Both the position numbers and the translations under genes were made by a program. Of a stretch of DNA of 34,008 bases, positions 1 to 34,008 are shown one piece after another (positions within the stretch are counted from its first letter, which is position 1; each line of letters starts with the position of its first letter). The DNA comes from a virus: positions 1 to 34,008 of IMG/VR virus record IMGVR_UViG_3300037882_000220. The stretch is one strand, 5' to 3'. The notes beneath the pieces were generated by a model that was given only the letters and a program-made list of their open reading frames with translations, did not search any database and had not been told where the DNA came from.

Positions 1-22
1 CAGACGTGTGCTCTTCCGATCT
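1..22. other. Illumina TruSeq adapter remnant
   Basis: The first 22 bases match the 3' part of the standard TruSeq read-2 adapter, ending in GCTCTTCCGATCT. This is library sequence, not biology. Its orientation places the insert start at base 23, so base 23 is a fragment end and may be a physical end of the phage DNA. Confidence 0.97.
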
Positions 23-88
23 GTTTATACCCCGCACGCTTGCGCAACTTTGTACCTGTACCCAGTAGTGCCACGGGGGGTATATGTG
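23..88. other. Non-coding left terminus with long-range inverted repeat
   Basis: No gene is seen here. An 8-bp inverted repeat TATACCCC (26-33) / GGGGTATA (77-84) flanks 43 bases. Between the arms lie two direct copies of TGTACC (51-56 and 57-62), a motif also clustered at 2254-2386 and present as GGTACA near the right end (33924-33929). The segment lies between the HNH gene and the end of the contig, so it may belong to a cos or packaging region. That is inference. Confidence 0.5.
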
Positions 89-394
89 CTATGAGTTTCC
101 TTTGCGCGAATTGTGCATCCGACAAAGCACTTTTAGATTTGTAATCTCTAGGCGTAGGTGGGGTGCATCACTTAAAGGAATTATGTGATCAACTGTTAAA
201 TCTTTGTTAGTGCAACCTGGAATAGAACAATAAGGTTGCTGCTCTCTTAAATACTTACTTAGCTTGTTCCAACTGTAGTCGTAGCCACGCTGGGTGCGGG
301 TAGGGCGGGCGCGGTCTTTAAGGCGCTGACACTCAACACATCTACTTGCTCGGACTACTCGACCACATCCCGCACAAGGTCTAGGCAACACCAT
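89..394 (-). CDS. HNH endonuclease
   Basis: A 101-aa protein. It has an N-terminal zinc-knuckle-like part (CAGC near residues 7-10, then CVEC near 19-22) followed by an HNH nuclease core: paired Cys in CSIPGC, then TVDHIIPLS, a conserved Asn, and LCRMHNSRKG. The frame stays open upstream to 523, but MVLPRPCAGCG at 394 is the likely start because the upstream part is low-quality sequence overlapping the previous gene. It overlaps endonuclease VII by 14 bases. In HK97-type phages an HNH protein next to the terminases and cos takes part in DNA packaging. If the ends are joined, this gene lies directly upstream of the small terminase, which fits that role. Confidence 0.85.
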   Translation of the reverse strand: MVLPRPCAGCGRVVRASRCVECQRLKDRARPTRTQRGYDYSWNKLSKYLREQQPYCSIPGCTNKDLTVDHIIPLSDAPHLRLEITNLKVLCRMHNSRKGNS

Positions 395-755
395 CTGTTC
401 GCTCCAAGTATTCAATGGCAACTGATAAGAATGTAGTGCTATCTTTGAAGTTACCCAATCCAATGTTGCAATGGTGACATAACAAACCGCGTATCTTTTT
501 TGTTTCGTGGTTATGGTCAACATTCAACTCACGCTTTAACTCTGTTGCTGACACACCACATATAGCACACGCATTGTTTTGCTCAACTAATAACTTTGCA
601 TACTCAAATGTAGATATGTTTGTTATTTGGCGTTGTAATTGTCTGCAATCAATGCAAACATTTCTTTTGCGGTTTCCCGTTCGTCTGTCTGCATGGTAAG
701 CATCTAAATCTTTATCTATCTTACATTTGGTACATACTTGCTTACTATTCATCAT
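381..755 (-). CDS. Recombination endonuclease VII-like protein
   Basis: A 124-aa protein with the endonuclease VII zinc-finger nuclease pattern: CTKC and CIDC pairs near the N-terminus, then CAICG, LNVDHNHETKKIRGLLCHHCN and a following GxGNFKD. In T4 this family (gp49) resolves branched DNA before packaging, and small members are common in actinophages. There are two adjacent ATG codons (755 and 752), and the start overlaps the end of the preceding 59-aa gene by 11 bases. Being next to the HNH gene suggests a late DNA-processing pair. Family call firm; substrate inferred. Confidence 0.88.
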   Translation of the reverse strand: MMNSKQVCTKCKIDKDLDAYHADRRTGNRKRNVCIDCRQLQRQITNISTFEYAKLLVEQNNACAICGVSATELKRELNVDHNHETKKIRGLLCHHCNIGLGNFKDSTTFLSVAIEYLERTDGVA

Positions 756-924
756 CCTCTTGAACTGCCTCTAAATCTTCATTCACAACCACATACCGAT
801 TGTAAGCATCAAGGGTTGAGTTAGTTGCTCTCGTCAGCAATGTTTCAACTGCATCGAATGAAAGCACCTGATCTGTCATTATGTCTGTTGATACATCACC
901 GATTGTTACCCCAATGCTTAACAT
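745..924 (-). CDS. Hypothetical acidic 59-aa protein
   Basis: An open frame starting MLSIGVTIGD and ending in the acidic tail AVQEDDE. It fills the space between the 50-aa gene upstream (overlap 918-924) and endonuclease VII downstream (overlap 745-755), as expected for a tightly coupled operon. No domain is recognised. Real-gene support comes from the matching overlaps at both ends and the absence of any other gene in the interval. The start has no strong Shine-Dalgarno, so translation may be coupled to the upstream gene. Confidence 0.6.
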   Translation of the reverse strand: MLSIGVTIGDVSTDIMTDQVLSFDAVETLLTRATNSTLDAYNRYVVVNEDLEAVQEDDE

Positions 925-1070
925 TTGGTTAGCTCCAATCGGCTATCAAGTAGATCATCAATAAACTTATCAACAATGTGCTTCTTGGAATCAATTGTCT
1001 TGGCGCGTGTATCAACGGCGTGTGCCAATGCTTCATCAACTTCTTCGACTGTTTCGGTATCCATATCCAT
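918..1070 (-). CDS. Hypothetical 50-aa acidic protein
   Basis: The product starts MDMDTETVEEVDEAL and is a charged, probably helical peptide ending LELTKC. A longer frame reaches 1169, but the extra N-terminal residues run through a hairpin (1086-1105) and promoter-like sequence and look non-coding. The start at 1070 is therefore preferred, although it has no strong Shine-Dalgarno. It would be the first gene of a short operon leading to endonuclease VII and HNH. Function unknown. Confidence 0.5.
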   Translation of the reverse strand: MDMDTETVEEVDEALAHAVDTRAKTIDSKKHIVDKFIDDLLDSRLELTKC

Positions 1071-1085
1071 CCATAAATGAGTAAA

Positions 1086-1105
1086 GCCCAACCGATTGGC
1101 TGGGC
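1086..1105 (-). terminator. Hairpin, possible terminator or leader pause site
   Basis: On the minus strand GCCCAGCC-AATC-GGTTGGGC forms an 8-bp stem (one G.T pair) with a tetraloop and is followed by TTTACTCATTTATG. It lies between the stop of the gene ending at 1173 and the start at 1070. It could be a weak Rho-independent terminator, or an attenuator in the leader of the next operon. The T-run is short, so strength is doubtful. Confidence 0.45.
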
Positions 1106-1136
1106 GTGTAATTAGATAGCAATACCTGTTAACGAA

Positions 1137-1169
1137 AGTGTAGCAAGAGATTGTGAACTTTTCTGTCAA
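1137..1169 (-). promoter_or_regulatory. Promoter-like sequence upstream of the nuclease operon
   Basis: On the minus strand a perfect TTGACA (1164-1169) is followed by TACACT (1137-1142), matching the actinobacterial TANNNT -10. The 21-base spacer is longer than usual, so either the -35 match is accidental or another -10 is used. The same TACACT precedes the proteasome-like gene (10387-10392). Low confidence. Confidence 0.35.
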
Positions 1170-1172
1170 GTT

Positions 1173-1904
1173 TTATCTATTGGCAATGACTCCAGCCAAA
1201 TCATACAAACTGCCACGGCGTTCAATGTTGTTAGCCTTTACGATTTTATACACCTGGCGTTGAGTAATCCCTAGCCACAATGCAATGGCTTCAACATCTA
1301 AAAAGAACTTACGGCTTGGGTTGCTCATTGCTAAAGCTACAAGGCGCAACACTGTCCATGATTGCTTGCAACCATAGCAACTTACATCTGCCATCAGATG
1401 TTCAGCATCAATGACCACATACTTGCCACAATCATCTGTTGGGCATGGGATTCTTCGGGGTTGCTCAATAAATTGCTTGGCCGCAGACATTCCCTTTGAA
1501 TGTAGTTCTTTAACCTCATTGTAGAAATCGCTTGCCCATTCCTGCCCCATCGTCCAATCAAGGTGGGTAATGTGGAAATCGCAGGTTGCCTGAACTTCAG
1601 CATCTGTTGTTGGTTCCTTCTTGAGCAGCGCGGGCGGTGTCAATTGTCGCGCTGATCTAATCTCTGACTCCCAACTGTGAAGGATTGCCAGTAACTCAAT
1701 TGCCATTGAATAATCTAGGGCGTTGACATTTACCCCAATGGAGCGTTCGGCAGATGCTGCCCCTGACCCTGACCTGCCTGGTGCAATGTGATCTCCAGCC
1801 AATACCTGCAGGTTTGGGATACTTGTAAGCCACACAACTATTGCCTTATGGCAAGTGCGGCAGGTGATTGCCTCTGTTGGGCGCTGGCAGATGTTGCAGT
1901 TCAA
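1173..1904 (-). CDS. Zinc-ribbon protein with C-terminal helix-turn-helix
   Basis: 243 aa. The N-terminus has two close Cys pairs (CNIC, CRTC). The middle is helical and includes a Gly/Ser-rich stretch around residues 40-55. A second zinc ribbon follows (CPTDDCGKYV ... CYGCKQSW near 150-180). The C-terminus resembles a small helix-turn-helix (VEAIALWLGITQRQVYKIVKANNI). Similar two-part zinc-finger proteins occur in actinophage replication regions, and DNA binding is likely. The start overlaps the stop of the upstream gene by four bases (ATGA), so the two are translationally coupled. Exact function unknown. Confidence 0.7.
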   Translation of the reverse strand: MNCNICQRPTEAITCRTCHKAIVVWLTSIPNLQVLAGDHIAPGRSGSGAASAERSIGVNVNALDYSMAIELLAILHSWESEIRSARQLTPPALLKKEPTTDAEVQATCDFHITHLDWTMGQEWASDFYNEVKELHSKGMSAAKQFIEQPRRIPCPTDDCGKYVVIDAEHLMADVSCYGCKQSWTVLRLVALAMSNPSRKFFLDVEAIALWLGITQRQVYKIVKANNIERRGSLYDLAGVIANR

Positions 1905-2248
1905 AATGGCACCTTCTCACTGGTAGTTCCTAAAGGTTCCTTTGTGGAACCAAAATAGTCAGGCGGTTGCTGACCAAAGACTGTTAGCGCTCTGCAGGTG
2001 TGGGTGGCAAGCACAAGTGGCGCTGCCACCTTCATCCGCGTTGCCGTTCTTCTTGTTGCCTCAAATGAAAGGGCGGTGCGATGGATTTGATAGGTGGCTA
2101 GGCCAGCCGTGAGTGCCATGACTTCTTCAACAAGGTTGAGTCGAGCCGTATCAAGTTTTATGTCGCATCGGCTGGTTGCACTGACCCCTGCCCAAATCAG
2201 ATTACCGCAATTTCTGCAATCAATGGGTTTGAAATCCAACTCACTCAT
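1901..2248 (-). CDS. Small CxxC zinc-finger protein, hypothetical
   Basis: 115 aa. The N-terminus DCRNCGNLIWAG followed by SRC at about residue 29 suggests a zinc-binding site. The rest is helical and not recognised, ending in a Pro/Thr-rich tail. It is the first gene after the TGTACC-rich intergenic segment (2249-2388) and overlaps the next gene by ATGA. Position suggests a replication-associated accessory protein or regulator, but nothing in the sequence proves this. Confidence 0.6.
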   Translation of the reverse strand: MSELDFKPIDCRNCGNLIWAGVSATSRCDIKLDTARLNLVEEVMALTAGLATYQIHRTALSFEATRRTATRMKVAAPLVLATHTCRALTVFGQQPPDYFGSTKEPLGTTSEKVPF

Positions 2249-2388
2249 TAGGCGTACCTAAACCGAGTGTGATGGTGTACCTATTACCGCTTATATACAT
2301 AAGCGGTACAGTACGCACACCGATCACGCTCAATACTGCCTCTGTACCTAAAATAAAAAGGTACACAAAAGGTACAGTACGGTACACC
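2249..2388. promoter_or_regulatory. TGTACC/GGTACA-rich intergenic region, possible operator or origin
   Basis: This 140-base gap lies downstream of the primase gene. It holds GTACC/GGTAC cores in both orientations at 2254-2258, 2276-2281, 2305-2310, 2343-2348, 2360-2365, 2371-2376 and 2381-2386. It also contains a 10-bp perfect inverted repeat and an AT-rich stretch (about 2347-2370). Clustered repeats next to a primase suit a replication origin or a regulator-binding region. Both readings are inference. Confidence 0.5.
2285..2308. repeat. 10-bp perfect inverted repeat
   Basis: TACCGCTTAT (2285-2294) and ATAAGCGGTA (2299-2308) flank a 4-base centre ATAC. There is no T-run after it on either strand, so it is more like a protein-binding dyad than a terminator. 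Its outer ends are themselves TACC/GGTA, continuing the surrounding motif cluster. Confidence 0.75.
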
Positions 2389-4500
2389 TCAATTCACCTT
2401 CAATTGAGTGATTTCGGCATCTAAAAGATTGAAATGGCTCTTGCCTAACTCGCTGATGTATAGAATAAATGACCTGTCATTGCCACGGTTTTCTATCCAG
2501 CCACCTGCCAAAAGGTCACTGATTCGCTCCCCAATGGCATCCTTTGAACCAGTAATTCCTTCAGCAACCAATCGCCGTGAAGCGCCAGGATGGTTGTGAA
2601 TAAACTCTGCAACCTCTTTTTGCTTCTTGAACTCTTTGTTGCTCTCTAGCTCGTCCTCAAGTAATGGCACGCCAATCACATACTCCATCTGCGCCCTAGT
2701 TGAATCAATGGTGAAAACTGCTGCCTCTTGGGTCCTATCTGACTTTCTCCACATACCTGCAATCTTTCGAACAAATCCTGGGCGATCTTTAGTCACTCTC
2801 ATTGTCAGCGTTCCAGTTCTACCAGGGGCAAGTGCCTCAAGAGGCTCTACGAGATAGGCAGCGCCATCAATGGTTGCTAACTTTGCCTGCCCGCCAATGG
2901 CAAACCGCCCCCGTGTCTCTGCGTTCTTTGTGATGTGATCAATAAGCACAACGGCTGCGCCACTGGCGGTTGCTACCGTTCTTGGGAATATGCGCATCCA
3001 GCGGGTGATGGCATCGTTATCTTTGGACTCACCACCCCACATTGTCAGGGATTCGGTTACGCCGTCAATAATGATAAGGGTGGCAGAATTTGGCTCAAGG
3101 ATGGCCTGCCAATATGGGTCATCGGCATCACGCGCACCTTCAGGGCGAATGTATGAAAAGTATTGGAGCAGGTTGGCACGCGATACGCCTAGCGCTTTAA
3201 GACGATTCACAATATCTATCGGGTCGCTCTCAAAATCAATATAAATAACTTTTTTATCGTTCTTCAGACACTCTGCAGTTGCAATTTGCGCAATCCATGA
3301 TTTGCCCGATTCTGATTCACCATAAATGGAATGGACTCGACCTGTGTAGATGAGGCCGTGGCCATCGGTTCGCTTGAGAATAGTGGCAATCGGTGCTTGA
3401 AATAAACCATCAAAGTAATCTTTCAGCGCTACTGGTTTCCAACTGGATTCTTCGCCGCTTAAATCAGCTTCAGCGGCTTGTGGTGGGCTTTGTAGTTGGT
3501 TTGTAGGCATCAGATTATTGCTTGAATCAAAAGAATTGAGCGTTTGCGCCCCATAGCCAAGATTTCGCAAGTTTGATGCTGCTACTTTGAAATCTCCACC
3601 ATGTTTAGTCATTGCATAAAACGCAAACTTAGAATATGAGGTTTCAGAATCAAATTGAGTGCTAGTTGAGAAAACATAGAACTTATCGTTGCCATTGAAG
3701 TTGGTGGTGGCACTGATGCCTTCGGTTTTACCTGGTCTGCGCCACACGGTTGATTCACCCTTGCGATAAACAACAGTCCAGCCCAAAGGTTGCAGTAATT
3801 CTTCCCAAGTTGTGCGGGCGTTGTAATCATCGCCAGGGGTGAGAATCCCATCATGCTTTGCAACTACTTCTTGTTGCAGATTTTCAGCTTTTGGCATCTC
3901 ATCAAACATCGCAAAGATTGCGTGCAGTGCTGATCTCTCCAGCATCGTAATTGTTGGGATTGTCTCAATTGAGCCACCTATCAGTGTCCAAGCACCGCCC
4001 GAAGGATGTGTGGCACCGCCACTTGGCGCGGTGATTGTAAAGCCACCTTCGCTTCGCGTTTCGGCCCATACATCCACACCGCCGTTTTCGCCAGGCTTTC
4101 GCGCTAACTTTGTATTTCCTGGCAAGGTGCCATCTGATACGCGATAGAGCCAATGAAGCCCGCCTGATGGTGTCAATTCGACATAACCGCCATTGAGTCG
4201 TTGCCACAAATCGCCAAGCCCTGAATTGTTAGCAATTTCTGCAATTTCAAGGTGCATTTTTTCGGCAACTGCTCGACCTTCAAGTTCTAGCATCTCAAGG
4301 TTGCCTGAGACTTGGCCAGTAATAACACCAATGCCATCAACGCCATCTTTGAACCACATCAAGAGTTCATCAGCAATAGGCAGATGCTCTTGAAATCCTT
4401 GCCAAGCAAATGCAGGTCTTTTAGAACCATCATTGGCAGTTGGAACAACAGAGATACCTTGAGCTAAAAAGCGCAAAGCAATTGGCAAAAGATTACTCAT
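2389..4500 (-). CDS. Bifunctional primase-polymerase with RecA-like ATPase/helicase
   Basis: About 703 aa. The N-terminal part (to ~190) looks like a prim-pol domain: GVITGQVSGNLEMLELEG, then TPSGGLHWLYR with the conserved His, then GGVDVWAETRSEGGFTITAPS. The metal-site acidic pattern is unusual (ELEG where DxD is common). The central part (~390-560) is a RecA-like ATPase with Walker A GESESGKS (394-401), Walker B LIIIDG (475-480) and VLIDH (~518). A winged-helix-like segment near 635-680 precedes the end. It probably primes and unwinds phage DNA. A frame with TTG start reaches 4527, but ATG 4500 is preceded by GGGGG at 4507-4511. That G-run lies in a hairpin (4503-4516). Confidence 0.85.
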   Translation of the reverse strand: MSNLLPIALRFLAQGISVVPTANDGSKRPAFAWQGFQEHLPIADELLMWFKDGVDGIGVITGQVSGNLEMLELEGRAVAEKMHLEIAEIANNSGLGDLWQRLNGGYVELTPSGGLHWLYRVSDGTLPGNTKLARKPGENGGVDVWAETRSEGGFTITAPSGGATHPSGGAWTLIGGSIETIPTITMLERSALHAIFAMFDEMPKAENLQQEVVAKHDGILTPGDDYNARTTWEELLQPLGWTVVYRKGESTVWRRPGKTEGISATTNFNGNDKFYVFSTSTQFDSETSYSKFAFYAMTKHGGDFKVAASNLRNLGYGAQTLNSFDSSNNLMPTNQLQSPPQAAEADLSGEESSWKPVALKDYFDGLFQAPIATILKRTDGHGLIYTGRVHSIYGESESGKSWIAQIATAECLKNDKKVIYIDFESDPIDIVNRLKALGVSRANLLQYFSYIRPEGARDADDPYWQAILEPNSATLIIIDGVTESLTMWGGESKDNDAITRWMRIFPRTVATASGAAVVLIDHITKNAETRGRFAIGGQAKLATIDGAAYLVEPLEALAPGRTGTLTMRVTKDRPGFVRKIAGMWRKSDRTQEAAVFTIDSTRAQMEYVIGVPLLEDELESNKEFKKQKEVAEFIHNHPGASRRLVAEGITGSKDAIGERISDLLAGGWIENRGNDRSFILYISELGKSHFNLLDAEITQLKVN

Positions 4501-4600
4501 TGTGTTCCCCCGAACAGTTACATTCAATCAAAGTTAGGCAATCAGTGCAGATGTGGTGCGGTCCATCATCATTTCCACAATTAACGCAGGAATCACTCAC
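4493..4600 (-). CDS. 35-aa four-cysteine zinc microprotein
   Basis: GTG start at 4600. The product has CVNC, then CTDC after 12 residues, then two further Cys (ECNCS), so it could hold one zinc. It begins inside the end of the methyltransferase (GTGAGTGA overlap) and ends inside the start of the primase (ATGAGTAA), exactly bridging the two genes. That placement, plus the Cys spacing, supports a real coding region despite its size. Function unknown; small zinc peptides recur in this genome. Confidence 0.6.
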   Translation of the reverse strand: MSDSCVNCGNDDGPHHICTDCLTLIECNCSGEHNE

Positions 4601-5411
4601 CGATCTGCGCCACCATTCGTTCAATAATCCAACTCACAACAGGCACTGCTACCGCGTTGCCCATTTGCTTGTATCGGTTTGAATCTGCCTGCCCATCGGT
4701 CCAACCATCAGGAAACCCTTGAAGGCGCTCACATTCAACTGGTGTCAATCGGCGAACAACACTTGCATTAGGTGAAATCGTGTGAAAATTTGAGGTTGAT
4801 AAAGTAAAAGCCGTTGTTGATACCAATGGACCTTTGCCACCGCCCGGCTTGCCTTCCCTATCGCGCATTGCCAGTGCTTCATCTGTAACAACAACTGCAG
4901 GTGCCTGTTGCCTATCTAATGTGTATGCAGGTGCGCCTTCAGCACCAATGCCAGTTCCGTTTTGGTGCTTTTCTAATTCTCTTGCATCGTCAATTGGATA
5001 AACAACTGCCATTCCTGCGCCCCCTGTTCTAAGTGTTGGTGAGTTTGTTTCACTTGCTTGCACATCTAAGCCTTGAGTATGGCTAAATATCATTGGCACA
5101 TTCCCACCCCCTGTTCCGTATCGTGAAATTACTGTTGGCACAATGCCATCTTCATACACCCGTACATCATTAACACGGGTGCCATCAATAATCAAAACTG
5201 TTGCAAATGCTTCACCGTTGTTATCCATTGCGTTCAATGTTGGCACTACCCCCCCCGCAATCCAAGATTCATAATCTGTAACACTTTGCGCCCGCTTAGC
5301 TTTCGTGAAGAACAACATTATCTTCAGGCCTTTTGTAAGAAGTAGCAGTAAGTGTTGTGACACCTTCAGTGTATTTTGCAAATCCTGATTGACCATAAAC
5401 TGCACTATCAA
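4593..5411 (-). CDS. C5-cytosine methyltransferase, C-terminal part (frame-shifted)
   Basis: This frame holds the target-recognition region and C-terminal motifs of a Dcm/HhaI-type enzyme: VVRRLTPVECERLQGFPDGW (motif IX region) and RYKQMGNAVAVPV (motif X). The region before them has low-complexity segments such as SRYGTGGGNVPM, typical of phage versions of this enzyme. The first ~30 residues of the open frame are not enzyme-like. Homology to the normal protein seems to begin near KRAQSVTDYESW, right where the N-terminal frame stops. So this is the second half of one gene, about 235 real residues, displaced by +1 relative to the first half. It is unlikely to be made alone; the stated start is only the beginning of the open frame. 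Confidence 0.75.
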   Translation of the reverse strand: MIVQFMVNQDLQNTLKVSQHLLLLLTKGLKIMLFFTKAKRAQSVTDYESWIAGGVVPTLNAMDNNGEAFATVLIIDGTRVNDVRVYEDGIVPTVISRYGTGGGNVPMIFSHTQGLDVQASETNSPTLRTGGAGMAVVYPIDDARELEKHQNGTGIGAEGAPAYTLDRQQAPAVVVTDEALAMRDREGKPGGGKGPLVSTTAFTLSTSNFHTISPNASVVRRLTPVECERLQGFPDGWTDGQADSNRYKQMGNAVAVPVVSWIIERMVAQIGE

Positions 5412-6168
5412 TCAAAAGGGTTTCACTGCCACCACCAATATCACCGCCACCTGCTCGCAATGTTGCTGAAATATCCTCATTTTCTACATATTCAGCAAAA
5501 CTTGATGGACTAAATGCAGAAACTACTGGTTCGCCACTTTCTCCAGCGCTTGTTGCAATTGCACTGGCAGTGTCTTTTCCCTTCGATTTGCTCTGCGCAA
5601 GATACCCTGCGCGGCCTTCGGCGATAGCGAGTATTTCTTCAGGTGTTCCCCTTGAGTCTCCAAGACACCCGACAATGAACACTCTACGCCTTCTTTGGGG
5701 AACTCCGAAGTGTTGAGCATCAAGCACCCTGTAGGCGATGCGATACCCGCGCTCAACCAACGCTTCAAGAACAACGGCCATGTCTGCGCCTTGATTACTG
5801 GAAAGTAAGCCAGGGACATTTTCGAGGATAAAATTTTGCGCTCTTGTTTCGTCAAGCAATCGGCAGATTTCCCAGAATAATCCTGATCGAGAACCACCCA
5901 ATCCTGCTCGTTTTCCAGCCACTGATAAATCTTGGCAGGGGAATCCGCCTGTGATGATTCCATTTCTAGGTTCAAATCCTGCTGCAATGAGTTGTTCACC
6001 TGTTACCCCCGATATATCGCCGAAAATAGTTGATTCAGGAAAGTGTCGGCGTAACACTTCCTGCGCTTTTTTATCCCATTCGACTGATGCAACTACTTTT
6101 ACACCAGCTCGTTGTAGTGCTAAATCAAAGCCACCAACACCTGCAAATAAAGAAACTGCAGTAATCAT
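5296..6168 (-). CDS. C5-cytosine methyltransferase, N-terminal part (frame-shifted)
   Basis: 290 aa carrying the catalytic half: motif I SLFAGVGGFDLAL (residues 6-18), motif IV GGFPCQDLS with the nucleophile Cys78, motif VI ENV (116-118) and motif VIII FGVPQRRRRVF (154-164). The frame ends at TAA (5298-5296) just after KRPEDNVVLHES. The missing motifs IX-X lie in the +1 frame (to 4593). With one frame change the protein would be ~525 aa, a normal size. Possible causes are a programmed +1 shift at AGC-TAA, a natural mutation, or an assembly indel. The start overlaps the FmdB-like gene by ATGA and is preceded by GGGGG (6174-6178). Methylation would protect phage DNA from restriction. Confidence 0.85.
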   Translation of the reverse strand: MITAVSLFAGVGGFDLALQRAGVKVVASVEWDKKAQEVLRRHFPESTIFGDISGVTGEQLIAAGFEPRNGIITGGFPCQDLSVAGKRAGLGGSRSGLFWEICRLLDETRAQNFILENVPGLLSSNQGADMAVVLEALVERGYRIAYRVLDAQHFGVPQRRRRVFIVGCLGDSRGTPEEILAIAEGRAGYLAQSKSKGKDTASAIATSAGESGEPVVSAFSPSSFAEYVENEDISATLRAGGGDIGGGSETLLIDSAVYGQSGFAKYTEGVTTLTATSYKRPEDNVVLHES

Positions 6169-6332
6169 TTACTCCCCCATCCTTCACCTTTGAGAACAAT
6201 GCCCCCAAGTGAATACTTGCGTTGCATTAACTTCTTTTTGCATCCTTCGCAAATGATGCGTTTATCATCATCCATTTGAAAAAAGGCTTCAGCATGATGC
6301 CCACAATCGCAAGTGAATTCATAAAATGGCAT
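6165..6332 (-). CDS. FmdB-like zinc-ribbon protein
   Basis: 55 aa starting MPFYEFTCDCGH, the signature opening of FmdB-type putative regulatory zinc ribbons. The cysteines are C8/C10 and C28/C31 (CEGC), followed by a short basic tail. The frame runs further upstream, but only through the tRNA-like element. ATG 6332 follows GGGGG (6337-6341). Its stop overlaps the methyltransferase start (ATGA), so it is coupled to it. Biological role of these phage zinc ribbons is unknown. Confidence 0.85.
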   Translation of the reverse strand: MPFYEFTCDCGHHAEAFFQMDDDKRIICEGCKKKLMQRKYSLGGIVLKGEGWGSK

Positions 6333-6357
6333 TGTTCCCCCGTTCGCTAGTCTTGCG

Positions 6358-6429
6358 TGGCGTTGCAGGAATCGAACCTGCAGTTGCATCCCCCGATGCA
6401 ATCCCTCATCTGTGAACCATCACAACGCC
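6358..6429 (-). tRNA. Degenerate tRNA-like element
   Basis: On the minus strand a canonical T-arm (GCAGG-TTCGATT-CCTGC) is followed by CAACGCC, which pairs with a 5' GGCGTTG to close a 7-bp acceptor stem, and the next base is A. A hairpin TTGCAT-CGGGGG-ATGCAA occupies the anticodon-arm place. If counted as a 5-bp stem its loop has 8 bases, TCGGGGGA, without U33; GGG would suggest Pro. No normal D-arm can be drawn, the T-stem and acceptor compete for one base, and CCA is not encoded. It could be a decayed tRNA-Pro, a tRNA mimic, or a structured leader for the FmdB-like gene. A second hairpin (6434-6440 / 6456-6462) lies just upstream. Confidence 0.45.
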
Positions 6430-6465
6430 GTTCTCTTGGTCAGAAAGGACAAACAACCAAGAAGT

Positions 6466-6918
6466 TTAGTTAACTGGTTTTGCTCCCAGTTGTGCTAACA
6501 ATGCCTGCACTGCAGGGTCATTGATATTAGCACTGGCAGGTGCTGGCGCAGGTGCTGGTGCGCCCGCGTTTCCGATAAATGCGTTTGCCTTAGCAACTGC
6601 ATCAGCATCGCCTGTTGCATCGAGCAGAATCCACGGCGCTGACTTACCAGGCTTTGCTTGGCCCTGTCCGATACGAGCCAATACCTTTTGGCCAATTTTT
6701 GTTTTCAATGCGTTCTTCAAAGCTACATTAAAGAACAAGACTGATTCGTGATTGAAGCCTGTATCTAAATCATTGATACGAACTTCAATTGCATCGGCAT
6801 CACCATGAACTGTAGGGATGCCAGTTTTGTATTCAATTGCTTCAAGAATCAATAGGTGGCCGTTAAGGTCGGCAACCTTTACTGATTCTGTATTACTACT
6901 TGGTGCTGAAAAAGCCAT
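6466..6918 (-). CDS. Putative single-stranded DNA-binding protein
   Basis: 150 aa. An N-terminal beta-rich region of ~110 residues (NGHLLILEAIEY, AIEVRINDLDTG, VLFFNVALKNAL, KVLARIGQG, APWILLDA) is followed by an Ala/Pro-rich linker (GAPAPAPAPAS) and a short acidic/helical tail ending GAKPVN. This layout (OB-like core, flexible linker, interaction tip) is that of SSB-type proteins, and similar proteins sit in actinophage replication regions. A Cas4-like nuclease lies upstream and a methyltransferase downstream. ATG 6918 follows GGGGG at 6927-6931. The SSB reading is inferred from pattern and context. Confidence 0.55.
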   Translation of the reverse strand: MAFSAPSSNTESVKVADLNGHLLILEAIEYKTGIPTVHGDADAIEVRINDLDTGFNHESVLFFNVALKNALKTKIGQKVLARIGQGQAKPGKSAPWILLDATGDADAVAKANAFIGNAGAPAPAPAPASANINDPAVQALLAQLGAKPVN

Positions 6919-6949
6919 TTGGCTTTCCCCCGTTTCTTTTGGTTTGGTG

Positions 6950-7069
6950 TTAGTTTGTTTCTAACTCTATTGGTGGTGTGAGTTCAGCCAATTCTTTGGC
7001 AATATCGTTGATTGTTTTGACAGGAAATCCGCACCCACAACCATCACGCTCACACATCTGTATCACCAT
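6950..7069 (-). CDS. 39-aa cysteine-rich microprotein
   Basis: Reads MVIQMCERDGCGCGFPVKT and continues with a short helical part to ELETN. An alternative start is the internal ATG at 7057. Three Cys close together (CERDGCGC) suggest metal binding, but the set is incomplete for a classical ribbon. It overlaps the 3' end of the Cas4-like gene by 20 bases and fills the gap before the SSB-like gene. Function unknown. Confidence 0.55.
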   Translation of the reverse strand: MVIQMCERDGCGCGFPVKTINDIAKELAELTPPIELETN

Positions 7070-7790
7070 TGCAAGCAACTGATAGATCAGTGCTAAAAGG
7101 TCGGTAATAAGGGCAATACATACACATTCGAGATGGTGTTGAAGGAATCAAAGGCCACATGGCAGGATTTTCCTCAACATCAATGGTTGATAGCAATGAA
7201 TACACCGAATCAAGACGAGCAAGGGCATCAAGTGCTGCCTGCTCGTCATAATCAAAGAGTTCAATGTGCATATCTTCAATGGAACCGCCAGTTGGCAGGT
7301 AAATAAGTCCAACTTTGTTCACAATTACGCCAGTTTGTGCCTTGCCGTAACCATAAAGCTGAACTTGAGTGATTTGTTGGCTGGTTGCACCTTCACTGCG
7401 CTTGGCTTTTACACCTGCAGGTGATGTGGTTTTCCAGTCCAGCACATAGCCTTTTTCAATATCGTAAAGGTCAATGGTGCCTGAAAGGTTGGCTCGAATT
7501 TTAACCTTTTGCTCAACCTCATATTTTTCAGGCATCTTGGCAAAGATTTCTTCAAGAAATGAATGGATGGCGGTTCCGACATTGGCAGCCCAAGAACCGC
7601 CACCCGATTCATTTGCCTTATCCCAATCCAGCAACTTGTAAGCAAGTCTGCGAACACACTCTTGGCCAACTTCACTAGGTCCGATATAAACCTGTTGGCT
7701 TCGTGGAGACCACTTACTTGCCTCACTAATTATGCCGCCAAGTTCAACGGCTAACTTTTGTGCTGGCGAGTTCAAAGGCGTAAATGTCAT
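7050..7790 (-). CDS. Cas4/RecB-like PD-(D/E)XK exonuclease
   Basis: 246 aa. Nuclease motifs in order: GTAIHSFLEE with His76, GTIDLYD with Asp107, VLDWKTTS with Asp118 and Lys120, then QITQVQLYGYG, the motif typical of RecB/Cas4-type enzymes. Cys45 plus a C-terminal CMYC (223, 226) and Cys240 could hold an iron-sulfur cluster, as in Cas4, although the last spacing (13 residues) is longer than usual. It probably resects DNA ends for phage recombination, together with the small protein upstream (7797-8111) and the SSB-like protein downstream. No CRISPR array is present. Start at ATG 7790, six bases after the preceding stop. Confidence 0.85.
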   Translation of the reverse strand: MTFTPLNSPAQKLAVELGGIISEASKWSPRSQQVYIGPSEVGQECVRRLAYKLLDWDKANESGGGSWAANVGTAIHSFLEEIFAKMPEKYEVEQKVKIRANLSGTIDLYDIEKGYVLDWKTTSPAGVKAKRSEGATSQQITQVQLYGYGKAQTGVIVNKVGLIYLPTGGSIEDMHIELFDYDEQAALDALARLDSVYSLLSTIDVEENPAMWPLIPSTPSRMCMYCPYYRPFSTDLSVACNGDTDV

Positions 7791-7796
7791 TTGTTT

Positions 7797-8111
7797 TTAG
7801 TCCTCGTTCACAATAGAGAATCTTCGAGAAGTAGATACTATCTCAAGAGCATCTATAACCTGCGCAGGCAGGATTTCACGGGCGCGTTTGGTATCAAAGC
7901 GCCTTGACTCAACAAATGTGTAGCGAACAACTGGGCGGTTTAAGAACATACCCAATTGATTATCGCCCATTGCTCGCTCGATGTGTGCGCGAGCAACATC
8001 TGCAACTTCTTGCAGTTCTTTGATCTTGGCTTGGGCAGATTTATACTGCTCCAGCCAAGCGGCAGTGTTGGCATCAAAGTCCACCACGCCTGTTTCTATT
8101 TCTACACTCAT
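7797..8111 (-). CDS. Exonuclease-associated helical protein
   Basis: 104 aa from MSVEIETGVVDF. The middle is a helix (NTAAWLEQYKSAQAKIKELQEVADVARAH as two segments), followed by a compact C-terminal part (NRPVVRYTFVE ... RRFDTKRAREILP ... TSRRFSIVNED). Similar segments accompany YqaJ/RecB-like viral exonucleases, so it is likely a partner of the nuclease immediately downstream. The open frame extends to 8165, but ATG 8111 directly follows a TGGGGG hairpin (8111-8128) that supplies the Shine-Dalgarno. An ATG at 8123 is less likely. Confidence 0.7.
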   Translation of the reverse strand: MSVEIETGVVDFDANTAAWLEQYKSAQAKIKELQEVADVARAHIERAMGDNQLGMFLNRPVVRYTFVESRRFDTKRAREILPAQVIDALEIVSTSRRFSIVNED

Positions 8112-8122
8112 ACTAACCCCCA

Positions 8123-8506
8123 TTAGTAATAGTTCTTTTGTTTGAAATGTTCCCACGCTCCGCAAGGACCGCTGGAACCGTACTTTCTGCCTATGTAGGC
8201 AAGTGCTGCGATGGTTTGAGCAACAGTTGATTTACTGCGCTTCATTCCAAGATTTCGATAAGTGCCATCCAATAACTGCCCAACCCCGGATGCGGTGCTG
8301 GTCGGATTTTTCTTATCTTGCCAGGCGCTTTCCTTGCTCATAAGAGCGTTAAAGCACTTGAACTGATGTGCGGTAAGTAGCTCGCGAGCCACTTCCTTTG
8401 GATTAACCTGCATTAAATGCGGGCGATCTTTGTAAATCACCAATTGTGGTACTGCAGGCGGTGCCATTATTGCTTGAACTGTTAATGAAGTTCCCACGCT
8501 AACCAC
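8123..8506 (-). CDS. Lytic transglycosylase-like (SLT) protein
   Basis: 127 aa from GTG 8506. The region ALMSKESAWQDKKNP with its Glu, followed by SGVGQLLDGTYRNLG and a later TIAALAYIGRKYGS, matches the SLT/goose-lysozyme pattern (ES...N, GxxQ, AxxYI). It would cleave peptidoglycan glycan strands. The frame is open upstream of the GTG and reads RLIRRLAVIIVVSVGTSL, a convincing signal peptide, but no ATG, GTG or TTG codon lies there; only ATT, ATC or CTT is available. So either a rare start is used or the protein lacks its signal. It overlaps nothing downstream and lies far from the lysis genes. Confidence 0.75.
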   Translation of the reverse strand: MVSVGTSLTVQAIMAPPAVPQLVIYKDRPHLMQVNPKEVARELLTAHQFKCFNALMSKESAWQDKKNPTSTASGVGQLLDGTYRNLGMKRSKSTVAQTIAALAYIGRKYGSSGPCGAWEHFKQKNYY

Positions 8507-8511
8507 AATGA

Positions 8512-8979
8512 TTACCGCAAGCCTTCGGATGAGTCTTTTATCTGTTGGTGTAATGGTGTTGCTCCTTGTTCAGTTGCTAACCACTTGCTCACAACTCGCT
8601 TTGCATAACTAGGCGATGTGTTCAATTGGCCTGCAATTTCGTTGACAGATAACCCTTTTTTATGTAATTGGATAATGCCAAGTGCCATACCTTTGAAGGT
8701 GACACCCCTATCCTTTACAACAAAAGCATCTCTTTCGGCTGGCGTTGAGCCACCCCAAATGCCGTGGATTATTTGTTTTTCTAGTGCGTACTCCAAACAC
8801 TCCTTTTCGTGAATACAACTTGAGCATATTGCTTTAAGTTGGTGCAGTCTTTCTGCCTCTTGTGTGCGGTTATCAGGGAAGAATAAATCCTTATCCTCAA
8901 TATCTGCACACTTGGCTTCAACAAATCGTGGTAGATCAACAAAGAAATCAAAAGTTCTCAATGCTTTTCTGCTAACCAT
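8512..8979 (-). CDS. WhiB-family transcription factor with C-terminal HTH
   Basis: 155 aa. The four iron-sulfur Cys are C24, C52, C55 and C61 in the order C-x27-C-x2-C-x5-C, followed by GIWGGSTPAER (73-83), the WhiB turn motif. The C-terminal third adds GLSVNEIAGQLNTSPSYAKR, a helix-turn-helix resembling sigma-type region 4 or LuxR helices. WhiB proteins are confined to Actinobacteria and their phages and act by binding the host housekeeping sigma factor. This gene is the strongest host marker in the window. The start overlaps the end of the nuclease gene by 22 bases. It probably redirects host transcription. Confidence 0.92.
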   Translation of the reverse strand: MVSRKALRTFDFFVDLPRFVEAKCADIEDKDLFFPDNRTQEAERLHQLKAICSSCIHEKECLEYALEKQIIHGIWGGSTPAERDAFVVKDRGVTFKGMALGIIQLHKKGLSVNEIAGQLNTSPSYAKRVVSKWLATEQGATPLHQQIKDSSEGLR

Positions 8980-9308
8980 TGTTGAAGGTCCTGGATTACC
9001 CAGGCTTTTTCAATCCCAGCGTTTCGGCGCTTGAGAATGATGTAATGCAATGGCACCTCGGATAAACCGCGAGCCTTTGCGTAGTTTTCTGCCTCAACTT
9101 CAGCTTCACGCCAAAATTCAGGCAAACTTATTGTTTTACGATTCTTGAGTTCAAGAATGTATTGCTTGCCAGCAATGATTGCGACTAAATCGCCTTCATC
9201 ATTCTTACCTGCCTTTACCAAACGCTCACATAAGGCACCAGCACCGCGAAGCCAACGCATAACATCAGTTTCGAATTGTGCGCCTTTGCGCCCATTTGGA
9301 TTAGCCAC
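8958..9308 (-). CDS. PD-(D/E)XK nuclease, Holliday-junction-resolvase-like
   Basis: 116 aa. Catalytic pattern: Glu13 in GAQFETDVMRWL, Asp40 in EGDLVAI, then ELK (53-55) in QYILELKNRK, and later QVEAEN-like helix and IILKRR. The size and layout fit small VRR-NUC or archaeal Hjc-like resolvases found in actinophages. It would cut branched DNA during replication or recombination. The ATG at 9308 overlaps the stop of the gene upstream by one base. Confidence 0.8.
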   Translation of the reverse strand: MANPNGRKGAQFETDVMRWLRGAGALCERLVKAGKNDEGDLVAIIAGKQYILELKNRKTISLPEFWREAEVEAENYAKARGLSEVPLHYIILKRRNAGIEKAWVIQDLQQWLAEKH

Positions 9309-9679
9309 TATTGAACTACTTTAAGTGATGGGTAGTTGCCTTGAGCCTCGCGCCCAATGCGAGCAAACTTAACTGCTCGAATCAAATCTTCAGCCAAAAT
9401 CAGTGCTTCCTGTTCAGTCATACTGCAAAGTAATGGTGCGCCATCGCCTAGATTCTCGCGTGCCGTTTCCAATCGGTCAAAATGGCCTTCGGCTTTTACC
9501 GATTCTGCGCAGATTCCTTGCAGTTCCATCAGCATTTTGTGATCAAAATTGCCCACCACATCTTCAAGCATATCTTTTACCGCATCTTGTTCTTCAAGAT
9601 AAAGGGCAATGTGGCCGTCTGAATGATTATGAATTGAAAATAATGGTTCGCGTGGTTTCTTAAATTGATCTAAATTCAT
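9308..9679 (-). CDS. Hypothetical 123-aa protein
   Basis: Not recognised. It begins MNLDQFKKPREPLF, has a His/Asp-rich segment IHNHSDGHIALYLEE, a helical middle and a C-terminus ending NYPSLKVVQ. No signal peptide or membrane segment is seen. It sits second in the early operon, coupled by ATGA to the 30-aa membrane peptide upstream and by one base to the nuclease downstream. Likely soluble and early expressed, function unknown. Confidence 0.65.
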   Translation of the reverse strand: MNLDQFKKPREPLFSIHNHSDGHIALYLEEQDAVKDMLEDVVGNFDHKMLMELQGICAESVKAEGHFDRLETARENLGDGAPLLCSMTEQEALILAEDLIRAVKFARIGREAQGNYPSLKVVQ

Positions 9680-9768
9680 CGGCCTTCACCGATTTCAAAA
9701 GCTGCAATGATGATGAGATAAAGGCAAATGATGCCTATAAATCCACACACTAAGCCTAACCAAAACAT
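9676..9768 (-). CDS. 30-aa single-span membrane peptide
   Basis: Reads MFWLGLVCGFIGIICLYLII then AAFEIGEGR. Almost the whole peptide is one hydrophobic helix with a charged C-terminal tip. A strong Shine-Dalgarno (GGAAAGGAAAAC) lies just before the ATG, and the stop overlaps the next start (ATGA). It is the first gene downstream of the dyad region 9780-9821. An early membrane microprotein could act in host takeover, exclusion or membrane anchoring; this is inference. Confidence 0.7.
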   Translation of the reverse strand: MFWLGLVCGFIGIICLYLIIIAAFEIGEGR

Positions 9769-9779
9769 AGTTTTCCTTT

Positions 9780-9821
9780 CCGTTCAAAGTAGGTGCGCAC
9801 ATACTACACGCGATTGAACGG
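9780..9821. promoter_or_regulatory. Nested dyad operator/promoter of the early operon
   Basis: Outer arms CCGTTCAA (9780-9787) and TTGAACGG (9814-9821) enclose an 18-base near-palindrome (9788-9805, one mismatch pair) centred on GTGCGCAC (9793-9800). On the minus strand a TANNNT -10, TAGTAT (9801-9806), lies inside it, with a poor -35 GGTTGC (9823-9828) at 16 bases. A binding protein here would cover the promoter of the leftward operon. The outer arms could also fold in RNA of the proteasome-like gene. Confidence 0.6.
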
Positions 9822-9831
9822 GGCAACCCGC

Positions 9832-10380
9832 TTAGACTCGCTGAACTTCAATTTGAAAAGGTGGGGCGGTGTTAATGTCATATTTGGCAGCAATTGTCAG
9901 CGCTTCAAGTATTTGTTCTTGCGCCCAATCAGGTTTGGCAAGGTTCGGCAGTTGCCCCGCCAATGCGCCTAGCGCGTAGGCAGAGCCTGAGCCAACCCCA
10001 TAGAGTCCATCAGCGCTTTGAGTCACACTGAGATCATCGCCAATTTCAAATATATTGCCAGCAAATGCCAGTAAATATGAATAACTGATTCCTTCTTTGG
10101 TGTAATCAAAGCCCTGCAACTTAAATGCCGCAATGATGCTTGGCACAATCTTTTTGCCCACAAAGGCAACTGGATTAGTGCCATCGTAGGCTGGCGGTGT
10201 CCAGTTATAGGTGAGAATATCCCCTGGCCTGCAATCACCGCTAACTGCCAACAGGTACTTTTTCAGCTTCACAATCTTCGGCGTGCTGGGTGAGATGATG
10301 CGCTTATCCCCATCAGTCACCTGAGAGTCTGCCCCCAAAATGGCAAAATCAGGCCCCTGATAGGCGATTACGGTGGTCAT
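9832..10380 (-). CDS. Proteasome/HslV-like Ntn hydrolase
   Basis: 182 aa starting MTTVIAYQGPDF. Removing Met would expose Thr1, the Ntn nucleophile. Counting from it, Asp17 sits in LGADSQVT and a Lys (34) in STPKIVKL, matching Thr1/Asp17/Lys33 of proteasome beta subunits and HslV. AVSGDCRPGD and YGVGSGSAYALGAL resemble the later family motifs. There is no propeptide. The frame extends to 10506, but that part is non-coding-like. TACACT (10387-10392) ends six bases before this ATG, suggesting a leaderless transcript. It could be a self-assembling protease or a peptidase; no ATPase partner is encoded. Confidence 0.82.
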   Translation of the reverse strand: MTTVIAYQGPDFAILGADSQVTDGDKRIISPSTPKIVKLKKYLLAVSGDCRPGDILTYNWTPPAYDGTNPVAFVGKKIVPSIIAAFKLQGFDYTKEGISYSYLLAFAGNIFEIGDDLSVTQSADGLYGVGSGSAYALGALAGQLPNLAKPDWAQEQILEALTIAAKYDINTAPPFQIEVQRV

Positions 10381-10386
10381 TGCCCA

Positions 10387-10392
10387 AGTGTA
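10387..10392 (-). promoter_or_regulatory. -10 element of a putative leaderless promoter
   Basis: TACACT on the minus strand fits the actinobacterial TANNNT. Only TGGGCA separates it from ATG 10380, placing the expected start of transcription at or next to the A of the start codon. No good -35 is seen at normal spacing. No Shine-Dalgarno precedes the gene, which supports leaderless translation. Confidence 0.5.
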
Positions 10393-10508
10393 GGGGTAAG
10401 GCGTGAAAACCCTAGCAATTCCCCAATTCTTCGGGTTCCCACGCCTCAATCTGACCCTAACACGCCCAAAGTGCGTTATCAAATCGTTATGTGTCTTGGG
10501 GGTCAATC

Positions 10509-10538
10509 TTGCCCATGCGTATATACAGGTGCTATCTT
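10509..10538 (+). promoter_or_regulatory. Promoter-like sequence for the plus-strand island
   Basis: TTGCCC (10509-10514) and TATCTT (10533-10538) lie 18 bases apart. Eight bases after them comes a five-codon frame MGNGP-stop (10546-10563) whose GGGG/CCCC arms can fold. The first real gene starts at 10578. Coding direction reverses here, so a rightward promoter is needed in this gap. Confidence 0.5.
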
Positions 10539-10577
10539 TATCTCAATGGGGAACGGCCCCTAAGAACGGATCAGAAA

Positions 10578-11045
10578 ATGTCAGTATCAAAATCACTAGC
10601 AATTGAAATCACCAATGAGATTGAAGAATCAGTTAAGGCAATCCTTGCAAAGCACAATCTTCAACTCTTGAAGCAAAGCACCAAATATGGCAATGAATAC
10701 AATTATACTGTAAAGGCAGTTGCAGTTACTTTGAGTGAATCAGGTGTAAATCTAAATTCACCTGAAGCACAAAACTGGTTGGCAGTTGGAACTTCTTATG
10801 GATTCAAAAACCCATCAGATGTTCTTGGCGGTACTTTTGTCAATGCTCGCAAAGAATACAAATTTATGGGCATCAATCTGCGCAAAGAAAAGTTCCCACT
10901 TTCAGCGATTGAAGTTGCAACAGGAAAGCAATATGGATTCCCATTAAAGGCGCTTATGCAGTTGCCTAACTTTGATGAATCTCAAGTCTCAACTTGGATT
11001 CGTGAAGATATGGGATTGCCTTTTAATGTGAAGGTGGTTTCATAA
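10578..11045 (+). CDS. Hypothetical 155-aa protein, first gene of plus-strand island
   Basis: ATG 10578 follows GGATCAGAAA, a plausible ribosome site; an upstream in-frame start at 10491 would run through the promoter and is rejected. The protein opens with a helix (LAIEITNEIEESVKAILAKHN), then a strand-rich middle (YNYTVKAVAVTLS), a short segment KYKFMGINLRKEKF-like turn, and ends LPFNVKVVS. No known family is recognised and there is no membrane segment or signal peptide. It is the largest product of the only rightward operon, so it may be its main effector. Stop and next start overlap (TAATG). Confidence 0.75.
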   Translation: MSVSKSLAIEITNEIEESVKAILAKHNLQLLKQSTKYGNEYNYTVKAVAVTLSESGVNLNSPEAQNWLAVGTSYGFKNPSDVLGGTFVNARKEYKFMGINLRKEKFPLSAIEVATGKQYGFPLKALMQLPNFDESQVSTWIREDMGLPFNVKVVS

Positions 11046-11173
11046 TGAAACTAAAAGATGTTGCTGAGTACCACTTGGAACAAGCAAAAGAAGCAAACTC
11101 TTGCAACGAACGCCAGCAAGAACAATGGCACCTTGAGATGCTTTCAGCACTACTTGAAGAAATAGGTGAGTAA
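11045..11173 (+). CDS. 42-aa helical microprotein
   Basis: Starts MKLKDVAEYHLEQAKEAN and continues as a charged amphipathic helix to EEIGE. Glu/Gln-rich, with one Cys. Translation is coupled at both ends by TAATG overlaps. No domain is recognised; a small binding protein or dimerising helix is likely. Confidence 0.65.
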   Translation: MKLKDVAEYHLEQAKEANSCNERQQEQWHLEMLSALLEEIGE

Positions 11174-11295
11174 TGTTTTCAACTAACTACACCTGCAAGT
11201 GCAATGCCTGCAAAGAAACATTTGAATCAGTTATGAAAGTCAACCTATGCCTGCCTTGCTTTGAGGCATACCTAGCGAATTTGGAGAATAACTAA
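11173..11295 (+). CDS. 40-aa zinc-ribbon microprotein
   Basis: Reads MFSTNYTCKCNACKETFESV then MKVNLCLPCFEAYLANLENN. The cysteines form CKCNAC and CLPC, enough for one zinc knuckle. It starts on the overlapping TAATG of the gene before it. The last codons TTGGAGAATAACTAA serve as Shine-Dalgarno for the next gene and recur word for word at 11459-11473. A nucleic-acid or protein-binding role is plausible. Confidence 0.7.
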   Translation: MFSTNYTCKCNACKETFESVMKVNLCLPCFEAYLANLENN

Positions 11296-11296
11296 A

Positions 11297-11473
11297 ATGG
11301 GTGCTTACAAAGCGTTAGTAATTGATATTGCAGATACTATGTATCAAATTAGTCGTGACCTTAACGAAGCAAGCGAATCAGGCGATTTTGATGAAATGAA
11401 GCAATCACTTCGCAGGGCAATTGTGAACTCTGCCTTGACCATTGCACATATTCAAGAATTGGAGAATAACTAA
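11297..11473 (+). CDS. 58-aa hypothetical helical protein
   Basis: Begins MGAYKALVIDIADTMYQI and ends IQELENN. Mostly alpha-helical, acidic, no Cys, no membrane span. The Shine-Dalgarno GGAGAATAACTAAA lies inside the end of the previous gene. The C-terminal LENN and its codons repeat those of the 40-aa protein. Function unknown. Confidence 0.65.
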   Translation: MGAYKALVIDIADTMYQISRDLNEASESGDFDEMKQSLRRAIVNSALTIAHIQELENN

Positions 11474-11637
11474 TGATTACAAAGCGTGGCAAGCAAGTAC
11501 GCGCAATTGCTCTTTTCATTGGCCTAATCTTGATTTGGCAGGTTTCTGCAAACCTTTGGTGGGTTGGCATTGATGCACCGAGTGCAGAGTTTCTTGGCTG
11601 GTGTTGGGGTTCAATGACTGAGTGCGTGGTTCTATGA
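11473..11637 (+). CDS. 54-aa membrane protein
   Basis: A basic N-terminus MITKRGKQVR precedes a hydrophobic helix AIALFIGLILIWQVSANLWW, then a mainly neutral, Trp-rich tail ending TECVVL. One transmembrane segment with the N-terminus inside is expected. It begins on the TAATG overlap after the repeated GGAGAATAACTAA. It could act at the host membrane, for example in exclusion or as a small inhibitor; this is inference. Confidence 0.7.
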   Translation: MITKRGKQVRAIALFIGLILIWQVSANLWWVGIDAPSAEFLGWCWGSMTECVVL

Positions 11638-11759
11638 CCCCACTTAGATCAATCCGCATTGATGCTGACTTGTGGCAGTTAGCATTAGAAAAAGCGCGAA
11701 ATGAAGGCACCACCGCCACCGCAATCATCATTCAAGCATTGCGTGAATACATCAAGTAA
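11634..11759 (+). CDS. Ribbon-helix-helix DNA-binding protein
   Basis: 41 aa. The strand RSIRIDADLW, a first helix QLALEKARNEG and a second helix TATAIIIQALREYIK match the ribbon-helix-helix (MetJ/Arc) fold at its minimal length. It overlaps the membrane protein gene by ATGA and ends 11 bases before the terminator hairpin. As the last gene of the rightward operon it may regulate that operon or the divergent early promoters, possibly through the palindromes at 9780-9821. Confidence 0.75.
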   Translation: MTPLRSIRIDADLWQLALEKARNEGTTATAIIIQALREYIK

Positions 11760-11770
11760 TTAAAGAAACG

Positions 11771-11806
11771 AAAAACCCCCTGCAGGAACGGCTGCAGGGG
11801 GTTTTT
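11771..11806. terminator. Bidirectional Rho-independent terminator
   Basis: A perfect 15-bp inverted repeat (11771-11785 and 11792-11806) has a 6-base loop GAACGG. Its outer parts are AAAAACCCCC and GGGGGTTTTT, so each strand gives a GC-rich stem ending in a T-run. It lies between the convergent rightward island and the leftward operon ending at 11834. Confidence 0.95.
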
Positions 11807-11833
11807 CTATGGGGGCGTGTTTAGCGCCTAAAC

Positions 11834-12097
11834 TTAACTTGTGGCGATCTCGCCAGCAATTGCAAAATATGCAGCGCCATCTACAAAACTATCAAGATGA
11901 TCAGGTGATTCAATCAACCTAGCAACTTTGACAAGTGCAAGGCACATCGCAGCTTGAGATGGAGAAATTTCTTGTTCTAAATAGATTGACCATAAACCAG
12001 CAATGCGCTGATGATTTGTTAATGGCTTTCCATAATTTTTATTGCGATCACCGTGAGTGAGATGCTTGGCTTCATCTAGTATTTCGCCTCTATCCAT
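11834..12097 (-). CDS. DUF6378-like protein
   Basis: 87 aa: MDRGEILDEAKHLTHGDRNKNYGKP, then helices and SFVDGAAYFAIAGEIATS. The HGDRxxNYG element and the D.. .DxxxxAxxxxA.AGE ending are typical of a widespread phage family annotated as DUF6378, of unknown function. ATG 12097 follows GGGGGATGTAA (12104-12108 on the plus strand) within the end of the glycosyltransferase gene, so the two are coupled. It is the last gene of the leftward late operon before the terminator. Confidence 0.7.
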   Translation of the reverse strand: MDRGEILDEAKHLTHGDRNKNYGKPLTNHQRIAGLWSIYLEQEISPSQAAMCLALVKVARLIESPDHLDSFVDGAAYFAIAGEIATS

Positions 12098-13166
12098 TTA
12101 CATCCCCCATCTGATACCAGCCATCGCCCCAAAGGGTTAATAATCGCTGAAAGTAAGCCTCGTATTGAAGGGCGATAGTATCAAGGTTATAGAGCGATAC
12201 GGCACGATTTCGGATTTTGGCCCGATCTAGGTATTTGACCCCTTCGGCTGCCTGCATAAATTCAGCCAAAGTACGGCACCTGAAGCCTGAAATTCCATCA
12301 GGATTGTTCTCTGTAAATGCACCCCAATCAGTTGTGATTGTTGGCGTGCCACAAGCCTGTGATTCGATTACTACATTGCCAAAAGGTTCTACATAAAGTG
12401 TTGGTGCAAAGGTGGCAATGGCACCGCCCATTAAAGCTGCGCGTTCTTCAGGTCCAACTGAACCGACAAACTCGCCATATCCTGATTGCTCGCCAGGACC
12501 AGCCAAAATCAATCGTTTGCCTAAACGCTGGCAAACCTCTTGTGCAATGCGATAACCCTTGCGATCAATCAACCGACCAATGAAAAGGTAATACTCGCCC
12601 TGCTCGTCTCCGTTGCCATCTCCCAATGGGAACATTTCAGGTTCTAAATACCCTGGAATGACCGCATCGTAGAACTGGCCATCGGCAGTTGTCGGGTTTT
12701 TCCACCCTGCATAAATTGAGTGCATCCAGGCATACGATTCAAAGACTCGAAACTTGGCAAACACACCGCCGTAGCCAACGCCGAACTCCACGGCAATATG
12801 GGCAGGAAAGGCATCGGCAATTGGCTTTTGTGCGCTGCCACCGATAAGGCAAATGAAATCTTCTTTTTCAATGCGATCTGCAATTTCAGTAATTGCCTTA
12901 GCATTGAAGGAATCCCAAAGCCACCCGTTAAACGGGAACTGGGTGTAGTGAGCTACACCGTGAAGCGCTGCCTCTTGTTGCTTCTTTGACACGCAAGTAA
13001 TCAATTCGGTAACAGGTGCCTCAACCTCATCGCCAGCATACAAAAAGACTTCGTGGCCTAAATCGTGCATCATTATACAAAAGCGGCGCACCTTTTCAGT
13101 AAAGGCGCATCCTGCGAACTCTTTTGTTACCTGTGTGTGTGGCAATGCCACAATATGAAAACGCAT
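12090..13166 (-). CDS. Glycosyltransferase, GT4-type (GT-B fold)
   Basis: 358 aa. The C-terminal half has GRLIDRKGYRIAQEVC, LAGPGEQSGYGEFVGSVG and the sugar-nucleotide motif EPFGNVVIESQACGTPTITT, with a conserved ExxG pattern. The N-terminal half begins MRFHIVALPHTQVTKEFAG, as in GT-B enzymes that grip an acceptor. It probably glycosylates phage tail proteins or modifies a host surface polymer. ATG 13166 follows GGGGG in the palindrome GATTCGGGGGAATC (13168-13181). The same 14 bases precede the other glycosyltransferase gene. It lies just downstream of the surface-protein genes, which may be its substrates. Confidence 0.85.
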   Translation of the reverse strand: MRFHIVALPHTQVTKEFAGCAFTEKVRRFCIMMHDLGHEVFLYAGDEVEAPVTELITCVSKKQQEAALHGVAHYTQFPFNGWLWDSFNAKAITEIADRIEKEDFICLIGGSAQKPIADAFPAHIAVEFGVGYGGVFAKFRVFESYAWMHSIYAGWKNPTTADGQFYDAVIPGYLEPEMFPLGDGNGDEQGEYYLFIGRLIDRKGYRIAQEVCQRLGKRLILAGPGEQSGYGEFVGSVGPEERAALMGGAIATFAPTLYVEPFGNVVIESQACGTPTITTDWGAFTENNPDGISGFRCRTLAEFMQAAEGVKYLDRAKIRNRAVSLYNLDTIALQYEAYFQRLLTLWGDGWYQMGDVNG

Positions 13167-13185
13167 TGATTCCCCCGAATCTTAA

Positions 13186-13530
13186 TTATTCTGTTGGAAC
13201 TTCAACCCAAGCAAGTGTTGCTTCATCCCATGCAAACATTTTGCCTTCTTCAACTGGCATCGGTGTTGGCGCGTTCCAAAGGTAAGTGTCAACATCTAAT
13301 GTCCATGATTCATAAGGCTTTGGCGCTGCAAAACCTACGCCATCAAATGTGTAGCCAATGCCTGCATAATTTTTGTGAATAGGAATTTTTCCGTTAGCGT
13401 GAACGCCACCATTGGTGTTGTAAGAGGTTTGCACCCATTCGCCACCCAAATTTTGTTCACACCAATCAGGCCCATCAGCAACAATGACTTGTGTGACTAC
13501 ACCATTTTCAATTTTTGCATAATGTGCCAT
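13186..13530 (-). CDS. Small virion-associated protein of a common phage type
   Basis: 114 aa beginning MAHYAKIENGVVTQVIVADG, a pattern common in aquatic phages, where such proteins lie beside tail genes. It has WCEQNLGGEWVQTSYN, NYAGIGYTFDGVGFAAPKP and ends AWVEVPTE. It is likely a beta-rich minor structural or fiber-associated protein. Start ATG 13530 follows GGAAAAGTAA. Function not established. Confidence 0.65.
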   Translation of the reverse strand: MAHYAKIENGVVTQVIVADGPDWCEQNLGGEWVQTSYNTNGGVHANGKIPIHKNYAGIGYTFDGVGFAAPKPYESWTLDVDTYLWNAPTPMPVEEGKMFAWDEATLAWVEVPTE

Positions 13531-13725
13531 TTACTTTTCCTTTTCTTCGCCATACAAAACGGCTATATTTAATAATTTTACTTCTCTTTTGGTGACAATG
13601 CCACCTTTTTCATCAAGCTGCGACTTAGCACTTGCTTCATCGTCAGCAATTATGTGAACCATCATTGTTACTTCATAAGAAAAGCACTGTGTTGGCTTAA
13701 CTTCTTTGATCTTCGTTACTGTCAT
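13531..13725 (-). CDS. Hypothetical 64-aa protein
   Basis: MTVTKIKEVKPTQCFSYEVT, then MMVHIIADDEASAKSQLDEKG and a basic KREVK segment. A small alpha/beta protein with no known family. ATG 13725 follows GGGGG (13730-13734). It is directly followed by the 114-aa gene. Confidence 0.65.
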   Translation of the reverse strand: MTVTKIKEVKPTQCFSYEVTMMVHIIADDEASAKSQLDEKGGIVTKREVKLLNIAVLYGEEKEK

Positions 13726-13739
13726 TTTTCCCCCATTAG

Positions 13740-15500
13740 TTAGACTGCGTATCGAATTATAACTACGCCTGAACCGCCAGCGGCTTGTCCAAGTCTTACA
13801 TTGTCATTAGCAACGGCAGTACCACCACCGCCACCACCAGTGTTTGCGGTTCCATTTGTTGCTGCACCTAGATTTGTTCCTCCCGCACCGCCACCGCCAG
13901 TTCCACCTGCACCGCCAGTTGCAAAACCGCTGTTTCCAGCACCACCACCACCGCCTGCGCGAGTAACTGAAGTTCCAGTAATTGAAGAAGCAACACCGTT
14001 ACCGCCAGCACCGCCAACGGTAGATGATGCAGCACTACCTACTGCGCCAGCACCACCACCACCTCCACCAACTCTAGGGTTGTTTGAGTTAAAACCAGCA
14101 CCACCTGCATAACCTTCACCTGTTGTACCAGCACCGCCATTTGCGCCTGCGCCACCGCTACCTCCTGCACCTGAACCACCTGATGCGCCTGTTGAAAATG
14201 CTATGGTTTTACCACCACCGAGACTGGTGATTGTAGTTAAACCTGTACCGCTGATTGATGAATTACCACCATTACTAGTAGGGTCAAAACCGTTTCTATC
14301 ACCCTTTGGACCGCCAGCACCAACTGTTATTGTGTAATTAGTTCCAGAACTCATTGAAATTCTGGATTCGGCACTTGCTCCGCCTCCTGAAGATTCACCA
14401 ACCACTGAGCAACGATATCCACCAGCACCACCGCCACCGCTTGCTTCGGCACCTGTTCCGCCACCGCCAGCAATTACAAGGTATTCAACATTTGTTAATG
14501 CTTGATTAGGTGTGAATGTACCCGAACCAGTAAATGTGTGAATCCAGTAACCACCACTTGTAGTTACAGTTCCACCTGTTGCTTTTGCAACGAAAGAAGG
14601 GGTTGTGTTAAAAGTTCCCGAAGAAGTAAAAGTGTGAACATAATATCCACCTGAACTTACTATTGTATTTCCACCAGATGCTAATTGTGTTGGAGATTGA
14701 TAACGAGCTATAACAATTCCTGAACCACCGTTACTACCTTCGCTTGGACCTGTTCCACTTCCACCAGCACCACCGCCTCCACCACCTGTGTTAGCAGTTC
14801 CTGCAACAGAACTTACTGATGCACTTCCACCAGCACCGCCGCCGCCTGTACCACCTGCTGATGTTAATGAAAACGCGCTGCCTCCACCTCCACCGCCTGC
14901 ATAGGCAGTAGATGTTCCTGAAATTGAAGTGCTTACACCCGCACCACCATTACCACCAACACCGCCACCAGAGGTTAAACCTGCAGCACCAACTGCATTA
15001 GCACCACCGCCACCGCCTCCACCACCTACGCTTCCATTCCAAACATTTAGTCCGCCAGCATAACCTTGATTGGTTGTTCCAGTTCCAACAACTGTTCCAT
15101 TGTTTCCAGTACCGCCACCAGAACCACCATTTAGACCGTTGTAATCAGTGCCACTTGCTCCAGCAGCATTACCTCCACCGCCACCGCCTGCAGTTGCGGT
15201 GATTGTTGAAAATACAGAATTAGAACCGCTAACTCCTTGTCTTGATGGTGAGCCAGCAGCACCTGCACCACCAGCGCCAATAGTTACTGTGTAAGCAGTA
15301 TTTGAAGCAAGATTTAATGGTGTTTCTAAAGAACCACCACCGCCTGTTGCAGTAACGGTTGAACGAAGTCCACCTGCACCACCACCACCAGTAAGATAAG
15401 CCCAACCTCCACCACCGCCACCAGCAACTACAAGGTAATCAACAACTGTTAAACCAGTTGCAGTCTTAATACTTGATGCAACAACTCCTAGAATTGGCAT
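13740..15500 (-). CDS. Glycine-rich tail or surface protein with tandem domains
   Basis: 586 aa with very high Gly and Ala. Two repeated units each open with a hydrophobic strand before a glycine tract: VVDYLVVAGGGGGG near residue 22 and NVEYLVIAGGGGTG near residue 335. Both then carry TVGAGG-type segments (YTVTIGAGG, YTITVGAGG) and many GGSGGAGG runs. This matches the glycine-rich phage domain of tail-fiber tips. It probably forms the distal receptor-binding or adhesive surface. It follows two collagen-like genes and starts on TAATG. The opposite strand shows poly-Pro/Ala frames that are shadows. Confidence 0.8.
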   Translation of the reverse strand: MPILGVVASSIKTATGLTVVDYLVVAGGGGGGWAYLTGGGGAGGLRSTVTATGGGGSLETPLNLASNTAYTVTIGAGGAGAAGSPSRQGVSGSNSVFSTITATAGGGGGGNAAGASGTDYNGLNGGSGGGTGNNGTVVGTGTTNQGYAGGLNVWNGSVGGGGGGGGANAVGAAGLTSGGGVGGNGGAGVSTSISGTSTAYAGGGGGGSAFSLTSAGGTGGGGAGGSASVSSVAGTANTGGGGGGAGGSGTGPSEGSNGGSGIVIARYQSPTQLASGGNTIVSSGGYYVHTFTSSGTFNTTPSFVAKATGGTVTTSGGYWIHTFTGSGTFTPNQALTNVEYLVIAGGGGTGAEASGGGGAGGYRCSVVGESSGGGASAESRISMSSGTNYTITVGAGGPKGDRNGFDPTSNGGNSSISGTGLTTITSLGGGKTIAFSTGASGGSGAGGSGGAGANGGAGTTGEGYAGGAGFNSNNPRVGGGGGGAGAVGSAASSTVGGAGGNGVASSITGTSVTRAGGGGGAGNSGFATGGAGGTGGGGAGGTNLGAATNGTANTGGGGGGTAVANDNVRLGQAAGGSGVVIIRYAV

Positions 15501-16162
15501 TAGGCAATGTCACCTGTCGCATACCATGAGTCAGTTCCAGCCTTGATGAGAGTAATGACTGAATACTGCGCTCTTGATTTAGGTGTTGTTGATGTAGCTC
15601 CAGTTGAAGCGACTGTTACACCGCCAGCGCCGACAACAGTTACTTGACCTGCACCAATCTGAATAAGGTTGACAAGGCTGCCAGTTGGGAAGGCAACAGA
15701 TGAGTTCAAAGGAATTGTGTAAGTTTGCGCTGAAGCATTTGATGCAGTCACTAGATCATCTTTGTCAGATAAAACAAAAGTATAAGTTGTGCCAGTTTGA
15801 GCGTTAACCGCTTCAACACCACCAGCACCAGTAGCACCAGTTGCGCCAGTAACACCAGTAGGTCCAGTTGCACCAATCGGTCCTGTAGGTCCAGTAACAC
15901 CAACAGGTCCAGTCGCACCAACAACACCAGTTGCACCTACTACACCAGTGGGTCCTGTTGCTCCAATTGGTCCAGTAGGACCCGTTGCACCAGCAGCACC
16001 TGCAGTGTAGGCATAAGCCAATGAGTTCCAGGCAGTTGCGCCATCACCCATTTTGTATTTTGCGGTGTCTGTTTCAAGTCCGATTTCGCCAGCGGCAAGT
16101 GTTGGATTGTTTGCAGTCCAGTTTGCTGCGGTGTCGCGGCGGTTTTGTAGTCTTGATGTCAT
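15500..16162 (-). CDS. Collagen-like tail protein with fiber N-terminal domain
   Basis: 220 aa. The N-terminus [20 protein letters not shown], then [28 protein letters not shown], is the repeat-like motif of phage fibers and Mtd-type baseplate attachment domains. A collagen-like Gly-X-Y stretch ([16 protein letters not shown] and so on) spans roughly 58-115. The C-terminal domain ([19 protein letters not shown] to SWYATGDIA) resembles small trimeric fiber heads. It probably forms a trimer attached to the baseplate. Confidence 0.85.
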
Positions 16163-16181
16163 TTTTGCCTTTTCTTAATTG

Positions 16182-18125
16182 TTAGAAAGAAACTGATGCG
16201 CCACCCGCATCAATAGTATAGGTCCAAGTTGAAGTTGATGAAGTTCCTGAATTGTAAATAATGTCGGGATTGATTGATGAAGAACCACCATCAAGATAAT
16301 CAACAATATAAACTGCTGCATCTTGGCCAGTGGGTCCTGTTGCACCAGTTGGTCCTGTTGCGCCATTGATTCCTGAAGGTCCTGTTGCACCTGTCGCACC
16401 AACTGCACCAGCGGTGCCAGTAGCACCAGTAGGGCCAGTAGAACCTGCAGGTCCACTTGCACCTGTTGGTCCAATGAGATTTACACCTGCAGGCCATACA
16501 CCTGCAGCTTTAGGACCAAAGATTTGATTTGTAACAGTGTTGATGTAGAAATCACCATCAACACCTTGCGTTGTTGGGTTAACTGTTCCATTGAGAACTG
16601 AATAACCTGCAACACCTGATGCACCAGTTGGTCCTGTTGCACCTGCAGGTCCTGTTAAACCTGTTGGTCCAGTTGCACCTACGGCACCTGCAGTACCTGT
16701 TGCACCGACTGGTCCAGTAACGCCAACAGGGCCAGTAACACCAACATCACCCTGGATGCCTTGAATTCCTTGTGGTCCTGTTGCACCTGTAGCACCTGCA
16801 GGTCCAGTCGCACCTACAACGCCTTGAATACCTTGAGGACCAGTAGCACCAGTTGCGCCCGCAGTTCCTGCAGGTCCTGTTGCACCAGTTGCACCTATAT
16901 CACCTGCAATACCTTGTGGGCCAGTAGGTCCAGTTGCACCAATTACGCCAGTTGCACCTGTTGGTCCAGGAACTGTTGAATCAGCACCTGATGCACCAGT
17001 TGCGCCAATTGCGCCAGTTGGACCTACTGCGCCAGTTGCACCTATAGGTCCTGTTGCACCCGTTGCACCTGCAGGTCCAGTTGGACCCACAACGCCTGTT
17101 GAAACAATTGCCACAATAAGTTGGTGATTGTTTGCAAAGTTTGTTGTGCCTGTTCCACCTGATGTTGTGAGCGTTACAGGAACTTCAACATAACCTGTCT
17201 GCATTGTAGGTGTTGCAGATACTGTGAACTTTTGAAAGTTATCAGAAAGGTTTTTATCTTGAACAACAATAACATCGCCTGTTTTGATTAAAGCTAAAAA
17301 AATGTCAACATCTACACCATCTGAGTTGATGTGACTTATGTTGATCTGTGTTGCAGAAATCTGTGTTGCATTGTTCCAAATCAAATCACCATTGCCAGGG
17401 TTTCCCGTTGTGATTGTTGTGTCTGCTCTGTAATCGTAATAGTTTGCACTGCCACCATCGGCACCAGTTGCACCTGTAGCACCAGTAGCACCTGTTGGAC
17501 CAGCAACGCCAGTGGCACCGATAGGGCCAGTAACACCAGTTGCACCAGCAGGTCCTGTAACACCTGTTGGTCCTGGCACAAATGAATCAGCACCTGTTGG
17601 ACCTGTTGCGCCAACTGGTCCTGTTGCGCCAACTACACCTTGAATACCTTGTGAACCTGTTGCACCAACGGGTCCTGTAGCGCCAATTGGACCTGTAACA
17701 CCAATTGGGCCAGTAACACCAATGGCACCTGTTGCACCTACGGCACCAGTTGCACCAACTGGACCAGTAGCACCAATTGGACCAGTTACACCAATTTCAC
17801 CCTGAATACCTTGAATACCTTGTGGACCTGTAGCACCAACTGGGCCTGTTGAACCAATTGGACCTGTAACACCAATTGGACCTGTAGCACCAGTAACACC
17901 AACGGGTCCAGTAGCACCCGTAGCACCGCTAACACCTATTGGACCAGTTGCACCAGTAACACCAATTGCACCTGTAGCACCAGTTGCACCTGCTGGACCT
18001 GTCGGACCAGTTGGACCCTGAACACCTTGCGGACCTTGAAGGTTTGAAATAATGACTTCGGCAGGTGAGGCAATTTCTGCAATTACATCAGTTGTGCTTG
18101 ATGATACATAGACGATTGAACTCAT
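16182..18125 (-). CDS. Long collagen-like tail fiber protein
   Basis: 647 aa. After a short N-terminal attachment part ([20 protein letters not shown]), a Gly-X-Y collagen tract runs to about residue 235, rich in [14 protein letters not shown] non-collagen beta domain follows (about 238-355, containing [20 protein letters not shown]). Two further collagen tracts surround a small domain with [19 protein letters not shown] near 520. The C-terminus ends [11 protein letters not shown]. It likely makes a long flexible trimeric fiber. The gene overlaps its upstream neighbour by ATGA. DNA of the tracts is highly repetitive and may recombine. Confidence 0.88.
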
Positions 18126-18469
18126 CGAGTCACCTCTGCGCTAATGAGTAGCTCACCCTGCACCAACCGTGTAACTGTTGCATTTGAAGCAATCAGTTCA
18201 AGGTCATAAACATAAGTACCTGGTGGCAAAAGCGTTGTTTGAGTTGCAGTCTGATTGAGGCTAATAGTGCCAGCAGCACCGCCAAGAGTAATTGCACCGT
18301 TAACTGTAGTCATTGAAAGGATTACTTCAGTATCTTCAACATCAACGCGTGCTGCAAGGCGAGCAGTGTAACCAGTTAAATTAACTGCAACATTGTTAAT
18401 CTCCCAAGTTAAAAGAAGATTAAAAGTTGCCCCTTGTTCAATTGTGAAATCTAGCGTGCCTGCAGCCAT
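18122..18469 (-). CDS. Baseplate-associated beta protein (BppU-like)
   Basis: 115 aa: [20 protein letters not shown], then [13 protein letters not shown], then [25 protein letters not shown] and a terminal ISAEVTR. This EQGATF ... Y.AR ... L.PG.YVYDL pattern occurs in a widespread phage family with an N-terminal baseplate-upper-protein fold. It probably links the collagen fibers to the tail tip. ATG follows GGAG-TAATTAA. Its stop overlaps the long fiber gene. Confidence 0.7.
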
Positions 18470-18496
18470 TTAATTACTCCAAAAATTAAGGGTGGA

Positions 18497-18682
18497 TTAC
18501 TTTGAGCCTCTGCCGAAATCTACGGCTGATGAATCTAGCCACTTGAGAACTGGACCAGCAGCGCCAGCAAGGGCAGCCATTCCAAGAGTCTTTAGATCAG
18601 TCTCGCCCGCAAGATATAGGGCAATTGCTGCCGCTGCTGCTGCGCGAAACCAAGAAAGTGCGATTTGTTTGAATTGTTCCAT
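18497..18682 (-). CDS. Holin-like small membrane protein (r1t type)
   Basis: 61 aa. WFRAAAAAAIALYLAG and LGMAALAGAAGPVLKWL form two hydrophobic helices, followed by a charged end DSSAVDFGRGSK. The size, the two helices and the LKWLD...FGRGS end fit actinophage holins of r1t type. It lies directly after the M15 endolysin gene. Holins open the membrane to let the endolysin reach the wall. The sequence is Ala-rich, so topology is a prediction. Confidence 0.75.
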   Translation of the reverse strand: MEQFKQIALSWFRAAAAAAIALYLAGETDLKTLGMAALAGAAGPVLKWLDSSAVDFGRGSK

Positions 18683-18694
18683 TTGATTGCTCCC

Positions 18695-19180
18695 TTATTT
18701 CTTGCCGTGGACTTTGCAACAAGTGCAAACTTCGGCTTTGTATGCTTTTTTAGCAGGAATCGGTACGATTTTAGCACCGATTTGTGTAATTATTTTGGGC
18801 TGATTAAGCCACCAAAACCAGGGTGATGTATCTGTTGCCATATCTTCCTTGATGGAAATGTGAAGATGCTTGGTGTGCTGATTTGAACCACTGTATTTGC
18901 GGTTGCCTTCTTTGGCTCTTGCCTTTGACCAAATCTTGCCGTTGAAAATTAAGTATTCAACGCGCTTATCTTCTTTTAGCTTTTCAAAGATTTCAACGCA
19001 ATCAATGCCACCTTTAGGGTCGTGGGTCAAGTCCACGGCTAGGCCAGTATTGTGATCTGACTTTGGATTTTGAACTTGGTGGGCAGCAGATGGCAATAGG
19101 CCATCAGATAACTTCTTGCGCAATGGCTTCAGGGCAGTGGCTTGGCGTAGCACTGCCATTGCCGCTGGTTTTGCCTTCAC
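18695..19180 (-). CDS. M15-type D-Ala-D-Ala carboxypeptidase-like endolysin
   Basis: 161 aa. The zinc site is visible as SDHNTGLAVDL (HxxGxAxD) near 58-68 and KHLHISI near 125-131. It should cleave peptide cross-links in peptidoglycan. No signal peptide is present, so release depends on a holin. The C-terminus adds a Trp/Lys-rich segment and a CTCC cluster, a possible small wall-binding tail. It overlaps the upstream membrane protein by ATGA and is followed by the r1t-like holin: a compact lysis set. Confidence 0.85.
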   Translation of the reverse strand: MKAKPAAMAVLRQATALKPLRKKLSDGLLPSAAHQVQNPKSDHNTGLAVDLTHDPKGGIDCVEIFEKLKEDKRVEYLIFNGKIWSKARAKEGNRKYSGSNQHTKHLHISIKEDMATDTSPWFWWLNQPKIITQIGAKIVPIPAKKAYKAEVCTCCKVHGKK

Positions 19181-19371
19181 TTCTTTGCCAATAAGTCAAG
19201 GACAATTTCCATTTGAGTTTCAAGGCGGGCAACTGCATCACGCATTGAACTGCCACCGTTGGGCTTGAGTTCATTAAGGTAATGCTTCACAAGCCATCGA
19301 ACTGCCCCTGCAAATCCACTTACAATTGCAATGATAGATACGATTAAGCCTGCCCAGTTTGCTGGTGTCAT
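19177..19371 (-). CDS. Second holin-like membrane protein
   Basis: 64 aa from MTPANWAGLIVSIIAIVSGF. One strong membrane helix is followed by a basic stretch (RWLVKHYLNELKP) and a C-terminal helix (AVARLETQMEIVLDLLAKK). A longer frame reaches 19461, but ATG 19371 follows GGGAGAACC and begins at the obvious membrane segment. This type occurs beside actinophage endolysins and may be a second holin or an antiholin. It overlaps the endolysin by four bases. Confidence 0.7.
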   Translation of the reverse strand: MTPANWAGLIVSIIAIVSGFAGAVRWLVKHYLNELKPNGGSSMRDAVARLETQMEIVLDLLAKK

Positions 19372-19387
19372 TTGCGCGGTTCTCCCG

Positions 19388-19507
19388 TTATGAGTTAGTT
19401 GATGCCTCAAGTGTTGCTTTGAGGATTGCAATTTCTTGTGCTTGATTTCCAATAGTTTCACGCATTGCCTTTAACACTGCCTGAATGTCTATCTGTGTTT
19501 CTTCCAT
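19388..19507 (-). CDS. 39-aa helical microprotein
   Basis: MEETQIDIQAVLKAMRETIG followed by NQAQEIAILKATLEASTNS, a single coiled-coil-like helix. It starts on the TAATG formed with the fiber stop and uses GGGGGAATA (19512-19516) inside the fiber gene as ribosome site. It lies between the fiber and the lysis genes. Role unknown; a chaperone or trimeriser of the fiber is possible. Confidence 0.7.
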   Translation of the reverse strand: MEETQIDIQAVLKAMRETIGNQAQEIAILKATLEASTNS

Positions 19508-21231
19508 TATTCCCCCTCTAGTGCTTGGATTCTTGCTTCTTGATTTTGAATCAGTGCCAACATTGCTGGCAAAATTACGCGGTCATTCCAAGATTCAGGA
19601 CCTTTTGTTTCTGAATAATCGCAAGCAATTGGATAAATTGCATCTACTTCTTCAGCAATAAAACCAGGAATCAATACTTCAGCTCGATCATCAGTTGGTG
19701 TCACATAATCTTCATTATATCTAAATGCTCGCACTGGAAGGTTAAGAAGTTTCTTTGGGTCATATTCAGGAATACTGACCAAATTAACAATATCGTGCTT
19801 GTACCGTTGAGATGATGCAGTTGTGTAAGTCATGCGACCTGAACCACTTGTTACCCAAAATCCATTAGCGGCAGATGTAACATTTGTTGCAAAAGGTGAG
19901 AAAAAGTGAGTTTGACTTGTAACATTACTTGTAGAAATAATTGTGCCAACAAAGCTAGAACTGCCAGTAACAATTAAACGCTCACCTGTTACAGTGCCAC
20001 CACCGATGTTAACAAACCCATAAAATAATGTTGCCGAGTTGCCACCACTTAGCGTTCCATCTGTGTTTAAGACCAGCGATGTGCCTGCATATATTGAACT
20101 CGCCGAAAGAGTAAAACCACCAACAGTTCCTGATGTTGCAGTTAACACGCCAGCCGATGTGACTGAGAAAGTCGAACCTACTGTTAATGAACCGCCAGTA
20201 ATGGTTGCATTTGTTGATGTAATCGTTCCAGTAAATACGCCATCTGTAGCAGTCAATACACCCAAGCTAGTAACTGAAAACTTTGAACCAATAGTTAGCG
20301 TTCCACCAGTAATCGTTACATTGTTGGATGTGAGCGTGCCAGTAATTGTGGCACCTGTTGCAGTAAGAACTCCACCTGCAGTAACTGCAAAAGTTGAACC
20401 AATAGTAAGGGTTCCACCAGTAACTGTGATGTTGCTGGTGGTAATTGTTCCTGTAATTGTGGCACCTGTTGCGGTTAAAAAACCACTGGCATCAATGATG
20501 GCGTTACCGCCAATGTTAAGCGTGCCACCTGTAATGGTTGAACCTGTAACTGAACCTGAAAATACTGCCGCGCCTGTTGATGCGCTAATTGAAAAAGTAG
20601 GACTGCCACCGCTATTAAAACCTGCAAGGCCAACCGAGTTAAGAACAACACGCGCACCAGTAGTTGCAGATGCACCTGAATAAACCGTGATGCCAGTTCC
20701 GTTAATGGCAGTCATTTGATTGCTTGCATTAACAATTGTGTTAGCACTTGGTTGTAACGAACCAATGGCAGCCGTGTATGCAGTTGCAGCATTAGCAAGA
20801 GCAGTATTGGCAGTTGATTGAGCTGCAACACCTTTAGCATCTGCAATTGCTGCATTAGCAAGAGCAGTATTAGCAGTATTTTGCGCTGCTACACCTACCG
20901 CATTTGCAGTTGCAGCGTTTGCAAGAGCAGTATTTGCAGCAGATTGAGCCGTTGCAATTGAACCATCTTGAACAGATACCCACACACCTGAACGAAAAAT
21001 ATAAGGCTTGTTGCCATCGTCTGTGTCATACCAAAGATCATCTTCATTGATTCCAGCGCCAACAGGTGCAGTAGTTTGATAATAGATTTGAGCCTTGCCA
21101 TCAACAAGAGTTTCAACTGCTGCCAATTGTTCAGTATTAGCAGGCAATACTGGAATGACATCTGTAACAGTAAAATCAGCAGTAAGAGTTACAGTAATCG
21201 GGGTATTGGTGATTTGTGGACACAATGGCAT
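19507..21231 (-). CDS. Tail fiber with S74 intramolecular chaperone domain
   Basis: 574 aa. A short N-terminal domain (about 1-80) precedes a 21-residue repeated coiled coil (TANTALANAA...GVAAQ, near 90-160). A 37-residue beta repeat (ITGGTLTIGS ... GVLTATGATITGT) follows in about four copies. The C-terminal ~100 residues are an intramolecular chaperone of peptidase S74 type: SSQRYKHDIV with Ser473 and Lys478 as the self-cleavage pair, ending in the helix QNQEARIQALEGE. The chaperone folds the trimer and is then cut off. Start ATG follows GGGGG (21238-21242). Confidence 0.9.
   Translation of the reverse strand: MPLCPQITNTPITVTLTADFTVTDVIPVLPANTEQLAAVETLVDGKAQIYYQTTAPVGAGINEDDLWYDTDDGNKPYIFRSGVWVSVQDGSIATAQSAANTALANAATANAVGVAAQNTANTALANAAIADAKGVAAQSTANTALANAATAYTAAIGSLQPSANTIVNASNQMTAINGTGITVYSGASATTGARVVLNSVGLAGFNSGGSPTFSISASTGAAVFSGSVTGSTITGGTLNIGGNAIIDASGFLTATGATITGTITTSNITVTGGTLTIGSTFAVTAGGVLTATGATITGTLTSNNVTITGGTLTIGSKFSVTSLGVLTATDGVFTGTITSTNATITGGSLTVGSTFSVTSAGVLTATSGTVGGFTLSASSIYAGTSLVLNTDGTLSGGNSATLFYGFVNIGGGTVTGERLIVTGSSSFVGTIISTSNVTSQTHFFSPFATNVTSAANGFWVTSGSGRMTYTTASSQRYKHDIVNLVSIPEYDPKKLLNLPVRAFRYNEDYVTPTDDRAEVLIPGFIAEEVDAIYPIACDYSETKGPESWNDRVILPAMLALIQNQEARIQALEGE
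20110..20560 (-). repeat. 111-bp coding repeat in the tail fiber gene
   Basis: A CCACCAGTAA-like anchor recurs at 20192, 20303, 20414 and 20525, exactly 111 bases (37 residues) apart. It encodes the ITGGTLTIG unit of the fiber's beta shaft. Boundaries are approximate. A separate 63-base repeat (20787, 20850) encodes the coiled coil. Confidence 0.8.
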
Positions 21232-21241
21232 CTGCTACCCC

Positions 21242-22387
21242 CTAAATTGTAATTGAATATGGGTTGATGGCTGAAGTTGTGTAAGACACAAGCCAATTGT
21301 TTTGAGTAATAGTATGACCCATGCCTTCAACTACAAGGTTCCATTGAATAGTGCGTCCATCATAGGTTGTGCGTACAACGCTCACCTGATCGGCCAATTC
21401 TGTTGCTAAAAAGTCAGGATAAAGCAAGCCATAAGTGCCAACCGACAAAGCATTAAAATCAATGCGCTCCACATAGGTATCAGGGGTTGCTAACTTGCGT
21501 GATTCATACAAAGCTAAATTCTGAGCGTTTGAATCAGTGGCAACTGGCGCATCAAGAACAGTTTTAGCAATTCCATAAGCGCTAACACTAGGATTATATT
21601 GTGATGTGTATTGCTTAGTTGTATTGGTACGGCTAATAACTGCCTGATTTACTACATAGTAAGTGCCAGGGTTAGTCAAAAGTTGCATATAACTAACAGT
21701 ATTGCTTGCCTGATTGTCAGTAAAAAGTAATTGAGTTGGTCGGCTGAACTTATCGGCTAACGGCACAAGAGTTGCAACACCGCTGCGTGAGATGTAGAAA
21801 CGCCCGGCAATAGCATCAACTGCCTGGTAAATCAGCGCCATACAAGAGCGATTTTGAACGGTTGCCAGCATACCGACAGTGCCAGTCAAAGAGCGTGAAG
21901 CCCCACTTGGCCAGCCCACAATATCGAGCATACGCCCAACGCGTGTGGCTGCAGTCTCGGCATTTGCTGCTGCTGCCAGTGCTGGTGCCTGGGCATCGGC
22001 GATGTAGGCAATCCCATCAACAAAAGTCATTGTAGATGTAGGTGCTTCACCCTGGTCAACTTTAGTTTCTTCAAGAAAGCCGTAGTAAAGCGCGTATGAA
22101 GTGCCACCAATTGTGGCCATAACTCGCATTTGTAAGCCATCACGAAGGATGCTTGCACCTGAGACTACCCACGGACTAGATGCAGATGTGTTATCAGGGT
22201 CGTAATAACCGCTTGTGTTATTAAAAACAATAACTGAAATCCCGCTTTGATCTCGTTCACTTTGACGAGTGCGCCCACGGCGAATATCAATTTGAATAAC
22301 ATCGGTGGTTGTTGCTGAAGTCCAAGTTCCACTTTTTAGAAATTGAACTGCTATCGAAGGTGTAGTTACTCCATCAAAGGCCGTCAT
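21242..22387 (-). CDS. Minor tail protein (distal tail/hub)
   Basis: 381 aa starting MTAFDGVTTPSIAVQFLKSG. Beta-rich with an Ala-rich helix near 140 (ADAQAPALAAAANAETAATR) and MLDIVGWPSG after it, then long strand-rich segments to NPYSITI. Its place between tape measure and fiber is that of the distal tail or tail-hub protein in actinophage siphoviruses. ATG 22387 overlaps the tape-measure stop by four bases. Function is assigned mainly from position. Confidence 0.7.
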   Translation of the reverse strand: MTAFDGVTTPSIAVQFLKSGTWTSATTTDVIQIDIRRGRTRQSERDQSGISVIVFNNTSGYYDPDNTSASSPWVVSGASILRDGLQMRVMATIGGTSYALYYGFLEETKVDQGEAPTSTMTFVDGIAYIADAQAPALAAAANAETAATRVGRMLDIVGWPSGASRSLTGTVGMLATVQNRSCMALIYQAVDAIAGRFYISRSGVATLVPLADKFSRPTQLLFTDNQASNTVSYMQLLTNPGTYYVVNQAVISRTNTTKQYTSQYNPSVSAYGIAKTVLDAPVATDSNAQNLALYESRKLATPDTYVERIDFNALSVGTYGLLYPDFLATELADQVSVVRTTYDGRTIQWNLVVEGMGHTITQNNWLVSYTTSAINPYSITI

Positions 22388-23880
22388 AGTATGTCAAACG
22401 CTCCAGTGCTTCCAAAGCTACGGCGAGTTGTTCTTTCAATGCCGTTCACAATACTTGTTACAAGATTTTCTTGAGTGATTACTGAACCTGCATTGTTAAC
22501 AATTACATTGACACCGCTTTTTGGCATATAAAGTTTGCCACCTTGACCAACTGCAAGAGCAGTTGAACCTGAAAGTGACTTTTGGCGGGCTAAGTTTTGG
22601 CGTACCGCTTCGGCAGTAATTGCATCTTGCAACTTCTTATCATCTTTTGTTGCTTTTGTTGCTTTATTAAGTCCAGTTGTAAAATTATCAAGAGCATTTG
22701 TAACAGGTGAGTAAGGAGTAATACTAAAATCACGATTATTAGTATTACCACGAGGACTAACTCCTTTTTTGCCACCAGCCACGGCATCGGGCTTCAACAT
22801 ATTGTTAACTGTATAAGCACCAAGCCCAACTGTTGCAAGTGCAGCGGCTCCTAATGCAATGCTGACACCTGATGTTGCAAATGCGTTTGCAATTGCTGCT
22901 CCAATTGCAGTTGTTTTTAATAACTTCATTACGCCAATAATTCCCTGGATTGCAGTAATAAAAGCGGCAATTCGACCAACAACAAACATTCCAGCAATTA
23001 GGGCTGCCATACTCTTAACAATGCCCATATTGTTTGCGCACCAGTCTGAAAAGGCCATTGCAGTTGTAAGTAATTTAAGTGCCATTTCTGCAGCAAATGC
23101 AAAACCTGCAGCCAACTTATCTTTGTTCAAAGCAACAAAGGCTTCAATCTTAGGCAAAAGTTGTGTTGTAACTAATGTTACAAATTTTTCCATTACTGGC
23201 AATAATGCGTAGCCTAAAGTTTCCATTACTTCACCAAAGGCAATTTTTAAGCCATTCATTTTGCCTTCAAGCGTGCCAGCGCGAGTAGCAGCAGCACCGC
23301 CTGTTAGTTTTGAAACCTTATCTGTTATCTTTCCAAAATCTTTTGTTGCTAATGTTGCAGCACCAATACCTGGCACAAGTTTAGTAATTGCTTTGTATTG
23401 ACCTTGACTTGCCTTAATTATTGCATCAGATGCAGTGGCTAAATCAACGCTTGCAAAAGCGCTTACATTCAGCGCAATCTGCATTGCTTCTTGTGCTGCA
23501 GTAGTTGAATTAAACGCAGCAGTCAACCTACCAAATGCGGGGCGAAGTTCATCATCTGCAACAGAGAATTGCTTTTGAAGCGCCGTGATGTGGCGTTCTA
23601 CGCCTGCAATTGCAGCATCTGTTGCGCCAACAGTATTGCGCAAAGAGTTAGCAAGAAGTGCCTGAGATTTCTGATCAGCAATTGCGGCTTCAACTGCATC
23701 CTTACCAATCTTGGCTGCAAATGCTGCGCTTGCAAGGGCAGCAACTCCAAATGCTTTTGCAGATTTCTTGGCAAATTTATCAATGTTTTTACCAAGTTTG
23801 TTAATATCTTTTTGAGCAGCCTTTGAGCCTTTATCAGAATACTGGGTGAGGATGCGGGCTACAACTGCGCCAACTGCCAT
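22384..23880 (-). CDS. Tail tape measure protein
   Basis: 498 aa. The N-terminal region is strongly helical and Lys/Ala-rich (DINKLGKNIDKFAKKSAKAF). Hydrophobic helices sit in the middle (MAALIAGMFVVGRIAAFI, GAAALATVGLGAYTVNN) and the C-terminal third is disordered or beta (PYSPVTNALDNF ... RRSFGSTGAFDIL). These are standard tape-measure features. The protein is short; at roughly 0.15 nm per residue it implies a tail of about 75 nm. It lies after the gene at 23881-24444 and before the minor tail gene. Confidence 0.88.
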   Translation of the reverse strand: MAVGAVVARILTQYSDKGSKAAQKDINKLGKNIDKFAKKSAKAFGVAALASAAFAAKIGKDAVEAAIADQKSQALLANSLRNTVGATDAAIAGVERHITALQKQFSVADDELRPAFGRLTAAFNSTTAAQEAMQIALNVSAFASVDLATASDAIIKASQGQYKAITKLVPGIGAATLATKDFGKITDKVSKLTGGAAATRAGTLEGKMNGLKIAFGEVMETLGYALLPVMEKFVTLVTTQLLPKIEAFVALNKDKLAAGFAFAAEMALKLLTTAMAFSDWCANNMGIVKSMAALIAGMFVVGRIAAFITAIQGIIGVMKLLKTTAIGAAIANAFATSGVSIALGAAALATVGLGAYTVNNMLKPDAVAGGKKGVSPRGNTNNRDFSITPYSPVTNALDNFTTGLNKATKATKDDKKLQDAITAEAVRQNLARQKSLSGSTALAVGQGGKLYMPKSGVNVIVNNAGSVITQENLVTSIVNGIERTTRRSFGSTGAFDIL

Positions 23881-24444
23881 TTATTTAGCTCGCTCTCCCT
23901 GTAGATGTTTCTGTAGATCGGTTTTTGCTTGTTCAAGCGCACGCGCTACATTTTCTTCAATTCTTGCTCTGTCTTTATCTACAACGCGCCATACTACACG
24001 CGAAGCCTTGCCGAATCTGTTGCCGATTGTTCGAAGAAATTGCTGACTTGAACCACCGCCAAATCCTGCCTTACTTTTACGGCCAGCCGTTTCAAAGATT
24101 GCACCTGCTGCAGACTTATTCAGCAAAGCACCAGCACTTGTTGTGTAATCACCACGAACTTTGCCCTGGGCTTTTGTTTTAGTGATTTTTGATTTAATTT
24201 CGCCAGCGTTCCACCCAGGCCAACCAGCACCACCGCGAGTGGTTTTGCGGGGTTTAGCCGCATCGGATTTACTCCAACCACTCATCGGCGGTTCTTCGCT
24301 GATTAAACCTTTAGCATCACGCTCTGCGCCTCTTAATTCATTATTGATAACTTTATTGAAGCGTTTAACCGCATCTTTATCAAATTCTTTAAGTGCATCA
24401 AGAGTTTCTTTGATACCTGATAGAACAATTACTTCTTCAGCCAT
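23881..24444 (-). CDS. Hypothetical structural protein, possibly gp10-like
   Basis: 187 aa. It begins with a helix (LDALKEFDKDAVKRFNKVIN), has a basic middle (KPRKTTRGGAGWPGWNAGEI, KSKITKTKAQGKVRG), a GxGGGSSQQF loop and a C-terminal helix (RARIEENVARALEQAKTDL). The pattern recalls HK97 gp10-type tail-assembly proteins, but those usually lie before the major tail gene, while this one sits between the tail chaperone and the tape measure. It overlaps the end of the frameshifted chaperone by eight bases. Confidence 0.55.
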   Translation of the reverse strand: MAEEVIVLSGIKETLDALKEFDKDAVKRFNKVINNELRGAERDAKGLISEEPPMSGWSKSDAAKPRKTTRGGAGWPGWNAGEIKSKITKTKAQGKVRGDYTTSAGALLNKSAAGAIFETAGRKSKAGFGGGSSQQFLRTIGNRFGKASRVVWRVVDKDRARIEENVARALEQAKTDLQKHLQGERAK

Positions 24445-24840
24445 TGGCTTTAGCTCGTTCCTTCATATAGATTGTGATTGCTTCAAGAATTCCATCAGGC
24501 GCATCTAACAAATCACTTACAGGAATACCAGTTTCAACCGCAACGGCTGCAATCGTATAGGTTAAACTGTTGCGGTGGATTCGAAAGAACTATCACTGTC
24601 CAATTCGGCAGAAATAATAGTGTCTAAGAATTCAGGGCCAAAAAGTTTAACCACAACTCCATTTACCTGCATTGCTTTCCAAGCCAACCAATAGATGTGT
24701 TCAATTTTTTGTTGCTCTCCCAAAAGTTTAGGCATCCCTGCACCAAACTGTTGTTCAAATGCAACAATGATACGAGGTGTCAGTTTGTAGGACACCTCAA
24801 CACCTTCGGTTGTCTTTACTTTTACTGCTAATCCATCCAT
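24437..24840 (-). CDS. Tail assembly chaperone, -1 frameshift product (G-T type)
   Basis: The upstream frame (24562-24840) ends at TAA, but the -1 frame continues from about 24583 to 24437 with a good protein sequence: RIHRNSLTYTIAAVAVETGI, then PVSDLLDAPDGILEAITIYM and KERAKANG. The -1 frame is blocked by TGA-TAG just before the joint, so the shift must occur in the short window after it. A plausible site is TTC (24585-24583), where tRNA-Phe can slip back to TTT. The fused product is ~134 aa. This G/G-T arrangement before the tape measure is conserved in siphoviruses. Confidence 0.82.
24562..24840 (-). CDS. Tail assembly chaperone, short product (G type)
   Basis: 92 aa: MDGLAVKVKTTEGVEVSYKL, then TPRIIVAFEQQFGAGMPKLL, WLAWKAMQ, and an acidic end SAELDSDSSFESTATV. 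Short proteins of this kind form the first half of the tail chaperone and coat the tape measure during assembly. ATG follows GGGGG (24846-24850). The ending is also the frameshift zone for the longer product. Confidence 0.8.
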   Translation of the reverse strand: MDGLAVKVKTTEGVEVSYKLTPRIIVAFEQQFGAGMPKLLGEQQKIEHIYWLAWKAMQVNGVVVKLFGPEFLDTIISAELDSDSSFESTATV

Positions 24841-24858
24841 CTTTTCCCCCTTAGTTGA

Positions 24859-25284
24859 TTATGAGATTGCTTTTGTAATTGCACCTGAAATTGGCCAAGT
24901 CACACTTGCCGTTACTAACTCACCAACGGCACCTGAAAGTGGCTGCCATTCAGCAATCAAAGCATTAAATGTGTATTTTGGATTGCTGGCACTTACTGTT
25001 GTGTTGACTGGGCGAATTTCCATTGCCACGGCAGTTCCAACAGTTGATGTTGCAAGTGATGTGCCATTGATAAGTTCTTCAAGGGCATTATCTGCAAAAT
25101 CTTGATTGAACTCAACAGTTAGTTGATTGTCAAACAATCCACCAACGCGTGTACGAGCTGACGAGCCAAGCCCGGTGGTGTCAACCACATCAACGCTTGA
25201 TGAAAGTGCAACTGATGTGACATATTGCGAAATGTCATTGCTTGCATACAAGACATAGGCATTTGTTAATACAATGCGTGCCAT
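24859..25284 (-). CDS. Major tail protein, second copy
   Basis: 141 aa, closely related to the next gene. Both open with MAR-VLT, share TSVALS-S-DVVDTTG, FEFNQDFA or VEFNQDFA, YTF-AL-AEWQPLSGAVGEL, and end WPISGAITKAI. Beta-rich, as tail-tube proteins are. The start codon directly follows the stop of the first copy. Two copies in tandem suggest duplication, with one perhaps forming the tube and the other a minor or decorated variant. Confidence 0.8.
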   Translation of the reverse strand: MARIVLTNAYVLYASNDISQYVTSVALSSSVDVVDTTGLGSSARTRVGGLFDNQLTVEFNQDFADNALEELINGTSLATSTVGTAVAMEIRPVNTTVSASNPKYTFNALIAEWQPLSGAVGELVTASVTWPISGAITKAIS

Positions 25285-25707
25285 TTATGCAATCGCCTTT
25301 GTGATAGCACCTGAGATTGGCCAAGTTGCAGAGATTGTTGCAAGTTCACCAACTGCACCTGAAAGTGGTTGCCATTCGGCGCACAAGGCTGAGAATGTAT
25401 AACTTGGATTTGCGGCACCAACTGCTGCTGATGTTGGCTTGATAACACAAGTTGTGACTGTTCCAACCAGTGAAGAACCTACTGCGTTGATTGTTATTTC
25501 AGGACCTGATGTTGCAAAATCCTGATTAAATTCAAATGTCACTGAGTTATCAGCAAGCCCACTGATACGAGTACGCGCACCAGCGCTAGACATTCCAGTT
25601 GTGTCAACCACATCTTCGCTGGTTGAAAGTGCCACACTGGTAATAAATTCGCTTAAATTAATTCCATTGATTACAACGGATGCATCTGTAAGAACTGTAC
25701 GGGCCAT
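25285..25707 (-). CDS. Major tail protein, first copy
   Basis: 140 aa. Begins MARTVLTDASVVINGINLSE and ends TWPISGAITKAIA. Roughly half the residues match the downstream copy by eye. The region LADNSVTFEFNQDFATSGPE is conserved with it. Tail-tube proteins of this size and position are expected between the connector genes and the tail chaperone. It overlaps the upstream small gene by one base. Confidence 0.82.
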   Translation of the reverse strand: MARTVLTDASVVINGINLSEFITSVALSTSEDVVDTTGMSSAGARTRISGLADNSVTFEFNQDFATSGPEITINAVGSSLVGTVTTCVIKPTSAAVGAANPSYTFSALCAEWQPLSGAVGELATISATWPISGAITKAIA

Positions 25708-25874
25708 TATTCGGCTTCCTTTTCTGTTGCTGGTTTAGTTGGCGCATTGCTTTTTAGGTGATCGCCAGCAACAAGTGCTTCAGCGTTTAGCCCAAGTTCA
25801 AGCAATTCTTTGTCGGAGATTGTTTCTCCCTTTTTCTTCGCCTCAAAATTATTTGAGGTAACTGTGTAGCTCAT
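25707..25874 (-). CDS. Small hypothetical head-tail region protein
   Basis: 55 aa from MSYTVTSNNFEAKKKGETIS, with a helix around residues 20-35 and a Lys/Thr/Glu-rich tail TKPATEKEAE. The start is at 25874, not 25892, because AAGGAGAAAAATG gives a canonical ribosome site there. Such small charged proteins before the major tail gene are common. Function unknown. Confidence 0.65.
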   Translation of the reverse strand: MSYTVTSNNFEAKKKGETISDKELLELGLNAEALVAGDHLKSNAPTKPATEKEAE

Positions 25875-25882
25875 TTTTCTCC

Positions 25883-26281
25883 TTATCCCCAAACGGTGAG
25901 ACGGTAACGGTATGAAAGAAATTCAATTTCACCTGCAGCATAAGTGCCAGCCTCTGCAGATGTAACGCGCAAAGTGCTACAGGCACCGCCAAGTGTCAAA
26001 TCGGATTCAATCGCTGCCTTGATTGAGTAATCCCCGCTACCTGCGAGGTACTTATCAAGATCATTTTGGCCTGAACGCTCTGTAAAGCGCTGGACCAAAA
26101 CAACAACATCAAGGTTTGCCTGGTCTAAACCACGGGCATTATTCAAATCAAAGGTGAAATCCAACTGGCCAACAATGGCTGCAGGCGCTACTGGGGTGCT
26201 TGGGATTAGTTCATAAACCCGCATACCTTGAATCGCCTCTAGGTTGGCTTTTAAGCCGTTTCTGACCTCACTAGGTAACAT
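25883..26281 (-). CDS. Tail terminator or head-tail completion protein
   Basis: 132 aa beginning MLPSEVRNGLKANLEAIQGM, with a strand-rich core (AIVGQLDFTFDLNN, LDVVVLVQRFTE), the loop SGDYSIKAAIESDLTLGGA, and the end EIEFLSYRYRLTVWG. Size and order (after the Gp6-like adaptor, before the tail tube) fit a tail-terminator or neck protein. It shares one base with the adaptor stop. Confidence 0.6.
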   Translation of the reverse strand: MLPSEVRNGLKANLEAIQGMRVYELIPSTPVAPAAIVGQLDFTFDLNNARGLDQANLDVVVLVQRFTERSGQNDLDKYLAGSGDYSIKAAIESDLTLGGACSTLRVTSAEAGTYAAGEIEFLSYRYRLTVWG

Positions 26282-26889
26282 TACTTAGCCAAGCCATTGT
26301 TCTTACGCAATGGGCGCAGTACCGCCTCAACATCAGCATCTAGCTTTGCAGCCAAACGCACTGTTCCTAAATCTGTATTTCCAGCAATTCCAAATGGTGA
26401 CTGGTTACGCAAGAACAGGCGAGATGCTTGAATTTTTGCAGCAGTCTTTACCTCAAAAGGCACCGCTGACCATCCAAAAATACCTTTAACGCGTACTGAT
26501 TGTGGCAAGTTCCAGGGGAATACATAAGAGCCAACTGCCAAAATACGAGACATTGGCCAACCGCGTGAAGGATTATTGACTGGTTCAAACATTGAATCGT
26601 CAGCCGTCCACACTGAGCCATAGGTGCGATCAAAATTATCATCTGTTGCAATCTCGCTGATGCTCACAAAATCATCAACTGGCAAAATGTAATAGTCGGT
26701 TGGGGTGTAATAACGAGTTGCTGGCGCACCCTGAGTGCCATCTGTATAAAAGAAACGGCCACAATAATCATCTATTTGGCGTGAAGCGGTTGCAATAGCC
26801 ATTTCAAGGGCTGCATTGTCCATTGAATCTTCAAGATTCAGCGCAGCCTTTACATCATTGAGTGTCGTGTAACCGTTAGTGATCGCCAC
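26281..26889 (-). CDS. Head-tail connector (Gp6-like adaptor)
   Basis: 202 aa. The N-terminus MAITNGYTTLNDVKAALNLE with the following ATASRQIDDYCGRFFY is the start of the gp6-like head-tail connector family. It continues with a beta segment (TRYYTPTDYYILPVDDFVSI), GIFGWSAVP and a helix (VKTAAKIQASRLFLR). It forms the ring under the portal. The start overlaps a 41-aa basic peptide gene by 14 bases. Confidence 0.82.
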   Translation of the reverse strand: MAITNGYTTLNDVKAALNLEDSMDNAALEMAIATASRQIDDYCGRFFYTDGTQGAPATRYYTPTDYYILPVDDFVSISEIATDDNFDRTYGSVWTADDSMFEPVNNPSRGWPMSRILAVGSYVFPWNLPQSVRVKGIFGWSAVPFEVKTAAKIQASRLFLRNQSPFGIAGNTDLGTVRLAAKLDADVEAVLRPLRKNNGLAK

Positions 26890-27001
26890 GCTTTATTCTC
26901 GTTTCTACTTTGGGAAGCATTGCCTTTTCCAGTTGTGGAATCGCCGTAGCAGTTTCCTTTGATTTTACCTTAATTCTTAAAATTCTTTTTATGCGTTCCA
27001 T
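26876..27001 (-). CDS. 41-aa basic peptide
   Basis: MERIKRILRIKVKSKETATA, continuing to KVETRIKRGDH. Strongly basic. It fills the gap between the glycosyltransferase (13-base overlap) and the head-tail adaptor (14-base overlap), but its ribosome site is weak. It may be real and coupled, or the gap may be non-coding. Confidence 0.45.
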   Translation of the reverse strand: MERIKRILRIKVKSKETATAIPQLEKAMLPKVETRIKRGDH

Positions 27002-27666
27002 ATATCGTGCTGCCTATCATCTAGCCAATAACTCTTTGAGTGAGGAAGTATCGCGCCAGTGTGGGCATAAATTGGAAAACCTAGTGAGCGAACTCGGCGG
27101 CAAAACTGTAAATCTTCGCCTATCCATTCGCCGTTGATTGGGCCATCCCAAAACCAGCACCAATCTTGCCCCTGGTGTGGGTCGGCATCTGCTCTGATTG
27201 CTTCAAGAACGCTTCGGTGGATTAGCAAACATCCAGTACCTGCTGCATCTACTTGGAAAATTGAATCTTTATCGTACTTATTTAACGGCAAGAAGCCTTC
27301 AGGGGCATCTTGAAAAATCGTTGGCACTGGTTGTGGGTACGGATAACCTGTTTCAAAACTTGCAAACACCAAACCTGCTACAACTGGGCGCTCTTTGTCA
27401 TGCGCGGCTTCAATCAATTTATCAAATGCTTCAACAGAAAGTTGCTCATCTGAATCCATCATTAGTAACCAATCAGATTTGGTTTCTAAAAATTGTTTTA
27501 CTAAACGATTGCGTTGCTTTGAAAGCAACCCTGAACCCTTGATTCTAATAAATGGGCCAAGTCGTGCTGATCGTGATTGAGCAACCTGAACCAAGCTAAA
27601 TGCAAACCCACCATTAACTGTTCCTGGGTCACAACTACCAATTGAAACTTTATGTGCCGACTTCAT
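26989..27666 (-). CDS. GT-A type glycosyltransferase in the head gene block
   Basis: 225 aa. The DxD-like motif MMDSDE is seen near residue 70, followed by EAFDKLIEAA, GLVFASFE, VDAAGTGCLLIHRSVL and GEDLQFCRRVRSLG, all typical of GT2-like enzymes. The N-terminus starts MKSAHKVSIGSCDPG and carries no signal. It may glycosylate capsid or tail proteins, since it lies between the capsid and connector genes. ATG follows GGGGG in GATTCGGGGGAATC (27668-27681). Confidence 0.83.
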   Translation of the reverse strand: MKSAHKVSIGSCDPGTVNGGFAFSLVQVAQSRSARLGPFIRIKGSGLLSKQRNRLVKQFLETKSDWLLMMDSDEQLSVEAFDKLIEAAHDKERPVVAGLVFASFETGYPYPQPVPTIFQDAPEGFLPLNKYDKDSIFQVDAAGTGCLLIHRSVLEAIRADADPHQGQDWCWFWDGPINGEWIGEDLQFCRRVRSLGFPIYAHTGAILPHSKSYWLDDRQHDIWNA

Positions 27667-27690
27667 AGATTCCCCCGAATCATTTAAGAA

Positions 27691-27732
27691 GTAAGAGGCG
27701 GGTTAGTCGGGGGAGAAAAACCCGCCTCTTAC
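27691..27732. terminator. Strong hairpin after the capsid gene
   Basis: A perfect 14-bp inverted repeat (27691-27704 / 27719-27732) with a 14-base loop containing CTCCCCC on the minus strand. On the minus strand it is followed by TTCTTAAATG; on the plus strand by AATTTTTAAC. A partial terminator after the capsid gene would lower expression of the genes that follow, as seen in other phages. Confidence 0.8.
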
Positions 27733-27748
27733 AATTTTTAACTTTCGA

Positions 27749-29095
27749 TTAGAAAGTTGGTGCTACCAAACCAGTGCCTGAAATGATTGAGGCTGCTAGT
27801 GGGTAACGCTCTGCAGAGAAGGCACCAAATCCATAAACAACAGACTTGATTGTGAGAGATGAAGCACCAGTTGCATCAAATGACAATGCGAATGGTGATC
27901 CTGGCTGCTCCCAAAGGTGCATTTCAGGTGCTGCTACGCAGTAAATCTGATCTTGGTTTGTTGCTGCACCAAGATTAGTTACAACATTTGCATCAGCAAT
28001 GATTGGCAAGCCCATCATTGAGTAACCTGAATTGCCGTATCCAACTACGCCTGCACCTGCTGCAGTTGCGTTCATTGGACCATTTGCAGTTGGAACTACT
28101 AATGGGCGGCCTGTTGTGTCCACTGCTGCTAGCAAGAAAGCTAGACGGCGTGGGTGCATAATCCAGTGTGTTGGTGTTTCAAACACATTTGACTGAATCT
28201 GTTGAATTGCATCAGCCAACTTTGGATATAGCAAAGCAACTGTTGGTGTTGTTGCAGTGAAAGTGATTGCATTTCCACCTGAATTTGCGATTCCCTTGAA
28301 CTGGCCATTTGAGCCTGTTCCATTTAGAACCTGATTATCAACTGTTGTGTGCCATGAACGGATTAGGTCAGCAACAACAAATGTGTCAATGCCTGTTCCG
28401 CGCTCAATTGCCTGGCGTGATAGGTCCTGTTGTCCAGCAATTGTACGAACTGGGATGCTCAAAAGTGTATCGTCAGCATCAGTTTCTGATACTGCAGTGT
28501 TCTGAGTTTCCTGAACTGCAGTTGATGTACCTGTTGTCATACGGGAAATCTCAAGAGACATTCCAGCAGCAGGTAGTGTGTGCTTTGCAGTTGCAAAGTC
28601 TGCAGTTGGGCGGCCTGCGCGTGCATAAGGTGCAGCGAGGTCAACCAAGTATTGTGGAACAACTAATCCAGCGAAGTTTGATGTACCAACATCACGGCGC
28701 TCAATTGATTCTTCCTTTGTGTGGCGAGCAAGGCGCTCTTGTGCTGAGTAATCTCCGCGAATCTGAGCGTTAAAAACATCCTTAACGAATGAAACTTCAG
28801 CTTCAGGGTTGTATGTGCGAACTTCGCGTGTAACTGTTGAGCCACCAACGCGAGGTGTGATTACTGCTGCAACAGATGAGCGCATTTCTGCAACCTTTGC
28901 ATCTGCTGCTGCCTGTGTTGTGAACTTTTCAATCTTTGCATCTAGTGCGCGTGCTTCTTCTACAAGAGCATCAACCTTATCGGTTTCCTCTGCAGTAAGG
29001 TCGGTGCGAGATTCTGCGGCTACTGCCTCAAGAACTGCATCCATTTCTGCCTTAACTGCATCACGGCGCTCTACTACATTGTCAAAATATGACAT
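27749..29095 (-). CDS. Major capsid protein (HK97 fold)
   Basis: 448 aa. The N-terminal ~100 residues are a helical scaffold-like delta domain (MSYFDNVVERRDAVKAEMDA ... EIEKFTTQAA), followed by a conserved region near 105-135 where the prohead protease would cut. The rest holds HK97-type segments: GLVVPQYLVDLAAPYARAGR, ISRMTTGTSTAVQETQ, DLSRQAIERG, NQVLNGTGSNGQFKGIAN, HPRRLAFLLAAVDTTGRPLV. ATG follows TTAGGAGATCACTAA, a canonical ribosome site. Confidence 0.92.
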   Translation of the reverse strand: MSYFDNVVERRDAVKAEMDAVLEAVAAESRTDLTAEETDKVDALVEEARALDAKIEKFTTQAAADAKVAEMRSSVAAVITPRVGGSTVTREVRTYNPEAEVSFVKDVFNAQIRGDYSAQERLARHTKEESIERRDVGTSNFAGLVVPQYLVDLAAPYARAGRPTADFATAKHTLPAAGMSLEISRMTTGTSTAVQETQNTAVSETDADDTLLSIPVRTIAGQQDLSRQAIERGTGIDTFVVADLIRSWHTTVDNQVLNGTGSNGQFKGIANSGGNAITFTATTPTVALLYPKLADAIQQIQSNVFETPTHWIMHPRRLAFLLAAVDTTGRPLVVPTANGPMNATAAGAGVVGYGNSGYSMMGLPIIADANVVTNLGAATNQDQIYCVAAPEMHLWEQPGSPFALSFDATGASSLTIKSVVYGFGAFSAERYPLAASIISGTGLVAPTF

Positions 29096-29213
29096 TTAGT
29101 GATCTCCTAATGAGTTGTGTGAATGTGGTTTGAGGTGGTGGCAATGCTCTCCACGGCGCTTTAAGGGTGTGGGATTTGCTCCGACTTCGATCTGCTACTT
29201 TTGTAACAGAAAC

Positions 29214-29969
29214 TTATTTTGTGTTGTTGATAATTGCTTTGGCTAAGCGCAGGGAAATTGAACGGCCTGCAATTGCCACATCTGTTGGCTCTAATTCAAC
29301 TTCAGGTTCTTCAACTTCTTCTTCAGGTTCAGAACCTGTAAGCATTGCCATCATTTCAACGGCTTTCATAATGTAATCATGGCCTTCGCTCAAATCTTCA
29401 AAAATAGAATTTAGAACAATTAAAGATTCGCCTGTGACTTCACGGCCTTCTTTAATTGCATCAATTGCGTTGCGTAGTGCTTCGCGTGCCTCAACACTTG
29501 TTGTTGGGTAGGCGGGATATGTAACCACTGAAACATCTCCATCTGCTAGTGAAACCTCTGTCAATGTGCGCTGAGAACGATCTTCATTATATTTTTGACG
29601 AATAACACGGAAAGCAAAACTCATTTGGTCAACATCTCCCCGCTCAACTAACTTGTAAAGGTCGCGCCCCTCTGTCGTGTCTGCAATTTGTGCATCCATA
29701 AACAAACCACGATCATCTTCAGTCAATGTTAGGGTGCCGTTCTTTGTACGAGCTAGTGGCAAACCTTCATGGTTGATAAGCAAGCGCACATCAGGTGTCT
29801 CGCTCAAGGTCTTACGAAACGCGCCAGGGGCGATTGTCTCAATAAATGGCAGGGGAACGCTGGCCTCATCAAACACTGCTGCGTATCCGCGAAGTGTCAT
29901 TGTGCCATCTTCGGCCTGTCTTGCTTCAACATCTCGCACTGTAAATGTACGGCGTTCAATCTTTTTCAT
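29214..29969 (-). CDS. Internal start: protease-only product
   Basis: In frame with the larger gene. AAGGAGC lies seven bases or so before ATG 29969 (Met119), giving the 251-aa product MKKIERRTFTVRDVEA, exactly at the boundary before the protease domain. Two products from one gene is a reasonable reading; an accidental match is possible. Confidence 0.6.
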   Translation of the reverse strand: MKKIERRTFTVRDVEARQAEDGTMTLRGYAAVFDEASVPLPFIETIAPGAFRKTLSETPDVRLLINHEGLPLARTKNGTLTLTEDDRGLFMDAQIADTTEGRDLYKLVERGDVDQMSFAFRVIRQKYNEDRSQRTLTEVSLADGDVSVVTYPAYPTTSVEAREALRNAIDAIKEGREVTGESLIVLNSIFEDLSEGHDYIMKAVEMMAMLTGSEPEEEVEEPEVELEPTDVAIAGRSISLRLAKAIINNTK

Positions 29970-30323
29970 TTTGCTCCTTGAGTCGGCTTCAGCATCTAGT
30001 GCATCAATCTTGCTCTGCGCCCAGTTTTGCGCTCTATCACTGAAGTTGGAATCTCCGCCCCATAACAACCAGGCAACTAAACCTGCGCCTGGATATTGGG
30101 CATCTGATGGATTGCTATTTTTTGGGGCTTGTCCATCAACCTTGTGACGAGCAAACCAGGGTGCCATTTTACGAACTTTGTTATCAGATATATTTCCTGC
30201 AGCCATCTCGCGTGCTTCACGCTTGGTGCCGTCAGTTAATCCATCTCCCCCAAAACCTTCATCAAGATATTTCAAACCTCTTGCTGCATTGGCTTGCATA
30301 TAGTCGGGTGCAGAAAACGGCAT
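29214..30323 (-). CDS. Prohead protease fused to an N-terminal phage domain
   Basis: 369 aa. Residues ~1-105 form a domain seen in several phages, with ANAARGLKYLDEGFGGDGLT, KMAPWFARHKVD and GAGLVAWLLWGGD. The protease (U35/S78, HK97 gp4-like) spans ~120-285: TMTLRGYAAVFDEAS, INHEGLPLARTKNGTLTL with His, and GDVDQMSFAFRV with Ser. The C-terminus is acidic (SEPEEEVEEPEVELEP). It cleaves the capsid delta domain. The protease part also has its own ribosome site and ATG at 29969. Confidence 0.88.
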   Translation of the reverse strand: MPFSAPDYMQANAARGLKYLDEGFGGDGLTDGTKREAREMAAGNISDNKVRKMAPWFARHKVDGQAPKNSNPSDAQYPGAGLVAWLLWGGDSNFSDRAQNWAQSKIDALDAEADSRSKMKKIERRTFTVRDVEARQAEDGTMTLRGYAAVFDEASVPLPFIETIAPGAFRKTLSETPDVRLLINHEGLPLARTKNGTLTLTEDDRGLFMDAQIADTTEGRDLYKLVERGDVDQMSFAFRVIRQKYNEDRSQRTLTEVSLADGDVSVVTYPAYPTTSVEAREALRNAIDAIKEGREVTGESLIVLNSIFEDLSEGHDYIMKAVEMMAMLTGSEPEEEVEEPEVELEPTDVAIAGRSISLRLAKAIINNTK

Positions 30324-31717
30324 TACTTAACCTCATAAACTGCGGCTGGGTCGGCTGGGTCAATCGTTGATACTTGCTGCAGTTGGCTAGATGGAACGCC
30401 AGTGTGCTTCATATCAGGTAGGCCAACTGCCTTTGTTACTGCTGCTGGGTCAAAGCCAACTTGAATCAATGCAGCAGCGATTTCGGTGCGTAGCTTCAGG
30501 CCAACATCCTTAGCATCTGTTGCATCAATGTTTTGCAATGGAACGCGGTATTGATCTCCGCTTTCGATTGGTGCCATATCTTCGTAAGCGTGAACATCAT
30601 TGAGTGAAAGGAAACCTTCACGCAAACCCTTTGTGTAAGCATCGTAACGCTCAAGTGTTGTACCGCGTAAGAGTGCATCAAGATTAAAACGAATGAATCC
30701 ATCAGGTTCAGGTAGCAGTGTTGATAGTGACTGCTCAATTCTCTCCAAGATTGGGCGCAATGAGTGCTGAACGAATGAAAGATTCTGCGCTTCAACAGAT
30801 GCAAATGACATTGCACCCGCTACTGGATGGCCAAGAAGCGATAGTGGAACGCGGAAAATACGAGCAATTTCTTCAACTGAGAAACGGCGTGTGTCTAACA
30901 ACTGCGCATCTTGGGCGTTAATTGTTAGTGGCTTGAATGTTGCACCGCCTGAAAGAATACCAATCTTGCCAGCGCGGTATGGGCCAGTATGGGTAAGGTT
31001 CCAATCACGGCCAATGTCTGATGCCTGTTCTTCAGTTAACTCACCTGGCACTTCAACGACACCGCCTGGGTTGGCAGCGTTGCCAAAGTATGAAGCGGCA
31101 TAAACATCGGCTGCCATTGCCGCGCCTAGCGTTGTACGGCAGGCACCAATTGGTGAAAGTCCATAACGATCACCAGGCAAACGGAAATCAGGGATGTGCA
31201 AAAGGTCTTTGTCTGTCATGCGTTGTTCATAAACGCCTTGTGAATCTTTAATCTTTACAAAATAAACCAGTGGCTCGCCTGCTCTAAGGCGCTCAATGCG
31301 AACATTGCGAGGATTCAAAACATAGAGTTCTTGAACATCTCCCATATCATCGCGCACTGTCAGGATGTAAGCATTGCCTTCAAGTTTGAATGAGGTAACA
31401 ATCTGCTCATAAAATTCAAGGCGTGTTGTTTCAGGGTTTGGTCTTGAAACCCACGCAGGTTGATCTCCATAAATAGTTGAGTATGGCAAGCGGTTACGAC
31501 CACGGCGCACATAAGCGCCAACTGGCAATGAACTTACTGTATCTGCCAATAGGCGCACGCAAGAATAAACAGTGGACATACGAATTGCGGTTTCAGAATC
31601 AACAATCACACCAGCGTTAGTTGAAAATGCTGGTCTGCCTGGAATTAAAGGCTCGATGTATTGATTGTTGGCTGAACGCTTTGTTCCAGTACCTGCCAAA
31701 CGCTTTGATAAACTCAT
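30323..31717 (-). CDS. Portal protein (HK97 type)
   Basis: 464 aa. Typical segments: MSTVYSCVRLLADTVSSLPV near 50, EFYEQIVTSFKLEGNAYILT, LHIPDFRLPGDRYGLSPIG, and RRFSVEEIARIFRVPLSLLG with FASVEAQNLSFVQHSLRPIL. It forms the dodecameric DNA gate of the capsid and docks the terminase. The start overlaps the 46-aa membrane protein stop (TAATG). Confidence 0.92.
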   Translation of the reverse strand: MSLSKRLAGTGTKRSANNQYIEPLIPGRPAFSTNAGVIVDSETAIRMSTVYSCVRLLADTVSSLPVGAYVRRGRNRLPYSTIYGDQPAWVSRPNPETTRLEFYEQIVTSFKLEGNAYILTVRDDMGDVQELYVLNPRNVRIERLRAGEPLVYFVKIKDSQGVYEQRMTDKDLLHIPDFRLPGDRYGLSPIGACRTTLGAAMAADVYAASYFGNAANPGGVVEVPGELTEEQASDIGRDWNLTHTGPYRAGKIGILSGGATFKPLTINAQDAQLLDTRRFSVEEIARIFRVPLSLLGHPVAGAMSFASVEAQNLSFVQHSLRPILERIEQSLSTLLPEPDGFIRFNLDALLRGTTLERYDAYTKGLREGFLSLNDVHAYEDMAPIESGDQYRVPLQNIDATDAKDVGLKLRTEIAAALIQVGFDPAAVTKAVGLPDMKHTGVPSSQLQQVSTIDPADPAAVYEVK

Positions 31718-31857
31718 TAGTTAGCCTTTTCTGTAATCCATACTAGAAAAACACCTGCAACAATTAAAGCTAGTGGAACTGAAATCATTGCGAGGCCAGT
31801 CGTTGCAAGCGTTACGCCCACAACTTCAACTGCAACTGATAGGTCAATCTTCTTCAT
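31717..31857 (-). CDS. 46-aa membrane protein between terminase and portal
   Basis: MKKIDLSVAVEVVGVTLATT, then GLAMISVPLALIVAGVFLVW and ITEKAN. One or two membrane helices with charged ends. GGGAGCATA precedes the ATG. Its stop shares bases with the portal start. A membrane microprotein at this position is unusual, since packaging proteins act in the cytoplasm. Function unknown. Confidence 0.75.
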   Translation of the reverse strand: MKKIDLSVAVEVVGVTLATTGLAMISVPLALIVAGVFLVWITEKAN

Positions 31858-31865
31858 TATGCTCC

Positions 31866-33395
31866 CTATACCTGAATTGAAAAGAATCTTGCAACTGGTG
31901 CTGGCGGTTCGGCTGGTTGAGTAGCGCGATCATACCCAAAGATTGAAGCAACGGCGGCATCCACCTTACGCCTACTACTTGCTTTGGCAACCATAACACC
32001 ACGACTAGATTGTTTTGTTACGCAGTTTGCAATGTGGCGTGCAAGGCGTTCATCTCCATCGTGAGTGAATGATTCATTCACAACGGCTTCGTAGAACTTT
32101 TGTGTTGCGGGTACCATATTTGCAGCACTGTTGGGGTAACTAACAACAGGCAAGCCTTCTTCATCAAGAACCATAAAAGTTCTTTGCCATCGGGCTGGGT
32201 CGAATACGATTTCTTTAACATTGAATCTTTCATCTCTAAATGTGCTGACAATTGTTTGTTCTACTTCAGCAACTGGAATATGCCAGCCTTGTTCAGCATC
32301 ATCAGGGCGTTCCCACAATCCAACAACCATGAGGTGAGGCTTTTCGCCACCCAATAACCACATGACAAGGGCGGTTGAGTCATTTGAAAAGGCACCATCA
32401 AAGGCCAAAATGACTTCTTCACCAGGTTCAGGGAATCTATCTTTATCCTCTAAGGCTTCCCAAGTACCTGTTGGCAGCCATGCTACCGAGGTGCTGACAA
32501 AGCAATTGAGGCGCTTAGTTCGAAATTCAGCTTCAGGCGTGCGTAGCACTGCCGATTGCATTTCTTCTTTGTCCACAATGTCATTGAATCCTGGGTTTGC
32601 TTGCTCCCAATTTGATTCGTCACGGTGATCGGCTTCAGGTTGTGTCGGCTCCCACCACGAAAAGAAAAATGATGGGTCTTTCTTTTCACCCTTTACAACC
32701 TGTTGGCCGTATTGATAGAGCGAATAGCAAAGAGAATCTTGGCCGTTGTTTTGTGTCTTAACACCTGCCGTTGTGATGCCAAGAAGAAGTGAGTCGGCTC
32801 TAGCACCACCAGCAAGGCTAAGCACATTCCATAAATCCCAAGAAGGCTGGGCGTGAACCTCATCAAAGATTACAAGCGGTGAAGGGTTGAGTCCTTCTTT
32901 TGAATATGCTTCGGCAGAAAGTACGCGGTACACGCTGCCTTTATCTTTGAACTCAATCGCATCCCGGTAAAGGGTGAACATTGAAGATAGTTCTTCATCT
33001 AGCTCAATCATTCGCTTGGCAGTTCCAAACACGATGCGTGCCTGGTCGCGGTCTGCTGCACATGAATAAATCTCTGAACCGTTGCCACCTAGCGTTAAAC
33101 CAGCCAAGCCCATTGATGCTGCTAATGCGCTCTTGCCGTTCTTCCTGGACATTCCAACCAGGGCGGTGCGGTGGCGAAATCTGCCATCTTCACGGCGGGC
33201 AAGGGTGTGCTTCAATAATTCTTTTTGCCATCCGCGCAGTTCAAGCAACTTGCCTGCAGGTGATGCCACTGAATCTTTTGTTACTCGGCAAACGGCTTCG
33301 GCAAAGTTTGCATACAACTCGCCATCGCCACGCTCTTGATCTTCAATTGGCACTGGCGTTAACCAGCGTGGTGGCCAGCCTGCAACATCAGCCAT
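31866..33395 (-). CDS. terL: Terminase large subunit
   Basis: 509 aa. ATPase: Walker A GMSRKNGKS (81-89), Walker B LVIFDE (174-179), with HAQPSWDLWNVL after it and GITTAGVKTQNNG as the coupling motif. Nuclease: EEVILAFDGAFSNDSTALV (RNase H-like, first Asp), then KEIVFDPARWQ near 390 and later DAAVASIFGYD. It cuts and pumps DNA into the prohead through the portal. It overlaps the small subunit by eight bases. Confidence 0.94.
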   Translation of the reverse strand: MADVAGWPPRWLTPVPIEDQERGDGELYANFAEAVCRVTKDSVASPAGKLLELRGWQKELLKHTLARREDGRFRHRTALVGMSRKNGKSALAASMGLAGLTLGGNGSEIYSCAADRDQARIVFGTAKRMIELDEELSSMFTLYRDAIEFKDKGSVYRVLSAEAYSKEGLNPSPLVIFDEVHAQPSWDLWNVLSLAGGARADSLLLGITTAGVKTQNNGQDSLCYSLYQYGQQVVKGEKKDPSFFFSWWEPTQPEADHRDESNWEQANPGFNDIVDKEEMQSAVLRTPEAEFRTKRLNCFVSTSVAWLPTGTWEALEDKDRFPEPGEEVILAFDGAFSNDSTALVMWLLGGEKPHLMVVGLWERPDDAEQGWHIPVAEVEQTIVSTFRDERFNVKEIVFDPARWQRTFMVLDEEGLPVVSYPNSAANMVPATQKFYEAVVNESFTHDGDERLARHIANCVTKQSSRGVMVAKASSRRKVDAAVASIFGYDRATQPAEPPAPVARFFSIQV

Positions 33396-33849
33396 TCTTC
33401 TTTTGCTGCTCTAACAACTGGGCCAACTTACCCTTAGCCGTTACTTCAGCAACCCCCAACTTACTGCGATCAATTGGCGTTAGGCCAAGCAATGAAAGCA
33501 ATTTAATAATGTCACCTTCAACGGTGTTTAACATTCCAAACAAAGGGTTCGCGTATGCATAACCCTTATCGGTGTAAAGAACAAAATCTGATTGAGCCAT
33601 CTTCGCCTGTAGCTCGTACTTCTTATCCATCTTTTCACAAAGTTCAATAAGCAACTTGCTATCGCTGGTTGCAATCCAGGGTGCCATCTCGCGCACATCT
33701 GCCCATAACTTTTTGCCAGCATCGCTAAGGTGCAATGGCGCATCGCTTTTAATTTGTGGCAGTGCAATTACATTCTTGAGATCAGGCAGTTTTTGTTTGC
33801 CTGGGTTTCCATTTTTGCGTTTAACTTCATTCGGCTTTGGTGCGCTCAC
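33388..33849 (-). CDS. Terminase small subunit (P27 family)
   Basis: 153 aa. The N-terminus has KRKNGNPGKQKLPD, the family opening motif, and the C-terminal part has LLSLLGLTPIDRSKLGVAEV, typical of P27-like small terminases. It recognises the packaging site. The start is GTG 33849, the best match to family length, though no strong ribosome site precedes it; a GGGGG hairpin lies ~30 bases upstream (33872-33887). It is first in the structural operon. Confidence 0.88.
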   Translation of the reverse strand: MSAPKPNEVKRKNGNPGKQKLPDLKNVIALPQIKSDAPLHLSDAGKKLWADVREMAPWIATSDSKLLIELCEKMDKKYELQAKMAQSDFVLYTDKGYAYANPLFGMLNTVEGDIIKLLSLLGLTPIDRSKLGVAEVTAKGKLAQLLEQQKKNG

Positions 33850-33871
33850 TTGTTTCCATTCGCTCAGGAAT

Positions 33872-33887
33872 CTAACGCCCCCGTTAG
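33872..33887. repeat. G4-loop inverted repeat upstream of terminase
   Basis: CTAACG (33872-33877) and CGTTAG (33882-33887) flank CCCC, GGGG on the minus strand. It has the same form as the Shine-Dalgarno hairpins before the primase and both glycosyltransferases, but here the distance to the assigned start is about 23-38 bases. Confidence 0.7.
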
Positions 33888-33930
33888 TTTCGATTACCTT
33901 GCTTTTTCAAAATTCGGACATTTGGTACAA

Positions 33931-33974
33931 ATCAGTTCAAACCAGTTCAAACCAGTTCAAACCAGTTCAAACCC
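33931..33974. repeat. 10-bp tandem direct repeats at the right end
   Basis: ATCAGTTCAA then three exact ACCAGTTCAA units plus a partial ACCC. The 10-base period matches one helical turn, so all copies face the same side of the DNA. It lies upstream of the terminase genes near the genome end and may be a terminase or cos-binding array. Confidence 0.85.
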
Positions 33975-33985
33975 GCCACCCCCCA

Positions 33986-34000
33986 CACATCGGCGATGTG
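33986..34000. repeat. 7-bp palindrome near the right terminus
   Basis: CACATCG-G-CGATGTG is a perfect dyad with one central base, eight bases before the contig end. Together with the tandem repeats it could mark a cos site. No terminal redundancy with the left end was seen. Confidence 0.7.
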
Positions 34001-34008
34001 CGCTTGCA

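Follow-up and report, generated by a model that had tools for sequence, protein, structure and literature searches.

The leader of a family 2 glycosyltransferase gene (GT2) in this phage genome resembles an RNA switch that controls translation from within the transcript, judging by its sequence and those of its relatives. Between the major capsid gene and GT2, the mRNA folds into a pair of adjacent hairpins whose loops complement each other; the strong one presents CCCCC (C5) and the weak one the GGGGG (G5) ribosome site of GT2. The C5 loop would pair with G5, either by "kissing" or as a pseudoknot after the weak hairpin opens, and this pairing would hide the Shine-Dalgarno (SD) sequence, so that GT2 would be made far less than capsid protein from the same transcript. 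In our view, the idea that loop-loop pairing or a pseudoknot masks this site in cis has a slightly better than even chance of being correct. It is our best reading; action of the C5 loop in trans is more speculative.

The window, by which we mean the whole 34,008-base IMG/VR virus record that was analysed, carries these features on its minus strand (Table 1). Genes there are ordered as in a tailed phage of actinobacteria: the small and large terminase are followed by portal, protease, major capsid, GT2, connectors, tail genes, tail fibres, a group 1 glycosyltransferase (GT1), replication genes and a WhiB-like regulator. Based on the WhiB gene and the relatives, the host is likely a freshwater actinobacterium. 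By terminase sequence, the closest isolated phage is Pontimonas phage phiPsal1 (49% identity), which has AGGAGG-type sites and lacks the two-hairpin module. The C-loop/G-loop pair is also absent from Planktophila phages E7 and F5, whose glycosyltransferases are all distant (31%), and the first isolated phages of Ca. Nanopelagicales are a different group without the module (PMC10202952). For comparison we used approximately 580 related viral loci. These are metagenome contigs, many of them closely related, and the counts below are of distinct sequences rather than independent events; counts of leaders are lower bounds that cover the matches listed. Gene starts in the relatives were set by homology and SD position. 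A scan of genome contigs with GATTCGGGGGAATCNATG gave 44 scattered matches in unrelated taxa that resemble chance, and we rejected the pair of loops as a host feature. No prophage was found in the three genomes reached via such chance loci. In a Micrococcales metagenome-assembled genome (L351, 3199-3232, minus strand), GATTCGGGGGAATCGATG lies ahead of a 104-aa ORF directly 3' of an argininosuccinate synthase-like gene, where its presence is probably due to chance.

Table 1. Positions in the window of the genes, hairpins and ribosome sites discussed in the text.
Feature	Position	Strand	Remarks
Major capsid protein gene	27749..29095	-	phrog_2263, 1e-44; upstream of C-loop hairpin
C-loop hairpin	27691..27732	-	GTAAGAGGCGGGTT-TTTCTCCCCCGACT-AACCCGCCTCTTAC; between major capsid gene and GT2; from sequence and relatives
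Linker	27682..27690	-	TTCTTAAAT, 9 nt; joins both hairpins
G-loop hairpin of GT2	27668..27681	-	GATTC-GGGG-GAATC; holds GT2 ribosome site
GT2, family 2 glycosyltransferase, 225 aa	26989..27666	-	phrog_34859, 1.4e-31; PF00535, 26.1 bits (cut-off 23.3)
G-loop hairpin of GT1	13168..13181	-	GATTC-GGGG-GAATC; holds GT1 ribosome site
GT1, group 1 glycosyltransferase, 358 aa	12090..13166	-	PF00534
Hairpin of 104-aa gene	8111..8128	-	TACTAA-TGGGGG-TTAGTA; ahead of 104-aa gene
104-aa gene	7797..8111	-	weak match to end of RecE-like exonuclease families (phrog_434, 1.5e-9)
G5 ribosome site of 92-aa gene (24562-24840)	24846..24850	-	invariant, 124/124; no hairpin
G5 ribosome site of 150-aa gene (6466-6918)	6927..6931	-	invariant, 34/34; no hairpin
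tRNA-like RNA	6359..6429	-	second arm 6384-6401, TTGCATC-GGGG-GATGCAA
Hairpin ahead of polymerase/primase gene	4503..4516	-	TGTTC-GGGG-GAACA; not conserved, 3/69
Hairpin upstream of small terminase	33872..33887	-	CTAACG-GGGG-CGTTAG
Twelve G5 runs	27672, 24846, 21238, 19512, 13730, 13172, 12104, 8117, 6927, 6337, 6174, 4507	-	

Within the loop of the C-hairpin lies UCCCCCGA. Its reverse complement, UCGGGGGA, is found 9 nt downstream in the hairpin that holds the GT2 ribosome site; in the window, TCCCCCGA of the C-loop and TCGGGGGA of that ribosome-site hairpin are likewise reverse complements. The first-pass annotation of this DNA, which drew attention to the G-loop hairpins, had omitted this likely partner. 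We found that all of at least 129 distinct GT2 leaders, from 336 GT2 loci, contain both C5 and G5. C5 was also present in 181 of 185 distinct regions 3' of the capsid gene; of the four exceptions, three are truncated at the end of a contig and one (L070) has an extra gene between. In L070 the extra gene is HNH-like, the C-loop hairpin stays beside GT2, and a further inverted repeat, ATTATCGGGTTGGGTCTAATTAGGCTCAACCCGATAAT, lies ahead of the insert. When all IMG/VR contigs were scanned for the C-loop...G5 pattern, 54 of the 58 matches listed preceded GT2. The other four have no stem enclosing C5 or no correctly spaced start and resemble chance, so we rejected the module at genes other than GT2.

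The stem of the C-hairpin is 13-19 bp long in nearly all leaders and occurs in 78 distinct sequences. Its arms pair with their own partners at 94.8% of positions, compared to 52.5% (maximum 57.3%) when partners were swapped. Among 51 distinct hairpins without indels, all 14 of 14 pairs had changed on both sides with 98.7% of cells paired; sliding the partner by 1-3 columns reduced this to 36-52%. A second alignment had 15 of 16 pairs compensated. The only near-constant part is the loop, CCCCC followed by G/A-A. As a comparison of sequences, this covariation is about as clear as covariation gets. The SD hairpin of GT2 (at least 4 bp) is kept in 94 of the 129 leaders, in the arm versions GATTC/GAATC, AGTTC/GAACT, GAATC/GATTC and TCTC/GAGA. 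The remaining 35 leaders, from several clades (CAGGGGGAAAC and others), keep GGGGG without such a hairpin, and strict kissing is consequently not universal. Judged by the compensatory changes, the C-loop and G-loop hairpins of the GT2 leader do exist as RNA structures; loop pairing, repression by that pairing and its relief are what we infer for it.

GT2 leaders combine two conserved hairpins, complementary loops and an SD sequence in one of the loops, as expected of kissing loops. The end of G5 lies 3-7 nt from the start codon. Complementarity past the five core pairs varies, for example ACCCCCCGA with CAGGGGGAA. The predicted C-loop:SD duplex has an energy of -12 to -22 kcal/mol versus -8.6 to -10.5 kcal/mol for SD:anti-SD, values that ignore the cost of closed loops. 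There was no covariation between the C5 and G5 loops, the core bases being invariant in the 129 leaders; since they never vary, it is their complementarity and constancy that argue for pairing. Because the C5 loop sits in a stem that is free to vary, directly upstream of a looped G5, the arrangement is best read as a C5-G5 pairing device.

The G-loop hairpins were also analysed as a set. All five inverted repeats around G runs that the first-pass annotation had listed are present on the minus strand where it placed them, together with a sixth that it had omitted, in the second arm of the tRNA-like RNA. They exceed chance in the comparison with shuffled sequence that it had proposed: requiring arms of at least 5 bp and a G4 inside a 4-7 nt loop, we found six minus-strand hairpins, whereas 60 dinucleotide shuffles averaged 1.2 and never had more than 4. 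In the window, 5 of 87 GGGG tetramers form tetraloops with arms of at least 5 bp, compared to 64 of approximately 34,000 positions for all tetramers pooled. In related loci, 62 of 2967 GGGG (2.1%) lie in tetraloop hairpins versus 0.15% for all tetramers. Ribosome sites with G4 or more had 64 hairpins versus a mean of 10 (maximum 26) after left and right flanks were randomly re-paired. Also in agreement with the annotation, which had counted at least twelve minus-strand genes with GGGGG before the start, twelve G5 runs precede plausible start codons on that strand.

The five hairpin sites behave differently across related loci. In a survey of leaders from 2922 distinct genes in 425 related loci, clustered by protein and scored for hairpins of at least 5 bp whose loop contains G4 or more, three families stood out: GT2 (59/67), GT1 (37/59) and the 104-aa gene (23/32). 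The polymerase/primase family had 3 of 69 and nearly all other families had zero. Thus, a hairpin as a general rule of G5 genes was rejected, since it is confined to three gene families. The annotation's claim of conserved structure with compensatory arms holds for these three, although the outcome that it had named as refuting, GGGGG kept while the pairing is lost, does occur in some clades (the 35 of 129 GT2 leaders without a hairpin of at least 4 bp), and fails at the polymerase/primase gene, where relatives keep GGGGG with other flanks and the hairpin is probably due to chance.

At GT1 the arms of relatives include GATTC/GAATC, AGTTC/GAACT, ACATC/GATGT and GAATC/GATTC. Pairing is 88.8% versus 67% in shuffles, with 18 double changes, and the inner UC/GA pairs and GGGG are nearly invariant. 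In a phylogeny of 68 GT1 genes, at least 23 changes of arm label are needed, with unpaired and no-G5 leaders counted as states of their own. GATTC and AGTTC are swapped in separate branches, and whole-leader recombination may lie behind part of the changes. One GT1 clade (CCAGGGGGAATA) has retained GGGGG and lost the hairpin, as have several GT2 clades, so that the hairpin is favoured but not essential. After the GT1 region there is a perfect two-way terminator, AAAAACCCCCTGCAG-CCGTTC-CTGCAGGGGGTTTTT (11776-11801). The hairpin of the 104-aa gene ends on the A of its ATG, and its left arm contains the stop codon of the upstream ORF (8123..8506). It has two or three arm versions in relatives, mainly TACTAA/TTAGTA and TATTGA/TCAATA, around an identical TGGGGG loop.

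The hairpin at 33872 lies 12 to approximately 45 nt upstream of the small terminase start in relatives, where it overlaps the 3' end of upstream ORFs that are unrelated to each other and vary from clade to clade. Pairing persists although the arms change (CTAACG/CGTTAG, AATTTATCG/CGATAAATT, ATCTACCG/CGGTGGAT), and a further version, AACCTGTCG/CGGTGGGTT, has G-U pairs. The small terminase has its own SD in relatives, so that the annotation was right to doubt a simple ribosome site here. The element is structured and may be a packaging signal or a leader element. Several observations concern the genome ends. Positions 1-22 of the window, CAGACGTGTGCTCTTCCGATCT, are an Illumina adapter left in the assembly, and reads running into adapter suggest that the phage DNA has a fixed physical terminus near position 23. 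Many independent contigs (L006-L067) begin with a ..GGGGGGTTTG.. motif and do so about equally far upstream of the terminase (window 33870-34008). The start of L006, GTGCGCGGTATAAAC-CCCGATGCCC-TGCAAACGCAG, looks like two genome ends joined, as at a cos site. Tandem TTTGAACTGG repeats of variable copy number occur near the genome end in the window (33900-33970, minus strand), L003 and L015.

The use of G5 itself is specific to particular genes. In five families, 82-100% of leaders have it, as GGGGG or, at the 92-aa gene, as the overlapping AGGGG. These families are GT1 and GT2, the 104-aa gene, the early 150-aa gene and the 92-aa gene of the tail region. When 34 families with at least 25 members were compared, these had the five most strictly kept SD pentamers; in the other families the best pentamer was kept in 12-79% of leaders, mostly below 65%. 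Most other well-sampled families never use G5, including the capsid (0/127) and large terminase (0/171) genes. Being both gene-specific and the most strictly kept SD, G5 seems more constrained than ribosome sites ordinarily are. Because it is equally invariant at genes without a C-hairpin, its constancy does not by itself point to a partner in cis. The 92-aa and 150-aa genes keep it without any hairpin. The 92-aa gene lies between the major tail gene and later tail genes and had no PHROG or Pfam match; by position and appearance it is possibly a tail assembly chaperone. Joint control of several genes, which the annotation had proposed, is possible.

This pattern of G5 use bears on the possibility that C5 acts in trans. 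The C5 of the abundant capsid mRNA, or of its processed 3' end, could pair with the G5 sites of GT1, the 92-aa, 150-aa and 104-aa genes and GT2, turning them down late in infection. The coincidence of the strictest SD pentamers with the G5 families and the avoidance of G5 by most others are consistent with this. GT1 has no C-hairpin of its own, yet keeps the UCGGGGGA hairpin with changing arms, and only one minus-strand C5 run in the window sits in such a hairpin loop. On the other hand, the G5 genes do not share one timing, the C5 loop should pair mainly with the neighbouring GT2 site, and G5 may be conserved for another reason. We regard this as possible but unlikely. A related proposal, which we would put forward only tentatively and also judge unlikely, is that the capsid-side CCCCC pairs in trans with the GGGGG of about five genes, tying their translation to capsid mRNA, with the tRNA-like RNA as a possible decoy. 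That RNA is conserved and shares the UCGGGGGA loop with the GT1 and GT2 sites. It has an acceptor stem GGCGUUG/CAACGCC, a UGGU D-loop and the T-arm GGTTCGATTCC; its second arm is GGGG-capped in relatives with compensatory changes (TGTATC/GATACA, CACATC/GATGTG, CGCATC/GATGCG), and a sister version has a GCAA loop. ARAGORN found no tRNA at this site, and a tRNA-Sec model scored 24.8 bits, below its gathering score of 47.

The C-hairpin might instead terminate the capsid mRNA or stabilise its 3' end, with the SD hairpin merely keeping the ribosome site accessible. Its position after a highly expressed capsid gene, its long perfect stem and the placing of G5 in a loop rather than a stem fit these roles, but neither requires an invariant C5 complementary to the next SD. 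An intrinsic terminator was rejected, as a terminator scan gave 0 sites at the C-hairpin and there is no U tract. Overall we find this explanation doubtful. More improbable still is a phage or host RNA-binding protein that reads the G-loop hairpins, as the annotation had proposed, and perhaps also the C-loop hairpins: it would account for a UC-GGGG-GA core that stays constant while the outer arms vary freely (GT1, GT2 and the tRNA-like RNA), but it leaves the complementary C5 loop unexplained and the SD hairpin is lost in the 35 GT2 leaders mentioned above. A riboswitch was rejected because the C-hairpin has a free stem sequence, only its C5 loop is constant and it has no conserved aptamer residues; no Rfam family reached its gathering score in the window.

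If masking in cis at GT2 is correct, abundant freshwater phages would have a self-contained and deeply conserved way to set protein ratios post-transcriptionally without obvious regulators. GGGGG use is bimodal, which suggests that a single ribosome-site sequence can single out a group of phage genes to be controlled together.

Plasmids and bacterial small RNAs provide known cases of ribosome sites masked by a complementary RNA loop. Among the papers that a search of open-access literature turned up, none, judged by title and abstract, describes such an element in a phage. Staphylococcal small RNAs with C-rich loops use unpaired UCCC-motif loops to pair with G-rich ribosome sites. These are independent bacterial RNAs with many host targets, whereas the GT2 C-loop is in a phage leader beside one gene. 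In FinP/traJ of F-like plasmids, a leader hairpin presents the ribosome site and a complementary C-rich hairpin loop controls it, and the GT2 leader likewise has its ribosome site in one hairpin and a complementary C-rich loop in another. However, FinP is transcribed from the opposite strand as an antisense RNA in its own right and is aided by FinO, whereas the GT2 C-loop is on the same strand and adjacent to its target, and the two are unrelated in sequence. On the opposite strand of 27500-27900 there was one weak promoter-like match, with 0.5 expected by chance. The traJ 5' UTR model (RF00243) scored 18.7 bits on the GT2 leader, below its gathering score of 50, and the leader is not a member of that family. 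In the repZ leader pseudoknot of ColIb-P9 (IncB and IncK plasmids), a hairpin loop pairs in cis near the ribosome site, and at GT2 a leader hairpin loop and the ribosome-site region are also complementary in cis. The repZ pseudoknot activates translation and is blocked by an antisense RNA; we found no antisense gene or upstream coupling peptide at the GT2 leader. Because the complement at GT2 covers the SD itself, repression would be expected there, unlike at repZ.

Follow-up and report, generated by a model that had tools for sequence, protein, structure and literature searches.

Two unrelated glycosyltransferase genes of an uncultured phage begin with the same 14-base leader, which we judge probably to be an RNA hairpin that brings both mRNAs under shared translational control. 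The sequence analyzed (the window) is a virus record of 34,008 bases, and the two genes lie on its minus strand. One encodes a GT4-type (GT-B) glycosyltransferase of 358 aa (GT4; 12090–13166; PF00534, E 6.9e-12; phrog_3408, E 5.2e-77). The other encodes a GT-A type enzyme of 225 aa, here called GT2 (26989–27666; PF00535, E 9.1e-06; phrog_34859, E 1.4e-31), and its upstream neighbor is the major capsid gene (27749–29095, minus strand; PF05065, E 7.9e-16; phrog_2263). Because the hairpin is kept by paired changes of its arms, the phage probably controls both enzymes together at translation.

The 14-mer, GATTCCCCCGAATC, lies exactly where an earlier note on this DNA had placed it, at 13168–13181 and 27668–27681, and at no third window position with zero to two mismatches. 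Read in the sense of the genes, the leader is GATTCGGGGGAATC, followed by one base (A in GT4, T in GT2) and the ATG at 13166 or 27666. The resulting element, H2, has the layout GATTC-GGGG-GAATC-N-ATG, in which the loop is formed by GGGG of a GGGGG Shine–Dalgarno run, and the fifth G, the following A, and three further bases pair with the five upstream bases. About one base separates the 3′ arm from the AUG, a position from which the stem could affect ribosome binding. In isolation the 5-bp stem has little stability (−3.6 kcal/mol at 37 °C), and minimum-energy modeling predicts another fold for the longer GT4 leader of the window. Although 212 14-mers recur on the window sense strand (2.3 in shuffles), many of them presumably from repetitive tail genes, 14 is the longest string common to any pair of leaders (903 pairs among 43 gene leaders; the next values are 11 and 10), and we reject chance repetition as its origin.

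Some of our alignments include loci picked by the 14-mer itself, and we therefore used leaders from loci fetched by protein similarity alone as a bias-free control. For GT4, 75 of the 79 distinct leaders in this control carry the G-run; all five pairs are present in 48/75 and at least four in 58/75. All 61 distinct GT2 leaders have the G-run, with five pairs in 51 and at least four in 56. Watson–Crick counts exceed those expected from independent columns at pair 3 (63 versus 29.5 in GT4, 58 versus 34.8 in GT2), pair 4 (65 versus 28.0 and 56 versus 39.6), and pair 5 (50 versus 25.2 and 54 versus 34.2). The pairing ends at pair 6, where 11 pairs are seen versus 12.2 expected in GT4 and 17 versus 23.6 in GT2. 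Paired arm changes among the leaders include ACATC/GATGT, AGTTC/GAACT, GAATC/GATTC, and TAATC/GATTA. Pairs 1 and 2 (C-G and U-A) hardly vary, so that UCGGGGGA is an almost constant core flanked by outer arms that are free to vary. As in structured cis-regulatory mRNA leaders, the stem is maintained in homologs by compensatory change. Since the arms change together and the pairing stops at pair 6, we take H2 to be a real structured leader, and it is best read as an RNA element for translation control.

The larger alignments, in which some loci were chosen by the 14-mer, point the same way. Across 73 aligned GT4 leaders, standard pairs make up 90.3% of cells at the five stem positions versus 69.1% after shuffling, the covariation score is 0.532 versus 0.201 (0/500 shuffles as high), and sliding the partner column destroys the signal; across 49 distinct GT2 leaders, the corresponding fractions are 99.6% and 91.8%. 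On gene trees, which also include pattern-chosen loci, the 5′ arm has changed at least 14 times in GT4, where 57 of 73 rows keep the hairpin intact, and at least seven times in GT2, where 93 of 95 do. Full pairing is absent from 27 of the 75 control GT4 leaders with a G-run, and one GT4 clade (CCAGGGGGAATA) has kept the gene and the G-run and lost the hairpin.

To see which genes follow the leader, as the earlier note had proposed, we searched IMG/VR viral contigs with the leader plus ATG (GATTCGGGGGAATCNATG) and obtained at least 120 sites in at least 119 stretches. Among the 120 sites listed, 118 precede homologs of the two enzymes by blastp of the downstream ORFs; in the remaining two, the contig stops 5 and 2 codons into the ORF. 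Contigs from cellular genomes contained the pattern in 44 stretches, compared with about 30 that we estimate by chance for 17 fixed bases in 257 billion, and none of the 44 downstream genes matches either enzyme, so we reject a cellular origin or host use of the leader. Eight of these 44 matches represent one Paraburkholderia gene (L316, L323, L330, L333, L341, L344, L346, and L347), where the 14-mer lies one base 5′ of the ATG of a conserved 105-aa gene that we take to resemble flhD. Two alternative arm versions were searched as well: GAATC precedes the two enzymes at 31 of 38 sites (29 GT2, 2 GT4, 7 others), and ACATC precedes GT4 at 12 of 14 sites (2 others). Among 999 distinct start sites with a G-run, the glycosyltransferase rows of which were partly pattern-chosen, five standard pairs (G-U allowed) occur at 113/127 GT2, 59/85 GT4, and 31/787 other sites. 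Eighteen of these 31 belong to the family of a 104-aa gene, and 13 are scattered, three of which were brought in by the pattern itself. The exclusivity of the G-loop hairpin to the two enzymes is strong, not absolute.

GGGGG lies a few bases 5′ of the ATG in about a dozen window genes, and the claim of the earlier note that these lack the arms is nearly right: G-loop hairpins occur at four other places in the window, each with different arms. The view that the hairpin is found at no other gene, suggested by a comparison of Watson–Crick arms only, therefore falls, and use of the device is not confined to glycosyltransferases. The four, all on the minus strand, are TGTTC-GGGG-GAACA in the prim-pol leader (4503–4516), unique to this window in a comparison of 11 prim-pol leaders; TTGCATC-GGGG-GATGCAA (6384–6401), an arm with the core UCGGGGGA; ACTAAT-GGGG-GTTAGT (8112–8127) at the start of the 104-aa gene (7797–8111), whose family also shows the arms CTAAT/GTTAG and TTGAT/GTCAA; and CTAACG-GGGG-CGTTAG (33872–33887), which precedes the start of the terminase small subunit gene by about 22 nt and has arms that vary among relatives. 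Close to the last, near the contig end, lies a short tandem repeat of cagttcaaac-like units (33925–33975). The arm at 6384–6401 is part of a tRNA-like element (about 6358–6429, minus strand) whose acceptor and T arms look normal and whose anticodon arm is closed by the GGGG loop. In relatives, this arm reads GCATC/GATGC, GTATC/GATAC, or ACATC/GATGT around the same core, and L211 has a different arm. ARAGORN reports odd tRNAs ('tRNA-???') in L021, L078, and L232 that are possibly this element. Distinct contexts of TCGGGGGA continue into at least three further pairs in 133 of 221 cases, and their loci are enriched for the two enzymes; for 15 other octamers of the form XY-GGGG-Y′X′, the proportion ranges from 0 to 33%, with CGGGGGCG at the top (14/43). 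The hairpin, strongly linked to the two enzymes, may thus be a particular case of a more general G-loop signal.

The region between the capsid gene and GT2 contains further structure. A small hairpin, H0 (27740–27758, minus strand), holds the capsid stop codon in its loop and has arms of at least 5 bp in 36/50 relatives. Between H0 and H2 lies a long hairpin, H1 (27691–27732, minus strand), with arms GTAAGAGGCGGGTT and AACCCGCCTCTTAC, a C-rich loop, and covariation in relatives. In 50 relatives, which together have 37 different stem sequences, its pairing continues for 16 pairs and is at chance at pair 17. When the register is held fixed, at least 13 of the 16 pairs form in 41 relatives and nine or fewer in the other nine, in part, it seems, on account of bulges or a shifted loop. 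The end of the loop (27707–27713, minus strand) is conserved as CCCCCGA (44/50; CCCCCGG in 4/50 and CCCCCAA in 2/50) and is complementary to UCGGGGG of the G-loop hairpins. This C-loop is whole upstream of 77 of 78 GT2 leaders, and for the remaining one it is truncated by the contig end. In 509 loci we counted 98 distinct C-loop hairpins of at least 9 bp, of which 95 are followed by a GT2 leader, one is truncated, and two lie elsewhere. H1 does not resemble an ordinary intrinsic terminator, given that its tail (UUCUUAAAU) has no U-tract and that 27691–27732 was not flagged as one. Readthrough of the stop codon from capsid into GT2 was set aside by inspection, since relatives differ by one or two bases in spacer length.

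The C-loop piece and H2 form a duplex of eight pairs (−17.0 kcal/mol, versus −9.7 kcal/mol for a comparison duplex with what we take to be the anti-Shine–Dalgarno tail), and this makes CCCCCGA a plausible kissing or sequestering partner of the core UCGGGGGA. Extended covariation between C-loop and G-loop was looked for and not found. The core is nearly invariant, and where it has changed (L433, AACGGGGGTT), the C-loop did not follow, which leaves the kissing idea without covariation support. CCCCC is absent from the GT4 upstream stretches listed, so any action of the C-loop on GT4 would be in trans. The sole contig with both genes and a CCCCCAA loop (3300008110_000602) has a GT4 leader that lost both UC and the hairpin, a single case that proves nothing.

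The genomic contexts of the two genes differ. The 330 bases upstream of 79 GT4 loci sort into 18 clusters unrelated to one another, and identical arms turn up in more than one cluster; the GT4 leader and gene hence move together. GT2, on the other hand, lies behind the major capsid gene in 73/73 loci, in a single upstream context. The suggestion of the earlier note that leader and gene travel as a unit thus holds for GT4 and fails for GT2. Nor are the two leaders copies of one traveling piece, since arms can differ within one contig (ACATC on GT4 and GATTC on GT2 in L104). In L256 and L514, GT4 lacks its own leader and is preceded by another GT-A-like gene, which has a weak Anp1 match below the Pfam cut-off and matches to phrog_1574 and phrog_34859; here the G-loop hairpin is found at the GTG start of that gene.

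Several other explanations of the leader can be weighed against shared control at translation. That these are ordinary Shine–Dalgarno sites in a phage that favors GGGGG, with arms that are functionless products of chance or inheritance, would suit the dozen or so window genes with GGGGG near the ATG. This view is already contradicted by arms that covary in both genes and stop at five pairs, and other genes with conserved G-runs are armless (0/84, 0/75, and 0/37 with strict Watson–Crick pairing of at least 4 bp), so we give it almost no credence. We hold in equally low regard the idea of a single-stranded DNA hairpin acting in recombination or mobility at the border of a movable GT4 cassette. 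The 18 upstream clusters and the repeated switching of leader alleles could be read in this way, yet GT2 is fixed behind the capsid gene and carries the same hairpin, and the hairpin keeps its place at the start codon. A DNA dyad, such as a transcription-factor operator or a promoter element overlapping the start region, is a better candidate that we still regard as improbable: an inverted repeat in DNA accounts equally for paired arm changes, and the phage encodes a WhiB-like factor. However, the distance to the AUG is near-fixed, the Shine–Dalgarno run serves as the loop, and the arm sequence is free around a fixed, one-handed GGGG center. Moreover, single departures from pairing, GATTT/GAATC (L190 and L203) and GATTC/GAGTC (L294), keep G-U pairs, which favors RNA over duplex DNA.

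The hairpin might also merely expose the Shine–Dalgarno sequence in an apical loop, insulated from outside pairing and with no trans-acting partner. GGGG is about 99% unpaired in a folding model of the isolated GT2 leader, the arm sequence is free, and such insulation would pay for a gene such as GT4 that sits behind 18 unrelated upstream sequences. Against this stand the closing pairs UC/GA, which are nearly fixed while the outer pairs vary, the same core in the tRNA-like arm, which is not a start site, and the absence of the device from most other genes. We consider this explanation possible, though unlikely. Shared translational control, also put forward in the earlier note, gains indirect support from the covariation of the hairpin on both genes, with a regulator that is itself putative. 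Under shared control, the hairpin would be a common handle for adjusting initiation on the two mRNAs to the production of capsid or tail, read by pairing with the C-loop of H1 (in cis on GT2, perhaps in trans on GT4) or, alternatively, by a putative protein. A full RNA network, in which the C-loop would repress UCGGGGGA-type G-loop hairpins by kissing (acting in cis for GT2 and in trans for GT4) and the tRNA-like G-loop might compete, is a more specific proposal that we consider unlikely.

Known regulatory systems offer partial parallels. Sites for CsrA/RsmA present GGA in a short hairpin that overlaps the ribosome site. H2 is likewise a short GGA-containing hairpin over a Shine–Dalgarno sequence, but its arms are free, and the A of GGGGGA lies in pair 2 of the supported stem and not unpaired in the loop; no CsrA was seen among the part of the window proteins scanned with Pfam. 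Rfam 15 gives no matches in the window. The best subthreshold score at the GT2 site, a weak resemblance of the capsid–GT2 intergenic region to the traJ 5′ UTR (RF00243; 18.7 bits versus a gathering score of 50, E 1.1), is at chance level. In Staphylococcus aureus, C-rich hairpin loops of RNAIII and the Rsa RNAs pair with the Shine–Dalgarno sequences of target mRNAs (PMC2837412, PMC3861533). H1 similarly presents a C-rich hairpin loop complementary to the G-rich Shine–Dalgarno sequence of its target, and loop–loop pairing is possible. RNAIII is the closest precedent for pairing of this kind; unlike it and the Rsa RNAs, the phage C-loop sits between two genes and is not known to belong to a separate small RNA, the pairing is a candidate one, and we claim no sequence relation. 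A search of open-licence PMC papers found no description of the element.

The likely host of the window phage is actinobacterial, as suggested by the WhiB-like protein encoded in the window and by the capsid protein, whose best matches among phage records are mycobacteriophages (≈37% identity). The phages sharing the hairpin are a large, widespread group of uncultured freshwater phages, probably actinophages. Other features of the window include an apparent assembly leftover at the contig start (1–22), presumably Illumina adapter sequence; a protein matching the proteasome subunit family (9832–10506, minus strand; PF00227, E 1.2e-06); two genes with long collagen-like Gly-X-Y repeats (15500–18125, minus strand) adjoining a glycine-rich protein (13740–15500); and 120 GANTC sites. 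Mycobacteriophage Porcelain, with a capsid protein 37% identical to that of the window, has two annotated glycosyltransferases a little downstream of the capsid gene, although there an O-methyltransferase lies between, and the G-loop hairpin was not seen at the glycosyltransferase starts. For phage Maravista, capsid glycosylation has been suggested (PMC11256854). GT4 and GT2 probably serve virion or surface glycosylation; by analogy with Porcelain and Maravista, a virion role is a fair guess. For the enzymes of E7 and F5, two cultivated phages of Ca. Planktophila, PMC10202952 proposes a role in protecting DNA or altering the cell wall. The enzyme of E7 and F5 is 31% identical and is preceded by a plain AGGGGACA leader, and the G-loop hairpin was not found at the displayed enzyme starts of the cyanophage, E7/F5, and Manatee Spring homologs.

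Strongly supported by covariation and without an Rfam match, the structured RNA element H2 links two unrelated enzymes under one probable translational device. The arrangement provides a directly testable model for how a phage may coordinate glycosylation with capsid production. If the proposed RNA network is true, the level of the capsid message would set the level of both glycosyltransferases.
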